Assembly: GCA_904379015.1 (NCBI GenBank)
Contig: CAJFHG010000018.1
Span: 1 to 49,265, forward strand
Direction: 5' to 3'
Origin: Candidatus Paralachnospira caecorum
Lineage (GTDB): Bacteria; Bacillota; Clostridia; Lachnospirales; Lachnospiraceae
Length of the DNA stretch: 49,265 nucleotides
Shown: one piece after another, positions 1 to 49,265 of the stretch
Layout of the letters: each line of letters opens with the position of its first letter
Position numbering within the stretch: the stretch's first letter is position 1
The notes under the pieces: generated by a model
Databases searched by the model: none
Told to the model about the DNA's origin: nothing
Seen by the model: the letters and a program-made list of their open reading frames with translations, nothing else
Program-made: the position numbers and the translations under genes

Positions 1-100
1 GCCCTCGGAGAGCTTTTCGGCATCGATATCTGCAATTTTCAAGGTTCTATTGAGCCTATTTTTTTCGGCTCAGTTTTTCATAGATTACTTGACACTACCC
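1..100. other. Left edge, unassigned; possibly the end of a neighbouring element
   Basis: No complete gene is visible. On the minus strand a reading frame without stops runs off the edge (from about position 45, reading LKIADIDAEKLSEG after a possible TTG), but there is no convincing ribosome site. A short inverted repeat GAGCC/GGCTC flanks an A/T run at about 53-72. The minus-strand string GGTAGTGTCAAG near 90-102 resembles ends seen in some insertion sequences, but that is only an impression. Confidence 0.2.
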
Positions 101-143
101 CGCAACTCAGATCCGGCTTCTGTCCGGATGTTTCCTGATGAAA

Positions 144-186
144 CAAAAAAGGCTGCCGCAAAATAATCTGATATTTTACGACAACC
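144..186 (-). terminator. Rho-independent terminator of the dnaK-dnaJ operon
   Basis: Read on the minus strand, 186-172 pairs with 165-151 over 15 bp (three G-U pairs) with a six-base loop, followed by a TTTTTT run. It lies 25 bases after the dnaJ stop codon. Confidence 0.85.
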
Positions 187-211
187 TTCAGACTTTCGCT
201 CTTCTGAACTG

Positions 212-1369
212 TCACGATTTGTTAAAAAAACCTTTTTTCTTATGTTTTTCCTTTTCTTCCGGCGCCGCGGCCTTTGTTTCGCCCATGGCCTCCTGGAATC
301 TCTGAAGCGCCTCTCTCTGCTCTTTATTCAGCTTCTCAGGCACTTTGACCACCAGGGTCACATAATGGTCGCCCCGGATATTTTTATTTCTCAGATAAGG
401 CACGCCTTTGCCCTTCAGCCGGATCCTGGTATCCGTCTGGGTTCCCGGCGCCACATTATAAAGCACCTCTCCGTCCACCGTCTTGATCCGGATCTCTCCG
501 CCCAGGGCCGCCTGGGTAAAGGAAATGGGTACTGTGGAATAAATGTCGGTATCCTGTCTCTTGAAGATCGGATGATTGGACACGACCACTTCCACCAGCA
601 GATCGCCCCGCTCGCCGCCGTTGGTGCCGACCTCGCCCTTTCCGCGGATCCGCACACTCTGCCCGTTGTCAATACCGGCAGGAATGGACACCGCGATCCG
701 CTTTCTGGAACTGGTATACCCGGTTCCCCGGCAGGAAGGGCATTTTTCCTTGATGATCTTGCCTGTGCCGCCGCAGTCCGGGCAGGTCTGCACATTTCTC
801 ACCATGCCGAACATAGACTGCTGGGTATAAACCACCTGGCCCTTGCCGTTGCACTTTGGACATGTCTCCGGATGGGTTCCCGGCTTCGCGCCCGTGCCAT
901 GGCATTCCGTACATTCATCTTTGGTCGTCAGTTCGATCTCCTTTTCGCAGCCGAACAGCGCTTCCTCAAAGGTGATACGGATGCTGGTCCTCAGATTGGC
1001 ACCGCGCATGGGACCGTTATTGGTCCTGCTCCTGCTTCTGCCGCCGCCGAACAGATCTCCGAAAATATCTCCGAAAATATCACCCATATCGCCGGTAAAA
1101 TCAAACCCGCCGAATCCTCCGCCGCCAGCGCCTCCGTTTTCAAAGGCCGCATGGCCGAACTGGTCGTACTGGCGTCTTTTCTCCGGATCGCTCAGGACCG
1201 CGTAAGCCTCTGAAGCTTCCTTAAATTTTGCCTCAGCGTCCTTATTTCCCGGATTGGTATCGGGATGGTATTTTTTCGCAAGGACACGGTATGCCCGTTT
1301 CAGCTCCGCGTCATCGGCGTCCCTGGAAACACCCAGGACCTCATAATAGTCTCTTTTATTCTCAGCCAC
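212..1369 (-). CDS. dnaJ: Chaperone DnaJ (Hsp40)
   Basis: Co-chaperone that delivers substrates to DnaK and stimulates its ATPase in the cytoplasm. The 385 residues show the full type I layout: an N-terminal J domain with the HPD motif (YHPDTNPGN, about residue 35), a Gly/Phe-rich linker (about 78-115), a zinc domain with four CxxCxGxG-type repeats ([32 protein letters not shown], about 150-220), and the C-terminal substrate domain. The start is a GTG (1367-1369) preceded by GAGGTG. It lies downstream of dnaK, separated by a strong hairpin that may lower its expression relative to dnaK. It ends in a Lys-rich tail. Family assignment is secure. Confidence 0.97.
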
Positions 1370-1411
1370 TGATCTTCACCTCTCTGTATTCTCCCCCCGG
1401 ACACGCCAAAA

Positions 1412-1446
1412 GATTCAAGGAGGCCCTGACGGGCCCTCCTTGAATC
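1412..1446 (-). terminator. Intercistronic hairpin between dnaK and dnaJ
   Basis: The arms GATTCAAGGAGG and CCTCCTTGAATC pair perfectly around a GC-rich loop. On the minus strand the stem is followed by only TTTT, so it is probably a partial terminator or an RNA-processing/stability element that sets the DnaK:DnaJ ratio. The position is seen; the function is inferred. Confidence 0.6.
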
Positions 1447-1464
1447 GGTGGGAAAAGGGATGCA

Positions 1465-3342
<1,878 letters not shown>

Positions 3343-3387
3343 TTAACATTAAATTATATCAAACTGTAAATCAGTAATCGATAAATA

Positions 3388-4056
3388 TCAGTTGGCAACC
3401 TTTACCATGCTGTGGCGCACCACCGCGTCTCTGTAAAGATAGCCCTTCTGGAATTCTTCCACGACGATATTCTCGCCGACGCTCTCATCCTCCACATGCA
3501 TCACCGCGTTGTGGAAATCCGGGTTGAATTCCTTTCCCACGGCTTCAATGGGTTTGACTTCCATGGAGTCGAGGGTGGTAAGAAGCTGTTTATATATTTT
3601 ATCCATTCCCTCAGCAAAGGGAGAATGGGCTTCTTCTTCGCTCAGGGTGGCCATTCCCCGCTCGAAATTGTCCACGATGGGGAGAATCTTTTCGATCACG
3701 CTTTTCGCGCCGACCTCAAACATCGCCGCCTTTTCCTTTTCCGTCCGCTTACGGAAATTTTCAAATTCTGCCATGGACCGCTTCAGCTTATCTGTCAGCT
3801 CTTCGATCTGGCAGTCCTTTTTGTCTTTTTTATCCTTCTTTTTGAAGAAGCTCTTTTTTTCCGGTTCTTCTTTCGGACCGTCTTTTTTTCCGCTCCCGCC
3901 GGCATCTGTTCCCGCCTGCGTTTCGCCGCTTCCCGCTTCCTCTTTCTGATCTTCCTGATCGTTTTCTTTCACGGATTCTTCCACCGCATCCTCAGCGGCG
4001 TCTTCTTCGACTTCCTCCGCGATTTCTTCTGTTAAATCCCTTTCTGTATCTGACAC
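3388..4056 (-). CDS. grpE: Nucleotide exchange factor GrpE
   Basis: Exchanges ADP for ATP on DnaK. 222 residues with a long, highly charged N-terminal extension (acidic to about residue 70, then a KKKDKKDKKD-type lysine cluster), which makes it longer than typical GrpE. The conserved core follows: a coiled-coil helix with EFENFRKRTEKEK, then ILPIVDNFERGM, and the beta domain ending VVEEFQKGYLYRDAVVRHSM. The gene starts 15 bp after the hrcA stop and precedes dnaK in the same operon. Confidence 0.96.
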   Translation of the reverse strand: MSDTERDLTEEIAEEVEEDAAEDAVEESVKENDQEDQKEEAGSGETQAGTDAGGSGKKDGPKEEPEKKSFFKKKDKKDKKDCQIEELTDKLKRSMAEFENFRKRTEKEKAAMFEVGAKSVIEKILPIVDNFERGMATLSEEEAHSPFAEGMDKIYKQLLTTLDSMEVKPIEAVGKEFNPDFHNAVMHVEDESVGENIVVEEFQKGYLYRDAVVRHSMVKVAN

Positions 4057-4071
4057 GTTGATTCCGCCTTT

Positions 4072-5127
4072 CTATTCCTCTTTCTTGAACATGGTATCCA
4101 ACTGGCCCATCACGGTCTGCAGTGTGGCCACCACCTTTTCGTAGTCCATCCGCTTCGGCCCCACGATTCCGATGGTTCCCTGAAGCCCGTCTCCCAGATC
4201 ATAGGTCGCGGTGACGACGCTGCAGTCCTTCATACTCTGCACCGGCGTCTCATTGCCGATATAAACCTGAATCCCCTGCTTCCCATCTTCATTGAGCTTA
4301 TCTGTCAGAAGATTGGTCAGCTGTTTTTTCTCCTCAAATACCTGGATGATCTCCTGTGCCTTTCCGCTGTCGGAGAGCTCCGGATATTTGAAAATATTGG
4401 TGGCCCCGCTGGTATAAATCTGAAGATCGTCCTCGTCTGTCCGGATGGCGTCCGCCACCGCGTCAAGAACCTTTCCCACGATCTCAGTATGAGTACCTGC
4501 CTGCGCTTTTAATTTTGCAATAATTCCCAGATTGATCTCTTCGATCGTGAGCCCGTTCAGGTTGGTGTTGAGCATCAGATTCAGTGAAAGAATATCCTCG
4601 TCAGACAGAGGTTCATCCACATCGAACATGGAATTCTTGATGATGTTGCCCTCCACCACGATCACCGCCAGAAGCTTCTGCACCTCTACCCTGGACAGCT
4701 GGATAAATTTTACTTTATTCCGGTTGTATCTGGGCGCCGAGATCATGGAAGTATAATTGGTATTGGCCGCCAGCAGCTTTGCCATCTGCTGCAGCACCAG
4801 CTCCATCCTGTCCATGCGCTCGATCAGGAAATCCCTCGCCTGGGGCAGCTGTTTTTCTGAATCCTGTTCCTTCTTTGCCTCCTCCAGCATGTGATCCACA
4901 TACAGCCTGTAACCCTTGTCTGTGGGGATCCTGCCGGCTGAGGTATGGGGCTGAACGATCAGTCCCATTTCCTCCAGATCTGACATCTCGTTGCGGATCG
5001 TGGCCGAACTCAGCTGCAGATCTGAATACTTGGAAATGGTTCGTGAGCCGACCGGCTCACCGGTCTCCTGATAATTGCGGATGATCGCATGAAGAATCTT
5101 TTTCTTTCTCTCATCCAACTCCATCAC
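4072..5127 (-). CDS. hrcA: Heat-inducible transcription repressor HrcA
   Basis: Represses class I heat-shock operons by binding CIRCE; its folding depends on GroEL in studied relatives. 351 residues: an N-terminal winged helix (MELDERKKKILHAIIRNY, then GEPVGSRTISKYSDLQLSSA and TIRNEMSDLEEMGL), the conserved HTSAGRIPTDKGYRLYVD segment at about 62-80, then the GAF-like dimerisation region. It is first in the operon and has a canonical CIRCE 25 bp before its start, so it should regulate itself together with grpE, dnaK and dnaJ. Confidence 0.97.
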   Translation of the reverse strand: MMELDERKKKILHAIIRNYQETGEPVGSRTISKYSDLQLSSATIRNEMSDLEEMGLIVQPHTSAGRIPTDKGYRLYVDHMLEEAKKEQDSEKQLPQARDFLIERMDRMELVLQQMAKLLAANTNYTSMISAPRYNRNKVKFIQLSRVEVQKLLAVIVVEGNIIKNSMFDVDEPLSDEDILSLNLMLNTNLNGLTIEEINLGIIAKLKAQAGTHTEIVGKVLDAVADAIRTDEDDLQIYTSGATNIFKYPELSDSGKAQEIIQVFEEKKQLTNLLTDKLNEDGKQGIQVYIGNETPVQSMKDCSVVTATYDLGDGLQGTIGIVGPKRMDYEKVVATLQTVMGQLDTMFKKEE

Positions 5128-5152
5128 TCACGCCTCCTTTTCCTCTTCCTTG

Positions 5153-5179
5153 TTAGCACTCGATAAAGTAGAGTGCTAA
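5153..5179 (-). promoter_or_regulatory. CIRCE operator
   Basis: A perfect TTAGCACTC-N9-GAGTGCTAA inverted repeat, identical to the CIRCE consensus, lies between the sigma-A promoter and the hrcA start. It is the HrcA binding site. Confidence 0.97.
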
Positions 5180-5192
5180 TATTCATAACAAT

Positions 5193-5221
5193 AAGATAGC
5201 ACTGTGTTCCCGCTTTGTCAA
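5193..5221 (-). promoter_or_regulatory. Sigma-A promoter of the hrcA operon
   Basis: Minus strand: -35 TTGACA (5221-5216), 17-bp spacer, -10 TATCTT (5198-5193). The predicted start of transcription falls just upstream of or inside CIRCE, as expected for HrcA repression. Confidence 0.85.
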
Positions 5222-5276
5222 CATTTTTTTTTGATTTTCACATTTTCTTCATAAAACATCCGATCGCTGCAGCCCT

Positions 5277-6455
5277 TCAGAACAGAAATTCAGCCATTAC
5301 ATGATTGCTCACATTGATTCCTTCCTCTGTCAGGCGCCGCCGTTCTCCCGCCTGCTCCATCAGTCCCTGTCTCTGCATCCGTTCCAGAACGCCGCCGTAT
5401 ATCTGCTCCATTGTCACACCGAATCGTCTCCTGAATTCGTCTTCCGAAACTCCCTCCGTCATTCTGAGGCCCAGGAACATGAACTCCTCCATGGCCCGTT
5501 CCCTTGTCACCTCTTCCTCCGGGCAGCGCAGGGCCAACAGCCCGTCTCCGCCTTCGCCCATGGCCCGGAGATACGTTTTGAGATCAGAAGTATTGATGAA
5601 ACGCCAGCCATCTATATAAGAAGAAGCGGAAATGCCGAATCCCAGATAGGGAACGCCCGTCCAATAACCGATGTTGTGACGGCACGCTCTGCCTTCCTTC
5701 GCGTAATTGGATATTTCGTACCGTTTCCATCCTCTCTCTTCAAGGAACTGCCGGCAGGCTCCGTACATGGCCCGTTCCTCCTCCTCAGAGGGCAGGAGCA
5801 GATCTTCCTTTCCATGATACCGTTCATAAAAAGGGGTCCCCTCCTCGATCATCAGACTGTAGACAGACAGATGCTCCGGCGAAAGCTCCGCCGCCGCCTC
5901 CAGGCTCTTCAGCAGTCCCTGTTCCGTCTGGCCGGGCAGCGCCGCCATCAGATCCACGCTGATGTTGTCGAAGCCTGCCTGCCGCGCCGTCCGGTAGTTC
6001 CTTTCAAAATCCGCGAAGCTGTGGATCCGTCCCAGAAGCTTCAGCTCTCTGTCATCGGCCGACTGAAGCCCGATGCTCAGCCGGTTCACCCCGGCCCGCC
6101 TGTAAACAGCCAGTTTTTCCTCCGTCAGCGTCCCCGGATTGGCCTCCAGCGTGATCTCCGCATCCTCTTCCAGGACAAATTCCCTCCGGATGGAGGCCAG
6201 GATTTCTTCTATATAAAATGCGTCGAGGACAGAAGGCGTTCCTCCTCCGAAAAAGACAGACGTGATCCGTCTGTCTCCCTTTCCCTTTTTCCGTTCTTCT
6301 TCTGCCGCAAGCCTGATTTCCGCAAGCAGGGCAGCCCCATAGGCTGCCCTGGTCTCTTCATCCGCCGGAAATGAGCAAAAATCACAGTAAGCGCATTTCC
6401 GGACGCAAAACGGAATGTGCACATATAATTCCATGGAATTTCCGGTCATCATCAT
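5277..6455 (-). CDS. hemW: Radical SAM heme chaperone HemW (formerly HemN-like)
   Basis: Radical SAM protein of the HemW family, thought to bind heme and deliver it to respiratory enzymes; often misannotated as coproporphyrinogen dehydrogenase. The cluster motif CVRKCAYC (CxxxCxxC, residues about 17-24) is present, followed by FFGGGTPS and the GLQSADD and [14 protein letters not shown] blocks of the family, with a C-terminal HemN-type domain. 392 residues is normal. The start overlaps the lepA stop as ATGA; three successive ATG codons (6455, 6452, 6449) and a later one at 6434 ([10 protein letters not shown]) make the exact start uncertain. Translation is probably coupled to lepA. Confidence 0.93.
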
Positions 6456-8263
6456 TTATCATCCAGCTTCAGGACGCTCATAAAGGCCTTCTGAGGAATC
6501 TCCACACTGCCCACCTGGCGCATCCGCTTCTTTCCTTCCTTCTGTTTTTCCAAAAGCTTTCTCTTCCGGCTGATATCGCCGCCGTAGCACTTGGCCAGCA
6601 CGTCCTTGCGCAGAGCCTTCACCGTCTCCCTGGCGATGATCCGGTTCCCGACGGCCGCCTGGATGGGAATCTCAAACAGATGTCTGGGAATCTCCTCCTT
6701 CAGCTTTTCGCACATTTTCCGGCCCCGCTCATAGGCCGTATCCGCGTGAACAATAAAGGACAGGGCGTCCACTGACTCTTTATTGATCAGAATATCCAGC
6801 TTCACCAGGTCAGAGCGTTCATATCCCTTCAGTTCATAATCGAAGGAAGCGTATCCTCTGGAACGGGATTTCAGCGCGTCGAAGAAATCATAAATGATCT
6901 CGTTGAGGGGCAGCTCATACCGGAGCATGGCCCGGGTATCTTCCATATACTCTGTACCGATATACACGCCGCGCCGTTCCTGACAGAGTCCCATGATAGC
7001 GCCGATAAACTCGGTGGTCACCATGATTTCCGCCTTCACCACCGGCTCCTCCATGTAGTCGATCTCCGAAGGATCCGGAAGATTGGAAGGATTGGTCAGC
7101 TCCAGCTCCTCGCCGTTGGTCCTGTGCACCTTATAGATCACGCTGGGAGCCGTCGTGACCAGATCCAGATTGTATTCCCGTTCCAGCCTCTCCTCGATGA
7201 TCTCCAGATGGAGAAGACCCAGGAAACCGCACCGGAAGCCAAAGCCCAGGGCATTGGAGGTCTCCGGCTCGTACTGCAGGGAGGCGTCGTTGAGCTGAAG
7301 CTTCTCCAGGGCCTCCCGCAGATCGTTGTATTTGGCGCCGTCCGCGGGATACAGCCCGCAGTATACCATCGGCGTCACCTTCTTATATCCGGGCAGCGGC
7401 TTTTCACAGGGACGGTCCGCGTCCGTCACCGTGTCGCCTACCCGGGTATCTCTTACATTTTTGATGCTGGCCGTGAGATATCCCACCATGCCGGCCGGAA
7501 GCTCGTCGCAGGGAATGAACTGGCCCGCGCCGAAATAGCCGACCTCCACCGTTTCAAATTCCGCGCCCGTTGCCATAAACCGGATCCTGGTTCCTTTTCT
7601 GACCGTTCCTTCCTTGATCCTGCAGAACACGATCACCCCTTTATAGGAATCGTAAACAGAATCAAAGATCAGCGCCTGGAGCGGCGCCGACGGGTCTCCT
7701 GTGGGAGCCGGGATCTTTTTCACGATCTGCTCCAGCACTTCTTCTATATTAATACCGGCCTTGGCAGAGATCTGGGGCGCGTCCTGGGCCTCGATCCCGA
7801 TCACGTCCTCGATCTCGTCGATCACTCTCTGAGGCTCCGCGCTGGGAAGATCGATCTTATTGATCACCGGAAATACTTCCAGGTCATGATCCAGGGCCAG
7901 ATATACGTTGGCCAGAGTCTGGGCTTCGATCCCCTGAGCGGCGTCCACCACCAGGACCGCGCCGTCGCAGGCCGCCAGACTTCTGGACACTTCATAATTA
8001 AAATCTACGTGTCCGGGAGTATCGATCAAATTAAAAATATACTCCTCACCATCCTGCGCCCGGTAAACCGTGCGGACTGCCTGGGATTTGATGGTGATGC
8101 CCCGTTCTCTCTCCAGATCCATATTGTCCAGCACCTGCGCCTGCATCTCGCGGCTGGTAAGCAGCCCTGTTTTCTCTATGATCCTGTCTGCCAGGGTGGA
8201 TTTTCCATGGTCGATATGGGCAATAATACAAAAGTTCCGAATCTTGCTCTGATCTACAGCCAT
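6452..8263 (-). CDS. lepA: Elongation factor 4 (LepA), back-translocating GTPase
   Basis: Ribosome-binding translational GTPase. 603 residues, the usual length. G motifs: AHIDHGKST (P-loop), RGITI (G2), DTPGHVDF (G3), NKIDLP (G4). The LepA-specific C-terminal region is present ([35 protein letters not shown]). The open frame extends 94 codons further upstream, but the ATG at 8263 is preceded by GGGAGG at good spacing and gives the standard [20 protein letters not shown] start. First gene of the lepA-hemW pair ahead of the heat-shock operon. Confidence 0.97.
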
Positions 8264-8420
8264 AATTTCCTCCCATTCACACAAAGGCAGCTGTCCTCTG
8301 CCTTCATCTGCTGTGATATCTGTTCTCATTTGCTGTCCGTTACTCATTTTACAACGAGTTCCTGATTCCCGCAAGACCTTTTCCCGGCATTTGCCCCTCC
8401 GGCTTCGGTCCGCCCTGCGC

Positions 8421-9929
8421 CTATTCTTCGTCTGTTTCCGGCTCTTCCTCATCTTCTCTGTAGAGATGGCGCCAGGGTACATCGATCGGAAGGGTCCCGA
8501 ATTCCTCTCGTCTGTATTCCACCGGTTCTTTTCCCCTGGCAACACAGATCAGCCGATCAGCAAAAGTCAGCGTATCCGCCAGGTTCACCGCCACGATCAG
8601 AACGCCGATCCCCTTATCCAGGAATCTTTCCAGATGCTCGGTGATCCGCAGGCGCAGCCCCACCTCCGCCCGTTTAAAGGGCTGGATACAGATCACCGCT
8701 CTGGGGTTCTGCAGCAGGATTCTGGTATAGATCAGGTCATATTTCTGCATTTCCGTCAGTTTGTTCACATTGCTGTAAAAGCAGTCGGCTCCGAGCAGCG
8801 GAGAATATTCCTCATAAATACTCTTTCTCACCCGCTGCTTGCTCCACACCTCGGGAAACCGGTGATCCAGGGTGATGCAAAGATTATCCATGTAGCTCAT
8901 ATTGGAAAACAGCATGCTCTGGATGGGAAATTCCTGAATAACCCCCAGACGCCTGTCAATAGCGGAAGTCATTCTCTCACCGTCCAGATAGCCGCTGCCT
9001 GACAGAGGCGTTGTTTCCTCTGACACCATTCCGACCATATCCGAAAAAACCGCGCTGTCCATGGCCTGAAGCACGACGCACTCGCCCGGCTGCAAGGCAA
9101 GATTCATATTCCGGATCGATTTTGTATTGACATTTACCAGTTCAAACACAGGGAAGCTGTCCTGATTCTTTTTATGGCGCCTTGTTCTCTCCAGAACATG
9201 ACGTTCATAATCCTCCGATTCGTTGATATGGAAGCGTCTTGGAAGCATCATGTCAGAATAATAATACTTGATGATCTGCCCGTTGGCCATCAATGCCACC
9301 CGCTCGCAGATCTTCCAGGCATCCTCCATATGACCCGCAATATAAAGAAACGAAATCCCCTTCTGGCTGTAATACCGGAAAATTTCATGCAGCCGTTCCA
9401 GATCCCTGTTTCCGATGAAAGCTCCAATATCTTCCAGCACGATCAGCCGGCTTCCCGACACGACCGCCTTCAGAAGTTCCACCACAAAGCGCTCAAAGGG
9501 CGGCAGATCATCCACATAGGTGTCCCCTGATATCTCAACCCCGATCTCGTCCGTAAAAAACTCCAGCTGCTGCCGCAGAACCTTTGGACGCATCAGCCAT
9601 TTCTTAAAGCCGTTCCGCAGAACAAACACATTGTCCGCCACCGTAAGATCCCCGGCCAGACAGCTCTCATTCTGGATCAGACTGATCCGGTTGTATTTCA
9701 TGGTAGAATACCGCCAGTGGTTCACCAGATTTCCCTGATAATAAATGTATCCATAATGAAGCGGCAGATTCTGCCGTAAAAGGCGCAGAAGAGCATCCAG
9801 GCCGATGTGATTGATCGGAACCAGTCCCATGATCTCTCCCTCCCGGATAATCAGATTAAAATTTTCCAGCGGTGTGGTTCCTTTCTCCTTAAAGGTCACA
9901 CGCTCCATCCGAAACACTTCTTTTTTCAC
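8421..9929 (-). CDS. Degenerate RbsA/MglA-like tandem ABC protein, probably not an ATPase
   Basis: 502 residues with the two-cassette layout of sugar ABC ATPases, but the catalytic motifs are lost in both halves. The first Walker A position reads [14 protein letters not shown], with no GxxGxGK[ST]; the second reads [14 protein letters not shown]. The second-half signature is LTEMQKYD instead of LSGGNQQK, and its Walker B reads [11 protein letters not shown] instead of LDEPTRGID. Residual family patterns remain, such as [16 protein letters not shown] and [17 protein letters not shown]. It starts with GTG overlapping the kinase stop (ATGA-like coupling; AAAAGGGG upstream), so it is co-translated with the histidine kinase. 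I infer a signalling or scaffold role linking the nearby sugar transporter to the two-component system; a diverged true ATPase is less likely. Confidence 0.75.
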
Positions 9930-10984
9930 GACAGTACCCCTTTTTTGATCTTCTGGTCATCTGTGATGGCCGGCAGGATAATTTCCACATCCGTTCCGAC
10001 CCCCTGCATGGAAAACACATGAAGCCCGTATTCTTCACCGAACAGAAGATGGATCCTGTTATTGACATTTACCAGCGCGATGCCGCCGTTGGACTCTGAC
10101 GAACTGTCTGCCAGAAGACGGCCGCTCTTTTCCAGCCTTTCGTTCATTTTCCTGAGTGTCTCCACATCCATTCCGACGCCGTCGTCTGATATCTGGATCA
10201 CCAGGCATTCGCCGATCCGCTCCATGCGGATCACCAGATGGCCCGTACCGATCTTGCACTCTGTCCCATGGATGATGCTGTTTTCCAGGATCGGCTGCAG
10301 GGTCAGCTTCGGCAGTCTGCATCTGTATATTTCCTCCCGGTCCTCCGGATCACATTCAATGGCCAGGTTCAGCCTGGATCCGAACCGGTACTGCTGGATC
10401 CTGAAATAGATCTCGCAGTTATGAAGCTCCTCCTCCACAGAAACCAGATTTTCCACCTTGCTGATGGTGTAGCGGAAAAAGGAGGCCAGCGCTTCTGTCA
10501 TATCCGCCACCTTGTCCATACCCGCGATCAGCGCCTCGCTTCTGATGCTCTCCAGCGTATTGTACAGGAAATGCGGATTGATCTGATTCTGAAGTGCCAG
10601 ATACTGAGCCTGCCTTTTGTTCATCCTCAGAGTCTCTTTTGAATCCAGGATCCGGGTCACCCGTTCCAGCACCAGATATTCATTCGGCGTATCCATCACT
10701 TCCGAGAATCCTGTCAGATCCATGGAGGTATACCCCTCCAGAAACAGCCGGATCGTCTGCTGCAGCCGTTTGTAGGGCCGGAACAGCCATGTAATGTAAA
10801 GCCACACCAGTATGGCAAAGCCGCCGCCGCACAGCAGGAGGGGCCAGGCCGGCGCCCCGGCCGACGCCGCTCCCGCGTAGGCAGCGGTCATGATCAAAAA
10901 AGCAGCTCCAAGAGCGGCCGTCAGGATCGTGACCCTGACTGACAGATAGTCCCAGACTCTCCGTTTCTTTTTTTTCTTTCCCAT
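9926..10984 (-). CDS. YesM-type sensor histidine kinase without a large extracellular domain
   Basis: Membrane histidine kinase of the His_kinase/LytS-YesM group. Two hydrophobic segments lie close together (about residues 14-35 and 45-65) with only a few residues between them, followed by a short HAMP-like stretch. The phosphoacceptor box is QNQINPHFLYNTLESIR; the ATP-binding domain shows QPILENSIIHG and ISDDGVGM. YesM kinases usually carry a Cache-type sensor of 200 or more residues between the membrane helices; here it is missing, so the signal must come from the membrane or from a partner. An ATG at 10984 follows a TTG at 10987; AGAAGGA lies upstream. It sits between its response regulator and the degenerate ABC protein. 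Confidence 0.9.
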   Translation of the reverse strand: MGKKKKKRRVWDYLSVRVTILTAALGAAFLIMTAAYAGAASAGAPAWPLLLCGGGFAILVWLYITWLFRPYKRLQQTIRLFLEGYTSMDLTGFSEVMDTPNEYLVLERVTRILDSKETLRMNKRQAQYLALQNQINPHFLYNTLESIRSEALIAGMDKVADMTEALASFFRYTISKVENLVSVEEELHNCEIYFRIQQYRFGSRLNLAIECDPEDREEIYRCRLPKLTLQPILENSIIHGTECKIGTGHLVIRMERIGECLVIQISDDGVGMDVETLRKMNERLEKSGRLLADSSSESNGGIALVNVNNRIHLLFGEEYGLHVFSMQGVGTDVEIILPAITDDQKIKKGVLS

Positions 10985-11000
10985 CAATGCATCCGTCCTT

Positions 11001-12590
11001 CTAGCCGTAAAGTTTTCTGAACTCAGCAGGATTCAGCCCTGTTGCTTTATGGAATACAGAGGTAAAATGCTTTCTGTCATTATACCCGACCTTCTCGCAG
11101 ATTTCAGAAACAGGAAGATTGGTCTCCCGGAGAAGATTTTTGGCCTCGTCGATCCGGACGCGGGTCAGATATTTTGAAAATCCTTCCCCGGTCTCTTTTT
11201 TGAACATGGCGCTGAAATAGCTGACGCTGAACCCTGTCGCCTCGCAGATCTCCTCCAGAGTGATGGGCTCGTTAAAATGCTCCATGATATAACGCTTGGC
11301 GATCCGTACCGGTCTTCCGGTCTCGTTTTTCTTCTGCTCCAGCAGGTTTTCCATCGTTTCCCTCTGAAAGTTTTTCAGCGTATCGAACAGCTCCGCGCTT
11401 TTGCCGCACTGATCCAGATCAGCCAGATATTCCTTTCTCTGCTCCTCTGTCATGCCGCTGCCCATACTGATGGCAAATACCTTTCCTGCTTCCAGCACCG
11501 CTCCGAACAGCTCTCTTCCGCAGATGCCCGGAATCCCGCCGATGCGCTGCCTGAACTGCAGAAGCGCCATATCCGCTTTTTCCAGGCTCATTTTCTCCAC
11601 CGCGTCGTCGATCATCCTTTTATACTGCTCTGTCAGCACCTGGGCGGACAGGCCGCAGCCCTTGGGGCGCTTTTTCAGCACGCCTCCCGTCCCTTCCTGG
11701 AACCGTTCCAGCAGGATTTCCCGGGCCATTTTCACCGAATCAAGCAGCCGGGCCGGATTTGACACCTCAGTGCCCAGAGCCATGGACAGCGCGACGTTGC
11801 CCCAGAGATCTTTCTGCCCCTCCAGCTCATTCTGAACATTTCTGTAACCCTTGTCAAGCTTTCCCCTCTCATCTTCGTTATAATTAACAATTCCATATCC
11901 CGTGTATTCTTCAAATTCAAAAACCAGCTCTCTGCTGAGCTTCCCGATCCCTGCCGTGACCGTTTTCTTGATTTTATCCTGGATGGTCTCCAGCGCCGGT
12001 TTGCTGATGCTTTTTCTGCTGCAGTCTATTTTGATCAGAAAGATCCTGTAATACTCCCCGTCCCCTTTGAAATAATAGGAAGTCTCCAGACTATCCCTTG
12101 TAATTCCTCCCCCCGCGCCCCGCAAAACGTCCGATATCAGGCTTCTTCTGATCCGTTCTCTGTCTTTCTGCCGGCTTTCCTGATTCTCAAAGGCTCTGAC
12201 ATGTTCTGTTCTGCGCGCCCTGCACCGTTCACCCAGCATCTCCAGAGTGCTGGTCAGCTCTTCCTTATTAATTGGTTTCAAAAGATAATTTCCCACTCCG
12301 AATTTGATAGCGCTCTGCGCGTATTCAAAATGCGCATAGCCGCTGATGATGATCACTTCCAGCTGGGGCTGCAGCTTTTTGGCCCGCTCGATCAGCTCCA
12401 GGCCTCCGCATCCCGGCATCCGGATATCCGTGATCAGAATGTCCGGCCTGACTTCTCTGATCAGTTCCAGCGCCTCCAGGCCGTTTGAAGCAACGCCGGC
12501 TACTTCCATTCCAAGCGCCTTCCAGTCCGCCAGCGCCTGAACAAGACGGCAGATCAGCTCTTCGTCATCTGAGATAACCACTTTCAGCAT
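11001..12590 (-). CDS. YesN-type response regulator, REC plus AraC DNA-binding domain
   Basis: Transcription regulator paired with the adjacent kinase. Residues 1-120 form a receiver domain (VVISDDEELIC acidic pair; ILITDIRMP with the phosphorylated Asp; LLKPINKEEL with the conserved Lys). A long linker of about 280 residues follows, and the last 100 residues are two AraC helix-turn-helix units (PITLEEICEATGFSVSYFS and LPVSEICEKVGYNDRKHFTS). The start at 12590 (MLKVVISDDEE) has GAGGAAAAC upstream; the longer frame lacks a ribosome site. It follows the binding-protein gene after a terminator and precedes the kinase by 16 bp. Its likely target is the sugar-transport operon upstream. Confidence 0.93.
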   Translation of the reverse strand: MLKVVISDDEELICRLVQALADWKALGMEVAGVASNGLEALELIREVRPDILITDIRMPGCGGLELIERAKKLQPQLEVIIISGYAHFEYAQSAIKFGVGNYLLKPINKEELTSTLEMLGERCRARRTEHVRAFENQESRQKDRERIRRSLISDVLRGAGGGITRDSLETSYYFKGDGEYYRIFLIKIDCSRKSISKPALETIQDKIKKTVTAGIGKLSRELVFEFEEYTGYGIVNYNEDERGKLDKGYRNVQNELEGQKDLWGNVALSMALGTEVSNPARLLDSVKMAREILLERFQEGTGGVLKKRPKGCGLSAQVLTEQYKRMIDDAVEKMSLEKADMALLQFRQRIGGIPGICGRELFGAVLEAGKVFAISMGSGMTEEQRKEYLADLDQCGKSAELFDTLKNFQRETMENLLEQKKNETGRPVRIAKRYIMEHFNEPITLEEICEATGFSVSYFSAMFKKETGEGFSKYLTRVRIDEAKNLLRETNLPVSEICEKVGYNDRKHFTSVFHKATGLNPAEFRKLYG

Positions 12591-12687
12591 GATGTTTTCC
12601 TCGCTTCTGTACTGCTTCTGTATGACAAAATGATACAATCAGACCAAGCTTCCGCCTGTATCCGTGGAATTCATGTTCCGCGTAATA

Positions 12688-12718
12688 TAAAAGACGGCGG
12701 ACCACCGGCCCACCGTCT
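12688..12718 (-). terminator. Terminator after the sugar-binding lipoprotein gene
   Basis: Minus strand: AGACGGTGGGCC pairs with GGTCCGCCGTCT (G-U pairs allowed), followed by TTTTAT. It separates the transport genes from the regulator genes, so some read-through or a separate promoter must serve the latter. Confidence 0.75.
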
Positions 12719-12748
12719 CATTATAACACACTATTTGCTGTGCAGAAA

Positions 12749-13768
12749 TTACTGCAGAGAATCCGCGTTGATAACAGAAACGCCTGTATCTGTTACTTCG
12801 CCGCCCAGATCTTCGCCGTTTACAGCCGCTACAGCAGCCTTAACGCCTTCATAACCCATTACGTCGGGGTTCTGCGCCATTGTGCAGAGCAGATAGCCTT
12901 CCTTGATCAGACCGGTGATCGCATCAGACTTATCGAAGCCAACGCCAACGATGTCAGCATTGCCGGATGCCTTGATGGCATTGCCTGTACCAGTTGTGGA
13001 ACCTTCGTTGCAGCCGAAGATACCAACTACGCCCTGAGTGATGTAGTTCTCAGCGATTGTCTGAGATTTCGCAGCATCACCTTCGCCGTACTGAGTCTCA
13101 AGCAGTTCGAAATCGGTTCCTTCAAAAGCAGAACGGAATCCTGTCTCACGCTGTACAGTAGAATCTGTAGAAGCGTTTACGTTTACGATACCGATGGAAC
13201 CGGAAGTGATGCCTTTTTCTTCCAGAGCTTTGATCATCTCTTCACCAGCCAGCTTGCCGGCAGCTTCATTGTCTGTGGAGAAAGTAGCTTCTGCGTCTAC
13301 ATTTGCAGGAGAGTCAACGTATACCAGCTTGATTCCCTGATTTACTGCTTCCTGAAGAGCGGAAGAGATCGCATCGGGGCCGTTCGCTGCTACGATGATC
13401 GCGTCCGCGCCTGCGGATACCGCATTGTTTACACACTCGATCTGCTGAGCATCATCCTTCGTGTTGGGAGCCATGAACTGAACCTCTACGCCAAGCTCCT
13501 TAGCAGCTTCCTGTGCGCCCTCGTTCAGAGTTACCCAATGCTGGTCGATGGAATCCATGGTGATCAGAGCGATCAGCATATCGCTGTTGTCTGCCGCCGC
13601 CTCAGTTGTGTCTTCCGCAGCATCAGCCGCTTCCGTGGTGTCTTCCTCAGCCGCCTCGGTTGTTTTGGGAGCCGCAGTTGTTTCGTCATCACTGCTGCCG
13701 CCGCAGCCGGCCATCATGCCGACTACCATGCATGCTGCGCAAAATACTGCCAACATTTTCTTTTTCAT
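12749..13768 (-). CDS. Sugar ABC transporter substrate-binding lipoprotein
   Basis: Extracellular sugar receptor. 339 residues: a signal peptide with lipobox (VVGMMAGCGG, Cys about 21), an unusually acidic Thr/Glu/Ala-rich linker of about 40 residues (repeated DTTEAA), then a Peripla_BP_4-type fold (LIALITMDSIDQHW; AQQIECVNNAVSAGADAIIV; GIFGCNEGSTTGTGNAIKAS; GVGFDKSDAITGLI). The third gene of the ATPase-permease-receptor operon, ended by a terminator. Sugar specificity (ribose, galactose or another pentose or hexose) cannot be read from the sequence. Codon use looks that of a highly expressed gene. Confidence 0.93.
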   Translation of the reverse strand: MKKKMLAVFCAACMVVGMMAGCGGSSDDETTAAPKTTEAAEEDTTEAADAAEDTTEAAADNSDMLIALITMDSIDQHWVTLNEGAQEAAKELGVEVQFMAPNTKDDAQQIECVNNAVSAGADAIIVAANGPDAISSALQEAVNQGIKLVYVDSPANVDAEATFSTDNEAAGKLAGEEMIKALEEKGITSGSIGIVNVNASTDSTVQRETGFRSAFEGTDFELLETQYGEGDAAKSQTIAENYITQGVVGIFGCNEGSTTGTGNAIKASGNADIVGVGFDKSDAITGLIKEGYLLCTMAQNPDVMGYEGVKAAVAAVNGEDLGGEVTDTGVSVINADSLQ

Positions 13769-13844
13769 TTTTTGTTTTCCTCCTTTTTTCTTAGAAAGTT
13801 TTATTATAGAGCTGCATTCACAGCTTCTAAGCGAATCATGTCAG

Positions 13845-14858
13845 TTAAACTGCCTTTTTCTTGAACACGCCGCGGCGTACCACAACGTCAAGCAGAACAG
13901 CCAGTACCACGATGATACCGATTACCAGTCTCTGGATTCCTACCTGAGCGCCGATCATGTTCAGGCCGTTCTCCAGTGTCTGCCATACAGCAGCGCCTGC
14001 AAGTGTACCAAGCAGGAGTCCGGTTCCGCCCAGAGGGGAGATTCCGCCGATAACGCCGGTGGCAACTGCGTACATCTCATATGTATTTCCTGCCTCCATG
14101 TTGCCCATGTTTGCCTGTCCGCAAAGGATCAGACCAACAACGCATGCGCAGAAAGCGCTGACCAGATAAGTCTTTGTGATCGTCGCAACGACATTCACGC
14201 CGGACAGCTTCGCCGCTTCAATATTGGAACCTACCGCATAGATATGACGGCCTGTCCTGGTCTTCTGAAGCAGGAAGAAGAAAATGATAAAGAGCACGAT
14301 CGCGATCCAGAACGCATTGTAAATGCCAAGCGTCTTTCCATAATAGAAGAAATTCTGGAATACATTCGCAGCCTCCTGTCCGATACCGGAGCTGATCGCG
14401 TCTGTGTTTCTGTTGCCGTTTACCATGTAGGCGATACCTCTGGCCACAAACATGGTTCCCAGTGTGGCGATGAACGGAGGCAGCTGGCATTTTCCAACCA
14501 GGAATCCGTTGATCACGCCGATCACCAGACAGCAGACCAGGGTGATCAGGATCGCAACGATCGGGTTCACGCCGGCGCACATCAGGGTAGCGGAAAGCAT
14601 TGCGCTCATACCAACTACGGAACCAAGGGAAAGGTCAATGTTTCCTGTGATCAGAATGTAGCTCTGTCCAATACCGATGATCAGGTATTTCGCCATAGAA
14701 CGCAGCAGGTTCATAATATTATTTCCGGTAAACACCTGATTGTTAATAAGGCCGAATACAAGATATATAATGATAAATCCGGCAAACGCAGTCAGCGCGC
14801 CGCCCATACCGCGGATGCTCAGGATCCGCTTCACAGCACTAGGTTGTTTCTGTTTCAT
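13845..14858 (-). CDS. Sugar ABC transporter permease (RbsC/MglC type)
   Basis: Membrane channel of the sugar importer. 337 residues with about eight to ten hydrophobic segments. Family signatures: GNIDLSLGSVVGMSAML, PPFIATLGTMFVARGIAYM and the late loop SGVNVVATITKTYLVSAF; GGISPLGGTGLLLGTLAGA is typical of BPD_transp_2 proteins. Its start codon overlaps the ATPase stop at 14858, so the two are translationally coupled. About 75 bp separate it from the receptor gene. Confidence 0.93.
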   Translation of the reverse strand: MKQKQPSAVKRILSIRGMGGALTAFAGFIIIYLVFGLINNQVFTGNNIMNLLRSMAKYLIIGIGQSYILITGNIDLSLGSVVGMSAMLSATLMCAGVNPIVAILITLVCCLVIGVINGFLVGKCQLPPFIATLGTMFVARGIAYMVNGNRNTDAISSGIGQEAANVFQNFFYYGKTLGIYNAFWIAIVLFIIFFFLLQKTRTGRHIYAVGSNIEAAKLSGVNVVATITKTYLVSAFCACVVGLILCGQANMGNMEAGNTYEMYAVATGVIGGISPLGGTGLLLGTLAGAAVWQTLENGLNMIGAQVGIQRLVIGIIVVLAVLLDVVVRRGVFKKKAV

Positions 14859-16396
14859 TACTCTGCCCCTCCTTCTTTTTCTCCGTCGGCAATTTTCTTT
14901 TCAAACCTTGTGGCCAGGGTCAGGATCTCACTCTGAGTCGCTTCCTCAGCCATCAGCTCTCCTGTGATCCTTCCGTCGCACATGACAATGATCCTGTCTG
15001 CGATTCCCATGACCTCCGGCATCTCGGAGGAAACGAACATAACCGCGATGCCTTCCTGTTTCAGCTTGTTCATCAGGTTGTAAATCTCAACTTTCGCGGC
15101 GACGTCGATTCCTCTGGTCGGTTCATCAAAAATAACCACCTTGGAATTTCTCGCCAGCCACTTCCCGACTACCACTTTCTGCTGATTACCGCCTGAAAGA
15201 TTGGCAGCATTGACCTCTACATTGGGGGTCTTGATCTTCAGATTCTTTACAGCCTCGTCGCACATTTCCGTTTCTTTTTTATTGCTGACCACGCCCAGCT
15301 TATTGCAGAGCAGATCCAGATTCGGAAGCGCGATATTGTGCCGGATGCTCAGCTTGGTGCAGAGCCCATCTTTCTTTCTGTCCTCCGGCGCCAGTACGAT
15401 TCCGGCCTTGATCGCGTCCTGAGGATTGTGGACCTTGACCTCTTGTCCATTCAGGATGATCTGTCCGCTTTCCTTGGGGTCCACGCCGAAGATCGCCCGT
15501 GTAGTCTCTGTACGGCCAGCTCCCATCAGGCCCGCGAATCCGACAATCTCACCCTCATACAGGGAGAAATTGATATCTCTTACCATACGGCCCGCATTGA
15601 GGTTCTTGACTTCGAAGATTTTCTTTCCCTTTTCGCATTTCACTCTGGGGAATTTTTCCTTGATCTCACGGCCGACCATATTCGCGATGATCTCATCCAT
15701 GGTCGTGTCCTTAAAATTCATGGATGTTATGTACTGTCCGTCACGCATGATCGTCACACGGTCGACAATGTGCTGAAGTTCTTCCAGTCTGTGGGAAATA
15801 TAGACGATCCCGCAGCCCTTCGCTCTCAGGTCTTTGATGATCCTGAACAGATCTTCAATCTCTCTCGCTGTCAGCGCTGATGTAGGCTCGTCCATGATCA
15901 GAATCTTGGCGTTGGTTGAAAGCGCCTTGGCAATTTCCACCATCTGCTGCTTTGATACAGGAAGATCTCCTACAACCTGAGTGGGGCTCAGATCGATCTC
16001 CAGATCATCCAGAATCCTCTGAGCTTCTTTTTCCATTTCTCTGCTGGCAACCAGACCGCCGTGTAATTTTTCCCTTCCGAGGAACATATTTTCTGTCACG
16101 GAAAGGTGCTTGCACATGTTAAGTTCCTGATGGATAATCGCGACACCAGCTTCCTGAGCCTGTTTCGGAGTCAGGTCGCGGTACTCTTTTCCGAAAATCT
16201 TCATCGTGCCGCTATCTCTCGTATAAACGCCGCTCAGAATCTTCATCAGTGTGCTTTTTCCAGCTCCGTTCTCACCCAGAAGAGCCATTACCTCTCCTGA
16301 ACGAAGCTCAAACCGAACATTGTCCAATGCTTTCACGCCGGGGAAGGTTTTGGTGATGTTCTCCATAGAGACAATTACTTCATTCATTTTTCTCAT
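14858..16396 (-). CDS. Sugar ABC transporter ATP-binding protein (RbsA/MglA type)
   Basis: Energises sugar import. 512 residues with two cassettes, both motif-complete at the expected places: Walker A GENGAGKSTLMKIL and the diverged second-half GLMGAGRTET usual for RbsA; signatures LPVSKQQMVEIAKAL and LSGGNQQKVVVGKWL; Walker B ILIMDEPTSAL and VVIFDEPTRGID. This makes a clear contrast with the degenerate homologue at 8421-9929. First gene of the transport operon. The start may be the ATG at 16396 or the one three codons later; a G-rich ribosome site precedes both. A TATACT at about -50 could be its -10 box. Confidence 0.95.
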   Translation of the reverse strand: MRKMNEVIVSMENITKTFPGVKALDNVRFELRSGEVMALLGENGAGKSTLMKILSGVYTRDSGTMKIFGKEYRDLTPKQAQEAGVAIIHQELNMCKHLSVTENMFLGREKLHGGLVASREMEKEAQRILDDLEIDLSPTQVVGDLPVSKQQMVEIAKALSTNAKILIMDEPTSALTAREIEDLFRIIKDLRAKGCGIVYISHRLEELQHIVDRVTIMRDGQYITSMNFKDTTMDEIIANMVGREIKEKFPRVKCEKGKKIFEVKNLNAGRMVRDINFSLYEGEIVGFAGLMGAGRTETTRAIFGVDPKESGQIILNGQEVKVHNPQDAIKAGIVLAPEDRKKDGLCTKLSIRHNIALPNLDLLCNKLGVVSNKKETEMCDEAVKNLKIKTPNVEVNAANLSGGNQQKVVVGKWLARNSKVVIFDEPTRGIDVAAKVEIYNLMNKLKQEGIAVMFVSSEMPEVMGIADRIIVMCDGRITGELMAEEATQSEILTLATRFEKKIADGEKEGGAE

Positions 16397-16601
16397 ACCC
16401 CCGTCCTTTTTACTGTAATTCGGTATCTCATCACTGATAACAGTATAACAGAAGGTTTTTAAGGTAATAAGGTGGTGGTTTTTCGTTTTATGGGGGGTTT
16501 TTTATGCATTTTCAACAATCAATCAAAAAATACTCCCCCTTCTTATAGGGCGTTTTTTTTCGATTCCTGTGTTCTTTCTTTTCTATGTCTGATATTTCGC
16601 C

Positions 16602-16639
16602 AAAAAAAGAACGGCAGACACTCAAAAATCCGCCGTTCT
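16602..16639 (-). terminator. Terminator after the ketopantoate reductase-like gene
   Basis: Minus strand: AGAACGGC (16639-16632) pairs with GCCGTTCT (16615-16608) around a 16-base loop, followed by TTTTTTT. It ends the unit containing the AGCS carrier and the reductase, just ahead of the sugar-transport operon. Confidence 0.75.
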
Positions 16640-16659
16640 GCAAAAATTCAGTTTTGCTG

Positions 16660-17580
16660 TCATTCAAACAAACCGTCATTCTTTTCTTCAAGCGACTTGA
16701 TCATATAATAAGTAAATTCATTATAAGGTGTCGCGATGCCCAGCTCTTTTCCCATCCGCATGATCACGCCGGAGAACATATCAATTTCTGTATGCCGCCC
16801 CGCATCGAGATCCTGCAGAGTCGAAAATCTCGCTTTGAGAGAAAAGCCAGAATTCCTGGCCGCCGGAATACTCTGATCAGAAAGATCGATGCCCTTCGCC
16901 CTGGCCACTTCCTCCACTTCTTTTCTCAGATTCCGCCGGATGGCATCCAGATACTCGCTTTTGTCGTAAGCGCCGAATCCGCATCCTACCATGGCCTGGG
17001 GCAGGTTATTTCCAATATTCAGCATATACTTGCACCAGATTTCCCGGATGATATCCTCACACACAATATAATGGACCTGAGACCCCTCCAGCAGAGCGGC
17101 AATAGCCTGGATCCGTTCCGTTTTCTGCCGGTCCGCTTCTCCGAACAGTACGCCCAGCGTCGCCGCCGGATCAAAGACCACCTGATTTTCTCTGCGCTCG
17201 GAGGCGATCTTCATCACGGAATAGACCATATGCTCCATGCCGATCCGTTCTCCCACGATTTCCTCGCTGTCCACCCCGTTGAGTACGCTCATGACCACCG
17301 TATGGCGGTCCGTCACCTGCGCGATCTCCTCCAGGCTCGTTTTCAGCGCTCCGTATTTGACCGCCACCACCAGAAGGTCCGCCCCGCGCGCCTCCTCCGG
17401 CGTTCTGACGCAGGGCTTTATGAGGCTTCCGTTGACGACAATGCCTTCCTGTTCCAGCCTTGCTTTCCGTTCTCCGTCAGCGACGACCCAGAGCCTGTCT
17501 CCCAGTTTCTCATGGAGGCCCCAGATAAAATAACTGCCGACCGCCCCCGCGCCCATCACTGCAACTGTCCTGATTTCCAT
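16660..17580 (-). CDS. 2-dehydropantoate 2-reductase family protein
   Basis: ApbA/PanE-family NADPH-dependent reductase. The N-terminus VAVMGAGAVGSYF is a Rossmann nucleotide-binding loop (GxGxxG). Further family blocks are LLVVAVKYGALKT, MSVLNGVDSEEIVGERIG and the C-terminal IWCKYMLNIGNNLPQAMVG and HTEIDMFSGVIMRMG. About 306 residues, normal length. The start at 17580 (MEIRTVAVMG) has GGGAGGG upstream. It follows the AGCS carrier by 42 bp. The family contains several paralogues that do not act on ketopantoate and no other pantothenate gene is nearby, so panE is not assigned with certainty. Confidence 0.85.
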   Translation of the reverse strand: MEIRTVAVMGAGAVGSYFIWGLHEKLGDRLWVVADGERKARLEQEGIVVNGSLIKPCVRTPEEARGADLLVVAVKYGALKTSLEEIAQVTDRHTVVMSVLNGVDSEEIVGERIGMEHMVYSVMKIASERRENQVVFDPAATLGVLFGEADRQKTERIQAIAALLEGSQVHYIVCEDIIREIWCKYMLNIGNNLPQAMVGCGFGAYDKSEYLDAIRRNLRKEVEEVARAKGIDLSDQSIPAARNSGFSLKARFSTLQDLDAGRHTEIDMFSGVIMRMGKELGIATPYNEFTYYMIKSLEEKNDGLFE

Positions 17581-17622
17581 TCTGCTTCTTCCCTCCCAAT
17601 TCATATTTTCATTTTGCCTTGT

Positions 17623-18999
17623 TTATTCTTTTCTGACTTCCCTTCCCTTTGCCGAATAGGTCTTGCAGATCTTCACCACTACGCCGCTCAGGGCCAGAAG
17701 GGCCAGCGCGTTGGGAATGACCATCAGGCCGTTGAAGAAATCAGCCAAAGACCATACCAGATTCACCTTGAGCGTAGAACCTACTATAATAAATACGATT
17801 ACCAGCAGCGAATACACCTTCGCTCCCTTCCTGCCGAACAGGTACTTCGCGTTGATCTCTCCGAAAAAATGCCACCCCAGAATCGTCGAGAAGGCGAAGA
17901 ACAGAAGGCAGATCGCCACAAAGATATCTCCAAAGCTTCCAAAATCCGAAGTAAACGCTGCCTGTGTCAGGGCAGTTCCCTCTTTTCCGCTGCCCAGGAC
18001 ACCGGATGTCAGGATGGAAAACACCGTCAGATTTAATATAATGAAGGTATCGATAAACACGCTGATCATAGCGGTCAGTCCCTGTTCATGAGGGTTCTTT
18101 GCCGTCGCCCTCGCGTGGGCGTGGGGCGTGGAGCCCATGCCCGCCTCATTGGAGAACAGGCCTCTGGCCACACCGTAGCGGATTGCCTCCCTGACGGCAA
18201 TGCCGGCGCCGGCGCCCAGCACCGCCCGGGGACTGAAGGCGCCCACAAAGATCATCCGGATCGCTTCCGGAAGCTGTGTGATGTTCATCAGGATCAGCGC
18301 CAGACTGCCCACAATATAGAAGCCTGCCATAAAGGGCACCATCTTTTCCACCACAGAAGCCAGACGGGATGTGCCTCCTATGAAAATGAAGGCGGCGATC
18401 ACTGCCAGAATGATCCCGATTATAATAGGAGGAATGTCGATATTCCGCGCCTGGAACACCTCCGAAAAGGCCGCCCCGATGGAATTGGACTGGACCATAT
18501 TTCCCATGAAGCCCAGCGCCAGAATGATCAGCACAGCAAAAACCGCTGCCAGGACACGTCCGAACTTTCCCTTAAAGGCTGCCCGGATATAATAAATCGG
18601 TCCGCCGGTCACCTCGCCGTCCACAACCGTCTTGTATTTCTGTGCCAGGGTCGCCTCCGCGTAGATGGTCGCCATTCCGAAAAAAGCCGACAGCCACATC
18701 CAGAAGATCGCGCCGGGGCCGCCGCCTACAAGAGCCGTAGCGGCGCCGGCAAGGTTTCCGGTTCCCACCTGAGCCGCAATGGCCGTCGCCAGAGACTGAA
18801 ACGGCGTCATCTCACCCTTTCCGCCCTTTTTCCCCTTCATACTGAAATGGCCGAAGACCAGGCGGCAGCCCTCGCCGAATTTTCTCACCTGAATAAACTT
18901 CAGACGGATCGTAAAAAAGATCCCGGTTCCGCACAAAAGAACGATCAAGATCACATTCCACAGATAATCATTTGCCTTGTCAATCACTTCCAGCAGCAT
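17623..18999 (-). CDS. Sodium:alanine/glycine symporter (AGCS family)
   Basis: Sodium-coupled uptake of small neutral amino acids (alanine, glycine). 458 residues with about eleven hydrophobic segments. AGCS signatures: TPFQSLATAIAAQVGTGNLA, GGPGAIFWMWLSAFFGMATI, GGPIYYI, and NEAGMGSTPHAHARA in the middle. A reasonable sigma-A promoter lies 43 bp upstream and GAGAGGAAATT precedes the ATG. Co-transcribed with the reductase gene downstream. Confidence 0.94.
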   Translation of the reverse strand: MLLEVIDKANDYLWNVILIVLLCGTGIFFTIRLKFIQVRKFGEGCRLVFGHFSMKGKKGGKGEMTPFQSLATAIAAQVGTGNLAGAATALVGGGPGAIFWMWLSAFFGMATIYAEATLAQKYKTVVDGEVTGGPIYYIRAAFKGKFGRVLAAVFAVLIILALGFMGNMVQSNSIGAAFSEVFQARNIDIPPIIIGIILAVIAAFIFIGGTSRLASVVEKMVPFMAGFYIVGSLALILMNITQLPEAIRMIFVGAFSPRAVLGAGAGIAVREAIRYGVARGLFSNEAGMGSTPHAHARATAKNPHEQGLTAMISVFIDTFIILNLTVFSILTSGVLGSGKEGTALTQAAFTSDFGSFGDIFVAICLLFFAFSTILGWHFFGEINAKYLFGRKGAKVYSLLVIVFIIVGSTLKVNLVWSLADFFNGLMVIPNALALLALSGVVVKICKTYSAKGREVRKE

Positions 19000-19041
19000 A
19001 ATTTCCTCTCTTTCGTATCCTGTTCACTGTCTGCCCGCATA

Positions 19042-19070
19042 AAAATAGCATAAAGTTCCTTAAAAAGCAA
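19042..19070 (-). promoter_or_regulatory. Probable promoter of the AGCS carrier gene
   Basis: Minus strand: -35 TTGCTT (19070-19065), 17-bp spacer, -10 TATTTT (19047-19042). Two mismatches per box. Confidence 0.5.
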
Positions 19071-19102
19071 GTATTATTTGTCCCGTCCCGGCATTTCAGC
19101 CG

Positions 19103-19131
19103 AAAAAAGACGCCCAAACGATCCGGGCGCC
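19103..19131 (-). terminator. Terminator downstream of the helicase/small-protein unit
   Basis: Minus strand: GGCGCCC (19131-19125) pairs with GGGCGTC (19115-19109), then TTTTTT. A second inverted repeat, CCGGCAT/ATGCCGG (19149-19171), lies just before it. Together they close transcription coming from 19265-21957. Confidence 0.7.
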
Positions 19132-19264
19132 TTTCCGTTTAGTAGCCTCCGGCATTCACATAGGATGCCGGCTTTATTTTGTAATCATTTGGAATTATGT
19201 TGTCTGAACAGCAGTGATGTCTTTTGAGAGACGGAAGATTTGAAACACGGAAGGCTCTTTGTCC

Positions 19265-19504
19265 TTACGCCTCTCCGTCATACATAAACATAACCAGTCT
19301 CTTGACATCCTCAGGTTCATGGGCAATGATCTCCATCTCTCCGATCGTAGGATCCGCAAATACGCTGGACAGCGCCACATACTGAGTCAGCTTTGACTTC
19401 AGGTTCAGTCTGTCGCCTTCATCGGTGATCAGCTCTACTTTGCCTTTGCATTCATCGATTACCTTAAAAAACTTATCCACGTCTTTGATATTCTGAATTT
19501 TCAT
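19265..19504 (-). CDS. Small conserved protein of unknown function
   Basis: 79 residues, start ATG at 19504 with GGAG upstream; the longer frame that overlaps the helicase 3' end has no ribosome site. Two short patches look conserved in Lachnospiraceae from memory: IKDVDKFFKVIDECKGKVEL and DEGDRLNLKSKLTQYVALS. Homologues are sometimes mislabelled polya polymerase; nothing here supports that. No signal peptide or membrane segment. It follows the helicase gene by 71 bp. Confidence 0.75.
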   Translation of the reverse strand: MKIQNIKDVDKFFKVIDECKGKVELITDEGDRLNLKSKLTQYVALSSVFADPTIGEMEIIAHEPEDVKRLVMFMYDGEA

Positions 19505-19575
19505 TTTCAATTTTCTCCTTTCTTTTTTGTTGGCCTCATCATAGCACACTGGCTTTGATTTGTAAATAAGTTCTG

Positions 19576-21957
19576 CTATTTTCTCCTTTTCTGCCAGAAT
19601 GTATCCAGCAATTCCGATAAATTTCCGTAATTTGTCACATGACACTCCGACCACTCTCTTGGGAACAGTCGTCGATATTCACCATAAAGGAACCTGTCGT
19701 CCAGCAGCAAAATGATCCCTTCGTCGGTATCGGTGCGGATCACGCGGCCTGCGGCCTGCAGGACTTTGTTCATGCCCGGATACCGGTAGGCATAGGCAAA
19801 CCCGTCTTTTCCCCTGTCCTCATACCATGTTTTCAGGATCTCCCGTTCCGTGCAGATCTGGGCAAGGCCCGTTCCCACGATCAGCACGCCGATGAGCTGT
19901 TCCCCCTTCAGATCGATCCCCTCCGAGAAAATCCCGCCCATCACGCAGAAGGCCGCCAGGGACCGTTCTCTTTTCTCCCTGAACTTCTCAAGGAACGCCT
20001 CTCTGTCGTCCTCCTTCATATTGCCGGACTGTACCGCGATCTCCACATCCTGCTGCTCTCCCATTGTCTGATACAGACTGTATACCTCATTCATATAGGC
20101 GTAGGAGGGGAAATATACCAGATAATTTCCCTTTCTGGCCCGCGCCGCCGTCAGGATATAATTCAGTATCTTCCAGTATTCCCGGCTGTTCCGCCTTTTA
20201 TACCGGCTGCTCACGTCCCTGCCCACCGCCAGCAGGCGTCTGGAGGCGTCGAAGGGCGACGGCACATAAACCGCGTATTCCTCCTGGTTTCCGCTTAAAA
20301 CCTCTTTGTAATACTGCACCGGGAGCAGCGTCGCCGAAAAAAATATGGTGCTGACGCCCTTCTCCAGACACAGGGAGAGATTCGCGGCCGGGTTGACACA
20401 GAGCAGCTTCAGCATGAAGGACTCCCGGCTCACCTGTTCTGAGTAAATGCAGTAGGAATCATCCAGCCGGTCATACATATTCAGAAAATGACGGATGGAC
20501 AGATACAGGCTGCTGTAAGTCTCGTTGCCGTCCATAACCCGGAATTCCTCCTGGAATTGTTCCATTTCGCTGAAGGCGCCGGTCAGCGCCAGTGCGAACT
20601 GATCCACAGATTTCCTCACCACCGCCCCGTCGCTCTCCCGCTTCATCTCGAGAAGCAGCCGGTTGCACCGTTTCAGTTTCCGCTCCAGTCCCGGGCTGTA
20701 GGGTCTGACCAGACGGGCCGCAGCCAGGAACTCCTCCTTGTAAACAGCCGCGCTGTACATTTCTCTGGCCCGCTCCGCCAGATTATGGGCCTCATCCACC
20801 AGAAACAGATAGTCCCCGGCCGGTCCCTCCCCGAAATAACGCTTCAGCTGCACATTGGGATCAAACACATAATTGTAGTCACAGATGACCACATCCACCC
20901 AGTCACTCAGATCCAGCAGGAATTCATGGGGACAGACCCGGTACGCTTCAGCCCATCTTTCGATCTCCTCCCGGCCTGCCCGCTCATTCCGGCAGATATA
21001 ATCAAACACCGCTTCATTCACCCGGTCATAATGCCCTTTGGCACAGGGACAGGCTTCCGGGTTGCACTCGGCCTGTCCTCCGGCCCGGACAAGGGGGCAG
21101 AGCTTTTCCCTGGCCGTAAAGGTCACAGAGGAGGCCCGCAGCCCTTTTTTCCGGAGGATCTCCATGGCCTCCTCCGCCACAGTCCTGGTGATGGTCTTGG
21201 CCGTGAGGTAGAAGATCTTGTCGCCCAGCCCCTCTCCCAGTGCCTTCACCGCCGGAAACAGGACAGACATGGTCTTGCCGGTCCCCGTAGGCGCCTGGAC
21301 ATACAGGGTCTTTCCCCTCTGGATAGTCCTGTACACAGACACTGCCAGCTCCCTCTGGCCCGGACGGTAAGGAAACGGGAATTCCAGTTCCCTGGCCGAC
21401 GCGTTCCGCTCCAGCCTGTGCCGGTAAAGGAACAGGCCCCAGCGGGAATATTCCTCCAGCAGGCCGCGGACAAATCCTTCTGCCTCCGACACCTCCACCA
21501 CCTCTGAAAAGCGGCGGATCTTTTCTGTCTCCAGATGACAGTAGGTCAGCTGGATCCCCACCTTTCCTGTCAGCTGTTCCCGTTCCGCCGCCATCCAGGC
21601 ATAACACATGGCCTGGGCTCTGTGGACCGGGACCGGCTCTTCGAGAGAATCAAGATCCCAGTAGACGCCCTTGATCTCATCCACGGTCAGGATCCCGTCC
21701 TTTGTAAACAGCCCGTCCGCCCGTCCCTCCAGTCCGATGACGATCTCTTCTGTCTCAAACTCTGTCCTGAGAAGGACCTCCGCTTCATAATCCGCTCCCA
21801 TGCGGGCCTGGATCTTCCGGTGCATCTTCGCGCCCGCCGCCATGGCGTCCAGATCCCTTTTCCCTTTTCTGCGGCTGTCGATGTCGCCGCTCCTCAGCAG
21901 AAATTCAACCAGGTTCCGGACCGATATCCGGATCCTGTTTTCCTCCAATTTTGTCAC
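19576..21957 (-). CDS. DinG/XPD-type ATP-dependent DNA helicase with N-terminal nuclease-like domain
   Basis: Superfamily 2 helicase of the Fe-S XPD/DinG group, presumed to act in DNA repair. 793 residues. The first 190 look like a PD-(D/E)xK nuclease fold (EGRADGLFTKDGILTVDEIKG gives the D...ExK pattern). Helicase motifs follow: Walker A QAPTGTGKTMSVLFP (about 230), four cysteines for the Fe-S cluster (C...CNPEACPC, about 300-316), DEAH box FLVDEAHNLAER, and the C-terminal motif VI QAAGRVIRTDTDEG. It starts downstream of the HPr-like gene after a terminator. Whether the nuclease domain is active cannot be judged by eye. Confidence 0.88.
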   Translation of the reverse strand: MTKLEENRIRISVRNLVEFLLRSGDIDSRRKGKRDLDAMAAGAKMHRKIQARMGADYEAEVLLRTEFETEEIVIGLEGRADGLFTKDGILTVDEIKGVYWDLDSLEEPVPVHRAQAMCYAWMAAEREQLTGKVGIQLTYCHLETEKIRRFSEVVEVSEAEGFVRGLLEEYSRWGLFLYRHRLERNASARELEFPFPYRPGQRELAVSVYRTIQRGKTLYVQAPTGTGKTMSVLFPAVKALGEGLGDKIFYLTAKTITRTVAEEAMEILRKKGLRASSVTFTAREKLCPLVRAGGQAECNPEACPCAKGHYDRVNEAVFDYICRNERAGREEIERWAEAYRVCPHEFLLDLSDWVDVVICDYNYVFDPNVQLKRYFGEGPAGDYLFLVDEAHNLAERAREMYSAAVYKEEFLAAARLVRPYSPGLERKLKRCNRLLLEMKRESDGAVVRKSVDQFALALTGAFSEMEQFQEEFRVMDGNETYSSLYLSIRHFLNMYDRLDDSYCIYSEQVSRESFMLKLLCVNPAANLSLCLEKGVSTIFFSATLLPVQYYKEVLSGNQEEYAVYVPSPFDASRRLLAVGRDVSSRYKRRNSREYWKILNYILTAARARKGNYLVYFPSYAYMNEVYSLYQTMGEQQDVEIAVQSGNMKEDDREAFLEKFREKRERSLAAFCVMGGIFSEGIDLKGEQLIGVLIVGTGLAQICTEREILKTWYEDRGKDGFAYAYRYPGMNKVLQAAGRVIRTDTDEGIILLLDDRFLYGEYRRLFPREWSECHVTNYGNLSELLDTFWQKRRK

Positions 21958-22052
21958 AGTACCCTCTCACTTTTCCGGAAAATGTCCGCTTATCGCACAA
22001 AAAATCCTGCGGAGCATTTTTGTTTCATCAGGAAACAGTGTTCCTGTAAAAC

Positions 22053-22096
22053 AAAAAACAGACTGGCCGTACATTCCGCGGCTGCAGTCTGTTTTT
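22053..22096 (-). terminator. Terminator of the HPr-like gene
   Basis: Minus strand: AAAAACAGACTG pairs with CAGTCTGTTTTTT around a GC-rich inner loop, followed by a T-rich tail. Confidence 0.8.
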
Positions 22097-22141
22097 GCTG
22101 ATCTCAGTCTCTATATTCCGTCATTTCCGCAAATACTGTTG

Positions 22142-22369
22142 TCAGCAAAGAGCGAAACGGTCAAGGACACGTTCAAAGCTCTGATTGCTTCCACTGTACT
22201 CCACTGTCAGCGGCTGTGTAAAATCCAGGCTCATCACGCCAAGGATCGATTTTGCATCCACAATTACTCTGTTATAATATACATCAATGTCAAAATCACA
22301 CTTGCTCGCTGTTGAAACCAGTTCTCTCGCGTCCTCCGGTTTTGATAGTTTAATCTGTCTCTTATTCAT
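22142..22369 (-). CDS. HPr-like protein lacking the phosphocarrier histidine
   Basis: 75 residues. The second half matches the HPr fold around the regulatory serine (VDAKSILGVMSLDFTQPLTV, equivalent to the Ser46 region). The N-terminal loop that should read xxHARP is replaced by PEDARELVSTASK, with no histidine anywhere in the protein, so transfer of phosphate from enzyme I is not possible. Such Crh-like or HPr-like paralogues may act only in regulation, but that is inference. The start at 22369 has AAAGGA eight bases upstream; an ATG nine codons earlier has none. Confidence 0.7.
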   Translation of the reverse strand: MNKRQIKLSKPEDARELVSTASKCDFDIDVYYNRVIVDAKSILGVMSLDFTQPLTVEYSGSNQSFERVLDRFALC

Positions 22370-22487
22370 ATCAAACATCCTTTCTATGGCAATCATTGAT
22401 GTTGAAAAGTGTTATATCATTACTTTTCTCCCTTGTCAAGATTTTTTACCAAAAGAATGTTTCTATTCATAAAATCTTCATGAATGC

Positions 22488-24005
<1,518 letters not shown>

Positions 24006-24019
24006 TCAGAGCCGCCGGT

Positions 24020-24247
24020 TCACACCTCCGTAAAGGTGCATTTCTCCCTGATGCCCGCGGCGTCGATATGAAATACAAGGGTTCCGTCCTCCAGGATTTC
24101 CTTCTCATAGGACAGATTTTTTCCTTTGAATTTTTCCTTCACGTACTGCTCCGGATCCGCCAGCTCCAGCTCCTCAATAAAAACATCCCGCATCTGATTG
24201 TTGGGGCACTGATTGAAAATTTCCCACACTACTTCGTATTCTTTCAT
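24020..24247 (-). CDS. Small conserved protein of unknown function
   Basis: 75 residues, acidic, soluble, no signal peptide. Sequence blocks: EYEVVWEIFNQCPNNQMRDV and EKEILEDGTLVFHIDAAGI. I recall similar small proteins from Clostridia without a known role. It sits 16 bp after degV and 29 bp before glpK, so it is probably co-transcribed with both. Confidence 0.75.
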   Translation of the reverse strand: MKEYEVVWEIFNQCPNNQMRDVFIEELELADPEQYVKEKFKGKNLSYEKEILEDGTLVFHIDAAGIREKCTFTEV

Positions 24248-24263
24248 CGCGCCGCTCCGTTTC

Positions 24264-25142
24264 TTATGCCAGATCCTGGTCGCTCATGAACACCAGCGCG
24301 AACATGCCGGCCCCCACATGGGCGCCGATGATCGGACCGATATCGGCAATGATGGCATCCCGGATCAGTCCCCGCTCCAGCAGCGTGTCCTTCAGCTTCT
24401 CCGCCATTTCCAGGTTGGCGGCATGTCCCACGATCACAGTCTGCAGCTCACTTTTATCCGCCTCAGTCTCCATTTTCTGGCAGAAGGTGTCCAGGATCTT
24501 TTTCGTCCCCCGGAGCTTCGCGGCAGAAACCAGCTTGCCTTCCGTGTCCACGCTGAGCAGCGGCTTTACGCCGAGAGCCGTGCCCAAAATGGCCTGAGCC
24601 GCGGAAATCCTTCCGCCCTGGCGAAGATGATCCAGATCATCCACCACAAACCAGTGGCGCACCTTCAGCCTGTGATCCAGCACCCATTTCTCCATCTCCT
24701 CAAATCCCATGCCCGCTTTTTTCTGAAGGGCTGCCAGATAGACCAGGAGTCCTTCGCCTACGGAAGCGCACAGTGAATCAATGCTGACGATCTTTCTGCC
24801 GGGATACTTCTCCATCAGTTCGCCGGCCGCCATACAGGAAGCCTGATACGTACCGCTCAGTCCGGAAGAGAAGCAGATATACAGGATATCCTGTCCCCGC
24901 TCCAGGATCGGAGAAAATACCGTCTCATAGGTATAATAATTAATCTGAGTGGTGCTGACCTTTTCTCCGGCTTTCACTCTGGTGTAAAACTCTTCAAAAC
25001 TCATCTCCCTGGCATCCGCGTAATGCTGACAGGTCTGGTTGCCGACCATAAATTCCATGGGCACTACTTCAACGCCCAGCTCCGCAAAAATCTGCCCGGG
25101 CAGATCGGCTGTGCTGTCCGTCACAATTACATAATCGCTCAT
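24264..25142 (-). CDS. DegV family fatty acid-binding protein
   Basis: DegV/FakB proteins bind fatty acids and present them to the FakA kinase in Firmicutes. 292 residues. Typical pattern: N-terminal YVIVTDSTADLPGQ, the loop KVSTTQINYYTYE, ILYICFSSGLSGTY with the lipid-head-binding serine, and the C-terminal IGPIIGAHVGAGMFALVFM. No fakA gene lies nearby. First gene of the degV-small protein-glpK unit. Confidence 0.92.
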   Translation of the reverse strand: MSDYVIVTDSTADLPGQIFAELGVEVVPMEFMVGNQTCQHYADAREMSFEEFYTRVKAGEKVSTTQINYYTYETVFSPILERGQDILYICFSSGLSGTYQASCMAAGELMEKYPGRKIVSIDSLCASVGEGLLVYLAALQKKAGMGFEEMEKWVLDHRLKVRHWFVVDDLDHLRQGGRISAAQAILGTALGVKPLLSVDTEGKLVSAAKLRGTKKILDTFCQKMETEADKSELQTVIVGHAANLEMAEKLKDTLLERGLIRDAIIADIGPIIGAHVGAGMFALVFMSDQDLA

Positions 25143-25229
25143 TCTTACCCTCCTGTATGTATCCGTATTCTACTAATATATCATTAATTTTCCCGCTTGT
25201 ACACCGGAATCGTGATCGCGCCGGGACGA

Positions 25230-25259
25230 CCGGAGCGGGGCAGAGGGGCGCCGCTCCGG
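25230..25259 (-). terminator. Strong GC hairpin after the 3D-domain gene
   Basis: CCGGAGCGG and CCGCTCCGG pair perfectly over 9 bp around a 12-base loop, about 32 bases after the stop of the 3D-domain gene. No T-run follows on the minus strand, so termination is only possible. Confidence 0.4.
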
Positions 25260-25291
25260 CTCCCGCGTGTCCCGCTCCGCGCATGCGCGTC

Positions 25292-25891
25292 TCATTGCCT
25301 GACCCATACCTCCACATTTCGGTCCACCCCCAGCTCATTGGCCAGATCGCAGTTATCCACCAGCACGTCGATCCGTTTCCCTTTGATCCCGCCTCCGCAG
25401 TCTTCCGCCACATATTCATAATCCAGGCCGCCTATCCGCACATGCGTATAATAGGGGATCACCGACGGATCTACGGCAATGGTATGGTGAAGCTGCATGG
25501 GGGACTGGGTGCTGGTCTGCCATGCCCACTGATCATTGCAGCATTCCAGCGGACAGTAATAGGTAATGACCCAGTCGTCTCCCAGGCTGACCCATTCGCC
25601 GCCGGCTTCCTCCGCTTCCCCGCTCCCTGCCTCTGTTTCTTCCCCGCCGTTCTCCGGAGCGGCCGTTTCCGCGGCTGTCTCCGCGTCCGTCTCTGTCCCG
25701 TTCTCCCCGTCGGCTCCGTCCGCGGCCATCTGCACCGCGGCTTCCTCCGCCGTGTTTTCAGTCAGCTCCCAGTCCGGCTCGCCGACCATGGAAATCCCGT
25801 CTTCCTTATAAGGCTCATACGTTCTCAAAAGCTGGCCGTTGAAACCAGCCACAACACATATTCCCAATCCTATGACAAAACTCGCTCGCAT
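25292..25891 (-). CDS. Secreted 3D-domain protein (possible cell-wall lytic enzyme)
   Basis: 199 residues: an N-terminal signal or membrane anchor (ASFVIGLGICVVAGF), a low-complexity acidic linker rich in Ala, Glu and Thr (about 45-110), and a C-terminal 3D domain (about 115-199) with the three conserved aspartates in HTIAVDPSVIPYYT, VAEDCGGGIKGKRIDV. This domain occurs in MltA, RpfB/YabE-type and stationary-phase wall enzymes. Here no G5 or LysM domain accompanies it. Single gene between degV and the kinase/regulator pair. Confidence 0.85.
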   Translation of the reverse strand: MRASFVIGLGICVVAGFNGQLLRTYEPYKEDGISMVGEPDWELTENTAEEAAVQMAADGADGENGTETDAETAAETAAPENGGEETEAGSGEAEEAGGEWVSLGDDWVITYYCPLECCNDQWAWQTSTQSPMQLHHTIAVDPSVIPYYTHVRIGGLDYEYVAEDCGGGIKGKRIDVLVDNCDLANELGVDRNVEVWVRQ

Positions 25892-25985
25892 AAATGCTTC
25901 CTTTCTTCATGAAATCGATTATTTTGTCATAGTATTTCCCGTTTTTTCCTGCCTATACCAGATTTTTTCCGGATTTCGTCCCGCT

Positions 25986-26987
25986 TCAGATCACTTTTCT
26001 GTAAAAACGGATGAAAAAACGGGTTCCCCGCCCCTGCTCGCTTTCCGCCTCCACATGGGCATTCTGCATATTCAGAATATTTTTCGCCATGGCCAGCCCG
26101 ATGCCCACGCTGTCCTTTCCCGCGTTTTCCCCCTTGTAAAACCGTTCAAAAATATGGGGCACATCTTCCGGCGCAATGCCTTCTCCCGTGTCTTCTATGA
26201 TAAGACTGGAATAAATTCCCCGTTCCTCGCCGGTCACTGTGATGGCGCCGCCTTCCGGAGTATGCTCCATGCAGTTTTTCAGGATATTGGAAATAGCCTC
26301 CGCCGTCCAGCTCCTGTCACAGAGGATCTCCAGGTTTTCCGGCACCCGCACCTCAAAGGTCTGGTTCTTCAGCTCCATGGGGATCAGAAGATGAGCCGCC
26401 GCCGTTCTGATCAGCTGCGCCGCCAGTTCCGGCTCCCGCCTGAACTGTACCGTTCCCGCGTCCAGCCGGGACATCTTCAGGAGCGCGGTCAGCAGCCATT
26501 CCATCCGCTCCAGCTGAGAGCGGATCGCCGAAGTAAATTCCGCCCGTCTGTCGGGAGGCAGCGTTTCGTCTCCCAGTATGTCTGTCATGACCATCATGGA
26601 TGTCATGGGAGTTTTCAGCTGATGGGAAATATCGGAAAGAGAATCCGCCAGATAGATCTTATCCTTTTTCAGAAGCTCCGCCTGGGTCTCCAGGCAGGTG
26701 ATCATTTTATAGATATCATTTCTCAGAAGACTCAGCTCCCCCTCCGCGTTGTCCGGAATATCCAGGCCGCGCCTGCCGTCCAGCACCTGCTTCAGATAAA
26801 GCGACAGTTCCGATATCCTGCGGTAGCGCAGCCGGCTGACCATCAGGTAGACGACACAGGCACACGCAAAAAAGACGCAGAAGCAGTAAAATCCCCGTCC
26901 TGATTCCGCGTAGATCATGCTTCCCGCGAAAATCCCCAGTATGAGCAGCACCCAAAAACCATATTTCACTTCTTTATTCCGGAACAT
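25986..26987 (-). CDS. Intramembrane-sensing type histidine kinase
   Basis: About 333 residues. Two adjacent membrane helices (about 10-27 and 32-50) separated by only a few residues, no extracellular domain. Then a HisKA domain with SDISHQLKTPMTSMM (phosphoacceptor His), and HATPase motifs NILKNCMEHTP, IIEDTGEGI and GIGLAMAKNILN. This architecture matches BceS-like kinases, which sense through a partner ABC transporter; none is adjacent. The ATG at 26987 overlaps the regulator stop (TGATG), so the two are translationally coupled. Confidence 0.9.
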   Translation of the reverse strand: MFRNKEVKYGFWVLLILGIFAGSMIYAESGRGFYCFCVFFACACVVYLMVSRLRYRRISELSLYLKQVLDGRRGLDIPDNAEGELSLLRNDIYKMITCLETQAELLKKDKIYLADSLSDISHQLKTPMTSMMVMTDILGDETLPPDRRAEFTSAIRSQLERMEWLLTALLKMSRLDAGTVQFRREPELAAQLIRTAAAHLLIPMELKNQTFEVRVPENLEILCDRSWTAEAISNILKNCMEHTPEGGAITVTGEERGIYSSLIIEDTGEGIAPEDVPHIFERFYKGENAGKDSVGIGLAMAKNILNMQNAHVEAESEQGRGTRFFIRFYRKVI

Positions 26988-27658
26988 CACACATCTCCCA
27001 GCCTGTATCCAAGTCCTCTCACAGTCTGGATCACTTCGTTTTCGCCTCCCAGCTTCTCTCTGAGGCGCTTAATGTAAACTGTGAGCGTATTGTCATTCAC
27101 ATAGTCGCCCCCGATATCCCAGAGGCTCTCCAGCAGCTGGTTCCGGGTGAGAACCTGCCCCTCCGCCTGGGCCAGGGCCAGCAGGAGCCGGTACTCCATG
27201 GTCGTGAGAAACAGCTCCTGTCCGTCTCTGTATACCTTCGCCTGAAGCGGATGGATGGTGATCTCTCCAATGGTGAACACCTTCTGGGCGCTGTCCTGTT
27301 TCTGATACCTGCGCAGCACGGACTTCATTCTGGAAAGCAGCTCTCTGATCCGGAATGGCTTCGTGATATAATCGTCCGCTCCCATATCCAGCCCCATGAC
27401 CACATTTCCCTCATCCTCGCAGGCAGTCAGAAAGATCACTGCCGTCTCATCCCTTTTTTTTGCTTTCCGGCAGATATCGTATCCGGTCCCGTCGGGCAGC
27501 ATCACGTCCAGCAGGCAGATATCAATAACTTCTTCCTCCAGCGCCCGGAACGCTTCCGCGGCGGAATGGCAGGTGCGCACGTCGTACCCCTCCTGCTTCA
27601 GGGAGTATTCCAGTCCCATGGCAATACTGTAATCATCCTCTACAAACAGCACTTTCAT
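26987..27658 (-). CDS. OmpR-family response regulator
   Basis: 223 residues: receiver domain (VLFVEDDYSIAMG; ICLLDVMLPDGTG with the phosphorylated Asp; DYITKPFRIRELLSRM with the Lys) and a C-terminal winged helix (LTTMEYRLLLALAQ, then GDYVNDNTLTVYIKRLREKL and VIQTVRGLGYRLG). Expressed ahead of its kinase. Transcribed away from the metallophosphoesterase gene across a short AT-rich intergenic region. Confidence 0.94.
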   Translation of the reverse strand: MKVLFVEDDYSIAMGLEYSLKQEGYDVRTCHSAAEAFRALEEEVIDICLLDVMLPDGTGYDICRKAKKRDETAVIFLTACEDEGNVVMGLDMGADDYITKPFRIRELLSRMKSVLRRYQKQDSAQKVFTIGEITIHPLQAKVYRDGQELFLTTMEYRLLLALAQAEGQVLTRNQLLESLWDIGGDYVNDNTLTVYIKRLREKLGGENEVIQTVRGLGYRLGDV

Positions 27659-27732
27659 ATCTCTTTACTCCGCCTCCTTTTCTTTCTGCCCTCCGGCTTC
27701 TTCTCATTATAATATAATTGACAATAAAATGA

Positions 27733-27761
27733 TATACACTTTTTGCCGCCTGTGCTATAAT
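27733..27761 (+). promoter_or_regulatory. Possible promoter of the metallophosphoesterase gene
   Basis: -10 TATAAT (27756-27761) with a poor -35 TATACA 17 bp upstream. On the opposite strand a TATAAT near 27706-27711 could serve the response regulator. The 195-bp region thus looks like a divergent promoter region. Confidence 0.35.
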
Positions 27762-27853
27762 CAGGTCAGCCGTTCCAGGCCGCTTCTGTCAGCATTCCGC
27801 ATGACAGACCGCAGCTTCACGGCAAGCTTTACGACAGAAAGGACTTTTTCAAA

Positions 27854-29056
27854 ATGATCGCCGTATTATTGGCACCGGTTTATATTCTCGTTGTTTTATA
27901 TCTTCTGCGCTGGAATCTCTGGTGGCTGTACGCCTGCAGTTCTTTTTTCAAAAAGAAATGGTTCCGCGTCCTTTATTCCTGCTTTTTTCTGTTTATTTCC
28001 TGTTCCCTGGTCATCGCCTTTTTTATCCGCGAGCCATCCCTCAGGTGGTTTTTCAAGCATCTGAGCAACTACTGGCTCGGCACCCTGCTTTATATCATTC
28101 TCGCCATCGTGATCGGAGATCTCATCCGGCTGATCCTCATCCGCAGCCGCCATTTTGACAACACCCGGCTTCATTCCAGGAAAACCTTTGTCATCAGCGG
28201 CGCTGTGGTCATCCTGTGCATCGTATCGGTCAGCCTTTACGGCATTATCCACGCCAGGACTCTGAAAATTGCCCGCTACGATATCACAATCGACAAGGAA
28301 TGCAGCGCCGGCGACCTGAAGATCGTGCTGATCGCGGACCTGCACATGGGATACAACATCGGCCACCGCTACATCGAACAGATGGCTGAAAAGGTCAACG
28401 CCCTGGAGCCGGATCTGATTTGCATCGCCGGGGACATTTTCGACAACGACTACGACGCTCTGGACGACCCGGAGGCGATCACCGCCGCTCTGAAAAGCAT
28501 GAAAAGCAAATACGGCACCTACGCCTGCTGGGGCAATCACGATATTACAGAACAGATCCTGGCCGGGTTCACCTTCGGCAGAACAGAAAAGCTGGAGGAT
28601 GATCCGCGGATGGAGGCGCTCCTTGACGACGCGGGGATCACATTGCTGAATGATCAAACCGTGTGCATTCACGATGCTTTCTATCTCACAGGCCGGAAAG
28701 ATATTGACCGGGCAGAAAAGGTGGAGGGCTCCCGCCAGTCTCCCGAAGAGCTGCTCGGCGGGCTGGACCAGAGCAAGCCGATCTTTGTCCTGGAACATCA
28801 GCCCAAATATCTGGATGAAGTGGCGGAGGCCGGAGCAGACGCCCAGTTATGCGGCCACACCCACGACGGCCAGCTCTTCCCGGGAAACATTCTCGTGGGG
28901 CTGATGTGGGACAATTCCTACGGTCTCGAACAGAAAGGAGACATGTATTCCATCGTCACCTCCGGCGTGGGCGTCTGGGGGCCTGCCATGCGGGTCGGCA
29001 CCGATTCCGAAATCGTAGAAATCAACGTTCATTTTCCATCCTCGGGCCAGACATAA
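27854..29056 (+). CDS. Membrane-anchored metallophosphoesterase (YkuE/YaeI-like)
   Basis: 400 residues. Four hydrophobic helices occupy about residues 1-140, followed by a calcineurin-like phosphoesterase domain with the metal ligands LIADLHMGY (D-x-H), CIAGDIFDNDYD (GD), CWGNHD (GNH[DE]), LEHQP and CGHTHDGQL (GHxH). Soluble relatives such as YkuE lack the long membrane part. The substrate is unknown; lipid or nucleotide phosphoesters are known in the family. The gene ends 11 bp before the left repeat of the integrated element and seems complete (VEINVHF near the C-terminus). Confidence 0.9.
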   Translation: MIAVLLAPVYILVVLYLLRWNLWWLYACSSFFKKKWFRVLYSCFFLFISCSLVIAFFIREPSLRWFFKHLSNYWLGTLLYIILAIVIGDLIRLILIRSRHFDNTRLHSRKTFVISGAVVILCIVSVSLYGIIHARTLKIARYDITIDKECSAGDLKIVLIADLHMGYNIGHRYIEQMAEKVNALEPDLICIAGDIFDNDYDALDDPEAITAALKSMKSKYGTYACWGNHDITEQILAGFTFGRTEKLEDDPRMEALLDDAGITLLNDQTVCIHDAFYLTGRKDIDRAEKVEGSRQSPEELLGGLDQSKPIFVLEHQPKYLDEVAEAGADAQLCGHTHDGQLFPGNILVGLMWDNSYGLEQKGDMYSIVTSGVGVWGPAMRVGTDSEIVEINVHFPSSGQT

Positions 29057-29067
29057 GAAATAACCGT

Positions 29068-29224
29068 CTGGCCGTGAAATCAAGTTCGTCTTACCTGAGC
29101 ACGGTTTCCGGCCTTCCATGACACAGCAAAAAAGCCCGCAATCCCTGATTCTGCAAGGATTTCCGGACTTTTTTCAGTTTCGTGAGCCACTGGGGATTCG
29201 AACCCCAGACAACTTGATTAAAAG
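29068..29224 (+). repeat. Left attachment repeat (attL)
   Basis: 157 bp shared with 32735-32891. There are four differences: 29073 (C here, T on the right), 29076 (G/A), 29123 (A/G) and 29126 (G/A); the 98 bases from 29127 to 29224 are identical. It holds the last 17 codons and stop of an integrase frame (LAVKSSSSYLSTVSGLP), a bidirectional terminator (29128-29174) and the 3' half of tRNA-Lys (29183-29224). The first two differences are silent in the integrase frame. Confidence 0.92.
29128..29174. terminator. Bidirectional terminator inside attL
   Basis: AAAAAAGCCCGCAATCC... pairs with ...GGATTTCCGGACTTTTTT (imperfect stem). In the right copy the same hairpin serves both tRNA-Lys (minus) and the integrase gene (plus). 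Confidence 0.75.
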
Positions 29225-29274
29225 GCATGTCTGCTTTCTTTCAAAAAAAAGAAAACTGAAGGACTTTTCAGCAG

Positions 29275-29375
29275 TCAAGGGCGTTAGAGGCGCCAGCCGT
29301 CCCTTGACGGCTGGAAAGCCTTTTCACAATAGGGAAGGGTGGGAACGGTTTTATCCGTTCCCGCCTTGATTATAA
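29275..29375 (+). other. Hairpin cluster, candidate rolling-circle replication origin
   Basis: Two perfect hairpins lie 26 bp apart: CCAGCCGTC/GACGGCTGG (29293-29301 with 29306-29314, loop CCTT) and GGGAACGG/CCGTTCCC (29341-29348 with 29355-29362, loop TTTTAT). The first can refold into an alternative GTCAAGGG/CCCTTGAC pairing (29276-29307). Right after the second stands CTTGATTAT (29365-29373), which resembles the CTTGATA nick site of pC194/phiX174-type origins. The region is non-coding and on the same strand as rep. The structures are seen; the origin function is inferred. Confidence 0.45.
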
Positions 29376-29419
29376 AAATAAACGTGGATTTTGTCAATTT
29401 CTCCAGTGTGCTCAAGATG

Positions 29420-29632
29420 TTACACCAACAATTTAATCGTGTCTGTCGGTTCCGATAAAGTATAGATGTATTGAAGCGCCGTCGCATCCACGCCGGAAAT
29501 TTGGAGCTGGTGCAAGGCTGTTTGTAACTGTGCCTGATCGTGCGCTTGCGCTTGATCGGGCGCTGTTGCAAATTGTCTTGTATCGCTCCAACTGCCGGGA
29601 GCGGCACGCTCGGTCTTGCTCCGTATCGGCAT
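29420..29632 (-). CDS. Doubtful small open frame in the element
   Basis: 70 codons with Gln/Ala-rich centre (APDQAQAHDQAQLQ) and a protein-like end (GVDATALQYIYTLSEP). No ribosome site precedes the ATG, and it lies just past the terminator of the repressor gene. A small hairpin TGCCG/CGGCA lies within it near 29592-29605. It may be chance. Confidence 0.25.
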   Translation of the reverse strand: MPIRSKTERAAPGSWSDTRQFATAPDQAQAHDQAQLQTALHQLQISGVDATALQYIYTLSEPTDTIKLLV

Positions 29633-29635
29633 AAG

Positions 29636-29661
29636 AAAAACCCTGCTTTATTCGGCAGGGT
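29636..29661 (-). terminator. Terminator overlapping the end of the repressor gene
   Basis: Minus strand: ACCCTGC (29661-29655) pairs with GCAGGGT (29646-29640), then TTTTTCTT. The repressor stop codon TAA lies in the loop. Confidence 0.8.
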
Positions 29662-30037
29662 CTATTGTGTCTTCAAGCGTTATCTGCTCGCCGTTCTGTA
29701 GTTTTTTAAGTATAGCTTGGCTTTGTATGGCGGCCTCGCTTAGTAGTTCCTCTCTGCTTTTTCCTGTTGCTGCTGACAGCATGTCGAACATTTCTTCAAA
29801 TTTCTGGTTCATCACCTTCACAGTTTCTTCAACCTGTTCTTTTGTGACGCGTTCCATAATGTCCCCTGGCTGACAATCTAAATAATCACAGATTTTGCTT
29901 ATCGTATCTGTCGTTACACTGTCGTTTTTTCCAAGTTTTGTTAGTGTCCCTCTTGCTATCACGCCATCTTCTACAAGGTCAAATCTTTTCTTCCCCTGTT
30001 TTTGCAATAAAATCCATAGTTTAGCGTATGAAATCAT
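29648..30037 (-). CDS. XRE/Cro-type transcriptional regulator of the element
   Basis: 129 residues. Residues 1-65 form an HTH_26-type domain (ISYAKLWILLQKQGKKRFDL, ARGTLTKLGKNDSVTTDTI as recognition region, SKICDYLDCQPGDIME). The rest is a predicted coiled-coil or helical tail (EQVEETVKVMNQKFEEMFDM), likely for dimerisation. It is divergent from the small genes and rep, with operator-like repeats between them, so it is probably the lysogeny-type repressor of replication and integration genes. AGGAGAAAAAT precedes the ATG. Confidence 0.85.
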   Translation of the reverse strand: MISYAKLWILLQKQGKKRFDLVEDGVIARGTLTKLGKNDSVTTDTISKICDYLDCQPGDIMERVTKEQVEETVKVMNQKFEEMFDMLSAATGKSREELLSEAAIQSQAILKKLQNGEQITLEDTIDPAE

Positions 30038-30074
30038 ATTTTTCTCCTATTCTCTTGACATATGCACACATTTG

Positions 30075-30167
30075 TAGTATCTTGTATTTAAGCCCATGTT
30101 TATAGTATCATTACACATATATAAGCGTTTGCACGTTTGTGTTTGTGGCTTTGATACTATCGTATCA
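30075..30167. promoter_or_regulatory. Divergent operator/promoter region of the element
   Basis: A palindrome TGATAC-TATC-GTATCA (30152-30167) overlaps a possible plus-strand promoter: -35 TTGCAC (30129-30134), 18-bp spacer, -10 GATACT (30153-30158). Two more copies of the half-site TAGTATC occur at 30075-30081 and 30103-30109. Three related sites suggest cooperative binding by the adjacent XRE protein. Confidence 0.6.
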
Positions 30168-30215
30168 GAATCGTAGTGTTTTTGCAAGGATGTACTAAAG
30201 AAAGAGGAGAATGCC

Positions 30216-30440
30216 ATGGAAGAAAGAAAATTCACCATCACTTTATCACTGACAGATCGGGAGTTCGGTGAACTTAGGAATTCTGTCTACAATCAGGCTA
30301 ATTACTATGAGAAGTCTGCTGGTTCTACAAACAACGCTCGTTTGCAGGAGATCATTTCTGAACATCTGGCTATTTGTAAGTTTTTGTATCAGGAACTGAG
30401 TGACGTGCGTATGAAAGGGGTGCTTCATGAACTGGATTAA
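30216..30440 (+). CDS. Small protein of unknown function, element gene 2
   Basis: 74 residues, start ATG after GAAAGAGGAG. It reads EERKFTITLSLTDREFGEL and then a helical part with two short amphipathic stretches. No membrane segment. The N-terminal strand followed by helices vaguely recalls ribbon-helix-helix DNA-binding proteins, without a firm match. Its end overlaps the start of the next gene by 14 bp, so both are translated together. Confidence 0.7.
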   Translation: MEERKFTITLSLTDREFGELRNSVYNQANYYEKSAGSTNNARLQEIISEHLAICKFLYQELSDVRMKGVLHELD

Positions 30441-30663
30441 AGATGATTATGCGGAGCTTATAATTACGAATCTTTCTGATTCGGATCTGGCCGACGAAGA
30501 AATGGCTTTGCATCTTGCTCTTAATGCTACGATTGAGGAATATTCCCATACCTGCTTAGTTGGTATTTTTGATGAGTTTGGGGAGTTTACCAGAGATGAG
30601 ATCATGGAGCGGTTCTGCAAGCGGTACGGTTCAAAGGTAGCGGATAACAGCAAGGAAGAATAG
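30427..30663 (+). CDS. Small acidic protein of unknown function, element gene 3
   Basis: 78 residues, start ATG with GAAAGGGG upstream. Strongly acidic (DDYAEL, SDSDLADEEM, DEFGEFTRDEIMERF). No recognised domain. It is coupled to the preceding gene and ends just before the large hairpin upstream of rep. An accessory replication or anti-host function is possible, but nothing in the sequence decides it. Confidence 0.65.
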   Translation: MNWIKDDYAELIITNLSDSDLADEEMALHLALNATIEEYSHTCLVGIFDEFGEFTRDEIMERFCKRYGSKVADNSKEE

Positions 30664-30721
30664 GCGGTAAGGTGTTGGGGGTGTTGCCCCCTTTAGGGGG
30701 CACACACACGACACCGCCGCC
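30663..30721 (+). promoter_or_regulatory. Extended hairpin upstream of rep
   Basis: Core stem TGCCCCC-TTTA-GGGGGCA (30685-30702), extended by GTG/CAC past a bulged T. Outer arms GGTGT/ACACC (30671-30675 with 30711-30715) and GGCGG/CCGCC (30663-30667 with 30717-30721) nest around it. No T-run follows. It may be an attenuator controlling Rep level or part of an origin. Confidence 0.55.
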
Positions 30722-30743
30722 TGTGGAAAGGACAGGTAAACGG

Positions 30744-31847
30744 ATGATTCTTGAATCAAAGGACTATTGTAAATACGGCTATGCTCCTGGGTCTACATAT
30801 AACCTTTCTATAAAAACATATGCTGATGGTTGTATTTCTTGCAGGACTTATAATAAACCTATCGGCGGTAGCAAGAAGACAGATCAGGCAAAGCGCCTCT
30901 CTGATCGGCTGGAAGGTGCCACGGTTTCCCGTGGATGTAGGAAGCTTAATGCGGATGGGGATTTATATGTAATTCGTGAGGATGAAGCCGTGTTACTTAG
31001 CTCATTAGATAAAAAGTATCATCTATCCAATACAGAATACGTCTGTCCTGTTGATTCATCAACGCCTTTTGGTGAGGATGCTGATTATATTATTACGAAT
31101 GATGCGGAGTTTTTCCGTGATTGTCGTACTCCTGAGCAAATAGCTGCCGATCAGGAACGCTCTGAGAGAGAATCAGTGCGCCGCGCAAAGAATACAGTTG
31201 AGGATATCGCCCGGGGCAATCTCTGGGATTTCTTTGTAACGCTTACTTTTGATGGCAAAGAGGTTGACAGATATGATTATTATGCCTGTACTCGTGCTAT
31301 TAAGCTTTGGTGTGACTGCCTTCGTCATCGTTATCCCGGTGTCCGGTATGTGCTTGTCCCTGAATTGCATAAAGATGGAGCATATCATTTTCATGGTCTG
31401 ATCGCTGGCGCTGATTTGCGTATTGTCCGTGCTCGCAGTGCAAAGACTGGCAAGCTTCTGTATACAAAACGGGGAGAACAAATTTACAATATACCGCTTG
31501 AATATAAGTATGGTCTTACGACTGTTACGAAGGTTCGTGATACTGGTGCCTCTTCTATGTATATCACGAAATATATTGGCAAGGCATTTGGTGAGGTTCC
31601 GAAAGGATGTCACCGCTATTTTGCGTCCAATAATCTTAATCGTCCTGAAGATATTACAGAGAAAGTGCTGATAGAAGACACTCCTAATATGATGCGTATG
31701 GTTGATATGCTGAGCCGTCTTGCTGATCGTGTCCGGTCTGTGTATGTTCCTGTGATTGATACAGTCGTCACTTATTTTTCTATTTTCGCTGGCAATGACT
31801 GGAAGCTCCGGGATAAGTCAGAACTTCCGGCCGTTGCCCATACTTGA
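30744..31847 (+). CDS. HUH-endonuclease rolling-circle replication initiator (Rep)
   Basis: 367 residues from the ATG at 30744; the frame is open further upstream but crosses the hairpin and has no ribosome site, while GGAAAGG lies 13 bp before this ATG. Rep motifs in order: motif 1 FFVTLTFDG (about 168), motif 2 HUH in LHKDGAYHFHGLIAG (about 210-225), motif 3 with catalytic tyrosine in SSMYITKYIGKAF (about 272). This single-tyrosine pattern fits plasmid/phage Reps and nicking at an origin on the coding strand. The C-terminal 90 residues have no helicase motif, so a host helicase must unwind DNA. Followed by the integrase gene 44 bp later. Confidence 0.88.
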   Translation: MILESKDYCKYGYAPGSTYNLSIKTYADGCISCRTYNKPIGGSKKTDQAKRLSDRLEGATVSRGCRKLNADGDLYVIREDEAVLLSSLDKKYHLSNTEYVCPVDSSTPFGEDADYIITNDAEFFRDCRTPEQIAADQERSERESVRRAKNTVEDIARGNLWDFFVTLTFDGKEVDRYDYYACTRAIKLWCDCLRHRYPGVRYVLVPELHKDGAYHFHGLIAGADLRIVRARSAKTGKLLYTKRGEQIYNIPLEYKYGLTTVTKVRDTGASSMYITKYIGKAFGEVPKGCHRYFASNNLNRPEDITEKVLIEDTPNMMRMVDMLSRLADRVRSVYVPVIDTVVTYFSIFAGNDWKLRDKSELPAVAHT

Positions 31848-31891
31848 CAAGGGCAACGTTTTCCCGAATTTTCTTCTATGAGGTGGATTTT

Positions 31892-32788
31892 ATGACTGTG
31901 ATAGAAGCTTATGAGTCATTCAATCTTAGTAAAAAGCTGGCTGGTTTAACAGATGCATCCCTGAAAGACTATTATTACTGTCTGAAAGGGTTTATTTCCT
32001 ATGCCGGCAATGATACAAATACTAGTCTTTTGGATGAAAGTCTGGTGAATGCTTATATTCTGTCTCTGCATCAGTCTGCTCTCTCCCGGTCTACGGTGGC
32101 AACATATATCCGCAATCTTCAAATCTTCCTGCGTTATATCGCTGACAACTGGGGCCTCCCCTTCTCTCCGGAGACTATAAAGGTCCCGAAAAGTCCGAAA
32201 AAGAAGCTTCGTGTCTATTCAAGTGAGGATGTGGTTCTGATTTTCAATACGTGCCAAACGTCTGTCCCGTGGATCACTGCAAGGAACCGAGCTGTGATTG
32301 CTCTGATGCTGGACTCCGGTCTCCGTCTGAAGGAAGTGGCTTCTCTCCGGCTGGAAGATATTTCTTTCACAGACAAACGGCTCAAGGTGTATGGAAAAGG
32401 GGATAAAGAGCGGTATACGCTTCTGGGTGATGTCTCTGTCCGTTATCTCCGGCAATATATTGATCTCTGTCCTTATCCGGTTTCTGGCTATGTATTTCTG
32501 TCTGATAATGGAACGCCTTTGACGAAAAGCGGCATCCAGACATTTGTAACACGGCTGGCCGATAAACTCCCGTTCCCGTTGTCCTGTCATGTCCTACGGC
32601 ATAACTTCGCAACGAATTATTGTATTATGAAGGCGGAGCATGGGGAACAGATCGATGCCTATACGCTCAAAACATTGATGGGGCATTCCAGCATATCCAC
32701 AACTGAGGGGTATATACATTGCGCCCTCGAACTACTGGCTGTAAAATCAAGTTCGTCTTACCTGAGCACGGTTTCCGGCCTTCCATGA
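31892..32788 (+). CDS. Tyrosine recombinase/integrase of the element
   Basis: 298 residues. The ATG at 31892 has GAGGTGG at ideal spacing. An N-terminal SAM-like core-binding domain (about 1-95) is followed by the catalytic domain with all active residues: Arg in LMLDSGLRLKEVASL, Lys in KVYGKGDKERY, HxxR in CHVLRHNFATNY, His in LMGHSSISTTEGY and the nucleophile Tyr in the same segment. The last 17 codons lie inside attR. It should integrate the circle into tRNA-Lys; no excisionase is recognised, although one of the small proteins could fill that role. Confidence 0.93.
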   Translation: MTVIEAYESFNLSKKLAGLTDASLKDYYYCLKGFISYAGNDTNTSLLDESLVNAYILSLHQSALSRSTVATYIRNLQIFLRYIADNWGLPFSPETIKVPKSPKKKLRVYSSEDVVLIFNTCQTSVPWITARNRAVIALMLDSGLRLKEVASLRLEDISFTDKRLKVYGKGDKERYTLLGDVSVRYLRQYIDLCPYPVSGYVFLSDNGTPLTKSGIQTFVTRLADKLPFPLSCHVLRHNFATNYCIMKAEHGEQIDAYTLKTLMGHSSISTTEGYIHCALELLAVKSSSSYLSTVSGLP

Positions 32789-32891
32789 CGCAACAAAAAA
32801 GCCCGCAATCCCTGATTCTGCAAGGATTTCCGGACTTTTTTCAGTTTCGTGAGCCACTGGGGATTCGAACCCCAGACAACTTGATTAAAAG
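32735..32891 (+). repeat. Right attachment repeat (attR)
   Basis: Copy of 29068-29224 joined to the intact tRNA-Lys. It contains the end of the integrase gene, the shared bidirectional terminator (32795-32841) and the 3' half of tRNA-Lys from the anticodon loop. The crossover probably lies inside the identical 98 bp (32794-32891). Confidence 0.92.
32795..32841. terminator. Bidirectional terminator of integrase and tRNA-Lys
   Basis: Same imperfect hairpin as in attL, with T-runs on both strands. It closes the five-tRNA operon (minus) and the element genes (plus). Confidence 0.8.
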
Positions 32892-32922
32892 TCAAGTGCT
32901 CTACCACCTGAGCTAGTGGCCC
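32850..32922 (-). tRNA. tRNA-Lys (anticodon TTT)
   Basis: 73 nt cloverleaf: acceptor GGGCCAC/GTGGCTC, anticodon stem-loop CTTGA-CTTTTAA-TCAAG, T-loop GGTTCGAATCC, discriminator A. No encoded CCA. Last gene of a five-tRNA operon and the integration target of the element; its sequence is kept intact on this side. Confidence 0.96.
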
Positions 32923-32973
32923 ATATTAAAATATCAAACTTCATATGAATGCCCTTTCGGACTCTTATCTGCA

Positions 32974-33045
32974 CTGGGCTAGCTGGATTCGAACCAGCGA
33001 ATGCAGGAGTCAAAGTCCTGTGCCTTACCGCTTGGCGATAGCCCA
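32974..33045 (-). tRNA. tRNA-Gln (anticodon TTG)
   Basis: 72 nt; acceptor TGGGCTA/TAGCCCA, anticodon stem-loop CAGGA-CTTTGAC-TCCTG, discriminator G. Confidence 0.95.
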
Positions 33046-33092
33046 TCATTTGTTACAGAATGATGTGCACGGCACTTGGCCATACATAGGAG

Positions 33093-33167
33093 GGTGGGTA
33101 CAGGGACTCGAACCCTGGGTCTTCAGAGCCACAATCTGACGCGTTAACCAACTACGCTATACCCACC
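33093..33167 (-). tRNA. tRNA-His (anticodon GTG)
   Basis: 75 nt including an encoded G-1 opposite discriminator C73, the histidine identity element. Anticodon stem-loop TCAGA-TTGTGGC-TCTGA. Confidence 0.95.
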
Positions 33168-33207
33168 ATATGGTTTTCAGATCTGCCGCTGCAATCGGTC
33201 AGACGAA

Positions 33208-33281
<74 letters not shown>

Positions 33282-33287
33282 AGGAAA

Positions 33288-33358
33288 AGCGGGTGATGGG
33301 AATCGAACCCACGTATCTAGCTTGGAAGGCTAGTGTTCTACCATTGAACTACACCCGC
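33288..33358 (-). tRNA. tRNA-Gly (anticodon TCC)
   Basis: 71 nt; acceptor GCGGGTG/CACCCGC, anticodon stem-loop CTAGC-CTTCCAA-GCTAG, discriminator U. First gene of the operon. Confidence 0.96.
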
Positions 33359-33400
33359 ACATGGCATCTTAGTTTGTATCTCATCCTCGACGCAAGGAAT

Positions 33401-33429
33401 ATTATATCCCAGGAACCGCCAATTGTCAA
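33401..33429 (-). promoter_or_regulatory. Sigma-A promoter of the Gly-Arg-His-Gln-Lys tRNA operon
   Basis: Minus strand: perfect -35 TTGACA (33429-33424), 17-bp spacer and perfect -10 TATAAT (33406-33401), about 43 bp upstream of tRNA-Gly. Confidence 0.93.
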
Positions 33430-33529
33430 CTGTTATTTTTAAAAAATTCAAATTTTCGGGAAATCAGCATAAACTTCCCCTCTTCCGGCGCTGACAGCAG
33501 CTGCCGGCTCACGGAGCTGTCCCCCGCGC

Positions 33530-34009
33530 TCAAATATAATTAACAGTATAATGAGCAACTCCCTCTCTGTCAAGCTCCATGATGATATAAGAAGGTCGTC
33601 TGCCTTCCTGTCTTGGATAAGACAGGCTTCCCGGATTGACCAGCGTCACGGATCCTCCCTGATCGACCAGCGGCTTGTGGGTATGTCCAAACATGGCAAT
33701 CTGCATGCCTCTCTCCCTGGCCTCCATCCGAAGCCGCTCCAGCGTAAATGAAACATTGTAATAATGCCCATGGGTGAGCAGGACATGATACGCCCCTATC
33801 TGGATCTCTTTTTCCTTCGGAAGTCTGGAAAAAAAGTCATTGTTCCCCGCGATGATGTCCACAGGACATCCCGCAATTTCCTGAATATAATTTTCACTTC
33901 CTTCTGCGTCTCCCAGATGGATCAGCCTGTCCGGCTTTCCGATCTTGGCCAGAACCTTGCACAAATTCCCATTTTGACGGTGCGTGTCGCTCACGATCAG
34001 GATTCTCAT
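33530..34009 (-). CDS. YfcE/MJ0936-family phosphodiesterase
   Basis: 159-residue metallophosphoesterase. Metal motifs: ILIVSDTHRQNG (D-x-H), LIHLGDAEG (GD), IAGNNDFF (GN), LLTHGHYY and MFGHTHKPLV (GHTH). The family includes enzymes acting on cyclic or model phosphodiesters; the true substrate is unknown. Its start overlaps the stop of the RdgB gene (34006-34009), so the two form a coupled pair, a common arrangement in Clostridia. Confidence 0.92.
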   Translation of the reverse strand: MRILIVSDTHRQNGNLCKVLAKIGKPDRLIHLGDAEGSENYIQEIAGCPVDIIAGNNDFFSRLPKEKEIQIGAYHVLLTHGHYYNVSFTLERLRMEARERGMQIAMFGHTHKPLVDQGGSVTLVNPGSLSYPRQEGRRPSYIIMELDREGVAHYTVNYI

Positions 34010-34617
34010 TCGCAGTCCTCCAGTATTTCCTTCAGTTTTTCTTTCATAGCGCGGAGCGCCCTTCCCCTGTGGCTGATCTCGTTCTTTTCCTCCGCAGTCA
34101 GCTGAGCAGTCGTTTTATTCCGTTCCGGCAGATAAAAAATCGGATCATAGCCAAACCCGCCTGTTCCGGCGATTTCATAACCAATCTCTCCCTCAATGGT
34201 CCCCCGGGTCGTCAGGATCCGTCCGTCCGGAAGAGCGGCGGCAATGGCGCACACGAATCTGGCGCTGCGTTCTTTTCCCACAGCGTCCTTCAGTTTATCT
34301 ATAATGGCCTGGTTTTTGATATCATAGGAGGTTTCCTCCCCCATATAACGCGCGGAATAGATCCCCGGCGCCCCGTCCAGATAGTCTACCTCCAGTCCGG
34401 AATCATCCGCCAGGACGATTCCCCCGGCCAGCTTCTGGATCGCGGCCGCCTTGATGCGGGCATTCTCCTCAAAGGTCTTTCCATCCTCCACAATTTCCGC
34501 TCTGATCCCCGCTTCCTTAGTGGAAAGGATCTCCATTCCCAGATCCGCGAGGATCATGCGGACCTCCTTCATTTTTCCTTCATTGGTAGTTGCGAATACA
34601 ATCCTGTGTGATCTCAC
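34006..34617 (-). CDS. rdgB: dITP/XTP pyrophosphatase (RdgB/HAM1)
   Basis: Removes non-canonical purine triphosphates (ITP, dITP, XTP) from the nucleotide pool. 203 residues. Motifs: IVFATTNEGKMKEVRMIL (substrate loop), VEDGKTFEENARIKA, LADDSGLEVDYLDGAPGIYS, GTGGFGYDPIFYLPE, and SHRGRALRAMKE at the C-terminus. Adjacent to the YfcE-type gene. Confidence 0.96.
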   Translation of the reverse strand: MRSHRIVFATTNEGKMKEVRMILADLGMEILSTKEAGIRAEIVEDGKTFEENARIKAAAIQKLAGGIVLADDSGLEVDYLDGAPGIYSARYMGEETSYDIKNQAIIDKLKDAVGKERSARFVCAIAAALPDGRILTTRGTIEGEIGYEIAGTGGFGYDPIFYLPERNKTTAQLTAEEKNEISHRGRALRAMKEKLKEILEDCE

Positions 34618-34650
34618 TCTGTCTTCCTCTTTCTTGCCGTAATCCGGCAG

Positions 34651-36081
34651 TTATTGCTGTCCGGCGGATGTGTATGCCTTCAGACACACATTGCTGTTCT
34701 GCGCTTCCTCCGTACCGGACCAGTTCCTTCCGTCCGCGCTGATGTAGCCTTCTCCGTCGCTGATGTCCACCTGAGCCGAAAACGTGCTCTCACTGCTCTG
34801 ATACTCAATAGCCACAGGATGAACAGCGCCCGGAGTCCGGATATGGACCGCCACCGCGAACCGTTCTCCCTCATTCAGCATCTCCGGCGTCTCGAGGGGA
34901 ACCGTATAATAACCGCTGTAGCGGAAAGAACCTGATGCCGCCGGGCTTTCCAGCCGGAAGCGGCCTTCTTCTCCCACGCCGCGGATCACATAAATCTCAT
35001 ACTCCGTGCCGGGCCCTGTCGCGTAGAATCCCACCGCGTCGAGCCGCTCGTCCCCCTCTGCCGTATAAACATTGGCAAAATAAGCTTCCTCATCCCCATA
35101 TCCCAGCTGTCCCAGCCAGCCGCAGAGATCCGTCTGATAAATAGACGTGTAATTGTCAGGAGCCTCGATTCCGGTATAAGCCAGACTGTGCTTTCCGATA
35201 TTGATATCTCCATAGGACACATAAAACAGGCCCGCGTCGCCAAATTCCGTACCCCAGCTGTTCATACAGAGAAACGCTCCGTCCATCCCCGGATCCATGT
35301 TGAAATTCCCCCTGGGATAGGCGTCATCCCACCCAATGATCACCACATCATGATTGGATCGTTTTTCTCCATTGTAATAATAAGCGTATGTATCCGGCCT
35401 GTAATACAGATCGCCGTTCTCCGCGTCCTCCTGAGCGATATAAAGCGAAGTCTGCACGCCGCCGCAGTCATATACAGTCCGCTTGATAGCATCGTAATCC
35501 TTGTCGTCCAGAATACGGATCTCCTGCACATGCCTGACCGGAGCCAGACCGTCCGGGGAAACGCCGTCCCCGTAGGGATCCTGTTCCTCCAGAACCGGGC
35601 CCTGCCATGCCAGAAGATAAGCCATGGCCATGGTATAGTCGCCGCCCATGTCCTGCGGCATCCCGAAGCTGTTGTGGAGAGAAATGTGATCCTCGCTGAA
35701 ATCATACGATTCTTCCGGCAGAAGCGATGACTCCATGGCCAGCATGGTGGCAAAGGCCCAGCAGGTCCCCAGCTCTCCCTGGCTTCCCGCCGCGGGGCAG
35801 CGTCCCTGCTCCCTGTAGTCATACCGGGCGGGAAGGATTTCCTCCCCGGCTGCTTCCGGGTTTGTCTCAGCCCCCGTCTCCGTTCCGGTCTCTTCCGTTA
35901 CCTGTTCTGTCTGCGGCGCAGCGCTGTTTTCGCTGCTCTCCCATCCGGACGCCGGACCTCCCAGTCCCGCGAGCCTCCAGAGGGCTCCGCACCCGCAGCA
36001 CATGACTGCTGCCAGCAGCACAGCGGCCAGGCAGACAGCCTTTCCCCCTCGTCCCGTTTTATGTTCTGTTCTGAATTTCAA
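34651..36081 (-). CDS. Secreted C1-type cysteine protease with lectin-like domain
   Basis: 476 residues. A hydrophobic N-terminus (AVCLAAVLLAAVMCCGCG) suggests a signal peptide or lipid anchor, followed by an acidic low-complexity linker. The papain-fold domain shows QGELGTCWAFATMLAMES (Gln and catalytic Cys), NHDVVIIGWDD (catalytic His) and CMNSWGTEFGDAG (Asn). The last 170 residues (from about AYFANVYTAEGDERLDAVGF) look like the lectin-like domain often fused to such proteases. Role on the cell surface is inferred; adhesion or peptide scavenging are possible. It lies 29 bp after rlmL. Confidence 0.88.
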   Translation of the reverse strand: MKFRTEHKTGRGGKAVCLAAVLLAAVMCCGCGALWRLAGLGGPASGWESSENSAAPQTEQVTEETGTETGAETNPEAAGEEILPARYDYREQGRCPAAGSQGELGTCWAFATMLAMESSLLPEESYDFSEDHISLHNSFGMPQDMGGDYTMAMAYLLAWQGPVLEEQDPYGDGVSPDGLAPVRHVQEIRILDDKDYDAIKRTVYDCGGVQTSLYIAQEDAENGDLYYRPDTYAYYYNGEKRSNHDVVIIGWDDAYPRGNFNMDPGMDGAFLCMNSWGTEFGDAGLFYVSYGDINIGKHSLAYTGIEAPDNYTSIYQTDLCGWLGQLGYGDEEAYFANVYTAEGDERLDAVGFYATGPGTEYEIYVIRGVGEEGRFRLESPAASGSFRYSGYYTVPLETPEMLNEGERFAVAVHIRTPGAVHPVAIEYQSSESTFSAQVDISDGEGYISADGRNWSGTEEAQNSNVCLKAYTSAGQQ

Positions 36082-36110
36082 TCCCGACTCTCCAAATTAT
36101 GATCTTCCTG

Positions 36111-37265
36111 TCAGTCCGGCTGCCGTCTCCGGGGCGGCTTCGGCCCCAGAAACTGATAAAAATAGGTCTTCATCATACCGTTGTAGATTTTTCTGTTTTT
36201 GTCCGCCTTCCGCCCGATACAGGCTTCCGCGTCCTCATAGGCAGTAATGATATAGGCTGACCAGGAATCCAGAAGCGCCAGCCTTTCTCCAAGGGTGCGG
36301 TACAGGGCCGGCAGATTTTTTCTGTCCTCGATCCGTTCCCCGTAAGGCGGATTTGTCACCAGGAAGCCGTATTTCTTCGGATGACTCAGCGCGGCCACAT
36401 CCCGCTGCTGAAAATGGATCAGATGATCGACTCCCGCGAGCTTCGCGTTTTCCCTGGCGGCCCTGACGATCTCGCCGTCCGCGTCATATCCCTGGATATC
36501 CGTCTCTACCGACAGATCGATGGCTTCTCTCGCCTCATCCAGAGCATCGTACCATTCCCGCGCGGGAATCAGGTTTTTCCACTGTTCTGCCGTAAACGAG
36601 CGGTTCATGCCCGGAGCGATCCCCGCCGCCATCAGAGCGGCCTCAATCGGAAATGTGCCGCAGCCGCAGAAGGGATCCACAAAAATCCGGTCTTTCCTCC
36701 AGGGTGTCAGAAGGATCAGCGCCGCGGCCAGCGTCTCCGAGATCGGCGCCTTGCTTGTCAGCTTTCGGTATCCTCTTTTGTGAAGAGACTCGCCGCTGGT
36801 ATCCAGCGACACAGTCACCATATCCTTCATCAGAGAAACCCGGATCGGATACGCCGCTCCGCTTTCCTCGAACCAGCTCACATGATAAACGGATTTCATC
36901 CGTTCCACGATCGCCTTTTTCACCAGAGACTGGATGTCGGAGGGGCTGAACAGCCGGCTTTTGATAGAGGTGGCCTTGGTGACCCAGAAACGCCCGTCCG
37001 CGGGAATCCACTCCTCCCAGGGCAGCTTCTTCGTCTCCTCGAACAGTTCGTCGAAGGTGACCGCACGGAAGCTCCCGATCCTGATCAGGATCCGTTCCGC
37101 GGTCCGCAGACCGATATTGGCCCGGCATACCGCCTCGGCGTCTCCGGTAAATGTCACGCGGCCGTCTTCCACCTGGCTGATCTCATAGCCCAGATCTATA
37201 ATTTCTTTTTTCAAAACTGCCTCCAGGCCGAAATGGCAGGGGGCAATCAGTTCAAATGTCCTCAT
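36111..37265 (-). CDS. 23S rRNA guanine-N2 methyltransferase (RlmL/YpsC type)
   Basis: 384 residues, SAM-dependent RNA methyltransferase. The N-terminal THUMP domain (LIAPCHFGLEAVLKKEI, VSLDTSGESLHKRGYRK) is followed by the UPF0020 methylase domain: DPFCGCGTFPIEAALMA (SAM binding), GYDADGEIVRAARENA and the catalytic NPPYGERI motif. The E. coli protein is a fusion with RlmK; this is the short Firmicute form, usually named YpsC or RlmL. Confidence 0.92.
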   Translation of the reverse strand: MRTFELIAPCHFGLEAVLKKEIIDLGYEISQVEDGRVTFTGDAEAVCRANIGLRTAERILIRIGSFRAVTFDELFEETKKLPWEEWIPADGRFWVTKATSIKSRLFSPSDIQSLVKKAIVERMKSVYHVSWFEESGAAYPIRVSLMKDMVTVSLDTSGESLHKRGYRKLTSKAPISETLAAALILLTPWRKDRIFVDPFCGCGTFPIEAALMAAGIAPGMNRSFTAEQWKNLIPAREWYDALDEAREAIDLSVETDIQGYDADGEIVRAARENAKLAGVDHLIHFQQRDVAALSHPKKYGFLVTNPPYGERIEDRKNLPALYRTLGERLALLDSWSAYIITAYEDAEACIGRKADKNRKIYNGMMKTYFYQFLGPKPPRRRQPD

Positions 37266-37330
37266 TGGTACTCCTTACAGGCAAAAGCGCCAAAATCATA
37301 GTATCATTTTAAAGCCTTCTCTGTTTACTG

Positions 37331-37615
37331 TCAATGCTCAAATCCTCCCACCGCAGCTTTTACGCGGTATCCTTTTTCCATCAGTTCTCTCCCCGCCAGC
37401 ATGGCGGTTCCTCCCCGTTCACAGTACAGCAGGAGCAGCTTGTTTTTCGGCAGCATGGAACATGCTTTTCCCAGATGCTCATACGGAATATTCCAGGCTC
37501 CGTCCACATGTCCCTTCATGAACTGTTCCCTGCTTCTCAGATCTATCTTTATGCAGTCGCTGCCGCAGTGATACCTTTCCAGCTCCCGAAACGCGATTGT
37601 TTCCAGTTCTTTCAT
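37331..37615 (-). CDS. Rhodanese-like domain protein
   Basis: 94 residues forming a single rhodanese domain: IDLRSREQFMKGHVDGAWNI (substrate strand) and the active-site loop LLYCERGGTAML with the catalytic cysteine. Likely a sulfur carrier or a persulfide-handling protein; the partner is unknown. Lies 65 bp upstream of rlmL and may be in the same unit. Confidence 0.88.
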   Translation of the reverse strand: MKELETIAFRELERYHCGSDCIKIDLRSREQFMKGHVDGAWNIPYEHLGKACSMLPKNKLLLLYCERGGTAMLAGRELMEKGYRVKAAVGGFEH

Positions 37616-37724
37616 ATTGTTGCCACCATTCTTTTTTCTGCTGTCCTGTTATTAGAATATTCTCTCCGGACGCGTTTTGCCACTTTTTCAAACCGGAATC
37701 TCAAAAACCGCCGTTTATGTAAGC

Positions 37725-37742
37725 GGATGCCCGAAGGCATCC
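37725..37742 (-). terminator. UUCG-tetraloop hairpin after the Asn-rich gene
   Basis: Minus strand: GGATGCC-TTCG-GGCATCC, a 7-bp perfect stem closed by the very stable UUCG loop, 8 bases past the stop. There is no T-run next to it, so it is a stability element or weak terminator. Confidence 0.55.
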
Positions 37743-37750
37743 TCGTCCTG

Positions 37751-37936
37751 TCAGTCGCAGTTGGAACTGTTCTGAGACTCGTTCCGGGCACTGTTCTGAG
37801 CCTTGTTTTTCCGATTGCTGTTCTGCATATTGTTCCGCATGTTATTCTGGGTGCTGTTCTGCGTACTGTTCTGAGCATTGTTCTGGGTATTGTTTTTAGA
37901 ACAGTTGTCCTGACTATAATTTTTGCTGTTTGCCAT
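37751..37936 (-). CDS. Asn/Gln-rich small repeat protein
   Basis: 61 residues, almost wholly Asn, Gln, Ser, Lys with a QN-x-T/A-QNN-type repeat (NNTQNNAQNSTQNSTQNN). Ends in SSNCD and has a second Cys near residue 12. AGGAGG stands nine bases before the ATG, so it is very likely translated even though the composition is odd. Similar Asn-rich short proteins in Clostridia are sometimes linked with spores, but this is from memory only. An overlapping frame on the other strand is an artefact of the repeat. Confidence 0.7.
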   Translation of the reverse strand: MANSKNYSQDNCSKNNTQNNAQNSTQNSTQNNMRNNMQNSNRKNKAQNSARNESQNSSNCD

Positions 37937-38019
37937 TATGACATACCTCCTGTTGATTGATCTTGCACGCTTATTATCTCAGGAAAACAAGTTTTTTATA
38001 CTTTGTCAGCAGAATTTTC

Positions 38020-38048
38020 TTGACTTTTCCAGACACCCTGATTATAAT
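38020..38048 (+). promoter_or_regulatory. Sigma-A promoter upstream of the DUF1700 gene
   Basis: -35 TTGACT (38020-38025), 17-bp spacer, -10 TATAAT (38043-38048). The predicted start is about 38055, some 243 bp before the DUF1700 start codon. Confidence 0.8.
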
Positions 38049-38054
38049 CGAAAG

Positions 38055-38165
38055 CAAGAAAAAGAATTTTCCTTCAAGTTCTTTTTCTTTATTCAACCCC
38101 TTATTAATTATTTATACTCCCCTCAAAGAGAAAACCATTGCTCCCCTTTGGTTTTCTCTTTCTTT
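38055..38165 (+). ncRNA. Possible short RNA or attenuated leader with two tandem hairpins
   Basis: Right at the predicted transcription start, AAGAAAAAGAA (38056-38066) pairs with TTCTTTTTCTT (38079-38089). A second stem AAAGAGAAAACCA/TGGTTTTCTCTTT (38125-38137 with 38149-38161) is followed by the T-rich stretch CTTTTCTCTTGATTTATTTTTT. The second is a convincing intrinsic terminator. Either a transcript of about 110 nt ends here, or the leader of the downstream gene is attenuated. The 360-bp gap between genes contains nothing else I recognise. Confidence 0.4.
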
Positions 38166-38297
38166 TCTCTTGATTTATTTTTTAAAATATGAGATTCTAG
38201 TATTGCCGGAATTCAGGAAATGACGGCAAGATCTGTAAAAGTCTGTGAGGAGGCCGGACGCCCCTCACCCTCTTTTTGTTTGATAGAAAGGATTCCC

Positions 38298-38798
38298 ATG
38301 ACGAAAATCGAATTTCTGGACACCCTCAGAAAGGCTCTGAACGGACAGGTTCCCCCTGAAATCATTTCAGAGAACCTGACTTACTATGAGTCCTACATTT
38401 CCGACGAGATGCGCCGGGGACGCACAGAGACGGAGGTCCTGGAGGAGCTGGGCGATCCCCGTCTGATCGCGAGAACGATCATCGATGCGGCAGGCGGATC
38501 CGGCCGGCGCGCTTCTTCCCGGTCCTCCCGCCAGGACTATTACGGCAGTGCTTATGAGGAGGGCTCCTATGACCGCGGAACCGCCCATGAAGACGACCGG
38601 ACATTTTCCCGGCGCGGTCCGTCCCGGATCAGCCGATGGATCCCGATCATCATTCTTCTCCTGGCGCTGTTCGCGGTATTCGGCATTCTTTATGCCGTTT
38701 TCACAGCCGCTTTCCGCCTGATTTTTTCTCTGCGCGGTCTCTGGTTCTGGATCATCATCCTGATCCTGATCTTTGCCCTCTCCAGACGACGAAGGTAG
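38298..38798 (+). CDS. DUF1700 (HAAS-type) membrane protein
   Basis: 166 residues from the ATG at 38298 (GAAAGGATT upstream). The N-terminal 70 residues form the HAAS helix bundle (TKIEFLDTLRKALNG, YYESYISDEMRRGRTETEVLEELGDPRLIA). An Arg/Ser/Tyr-rich linker and two C-terminal membrane helices (WIPIIILLLALFAVFGILYAV; LWFWIIILILIFAL) follow. HAAS proteins are often coupled to PadR regulators; none is visible here. It precedes dtd by 80 bp on the same strand. Confidence 0.88.
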   Translation: MTKIEFLDTLRKALNGQVPPEIISENLTYYESYISDEMRRGRTETEVLEELGDPRLIARTIIDAAGGSGRRASSRSSRQDYYGSAYEEGSYDRGTAHEDDRTFSRRGPSRISRWIPIIILLLALFAVFGILYAVFTAAFRLIFSLRGLWFWIIILILIFALSRRRR

Positions 38799-38878
38799 CG
38801 GCAGGCAGCCGCCCGGCCGCGCCCGCGCGTAAACAGCCATCTCAAACCACATGCTGAACAGAAAGGACGAGCACACTC

Positions 38879-39313
38879 ATGAAAGCAGTCATCCAGCGCG
38901 TTTCCAGCGCCTCCGTTACCGTAGACGGCGAAATTGTCGGCCAGATCCAGAAAGGCTATCTGGTCCTTCTGGGCGTTACCCATGATGATACCCGTGCCGA
39001 AGCAGACCGGATTGTCAAAAAAATGGTAAATCTGCGGATTTTCTCCGATGAAAACGGCAAGATCAACCTCTCCCTGAAGGATGTGGACGGTTCTTTGCTG
39101 ATCGTTTCCCAGTTTACCCTGTACGCAGATACCCGGCACGGAAACCGCCCCGGCTTTACCTTTGCGGCAAAACCGGAGCTGGCGGAAGAACTCTATGAAT
39201 ATTTCATCGCAAAATGCCGGGAACAGATACCGGTCGTGGAGCACGGCACCTTCGGCGCCCATATGGATGTAGCCCTCACAAACGACGGGCCCTTCACCAT
39301 TATATTAGAATAA
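38879..39313 (+). CDS. dtd: D-aminoacyl-tRNA deacylase
   Basis: Frees tRNA from mischarged D-amino acids. 144 residues with the family motifs MKAVIQRVSSASVTVDGE at the start, LLIVSQFTLYAD (SQxT motif), GNRPGFTFAA and the C-terminal GTFGAHMDVALTNDGPFTI (the GP dipeptide). It converges on the anti-sigma gene with only 13 bp between stops. Confidence 0.97.
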   Translation: MKAVIQRVSSASVTVDGEIVGQIQKGYLVLLGVTHDDTRAEADRIVKKMVNLRIFSDENGKINLSLKDVDGSLLIVSQFTLYADTRHGNRPGFTFAAKPELAEELYEYFIAKCREQIPVVEHGTFGAHMDVALTNDGPFTIILE

Positions 39314-39326
39314 CCGCGATCATTGA

Positions 39327-40709
39327 TTACTGAAAGATTCCGCCGGACTGGACACTGCTGTCCAGTCCGTTCGTTTCTCCGGTCAGATAAGACGGATCCA
39401 CCGCCGGCACATAATAAATGCCGTAGTGCTTCAGCCCGTTCTCCTCTTCTTCCGGAAGCTCCGCGTAAAACATATAGCAGGGAATGAAATACCCGGATGC
39501 CTCTGAATTCAGATAAACCAGTTCCCCTCCGTATATCAGTTCCGGATCCGAAATCTCATAAGACACAGCTGTCAGATAAGTTCCCTCCAGCAGAAAAGCT
39601 TCTGCCTCTTCTCTGTCTATGAGCGGATAGTCTCCGATTTTTTCCGAGAGATCCGGCCTGGAAATCCGGACCAGAAACAGATTTCCTTCATCATCACAAT
39701 AAAACTGCGCCTGGTTGAAATTATACTGAACGATCTGCTCCTCCAGCGTCCCCGCCCCCTCATAAAACCCAAGGGAATAGAACTGCTGCCCGTAAAAGTC
39801 ATAATCTCCCCCGTATATATTGCTCTGGGGATTTTCCATGGCCAGCAGATCCTGATAGGTCTCCTTCAGGTACTCAGCCGCAGCCTGCATCTCATCATAA
39901 GAGGCGTAATGGGAGAAATCATAGATTTCCGGCAGCTTCTCCGCAGGCGTGAAATGAATCTCTGCCGTCATATCATACAGCACGTCGATTTTGACATTCC
40001 CCAGGTCAGCCGTCACCCGGGTGATCCCATACAGCTCCTCCGGAACTGTTTCTCCAGTGTCTTCAAATTTTTTTTCAATCGCTTCCCGCTCCTCTGTACC
40101 CGGTCTGTCGTCGGCGATCACCAGTTCGTCCTCCGGAATGCCCAGGCGGGCGGCGATCTCTTTCAAAAAACCAGTCATCTCATCCAGACGTTCTTCTGTC
40201 ACCTCCGGAGGCCACACGGAAGCGGAGGCCGTATTCCGGTAAACAGGAAGTGTCTCCAGAGACGCCGAATCATCCCATGGATTGCCGTTCACTACCTCTG
40301 AAATATCGTAAGCCATATATCCCCCGAACCCCATACTGTCAAGCCGGAACTCCTCCCATGCGAGCAGCGGCAGGTTTTCGTCCGCTTCCGGCATCGTTTC
40401 GGACTCCGCCTCTGGCTCTGATCCTCCTGCGGTTCCGGTCTGTTCTGACTCTGCCGCTTCTGCCGTTTCGGACTCCGGAACCTGCGCAATTCCCGTGGGA
40501 GCCTGAGAGGGATCCGCGCTGCCACCCAGACCCCGGCTGTCCCGGATGAACACAGCCAGTATTCCTGCCAGACACAGGCAGGCGCAGGCCGCTGCCCAAT
40601 GATAGATCCTTTTCTGCCGCCTTCTTTTCCTTCTGACCCGTTCTGCCTCCTCAAGCAGCCCGTCATTCAGAAACTGAAGCGCGTCGCTGATACGTTCCTG
40701 TCCTGTCAT
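39327..40709 (-). CDS. Membrane-bound anti-sigma-type protein with large outer domain
   Basis: 460 residues. A short cytoplasmic part (SDALQFLNDGLLEEAERVRR, then a run of Arg/Lys), a membrane helix (WAAACACLCLAGILAVFI, about 38-56), an acidic Ser/Glu/Ala linker (about 65-110) and a large extracellular region of about 340 residues with no catalytic motif I recognise. It overlaps the sigma gene by ATGA (40706-40709), the classic sigma/anti-sigma arrangement. The outer domain presumably senses envelope conditions; the late segment around YFIPCYMFYAEL recalls a YycI- or PepSY-like fold. Confidence 0.75.
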   Translation of the reverse strand: MTGQERISDALQFLNDGLLEEAERVRRKRRRQKRIYHWAAACACLCLAGILAVFIRDSRGLGGSADPSQAPTGIAQVPESETAEAAESEQTGTAGGSEPEAESETMPEADENLPLLAWEEFRLDSMGFGGYMAYDISEVVNGNPWDDSASLETLPVYRNTASASVWPPEVTEERLDEMTGFLKEIAARLGIPEDELVIADDRPGTEEREAIEKKFEDTGETVPEELYGITRVTADLGNVKIDVLYDMTAEIHFTPAEKLPEIYDFSHYASYDEMQAAAEYLKETYQDLLAMENPQSNIYGGDYDFYGQQFYSLGFYEGAGTLEEQIVQYNFNQAQFYCDDEGNLFLVRISRPDLSEKIGDYPLIDREEAEAFLLEGTYLTAVSYEISDPELIYGGELVYLNSEASGYFIPCYMFYAELPEEEENGLKHYGIYYVPAVDPSYLTGETNGLDSSVQSGGIFQ

Positions 40710-41263
40710 AAATATCCCTCCCGTTCTAAATAGGCTCTCAGCTTCAGCCTGGTCCGGTACAGCATGCTCTTGGCCCTGGACTCGCTCATTTTGTAATTGA
40801 ATGCCGCTTCCCGGACGGAATCCATGTAATAATATCTTCCGATAAAAAGACCTCTCTCCTCCGCGGACAATCCCTCCAGAAACGTATTAAGCGTTTCTGC
40901 CAGAAGCCGTATGTCCGCATACTGTTCTGTAGTATTTCCGGCTGAAATACATTCCTCAAGCTCCGAAAGAGAGCTGGCATATTCTGTCGCCCGCCGCTTT
41001 TTCCGGTTTTTGGTCCTCAGCCTGTCGATGGACAGCTGTCTGGTGATCCTCCCCAGATACAGTGAAAGTACCGCCGGTCTGGCAGGCGGGATCATGTTCC
41101 ACGCTTTGAAATATGTATCGTTGACGCTCTCCCTGCTGTCCTCCCGCTCTCCCAGGATACGGTAAGCAATTTTGAACAGATACCGTCCATACTGCTTCTG
41201 TGTTTCCTGAATCGCTCTCTCATTCCGCTCCCAATACAATGCGACAATCTGGTCGTCCTGCAT
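40706..41263 (-). CDS. ECF-type RNA polymerase sigma factor
   Basis: 185 residues. Region 2 (AIQETQKQYGRYLFKIAYRI, EDSRESVNDTYFKAWNMIPP, LYLGRITRQLSIDRLRTKN) and region 4 (EERGLFIGRYYYMDSVREAA, YKMSESRAKSMLYRTRLKLR) are both recognisable. It directs transcription of an unknown regulon and is probably held by the membrane protein encoded downstream. Confidence 0.92.
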   Translation of the reverse strand: MQDDQIVALYWERNERAIQETQKQYGRYLFKIAYRILGEREDSRESVNDTYFKAWNMIPPARPAVLSLYLGRITRQLSIDRLRTKNRKKRRATEYASSLSELEECISAGNTTEQYADIRLLAETLNTFLEGLSAEERGLFIGRYYYMDSVREAAFNYKMSESRAKSMLYRTRLKLRAYLEREGYL

Positions 41264-41460
41264 CCGCTTTCCCCCTTCCTTCTATTCCCGCGGACAGACC
41301 GCCATCCCGCAGCGGGATATCCGGCCTGATCAGAATATCCTTTCACTTAATATATCGACAAAAAATCTTCTGTGGTTGCATCCAATATTCTTTATTATTA
41401 TGGCAGAATTTTTCACTCCGAAAAACAGGAAATTTGTTTGATGTTTCCCGTAAAAAGTCC

Positions 41461-41489
41461 TTGCAAAATTTCAAAACATATGGTATTAT
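41461..41489 (+). promoter_or_regulatory. Sigma-A promoter of the six-tRNA operon
   Basis: -35 TTGCAA (41461-41466), 17-bp spacer, -10 TATTAT (41484-41489). A leader of about 93 nt precedes tRNA-Glu and contains CTCCACGGAGTTTT (about 41562-41575), a small hairpin with a short T-run. The rest of the 325-bp gap (41264-41460) is AT-rich with no gene. Confidence 0.75.
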
Positions 41490-41588
41490 CGATTCGTTGA
41501 GTACGTGAGAATGCGAAGTTCTCCGCCGGACAGCGGACAGGCTTCGGCGCACCCGTGAGAAGCTCCACGGAGTTTTACAACAACATAA

Positions 41589-41660
41589 GGCTCCATGGTC
41601 AAGCGGTTAAGACACCGCCCTTTCACGGCGGTAACAGGGGTTCAAATCCCCTTGGAGTCA
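41589..41660 (+). tRNA. tRNA-Glu (anticodon TTC)
   Basis: 72 nt; acceptor GGCTCCA/TGGAGTC, anticodon stem-loop CCGCC-CTTTCAC-GGCGG, discriminator A. Confidence 0.95.
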
Positions 41661-41674
41661 TTTTGAGATATTTT

Positions 41675-41747
41675 GCCGATGTGGCTCAATTGGCAGAGCA
41701 GCTGATTTGTAATCAGCAGGTTATCGGTTCGAGTCCGATCATCGGCT
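41675..41747 (+). tRNA. tRNA-Thr (anticodon TGT)
   Basis: 73 nt; acceptor GCCGATG/CATCGGC, anticodon stem-loop GCTGA-TTTGTAA-TCAGC, discriminator U. Confidence 0.95.
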
Positions 41748-41762
41748 TTGCTTTAAAAATAT

Positions 41763-41836
41763 GGACCTTTAGCTCAGTTGGTTAGAGCAACCGGCTCATA
41801 ACCGGTCGGTCCTGGGTTCGAGTCCCCGAAGGTCCA
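41763..41836 (+). tRNA. tRNA with anticodon CAT (Ile2 or elongator Met)
   Basis: 74 nt; anticodon stem-loop ACCGG-CTCATAA-CCGGT. It lacks initiator features. The 5' part GGACCTTTAGCTCAGTTGG resembles Bacillus tRNA-Ile2, whose C34 is changed to lysidine by TilS, so it may read AUA rather than AUG. Confidence 0.9.
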
Positions 41837-41896
41837 CTCTCTACCCACTAAAGCAGATCATTTCAGAGTACAGTTTTATACAATGTGTTTTATTCT

Positions 41897-41970
41897 GGCC
41901 CGGTGGCTCAGCTGGTTAGAGCGCCGCCCTGTCACGGCGGAGGTCGTGGGTTCGAACCCCATCCGGGTCG
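41897..41970 (+). tRNA. tRNA-Asp (anticodon GTC)
   Basis: 74 nt; acceptor GGCCCGG/CCGGGTC, anticodon stem-loop CCGCC-CTGTCAC-GGCGG, discriminator G. Confidence 0.96.
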
Positions 41971-42002
41971 TTTTTGTCGCCTTCTTTCTGGTGCATCAGT
42001 AT

Positions 42003-42087
42003 GCCGGCGTGGCGGAACTGGCAGACGCACAGGACTTAAAATCCTGCGGCCCTTAAAGCCGTACCGGTTCGATTCCGGTCGCCGGCA
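42003..42087 (+). tRNA. tRNA-Leu (anticodon TAA)
   Basis: 85 nt with the long variable arm of class II tRNAs; acceptor GCCGGCG/CGCCGGC, anticodon stem-loop CAGGA-CTTAAAA-TCCTG. Confidence 0.95.
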
Positions 42088-42143
42088 CTAAAAAAGGCTT
42101 GCAATTCAAAATAACTTATGATATAATCAATATTCGTTGATGT

Positions 42144-42217
42144 GCGGTAGTAGCTCAGCTGGATAGAGCACTTGGCTACGGACCAAGGTGTCGGGAGTTC
42201 GAATCTTCTCTGCCGCG
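42144..42217 (+). tRNA. tRNA-Arg (anticodon ACG)
   Basis: 74 nt; acceptor GCGGTAG/CTGCCGC, anticodon stem-loop CTTGG-CTACGGA-CCAAG, discriminator G. Last tRNA of the operon; an integrase remnant follows. Confidence 0.95.
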
Positions 42218-42222
42218 GATAG

Positions 42223-42252
42223 AAAAAGAGATGCGTTTTCGCATCTCTTTTT
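42223..42252. terminator. Bidirectional terminator between the tRNA operon and the integrase remnant
   Basis: Perfect 13-bp stem AAAAAGAGATGCG/CGCATCTCTTTTT around TTTT, with A-run and T-run on either side. Confidence 0.9.
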
Positions 42253-42258
42253 GTTTGC

Positions 42259-42444
42259 CTATCCTGCCAGATCAAGCAGAATCTTATCCACATGGGAAAT
42301 ATGATTTTTAGAGGCCAGTATTTCCTTTGCAATATGTATGTAACGCTCCGTTGTTTCAATGTTTTCATGTCCCATGATATACATAAGACTGTAGGCATCC
42401 ACTGTATTTGGAAATTTATTTGACTCTTTATTGATGCTCCTGAA
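42259..42444 (-). pseudogene. Decayed C-terminal fragment of a tyrosine integrase
   Basis: On the minus strand, 61 codons without a start end at TAG (42261-42259). The reading includes NTVDAYSLMYIMGHENIETT and ERYIHIAKEIL: the conserved GH motif and the nucleophile Tyr of phage-type integrases. The upstream Arg, Lys and HxxR parts and any start are missing. It sits 41 bp after tRNA-Arg and points toward it, as integrases of tRNA-targeting elements do, so an element once entered here. Confidence 0.75.
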
Positions 42445-42454
42445 TCAGATCATA

Positions 42455-43111
42455 TTATGATCCAATAATTTTTCCGTGATCGATTTCAACAACAGAATCA
42501 CAAAGGACAGCAATATCTTCTTTATTGTGGCTTGCAAGAATAATTGTCTTCCCCTCTTCTTTAAGTTTTAAGAATAGCTTTCGTATATCCTGCACCCCTT
42601 GGTTATCTAAACCATTCATAGGTTCATCCAAAATCAGCAAATCCGGGTCTTCCATAATTGCTTGTGCAATTCCTAGCCTTTGCCGCATTCCCATAGAATA
42701 TTTCCCGACATATTTTTTGTTTTGAGGATCAAGCCCCACTTTCTCGATGTATTCTTGAATCTGTTTTTTGCCTATTTTCTTTTTTATATTTGCTAAAAAT
42801 TTCAGATTTTGATATGCATTATAATTGCTTAAAAAACCGGGAGTTTCTATTATAATTCCAACTGACTGCGGAGCCTCTATTTCTTTCCCGATTTGCTTCC
42901 CATTTACCAGTATCTTTCCGCTATCTAATTTCAAAAAACCGCAAATACACTTGAATAAAACTGTTTTTCCACTGCCATTTCTGCCAATTATACCATGAAT
43001 TTTCCCTTTTTCAAAGCTTATTGTTATATCATCTAGCGCTTTATAATCTTTAAATTTTTTTACAGCATGAATTATTTCTACCATATTATTTTTTTCGACT
43101 CTATCTGTCAT
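42455..43111 (-). CDS. ABC transporter ATP-binding protein (AT-rich island)
   Basis: 218 residues. Walker A GIIGRNGSGKTVLFKC, signature YSMGMRQRLGIAQAIM, Walker B LLILDEPMNGLDNQG and the switch His in LASHNKED. The ATG at 43111 (MTDRVEKNN) has GGAGGAAATCA upstream. Short single-cassette ATPases of this kind drive ABC-2 permeases of the bacteriocin-immunity or antibiotic-export type. It follows two permease genes and a lipoprotein gene on the same strand. Base composition is clearly more AT-rich than the surrounding chromosome. Confidence 0.9.
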   Translation of the reverse strand: MTDRVEKNNMVEIIHAVKKFKDYKALDDITISFEKGKIHGIIGRNGSGKTVLFKCICGFLKLDSGKILVNGKQIGKEIEAPQSVGIIIETPGFLSNYNAYQNLKFLANIKKKIGKKQIQEYIEKVGLDPQNKKYVGKYSMGMRQRLGIAQAIMEDPDLLILDEPMNGLDNQGVQDIRKLFLKLKEEGKTIILASHNKEDIAVLCDSVVEIDHGKIIGS

Positions 43112-43185
43112 TGATTTCCTCCATCTATTGATCATTCATACGAACTACCCGGCAATAGAATAACCGGGGATTCCCGCTCTGACTT

Positions 43186-44040
43186 CTAAAATTCTTCGCT
43201 TGTATTAATGTCCTTCTTCCAAATTCCAAGGTAGATGACCAATGTGCATATGATAATTCCAATTCCCAGTATACCATAAATATAATATTGCGAAGGATGA
43301 TAACCGTATCCATCCCAATTATATATAGAAAGATTCATCCACACTGGAGGAGCAAGATAATATGCCAGCCGCTCTTGTACCAAACGTACTATTAAAAGTG
43401 GAGACAACGCCAAAATTGCCCCTATAATTATTCCGGCTCCTTTTTTCACACACAGGTTAAAAGCATATACGAGTAATCCTAATAATACACAGTTCATCCA
43501 AACGGCTGCCAAAGTTAATAACACTGCTTGAATCGGTTTGAAATTGGCAATTATGCTGTAATCTAGTTGTGCAAATCCGATAGTTGCTCCTGCATTTGTT
43601 TGAGCGAGTGTTCCAATAATTTTTCCCCATCCTACCATTAACTCTACTCTTGGTAATAAAAATAGTACCGATAGCAAAAACAAACCTATAACGTAAATGA
43701 AAGACAGACTAAAAATGTAAAACAAAGTACCCCAAAACCATGTTTTTCTTCCACTGCGGATCAATTGTATGTAAGAATATTGAGTCAAAAAAGGAGCATC
43801 ACAGAAAATTAAAAGCGCACCTAGTATAATAAATATCTGACTTCCTGTCTCCATTGTAAAAAAAGGAAAAGTCCAAGGTGATACAGCAATTCCTGTTATG
43901 TTAGAAAATAATTTTATTTTTTCGCTAAAACCATATAGTAAAAAACCAACCCATAAGAACGCCACATATATTCTAGGTGAGCAAAGCGCTTTTTTAATCA
44001 TATTACTGCAAATCCTATTTGCAGATCTCAATCTAGTCAT
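43186..44040 (-). CDS. ABC-2-type permease subunit
   Basis: 284 residues with about six hydrophobic segments (for example YVAFLWVGFLLYGF, TLFYIFSLSFIYVIGLFLLS, VLLTLAAVWMNCVLLGLLVY, YYIYGILGIGIIICTLVIYL). No extracellular domain of note. Its start overlaps the stop of the other permease gene by 8 bp, so the pair is co-translated and probably forms a heterodimer served by the adjacent ATPase. Substrate unknown. Confidence 0.8.
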   Translation of the reverse strand: MTRLRSANRICSNMIKKALCSPRIYVAFLWVGFLLYGFSEKIKLFSNITGIAVSPWTFPFFTMETGSQIFIILGALLIFCDAPFLTQYSYIQLIRSGRKTWFWGTLFYIFSLSFIYVIGLFLLSVLFLLPRVELMVGWGKIIGTLAQTNAGATIGFAQLDYSIIANFKPIQAVLLTLAAVWMNCVLLGLLVYAFNLCVKKGAGIIIGAILALSPLLIVRLVQERLAYYLAPPVWMNLSIYNWDGYGYHPSQYYIYGILGIGIIICTLVIYLGIWKKDINTSEEF

Positions 44041-44833
44041 GACCTTTTGATCCTTTCACTAATTTTGTAAAAATAAAACCACAAATCACAATTAATGCGG
44101 AGAAATACAAAATCACTTCTGTCAACACAATTCCTGGATTGTTTGACAATAGGGCAAAATATCCACCATGACTCATAATATTATCCCACCTAAAAATCCA
44201 GGGCAAGCGTAATATATTGGTCAAATACTGGCAGCCAAAATAAACCATCAAAGGAACGCTTAAAAGTATAAAAGCATTCTTGACTTTTGCTGAGACCGTC
44301 AGAGTAACACAAGCCAAAAACGCATATCCCATTGCTTCAGTTGTAAATACGCTCAAAAAATACAGAAATGGTATTCTACCTGTTAACAATTGCTCATATG
44401 GTGTCAATCCATCTTGTTGAGCATACAACAATAACTGTTCCTCCTCTTCCGGAAGAAGTAAAGGATAACGCAACCGTAGCAATAGATATAATAATAAATA
44501 ACCTAATAATACGGTCAAAAAAGCACTACATGCAGTTACCAGTATGTTCGCCCAACAATAATTTCTTCTTTTACATCGGCTGAATATGCCATATTCATAT
44601 CTACTTTCTACATCAATGGAATAATTCAAGGCGTATGGAAATACACTGATCACGGACATTGCAATAAAAAAAGCACCTATTCCATGTCTACTCAAGATAA
44701 AATAGTATACGGACGCCTTAGAAAAAGCCTGTATCTCTCCTAATAAGCTTAATATAGACAGGCCACATACGCATAATACAGCTACATAAAAACGTTTTGT
44801 TCGGAATAACCTATCAAAATGCATTCTGATCAT
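44033..44833 (-). CDS. ABC-2-type permease subunit
   Basis: 266 residues with about six hydrophobic segments (FYVAVLCVCGLSILSLLG, ITVLLGYLLLYLLLRL, IVLTEVILYFSALIVICGFI among them) and a middle loop with EEEEQLLLYAQQDGL. Overlaps the lipoprotein stop by 4 bp (ATGA type). Same operon as the second permease and the ATPase. Lantibiotic-immunity and exporter permeases have this size and layout. Confidence 0.8.
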   Translation of the reverse strand: MIRMHFDRLFRTKRFYVAVLCVCGLSILSLLGEIQAFSKASVYYFILSRHGIGAFFIAMSVISVFPYALNYSIDVESRYEYGIFSRCKRRNYCWANILVTACSAFLTVLLGYLLLYLLLRLRYPLLLPEEEEQLLLYAQQDGLTPYEQLLTGRIPFLYFLSVFTTEAMGYAFLACVTLTVSAKVKNAFILLSVPLMVYFGCQYLTNILRLPWIFRWDNIMSHGGYFALLSNNPGIVLTEVILYFSALIVICGFIFTKLVKGSKGHD

Positions 44834-45975
44834 TCAGTTACCTCTTCCCCACTTATTGCCTCGATATAAACGTACGATTCTTGGCCATTCTGATTGCATG
44901 TTATTCGCCATACAGGAACAAATTCGTATTGATTTCTTTCCATGTAATAAGGGAAATAAATTAATTTCATTTCAGTAAGAGTCACATCATCTACAATCAG
45001 CAATTCAAACTTTTGCTTTAAAGTATTTATAATCTCCTCTGGTGCTTTCATTTTCCCTGGAGATTTATCAACCACCTCATATTTTCCAAACAGTTCTATA
45101 TATTCTACACCTTGATCCGTATAACCAACTGTAACATTACCTGTTGCGGCAGTGCCCTCCCCTTTTCTCACGTAATAATCTGTCATCATAGGCAATCCAT
45201 TTATGTAGCGTTCAAAAATATAATAATAGCAGTCATCTTCATCTGACCAATTTGATTTTTCTACAGTCTCACCTTTAATAGGCTCTCCCATATCTCGAAT
45301 ATTAATCTCTTCCCTTTCTGCTAATTCTTCATGAGAAATTGCGTAACCCTGGAATAAACTAACTTTCATTCCTAAAATATCATTGAAAACCGTTTCCACG
45401 TAATTCTGAGCATCTTCATAACTTTCAAAGTCGAAATCTTTAATTTCTAACTCGCTTTTCATTCCATGAGTAGTGTTAGTAATTGGAAGATTTTGATTTA
45501 TTTTTTTCCAATGATCAGTACAAAAATAAATTCCTTCTCCCAGTATAATTTGGCCACTTTGCTGATTCTTTAATGGCGAAAATATCAGATTTCCCTCATA
45601 AAAGGTTGTTGATAATCCATCTTCATAATTATACTCTGTCCATGCAAAATCTTTCATATCTGGAAATAAGTCATTTTTTACAATTGACCCATCAAACGAT
45701 ACGTCTTCTACCTTACATATTTCAACTTCTTCTCCTATATTGTCTGGTTTTTTAATTTGAGCGTCCAAAATAACGCCATCAGCTATTTCAGCATAAATCT
45801 TTTCATTATGCCATGTAAATATTTCTTCAGTATTAGATTCAATATCGGCATCAAGTTTATCGCTTGTTTCTGTTGAATATTCCGAAGTCTGATTATTTGA
45901 TACATTCTTCTGTTTTCCACATCCACTTAACAATATAGATATAATCAAAAATCCTATAAGCGTTATTTTTTTCAT
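44830..45975 (-). CDS. Lipoprotein of unknown function in the ABC operon
   Basis: 381 residues. Signal peptide with lipobox (LIISILLSGCGK; Cys about 19), a short Ser/Thr/Asn linker, then a large outer domain of mixed sequence. The end (MKLIYFPYYMERNQYEFVPV, then YVYIEAISGEEVTE) resembles PepSY- or YycI-like folds, similar in style to the anti-sigma outer domain at 39327-40709. It is the first gene of the lipoprotein-permease-permease-ATPase unit and may sense or capture the substrate of the transporter. Confidence 0.75.
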   Translation of the reverse strand: MKKITLIGFLIISILLSGCGKQKNVSNNQTSEYSTETSDKLDADIESNTEEIFTWHNEKIYAEIADGVILDAQIKKPDNIGEEVEICKVEDVSFDGSIVKNDLFPDMKDFAWTEYNYEDGLSTTFYEGNLIFSPLKNQQSGQIILGEGIYFCTDHWKKINQNLPITNTTHGMKSELEIKDFDFESYEDAQNYVETVFNDILGMKVSLFQGYAISHEELAEREEINIRDMGEPIKGETVEKSNWSDEDDCYYYIFERYINGLPMMTDYYVRKGEGTAATGNVTVGYTDQGVEYIELFGKYEVVDKSPGKMKAPEEIINTLKQKFELLIVDDVTLTEMKLIYFPYYMERNQYEFVPVWRITCNQNGQESYVYIEAISGEEVTE

Positions 45976-46000
45976 TGTTTTGTTCCTTTCATTAAATAAT

Positions 46001-46036
46001 TAATAAACGGCCGACTCAAGAGTCGGCCGTTTATTA
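46001..46036 (-). terminator. Perfect 17-bp terminator hairpin
   Basis: TAATAAACGGCCGACTC and its complement flank two bases (AA). On the minus strand it lies 15 bp after the stop of the small secreted protein and ends in TTTATTAATTATTTAATG, so it separates that gene from the lipoprotein operon. Confidence 0.88.
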
Positions 46037-46051
46037 ATTTTTAAATTATCA

Positions 46052-46495
46052 CTACGGACACCATCTTACATTTTGGATTCGCTCATCCCAGCCATAATAA
46101 GCACCTTCAATTTCCGCTCTCAGACAATACTGACCGTTCCATCTGATATACTGTTCGTCTTCATTATAATATGCATTTTTGGCAGTATTACTGGTAAATG
46201 TCAACAAATATGAATACACGGTCGATGAATATCTATCCGGATACCATTTAGCTCTGCAATAAAACGTTCCACCATTAGGAAAAACATCACTGGGAACTTG
46301 ATTGTATGAATCAACCGTTGTAACATAATATTTAGGATCCCCATCAGCCTCTTTGACAACCGGATCAGAATATTCTTTCTCATTATCCATCTGGAACCAA
46401 TACTGGTAATATGTATTATTATAAGCAGAAGCAAAAACTGATCCGAAACATAATACCAGCAACATACTTGCAACAATTATTTTTAGTTTTTTCAT
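46052..46495 (-). CDS. Small secreted protein of unknown function, strongly promoted
   Basis: 147 residues. Signal peptide MKKLKIIVASMLLVLCFGS... with likely cleavage after ASA (about residue 24), giving a mature protein of about 123 residues rich in Tyr, Trp and Asn with three cysteines (FYCRAKW, QYCLRAEI, RWCP). No family recognised. Start at 46495 has GAAAGGGG seven bases upstream. Framed by a perfect promoter and a perfect terminator, so it is its own transcription unit; the ABC genes follow. A bacteriocin-like or toxin/immunity role is a possibility only. Confidence 0.75.
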   Translation of the reverse strand: MKKLKIIVASMLLVLCFGSVFASAYNNTYYQYWFQMDNEKEYSDPVVKEADGDPKYYVTTVDSYNQVPSDVFPNGGTFYCRAKWYPDRYSSTVYSYLLTFTSNTAKNAYYNEDEQYIRWNGQYCLRAEIEGAYYGWDERIQNVRWCP

Positions 46496-46520
46496 ACGCA
46501 TTCCCCTTTCTTTTTTAATC

Positions 46521-46549
46521 ATTATAACTTTATTTTTATATTCTGTCAA
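46521..46549 (-). promoter_or_regulatory. Consensus sigma-A promoter of the secreted-protein gene
   Basis: Minus strand: perfect -35 TTGACA (46549-46544), 17-bp spacer, perfect -10 TATAAT (46526-46521), about 26 bp before the start codon. The 250 bp beyond it, up to the LRR gene, hold no gene I can support. Confidence 0.9.
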
Positions 46550-46806
46550 TAAAATTGTGCAATTTGCATAATATGCTTAAAATTCGTCACTAAATTTATG
46601 CATAATTTACAATAAACGCAATTAAGATTTTCTGTGATTTAGTAGAAAGCACAGTAAAAAACAAATAAAGATGATGTGATCTTCTGCGCCACATGGCTGT
46701 TGATATACCTCTTGAACGCCTTCGCTGTACGGATACATACGCATGCAGGGAATACTCTGTTGGCCTATAACCGACAGTGATTCCCGACAGCCCCTTTGTT
46801 TGCCTA

Positions 46807-47757
46807 TCACTCAATTAAGGTATAAGAAACTCCCCAGGTCCGGGCCCAGGATTCTGCTGCTGATCCTCCGCTGCAATAAATCATCACGTCAGGACAGTCT
46901 TCCAGGTGATAATCCGTTACCTGCTCCCCATCCACTGTAACGGAACTGGAATAAATCGTTGTCACAGACGCGGGAATGGTAATACTGGTCAGGCGGAGAT
47001 CGCAATCATAGAAGGCAGTCATATCGATTTGTTTCGTTCCTTCTTTGATCACCACATCCTGCAGCTGACAGCAATAAAAAGCAAAGCATTCTATAGATTG
47101 GAGACTGGACGGCAGATCCACATTCCACAGTACATCACATTTTGCAAAAGCGCCCTCTCCCATAGTCACAACTCCCTCCGGAATGGCAACGGACCGCAGA
47201 CTTTCACAATCAACAAACGCATAAGCGCCTATATCCGTCACGCCGGAGCCAAACTGTATATTTTCCAGCTTTTTGCAGTTGGCAAAGGCTCTCTCTCCTA
47301 TACTCACAACGCTGTCCGGAATGATTACCTCCGTCATCCGTTCTGCGTTATGAAATGCATAATCTCCGATTTCTGTAACAGGATATCCTTCTATTTCCGA
47401 GGGGACCGTGATTTCACCCTCTATCCCCAGGCTCACACCTGTAATGACAGCCCCCGAATCGACAATAGAATACGTAAAGACTTCATACGTCCCTGTGCTC
47501 TCTTCTTCCGTCTCTGTTATTTTCTGCGCCGGTGTCTCTGCTGTTTCTTCTGCAGTGTCATACCGGCTTTCAGCCGATCCTTCCGTTGCTTTTTCCATCT
47601 GACGCGTTTCATTTTCCCTTTCATCGCCGTCTGTGTCCTGGATCATCTCTGAAAGCTCCGACAATGAAAGTGAACCATCCTGCCCTTGTCCTCCGCAGGC
47701 CGACAATGAACTCAGCAACACTAGTACCAGCAGCAGTGCTCCCATCCTTTTCCACAT
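46807..47757 (-). CDS. Leucine-rich-repeat (BspA-like) lipoprotein
   Basis: 316 residues. Lipobox LLSSLSACGG (Cys about 21), an acidic Glu/Thr linker (about 30-85), then five to six LRR_5 repeats of about 23 residues: VTEIGDYAFHNAERMTEVII, VSIGERAFANCKKLENIQF, VTDIGAYAFVDCESLRSVAI, VTMGEGAFAKCDVLWNVDL, LQSIECFAFYCCQLQDVVI. BspA-type repeats occur in surface adhesins of gut bacteria. The start may be the GTG at 47760 or the ATG at 47757; GGAGGAG precedes both. Confidence 0.88.
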   Translation of the reverse strand: MWKRMGALLLVLVLLSSLSACGGQGQDGSLSLSELSEMIQDTDGDERENETRQMEKATEGSAESRYDTAEETAETPAQKITETEEESTGTYEVFTYSIVDSGAVITGVSLGIEGEITVPSEIEGYPVTEIGDYAFHNAERMTEVIIPDSVVSIGERAFANCKKLENIQFGSGVTDIGAYAFVDCESLRSVAIPEGVVTMGEGAFAKCDVLWNVDLPSSLQSIECFAFYCCQLQDVVIKEGTKQIDMTAFYDCDLRLTSITIPASVTTIYSSSVTVDGEQVTDYHLEDCPDVMIYCSGGSAAESWARTWGVSYTLIE

Positions 47758-48030
47758 CACGATCTCCTCCTCTTTTTTTATCTGTCAAAATACAACAGCC
47801 TGCCGCAGTGAATCACGACAGGCTACCTCATTTATCTTACTGCACAAGTCATGGCTGCGTCAATCTGTGGCAGATTTTGCAGCATCATTTTTCAATCTGT
47901 CGGATTCATAATCAGACTGCCAGAGGCTGATTATGTCGTTTCTGACCAATTTCGCCGCTGTGCGCTCCCATGTATTCATATTCGGATCCTCGAATGCATA
48001 TCATTTAAAAACACTCTCCGGACGGCTGAC

Positions 48031-48855
48031 ATGCTCAAATCATTTTCTCTTAAAAAAGCTTTGAAATACACCTGTATTCTGGCTGTATTTTATCTTCTTG
48101 GCTTCGCCGCCGCGCATATCTCCCATCCCGATGTTCCCGCTGCCACTCAGCCGGCGGATAACTGGGGACTCAGCTTCCAGCAGGAGGGCGCGGCCCCTGT
48201 AGGAAATGCGAGCGCCGAATTTCTCAAAACCTACCATGCTTATTATGTGGAAGAAACAGAAGAACAAGTCATTTATCTGACCTTTGATGCCGGATATGAA
48301 AACGGATACGCCTCCCAGATTCTGGATGCGCTCAAAAAGCATCAGGCTCCCGCCACATTCTTTCTGGTGGGAAATTATCTGGAAACATGTCCGGATCTGG
48401 TAAAACGGATGGTGGAAGAAGGACATACCGTTGGAAATCACACTTTTCATCACCCTGATATGTCCCAGATTTCCTCCAGAGACTCCTTTGAAAAGGAACT
48501 GACAGAGCTGGAAAATCTGTTTGAATCAACGACTGGGCAGACCATGAGCAGATTTTACCGCCCGCCGCAGGGCAAATACAGCGAGGCCAATCTGCAGATG
48601 GCCAGCGAAATGGGCTATACCACGTTTTTCTGGAGCCTCGCCTATGTGGACTGGTATGAAAACGATCAGCCCACCAGAGAAGAAGCCTTCGAAAAACTTC
48701 TCGGACGTATTCATCCCGGCGCCATTGTCCTTCTCCATCTGACCTCAAAAACCAACGCCGAAATCATGGATGAGCTGTTGACAAAATGGGAGGAAATGGG
48801 ATATCATTTTGATTCTCTGGAACATCTGATCCAAAGACAGTCCGACACGGACTGA
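48031..48855 (+). CDS. pdaA: Polysaccharide deacetylase of the PdaA type
   Basis: PdaA removes the acetyl group of muramic acid when the spore cortex delta-lactam is made. 274 residues from the ATG at 48031; the frame is open upstream but without a credible start. A membrane anchor (TCILAVFYLLGFAAAHI) is followed by a spacer and the NodB domain: LTFDAGYENGYASQILDAL (first Asp), VGNHTFHHPDMS (metal-binding HxxxH), RPPQGKYSE, and IVLLHLTSK near the end. The GYENGY string is the PdaA-specific variant. The gene implies an endospore former. Confidence 0.88.
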   Translation: MLKSFSLKKALKYTCILAVFYLLGFAAAHISHPDVPAATQPADNWGLSFQQEGAAPVGNASAEFLKTYHAYYVEETEEQVIYLTFDAGYENGYASQILDALKKHQAPATFFLVGNYLETCPDLVKRMVEEGHTVGNHTFHHPDMSQISSRDSFEKELTELENLFESTTGQTMSRFYRPPQGKYSEANLQMASEMGYTTFFWSLAYVDWYENDQPTREEAFEKLLGRIHPGAIVLLHLTSKTNAEIMDELLTKWEEMGYHFDSLEHLIQRQSDTD

Positions 48856-49115
48856 TCAAAAGTTCTCTTAAATTTGAGGACGCTTATTGCAAATCGAACC
48901 GGAAAATCCGGCAAATGACCGCCGCGATACAGAAAACCGGTGTCAACGTCAATCAGATTGCCAGGCGCGTCAATGTCACCGGCAGGCCTATGATGCAGTA
49001 CCAAGCAGTAAACCTCCAAACCGGCAAGTCTATCTTACATCAGTTTGAAGGTTTGCACAAACATTGGGATACTCCCATTTTAAAAAGACCTGTGAAGTTC
49101 ATTCACAGGTCTTAA
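48855..49115 (+). pseudogene. Possible MobC-type mobilisation protein remnant
   Basis: A frame open from 48852 overlaps the pdaA stop and reads FEDAYCKSNRKIRQMTAAIQ and then KTGVNVNQIARRVNVTGR (about 48933-48986). The G-N/V-N-x-NQIARR-xN pattern is that of MobC/relaxosome accessory proteins. No start with ribosome site; the following residues do not look like the family. I read this as a fossil of a mobilisable element next to tRNA-Asn. Chance similarity is not excluded. Confidence 0.4.
49085..49113. terminator. Terminator after tRNA-Asn
   Basis: Perfect 12-bp stem AAGACCTGTGAA/TTCACAGGTCTT around five bases. On the minus strand it is followed by TTTTT, so it ends the tRNA-Asn transcript, possibly that of an rRNA operon beyond the window. 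Confidence 0.88.
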
Positions 49116-49125
49116 TTCTTAAAAG

Positions 49126-49197
49126 CTCCCCGAGTAGGGCTCGAACCTACAACAACTCGGTTAACAGCCGAGTGCTCTACCATTGAGCTATCGAGGA
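49126..49197 (-). tRNA. tRNA-Asn (anticodon GTT)
   Basis: 72 nt; acceptor TCCTCGA/TCGGGGA, anticodon stem-loop CTCGG-CTGTTAA-CCGAG, discriminator G. The 68 bp beyond it (TAGTTTTGAAGG on the minus strand) look like spacer after a 5S or 23S gene; this is inferred. Confidence 0.95.
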
Positions 49198-49265
49198 TCA
49201 TTCCTTTGAAGGCTTCTCTCTCTTCCTATACCTTCAAAACTACACATTGCCAAAACATCTCCTGA

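Follow-up and report, generated by a model that had tools for sequence, protein, structure and literature searches.

A probable small capsid-less rolling-circle replicon integrated at a tRNA-Lys gene in Lachnospiraceae

What is an integrated element that consists of little beyond a repressor, a replication initiator and an integrase, and how would it pass from one cell to another? The question is raised by a locus in the window, the whole stretch of 49,265 nucleotides that was analysed, which comes from a 55-contig draft genome of Candidatus Paralachnospira caecorum. The original prediction described a self-contained 3667-bp unit between tRNA-Lys repeats, and the repeats, their spacing, the intact tRNA gene and the ORFs bear this out. 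Direct repeats of 163 nt flank the element (29068-29230 and 32735-32897), are identical at 157/163 positions and have a spacing of exactly 3667. The right repeat ends at 32897, six bases beyond the predicted 32891.

The element and its ends

The following features were delineated in and around the element:
29068..29230, no strand: left att repeat, made up of the 3' half of tRNA-Lys, a terminator-like hairpin and integrase-tail codons
29231..29647, no strand: non-coding left arm, with a structured stretch at 29240-29380 (z -5.5)
29420-29632, minus: possible sixth ORF, 70 aa (candidate)
29648..30037, minus: XRE/HTH_26 repressor, 129 aa (P0001; Pfam PF13443, 5.1e-17)
30038..30215, no strand: control region between divergent genes, holding three TAGTATC boxes (30075, 30103, 30153), putative role
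30055-30083, plus: promoter-like site in the divergent control region
30216..30440, plus: small protein, 74 aa (P0002)
30427..30663, plus: small protein, 78 aa (P0003), a weakly conserved set in five elements
30662..30722, plus: strong stem-loop upstream of rep (z -4.9)
30744..31847, plus: Rep, 367 aa, HUH endonuclease of the REP_ORF2-G2P family (alternative ORF start 30672)
31833..31857, plus: perfect hairpin with a 7-bp stem (GTTGCCC-11-GGGCAAC) spanning the rep stop codon, candidate nick site/origin
31892..32788, plus: tyrosine integrase, 298 aa (PF00589, 4e-29), last codons within the att repeat
32735..32897, no strand: right att repeat
32849..32922, minus: tRNA-Lys(ttt), the target gene, left intact

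The right repeat starts in the integrase C-terminus and runs through the terminator-like hairpin into the 3' half of tRNA-Lys; by its sequence, the tRNA 3' half carried by the element restores the target gene. Delineated ends and an att site in the 3' part of a tRNA gene are the marks of an integration/excision module, and the element has both. Since the integrase tail is missing at the element-free sites of genomes G005 and G010, and in the 80 bp visible in G008, a chromosomal origin of the long repeat was ruled out. At the G007 site the integrase tail is present and the element absent. The left repeat was probably inherited from an earlier occupant, a reading that fits better than a chromosomal origin. 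The genus also holds element-free sites, one scar and one degenerate copy (G006), as expected of a moving element.

Profiles and ORFs agree with the five genes proposed originally (XRE repressor, two small proteins, HUH Rep and tyrosine integrase), the repressor being transcribed in the opposite direction to the small genes, which rep and int follow. Rep matches PF23343 (REP_ORF2-G2P, 5.6e-12), the sole Pfam domain detected in it, and phrog_3419 (1.5e-14); no helicase domain was recognised. Residues H215, H217, Y273, K276 and Y277 are invariant in 25 sequences, and the HUH and YxxKY motifs are present. The predicted structure (mean pLDDT 72.8) has HUH Reps as its best PDB matches, with an E-value of only 0.0099 and none at 0.001. 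By its motifs and profile match, Rep is assigned to the HUH rolling-circle initiators (REP_ORF2-G2P). In the integrase, R145, K169, H233, R236, H265 and Y274 are invariant in 5 sequences; we take this R-K-HxxR-H-Y set to be the catalytic set of tyrosine integrases. The junction lies at the tRNA-Lys anticodon wherever it is visible for this integrase lineage, and the enzyme is classed accordingly, from sequence, among the tyrosine integrases acting at tRNA genes.

Neither the 74-aa nor the 78-aa protein matches Pfam at E<=1, and the best weak matches elsewhere are at E 0.044 (PHROGs) and 0.17 (NCBIfam). Identity within the 78-aa set is just 16-27% over six sequences, and a conserved fold was not upheld. 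A profile built from five of these six matches its own five sequences by construction; none of the inovirus loci of the set reaches E 0.05 with it. No excisionase was recognised in the element, in which rep and int are directly adjacent. Nothing in Pfam matches the 70-aa ORF at E<=0.05.

A triple operator had been proposed. Three of the four TAGTATC matches in the window do sit within 85 bp, between the first small gene and the repressor, but the motif was picked post hoc and the total of 4 is not unusual, as chance predicts 2.57 for the window as a whole; the cluster is a putative operator only. On its minus strand the left arm carries a perfect TTGACA-17-TATAAT (29397-29369), directed toward attL. 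No Rfam family reached its gathering score in the structured left arm (best sub-threshold matches: Termite-leu, E 0.14, in the arm; Plastid-ycf2, E 0.25, over the tRNA), and its identification as a known RNA family was dropped.

The integrase lineage in Lachnospiraceae

A second complete element was found in Fusibacillus kribbianus YH-rum2234, on NZ_JASGBQ010000026.1 (3353 bp, at the same tRNA; Rep 50% and integrase 60% identical). Other genomes of the family hold, at tRNA-Lys, seven further elements of 2.9-4.2 kb with the same integrase lineage, making nine delineated elements altogether, with spacings of 2933-4206 bp and integrases of one clade; Yanshouia hominis is a separate case at tRNA-Val. 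These cases answer the search for recurring Rep-integrase units at tRNA genes that the original prediction had suggested, and such homologous units support its view of an integrated rolling-circle unit with an HUH Rep and a tyrosine integrase. It had named a lack of Rep-integrase homologues, or a deletion remnant, as contrary findings; what we see is nine recurring elements.

The nine integrases and that of a 7.2-kb inovirus (G355) form one clade (support 100/99.6). Two Rep families replace each other in this clade; neither matches the other's profile, and a single origin of the REP_ORF2-G2P-type elements was rejected on the integrase tree (p-AU 0.0047). In a larger integrase tree, 10/13 rows outside the clade come from loci with a Zot match; locus L284, labelled Zot but with no Zot in its 3.2 kb, was omitted from this count and from the p-AU tree. 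The HTH_26 repressor is alignable in 5/9 elements and in the degenerate G006 copy. The trees and alignments suggest a lineage whose unity lies in its integrase, in which several members have a repressor family in common and Rep is exchangeable (REP_ORF2-G2P versus Rep_trans). With the window integrase as single query, no relative was confirmed in IMG/VR; with the integrase alignment as query, 12 distant relatives were found there at 26-32%. In phage and plasmid collections at E<=1e-25, only Listeria records match the integrase (28.9%). Literature searches limited to open-access papers turned up no description of this tRNA-Lys lineage.

Candidate origins were compared across the lineage. DNA fold z-scores are low in two stretches of the window element (-4.9 and -5.5) and not in the F. 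kribbianus left arm (-1.0) or in two stretches of the G145 element (+0.9 and -0.1), and a conserved origin fold was rejected; a cut piece of the window element's repeat scored +0.3. The stem-loop upstream of rep is not seen in the F. kribbianus element. The 25-nt hairpin over the rep stop codon is kept there, with an identical stem and a common loop core, TACTTGAC, despite the 50% identity of the two Reps. Of the 12 loci put to this test, the two Fusibacillus elements alone are positive, the hairpin being absent from the other seven elements; letter shuffling gives similar hairpins in 28 and 15 of 500 trials, and this one overlaps coding sequence. Perhaps it is the nick site/origin.

Replication and passage between cells

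Taken together, the sequence evidence makes it probable that the locus is an intact capsid-less integrative rolling-circle replicon. Most likely it is repressor-controlled, kin to the inoviruses of Firmicutes, and would need a helper to change cells. In the repressed state the element would be inherited passively. Should repression fail, Rep and Int would be made together; Int could then recombine the two repeats and release a 3667-bp circle, on which Rep would nick the origin, perhaps at 31833-31857, and begin rolling-circle replication. Single strands would become available to the helper, and Int would re-insert the element DNA in a tRNA-Lys.

As this helper, a filamentous phage seems to us likelier than a conjugative T4SS. 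A co-resident inovirus, supplying Zot and coat proteins, may package and export the single strands as for TLC-phi/RS1, a reading we hold tentatively, somewhat short of an even chance. The absence of a capsid and of a relaxase partner, both claimed originally, holds in that profile searches of the element gave neither Zot nor TcpA. No coat genes were recognised either, on inspection of the ORF list alone, so that the Zot/pI ATPase and coat genes that define Inoviridae are both wanting; replication without morphogenesis genes, the mark of a filamentous-phage satellite, is what the element has. Rep, Int and repressor each have inovirus relatives: related Reps occur in 33 phage-collection records (the six examined are all classed as Inoviridae with annotated Zot), the clade includes the Zot-bearing G355 inovirus at tRNA-Lys, and the repressor profile matches the inovirus Dulem virus 66 at 115.5 bits. 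An inovirus-like prophage whose initiator is of the Rep_trans type also lies in the F. kribbianus genome. Against packaging by a resident phage, element and own-genome inovirus (F. kribbianus, Yanshouia) have no common sequence longer than chance: the best exact matches are 13-15 nt in three pairs and 13-14 nt in two cross controls, and a common packaging sequence was rejected as evidence. No Zot was found by profile in the window genome, which has no resident inovirus, and no anti-repressor or other helper-directed gene was recognised. Zot exceeds the Pfam cut-off in 2/9 hosts (G002 and G416, taking two 397-genome sets as identical), leaving 7/9 without, but profile PF05707 is insensitive and gave no match in G102 and G433, in both of which a different Zot profile matches next to Rep. 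Since no common packaging sequence was found and 7/9 hosts lack Zot over the cut-off, a T4SS may still be the helper.

Such a helper would make the element an IME in which Rep doubles as relaxase and a Tn916/ICEBs1-type T4SS provides transfer, which we consider rather unlikely. Its layout matches that of compact streptococcal IMEs (RCR initiator, excisionase, integrase), of which 35/118 are described as lacking a coupling protein (PMC5704250, PMC5357655), and relatives of Rep adjoin FtsK/TcpA-like genes in Streptococcus, Flavonifractor and others. The Rep tree, made from 143 loci that include repeats of the same locus, after 11 identical proteins were dropped, points both ways: TcpA-linked Reps share larger sets with element Reps (10/70 rows with the Fusibacillus pair, 4/19 with G164, G145 and G228), whereas 10/14 of them fall in a 13-row clade free of elements. 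TcpA, a usual though not universal component of IMEs, was found by profile in none of the nine elements, and a search of 14 genomes, including five that host one of the nine, gave no TpcC T4SS gene; this evidence weighs little because the helper need not be resident.

An ordinary small integrative plasmid that spreads by transformation or generalised transduction and has no dedicated helper is unlikely. Distant Reps (about 30% identity) lie on staphylococcal plasmids of about 1.4 kb, and capsid-less integrative plasmids are on record (PMC6668415), but the kept repressor and the spread of the integrase lineage (12/397 genomes of the family, a count that takes in inovirus and incomplete cases) would suggest efficient transfer. 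Although one inovirus has integrase lineage and target in common with the element, and the genus holds a scar and a degenerate copy, a deletion remnant of an inovirus prophage is very improbable, because the F. kribbianus element and seven more show the compact layout with intact rep and int recurring in nine hosts and with two Rep families, and repeated retention of both att sites and two intact enzymes is not expected of remnants.

The phage-helper reading has a broader form, possible if doubtful: a Lachnospiraceae lineage of dedicated filamentous-phage satellites that has its own tRNA-Lys anticodon integrase and repressor, has discarded morphogenesis genes and exchanges unrelated Reps. If true, it would be the mirror image of the inoviruses, in which Reps change while the coat module stays. 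Viewed through the integrase, the lineage is coherent (nine capsid-less elements of 2.9-4.2 kb, one target, one full inovirus, two Rep families) and offers a testable case of filamentous phages, satellites and integrative plasmids turning into one another. Such elements could also serve as very small site-specific vectors for Lachnospiraceae. IME surveys are seeded on relaxases, coupling proteins and integrases. A large inovirus survey was seeded on pI/Zot (Roux 2019, PMC6813254). Because surveys start from those genes, they can easily overlook an element that lacks both Zot and a recognised relaxase.

Comparison with known systems

The original statement that known IMEs usually carry more was too strong, as compact IMEs, integrative plasmids and a filamentous-phage satellite are described in the published accounts cited here. 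Like streptococcal RCR-initiator IMEs, the element combines a compact RCR initiator with a tyrosine integrase; the likeness is one of architecture, since it has neither TcpA nor a recognised excisionase and resides in another host family. Of the streptococcal IME_Class_3 elements (Rel_PHA00330), 2/21 lack TcpA, and some streptococcal IME integrases (Tyr_8) target tRNA genes including tRNA-Lys (Coluzzi 2017, PMC5357655). With the Firmicutes inoviruses (bajarodino, Dulem viruses, the inoviruses of Roux 2019) it shares the Rep family and, in some loci, the adjacency of rep and int, and with Dulem virus 66 a repressor of the same profile; unlike them it has no Zot or recognisable coat genes and is about half their size. 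TLC-phi is described as a replication module without morphogenesis genes (PMC4246890), which the element resembles, but TLC-phi and RS1 use Xer/dif whereas the element has its own tyrosine integrase at a tRNA gene, a Gram-positive host and a putative packaging. Integrative capsid-less plasmids, pCRESS among them, are reported to combine site-specific integration with an HUH Rep and no capsid genes (Kazlauskas 2019, PMC6668415); the element does the same, although only PF23343 was found in its Rep, with no HUH-helicase fusion recognised. Because RCR-initiator IMEs, capsid-less integrative plasmids and TLC-phi/RS1 satellites are already known, the element is a variant among them.

The tRNA-Lys element and its integrase relatives

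The self-contained 3667-bp unit between tRNA-Lys repeats put forward in the original prediction proved real: in G000, the genome of the window, the att repeats are identical at 157 of 163 positions and end within an intact tRNA-Lys gene. Five genes are clear and a sixth is possible, matching the five or six expected, and profile searches of the element detected no Zot, TcpA or gene with a recognised cargo function, in line with the predicted lack of capsid, relaxase partner and cargo. As for the proposed triple operator, three TAGTATC boxes do fall within 85 bp of one another, in the region separating the repressor from the first small gene; we infer that they act as operators. On the minus strand of window 29240-29397, a perfect sigma-70-type promoter (TTGACA-17-TATAAT) points into strongly structured sequence (z -5.5) toward attL, the left repeat; the other eight elements described below lack a perfect one. 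This stretch may encode a small RNA or act as a single-strand origin.

A search of other genomes for the Rep–integrase pair had also been proposed. With an integrase profile (E ≤ 1e-60), 13 matches were obtained in 12 of 397 family genomes, and in a class-wide sample 2/391 genomes matched, both from the same family. Leaving out four incomplete or unclear matches (two in G017, one each in G025 and G113) and the inovirus G355 (a 7206-bp unit with Zot, PF05707, 1.7e-24), and adding G002 (Fusibacillus kribbianus YH-rum2234), gives nine capsid-less elements with both repeats and a single integrase lineage.

Capsid-less elements and spacing of their repeats
G000: 3667 bp
G002: 3353 bp
G164: 3488 bp
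G145: 3093 bp
G228: 2933 bp (repeats 122 nt, 96%)
G416: 4206 bp (repeats 119 nt, exact)
G029: 3622 bp
G037: 3748 bp
G040: 3390 bp

In nine of ten cases (these elements plus G355), the repeat copies start to diverge at the tRNA-Lys anticodon (ttt or ctt). Contig ends cut short the comparison in G228 and G416; in G228 the break falls at the anticodon, and the tRNA is deduced from its 3' half. The identity extends 42–120 nt beyond the tRNA in seven of the ten (G000, G002, G145, G228, G416, G037 and G029), and all seven stretches fold into a terminator-like hairpin better than their own shuffles (z -2.6 to -5.4). Since att identity covers these hairpins, the tRNA terminator too may be restored on integration. 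A terminator pattern scan listed none in these stretches; in G000 the loops or stems lie outside its limits.

Rep exchange and other carriers of the Rep family

On the integrase tree, the nine elements and G355 form one side of a branch supported at 100/99.6, and a tree placing G355 outside the nine is neither supported nor rejected (p-AU 0.354). In a larger integrase tree, 13 rows fall outside the clade, and 10 of these represent loci with a Zot match. Rep type requires three changes on the integrase tree, and the two Rep profiles do not match each other's proteins at E ≤ 1e-3. A single grouping of the elements with a REP_ORF2-G2P-type Rep was rejected (p-AU 0.0047).

Home-made profiles were used to classify 143 Rep loci: 71 are near Zot, 15 near an FtsK/TcpA-like gene and 57 near neither, some of the latter truncated by contig ends. 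From the genome scan the best 80 of 162 loci were retained, and the viral scan yielded 45. After 11 identical sequences were dropped, 132 entered the Rep tree, where grouping nine capsid-less loci requires six changes, at least five of them by starred branches. These nine (G000, G002, G164, G228, G145, Yanshouia L205, and L147, L178 and L201, whose ends are not delineated) only partly coincide with the integrase-defined set. The Fusibacillus pair of Reps (support 100) is sister to 68 rows, 43 Zot-linked, 10 TcpA-linked and 15 other; the larger set around the pair is supported at 93, with 88 internally, short of the starred level. Yanshouia hominis BX1 carries an independent minimal element of 3250 bp at tRNA-Val with a dissimilar integrase.

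IME-like loci with Rep near an FtsK/TcpA-like gene include L199, L215, L145 and L197; Flavonifractor, Pseudoflavonifractor, Streptococcus and, by a weak profile score only, Schaedlerella are represented among such loci. Two further loci (L144 2711-7274 and L156 2639-7600) are 4.2–4.9-kb units running from tRNA-Leu to a 20–22-nt repeat of it, with Rep, a 440–450-aa ORF and a 245-aa ORF that by inspection are integrase-like and Mob-like, respectively.

Site occupancy and candidate origin

Among 11 genomes of the genus, of which all but G001, G004 and G009 could be assessed at this site, complete elements occur in G000 and in F. kribbianus, placed in the family Lachnospiraceae by NCBI. The copy in G006 is degenerate, lacking rep and having its integrase frame disrupted, and in G007 only the integrase tail (the last codons, which in G000 lie inside the att repeat) and the terminator remain, adjoining tRNA-Lys. 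The tail is absent at tRNA-Lys in G005, G010 and G008 (80 bp visible in G008). A half tRNA-Lys site close to a contig end in G003 (L095, G003:C41, 6706-6753) probably represents attL of a further tRNA-Lys element. The left repeats of G000 and G002 contain integrase tail codons; because element-free sites have no such tail, these repeats are best explained as leftovers from an earlier occupant. Elsewhere in the window (42283-42400, minus strand), a relic of a related integrase C-terminus adjoins the 3' end of tRNA-Arg(acg); it is 42% identical to the element integrase over about 60 residues, has one internal stop and probably marks where another such element once sat.

In both G000 (31833-31857) and F. 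kribbianus, the rep stop codon lies within a perfect 7-bp hairpin (GTTGCCC-11-GGGCAAC) whose loop core TACTTGAC is common to the two; the hairpin is absent near the rep stops of the other seven elements, Yanshouia and two inoviruses. Such loops are typical of rolling-circle nick sites, and the hairpin is a candidate origin, albeit one that overlaps coding sequence. An AlphaFold2 model of Rep (25-sequence alignment, mean pLDDT 72.8) gave HUH Rep domains as top Foldseek matches in the PDB, with E 0.0099 for wheat dwarf virus 6we0 and no match there reaching 0.001; in BFVD it gave 200 matches at E ≤ 0.001, several named ORF2/G2P.

Possible helpers and published parallels

Inovirus-like prophages, recognised by Zot above the cut-off with the remaining genes assigned by inspection, are present in F. 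kribbianus and Yanshouia; that of F. kribbianus (L263 6300-11384, G002:C7) encodes a Zot-like ATPase, small membrane-protein ORFs and a Rep_trans initiator. Neither host's element shares sequence with its own prophage beyond chance. Zot exceeds the cut-off in 33/397 family genomes, and several of these hits are long ATPase ORFs, perhaps other than phage Zot; some inoviruses (G102, G433) escape the Pfam profile. Of the nine element hosts, G002 and G416 are above the cut-off, G029 has a match below it, and the matches of the family scan include neither G037 nor G040. TpcC, the marker of Tn916/ICEBs1-type T4SS, is absent from the 14 genomes searched, a sample that takes in the hosts of five of the nine elements (G000, G002, G164, G145 and G228) and not G416, G029, G037 or G040.

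Sequence comparison establishes the tRNA-Lys target and common lineage of the elements, and we infer their excision, replication and transfer. The open-access literature searched yielded no account of a tRNA-Lys integrase lineage of such size. IMEs with rolling-circle initiators have been published (PMC5704250, PMC5357655), as have capsid-less integrative plasmids (PMC6668415), filamentous satellites (PMC4246890) and inovirus Rep swapping (among PMC6813254, PMC6668415, PMC4246890 and PMC11389934). Alongside these, the present elements are a lineage of capsid-less integrative rolling-circle replicons with inovirus kin.
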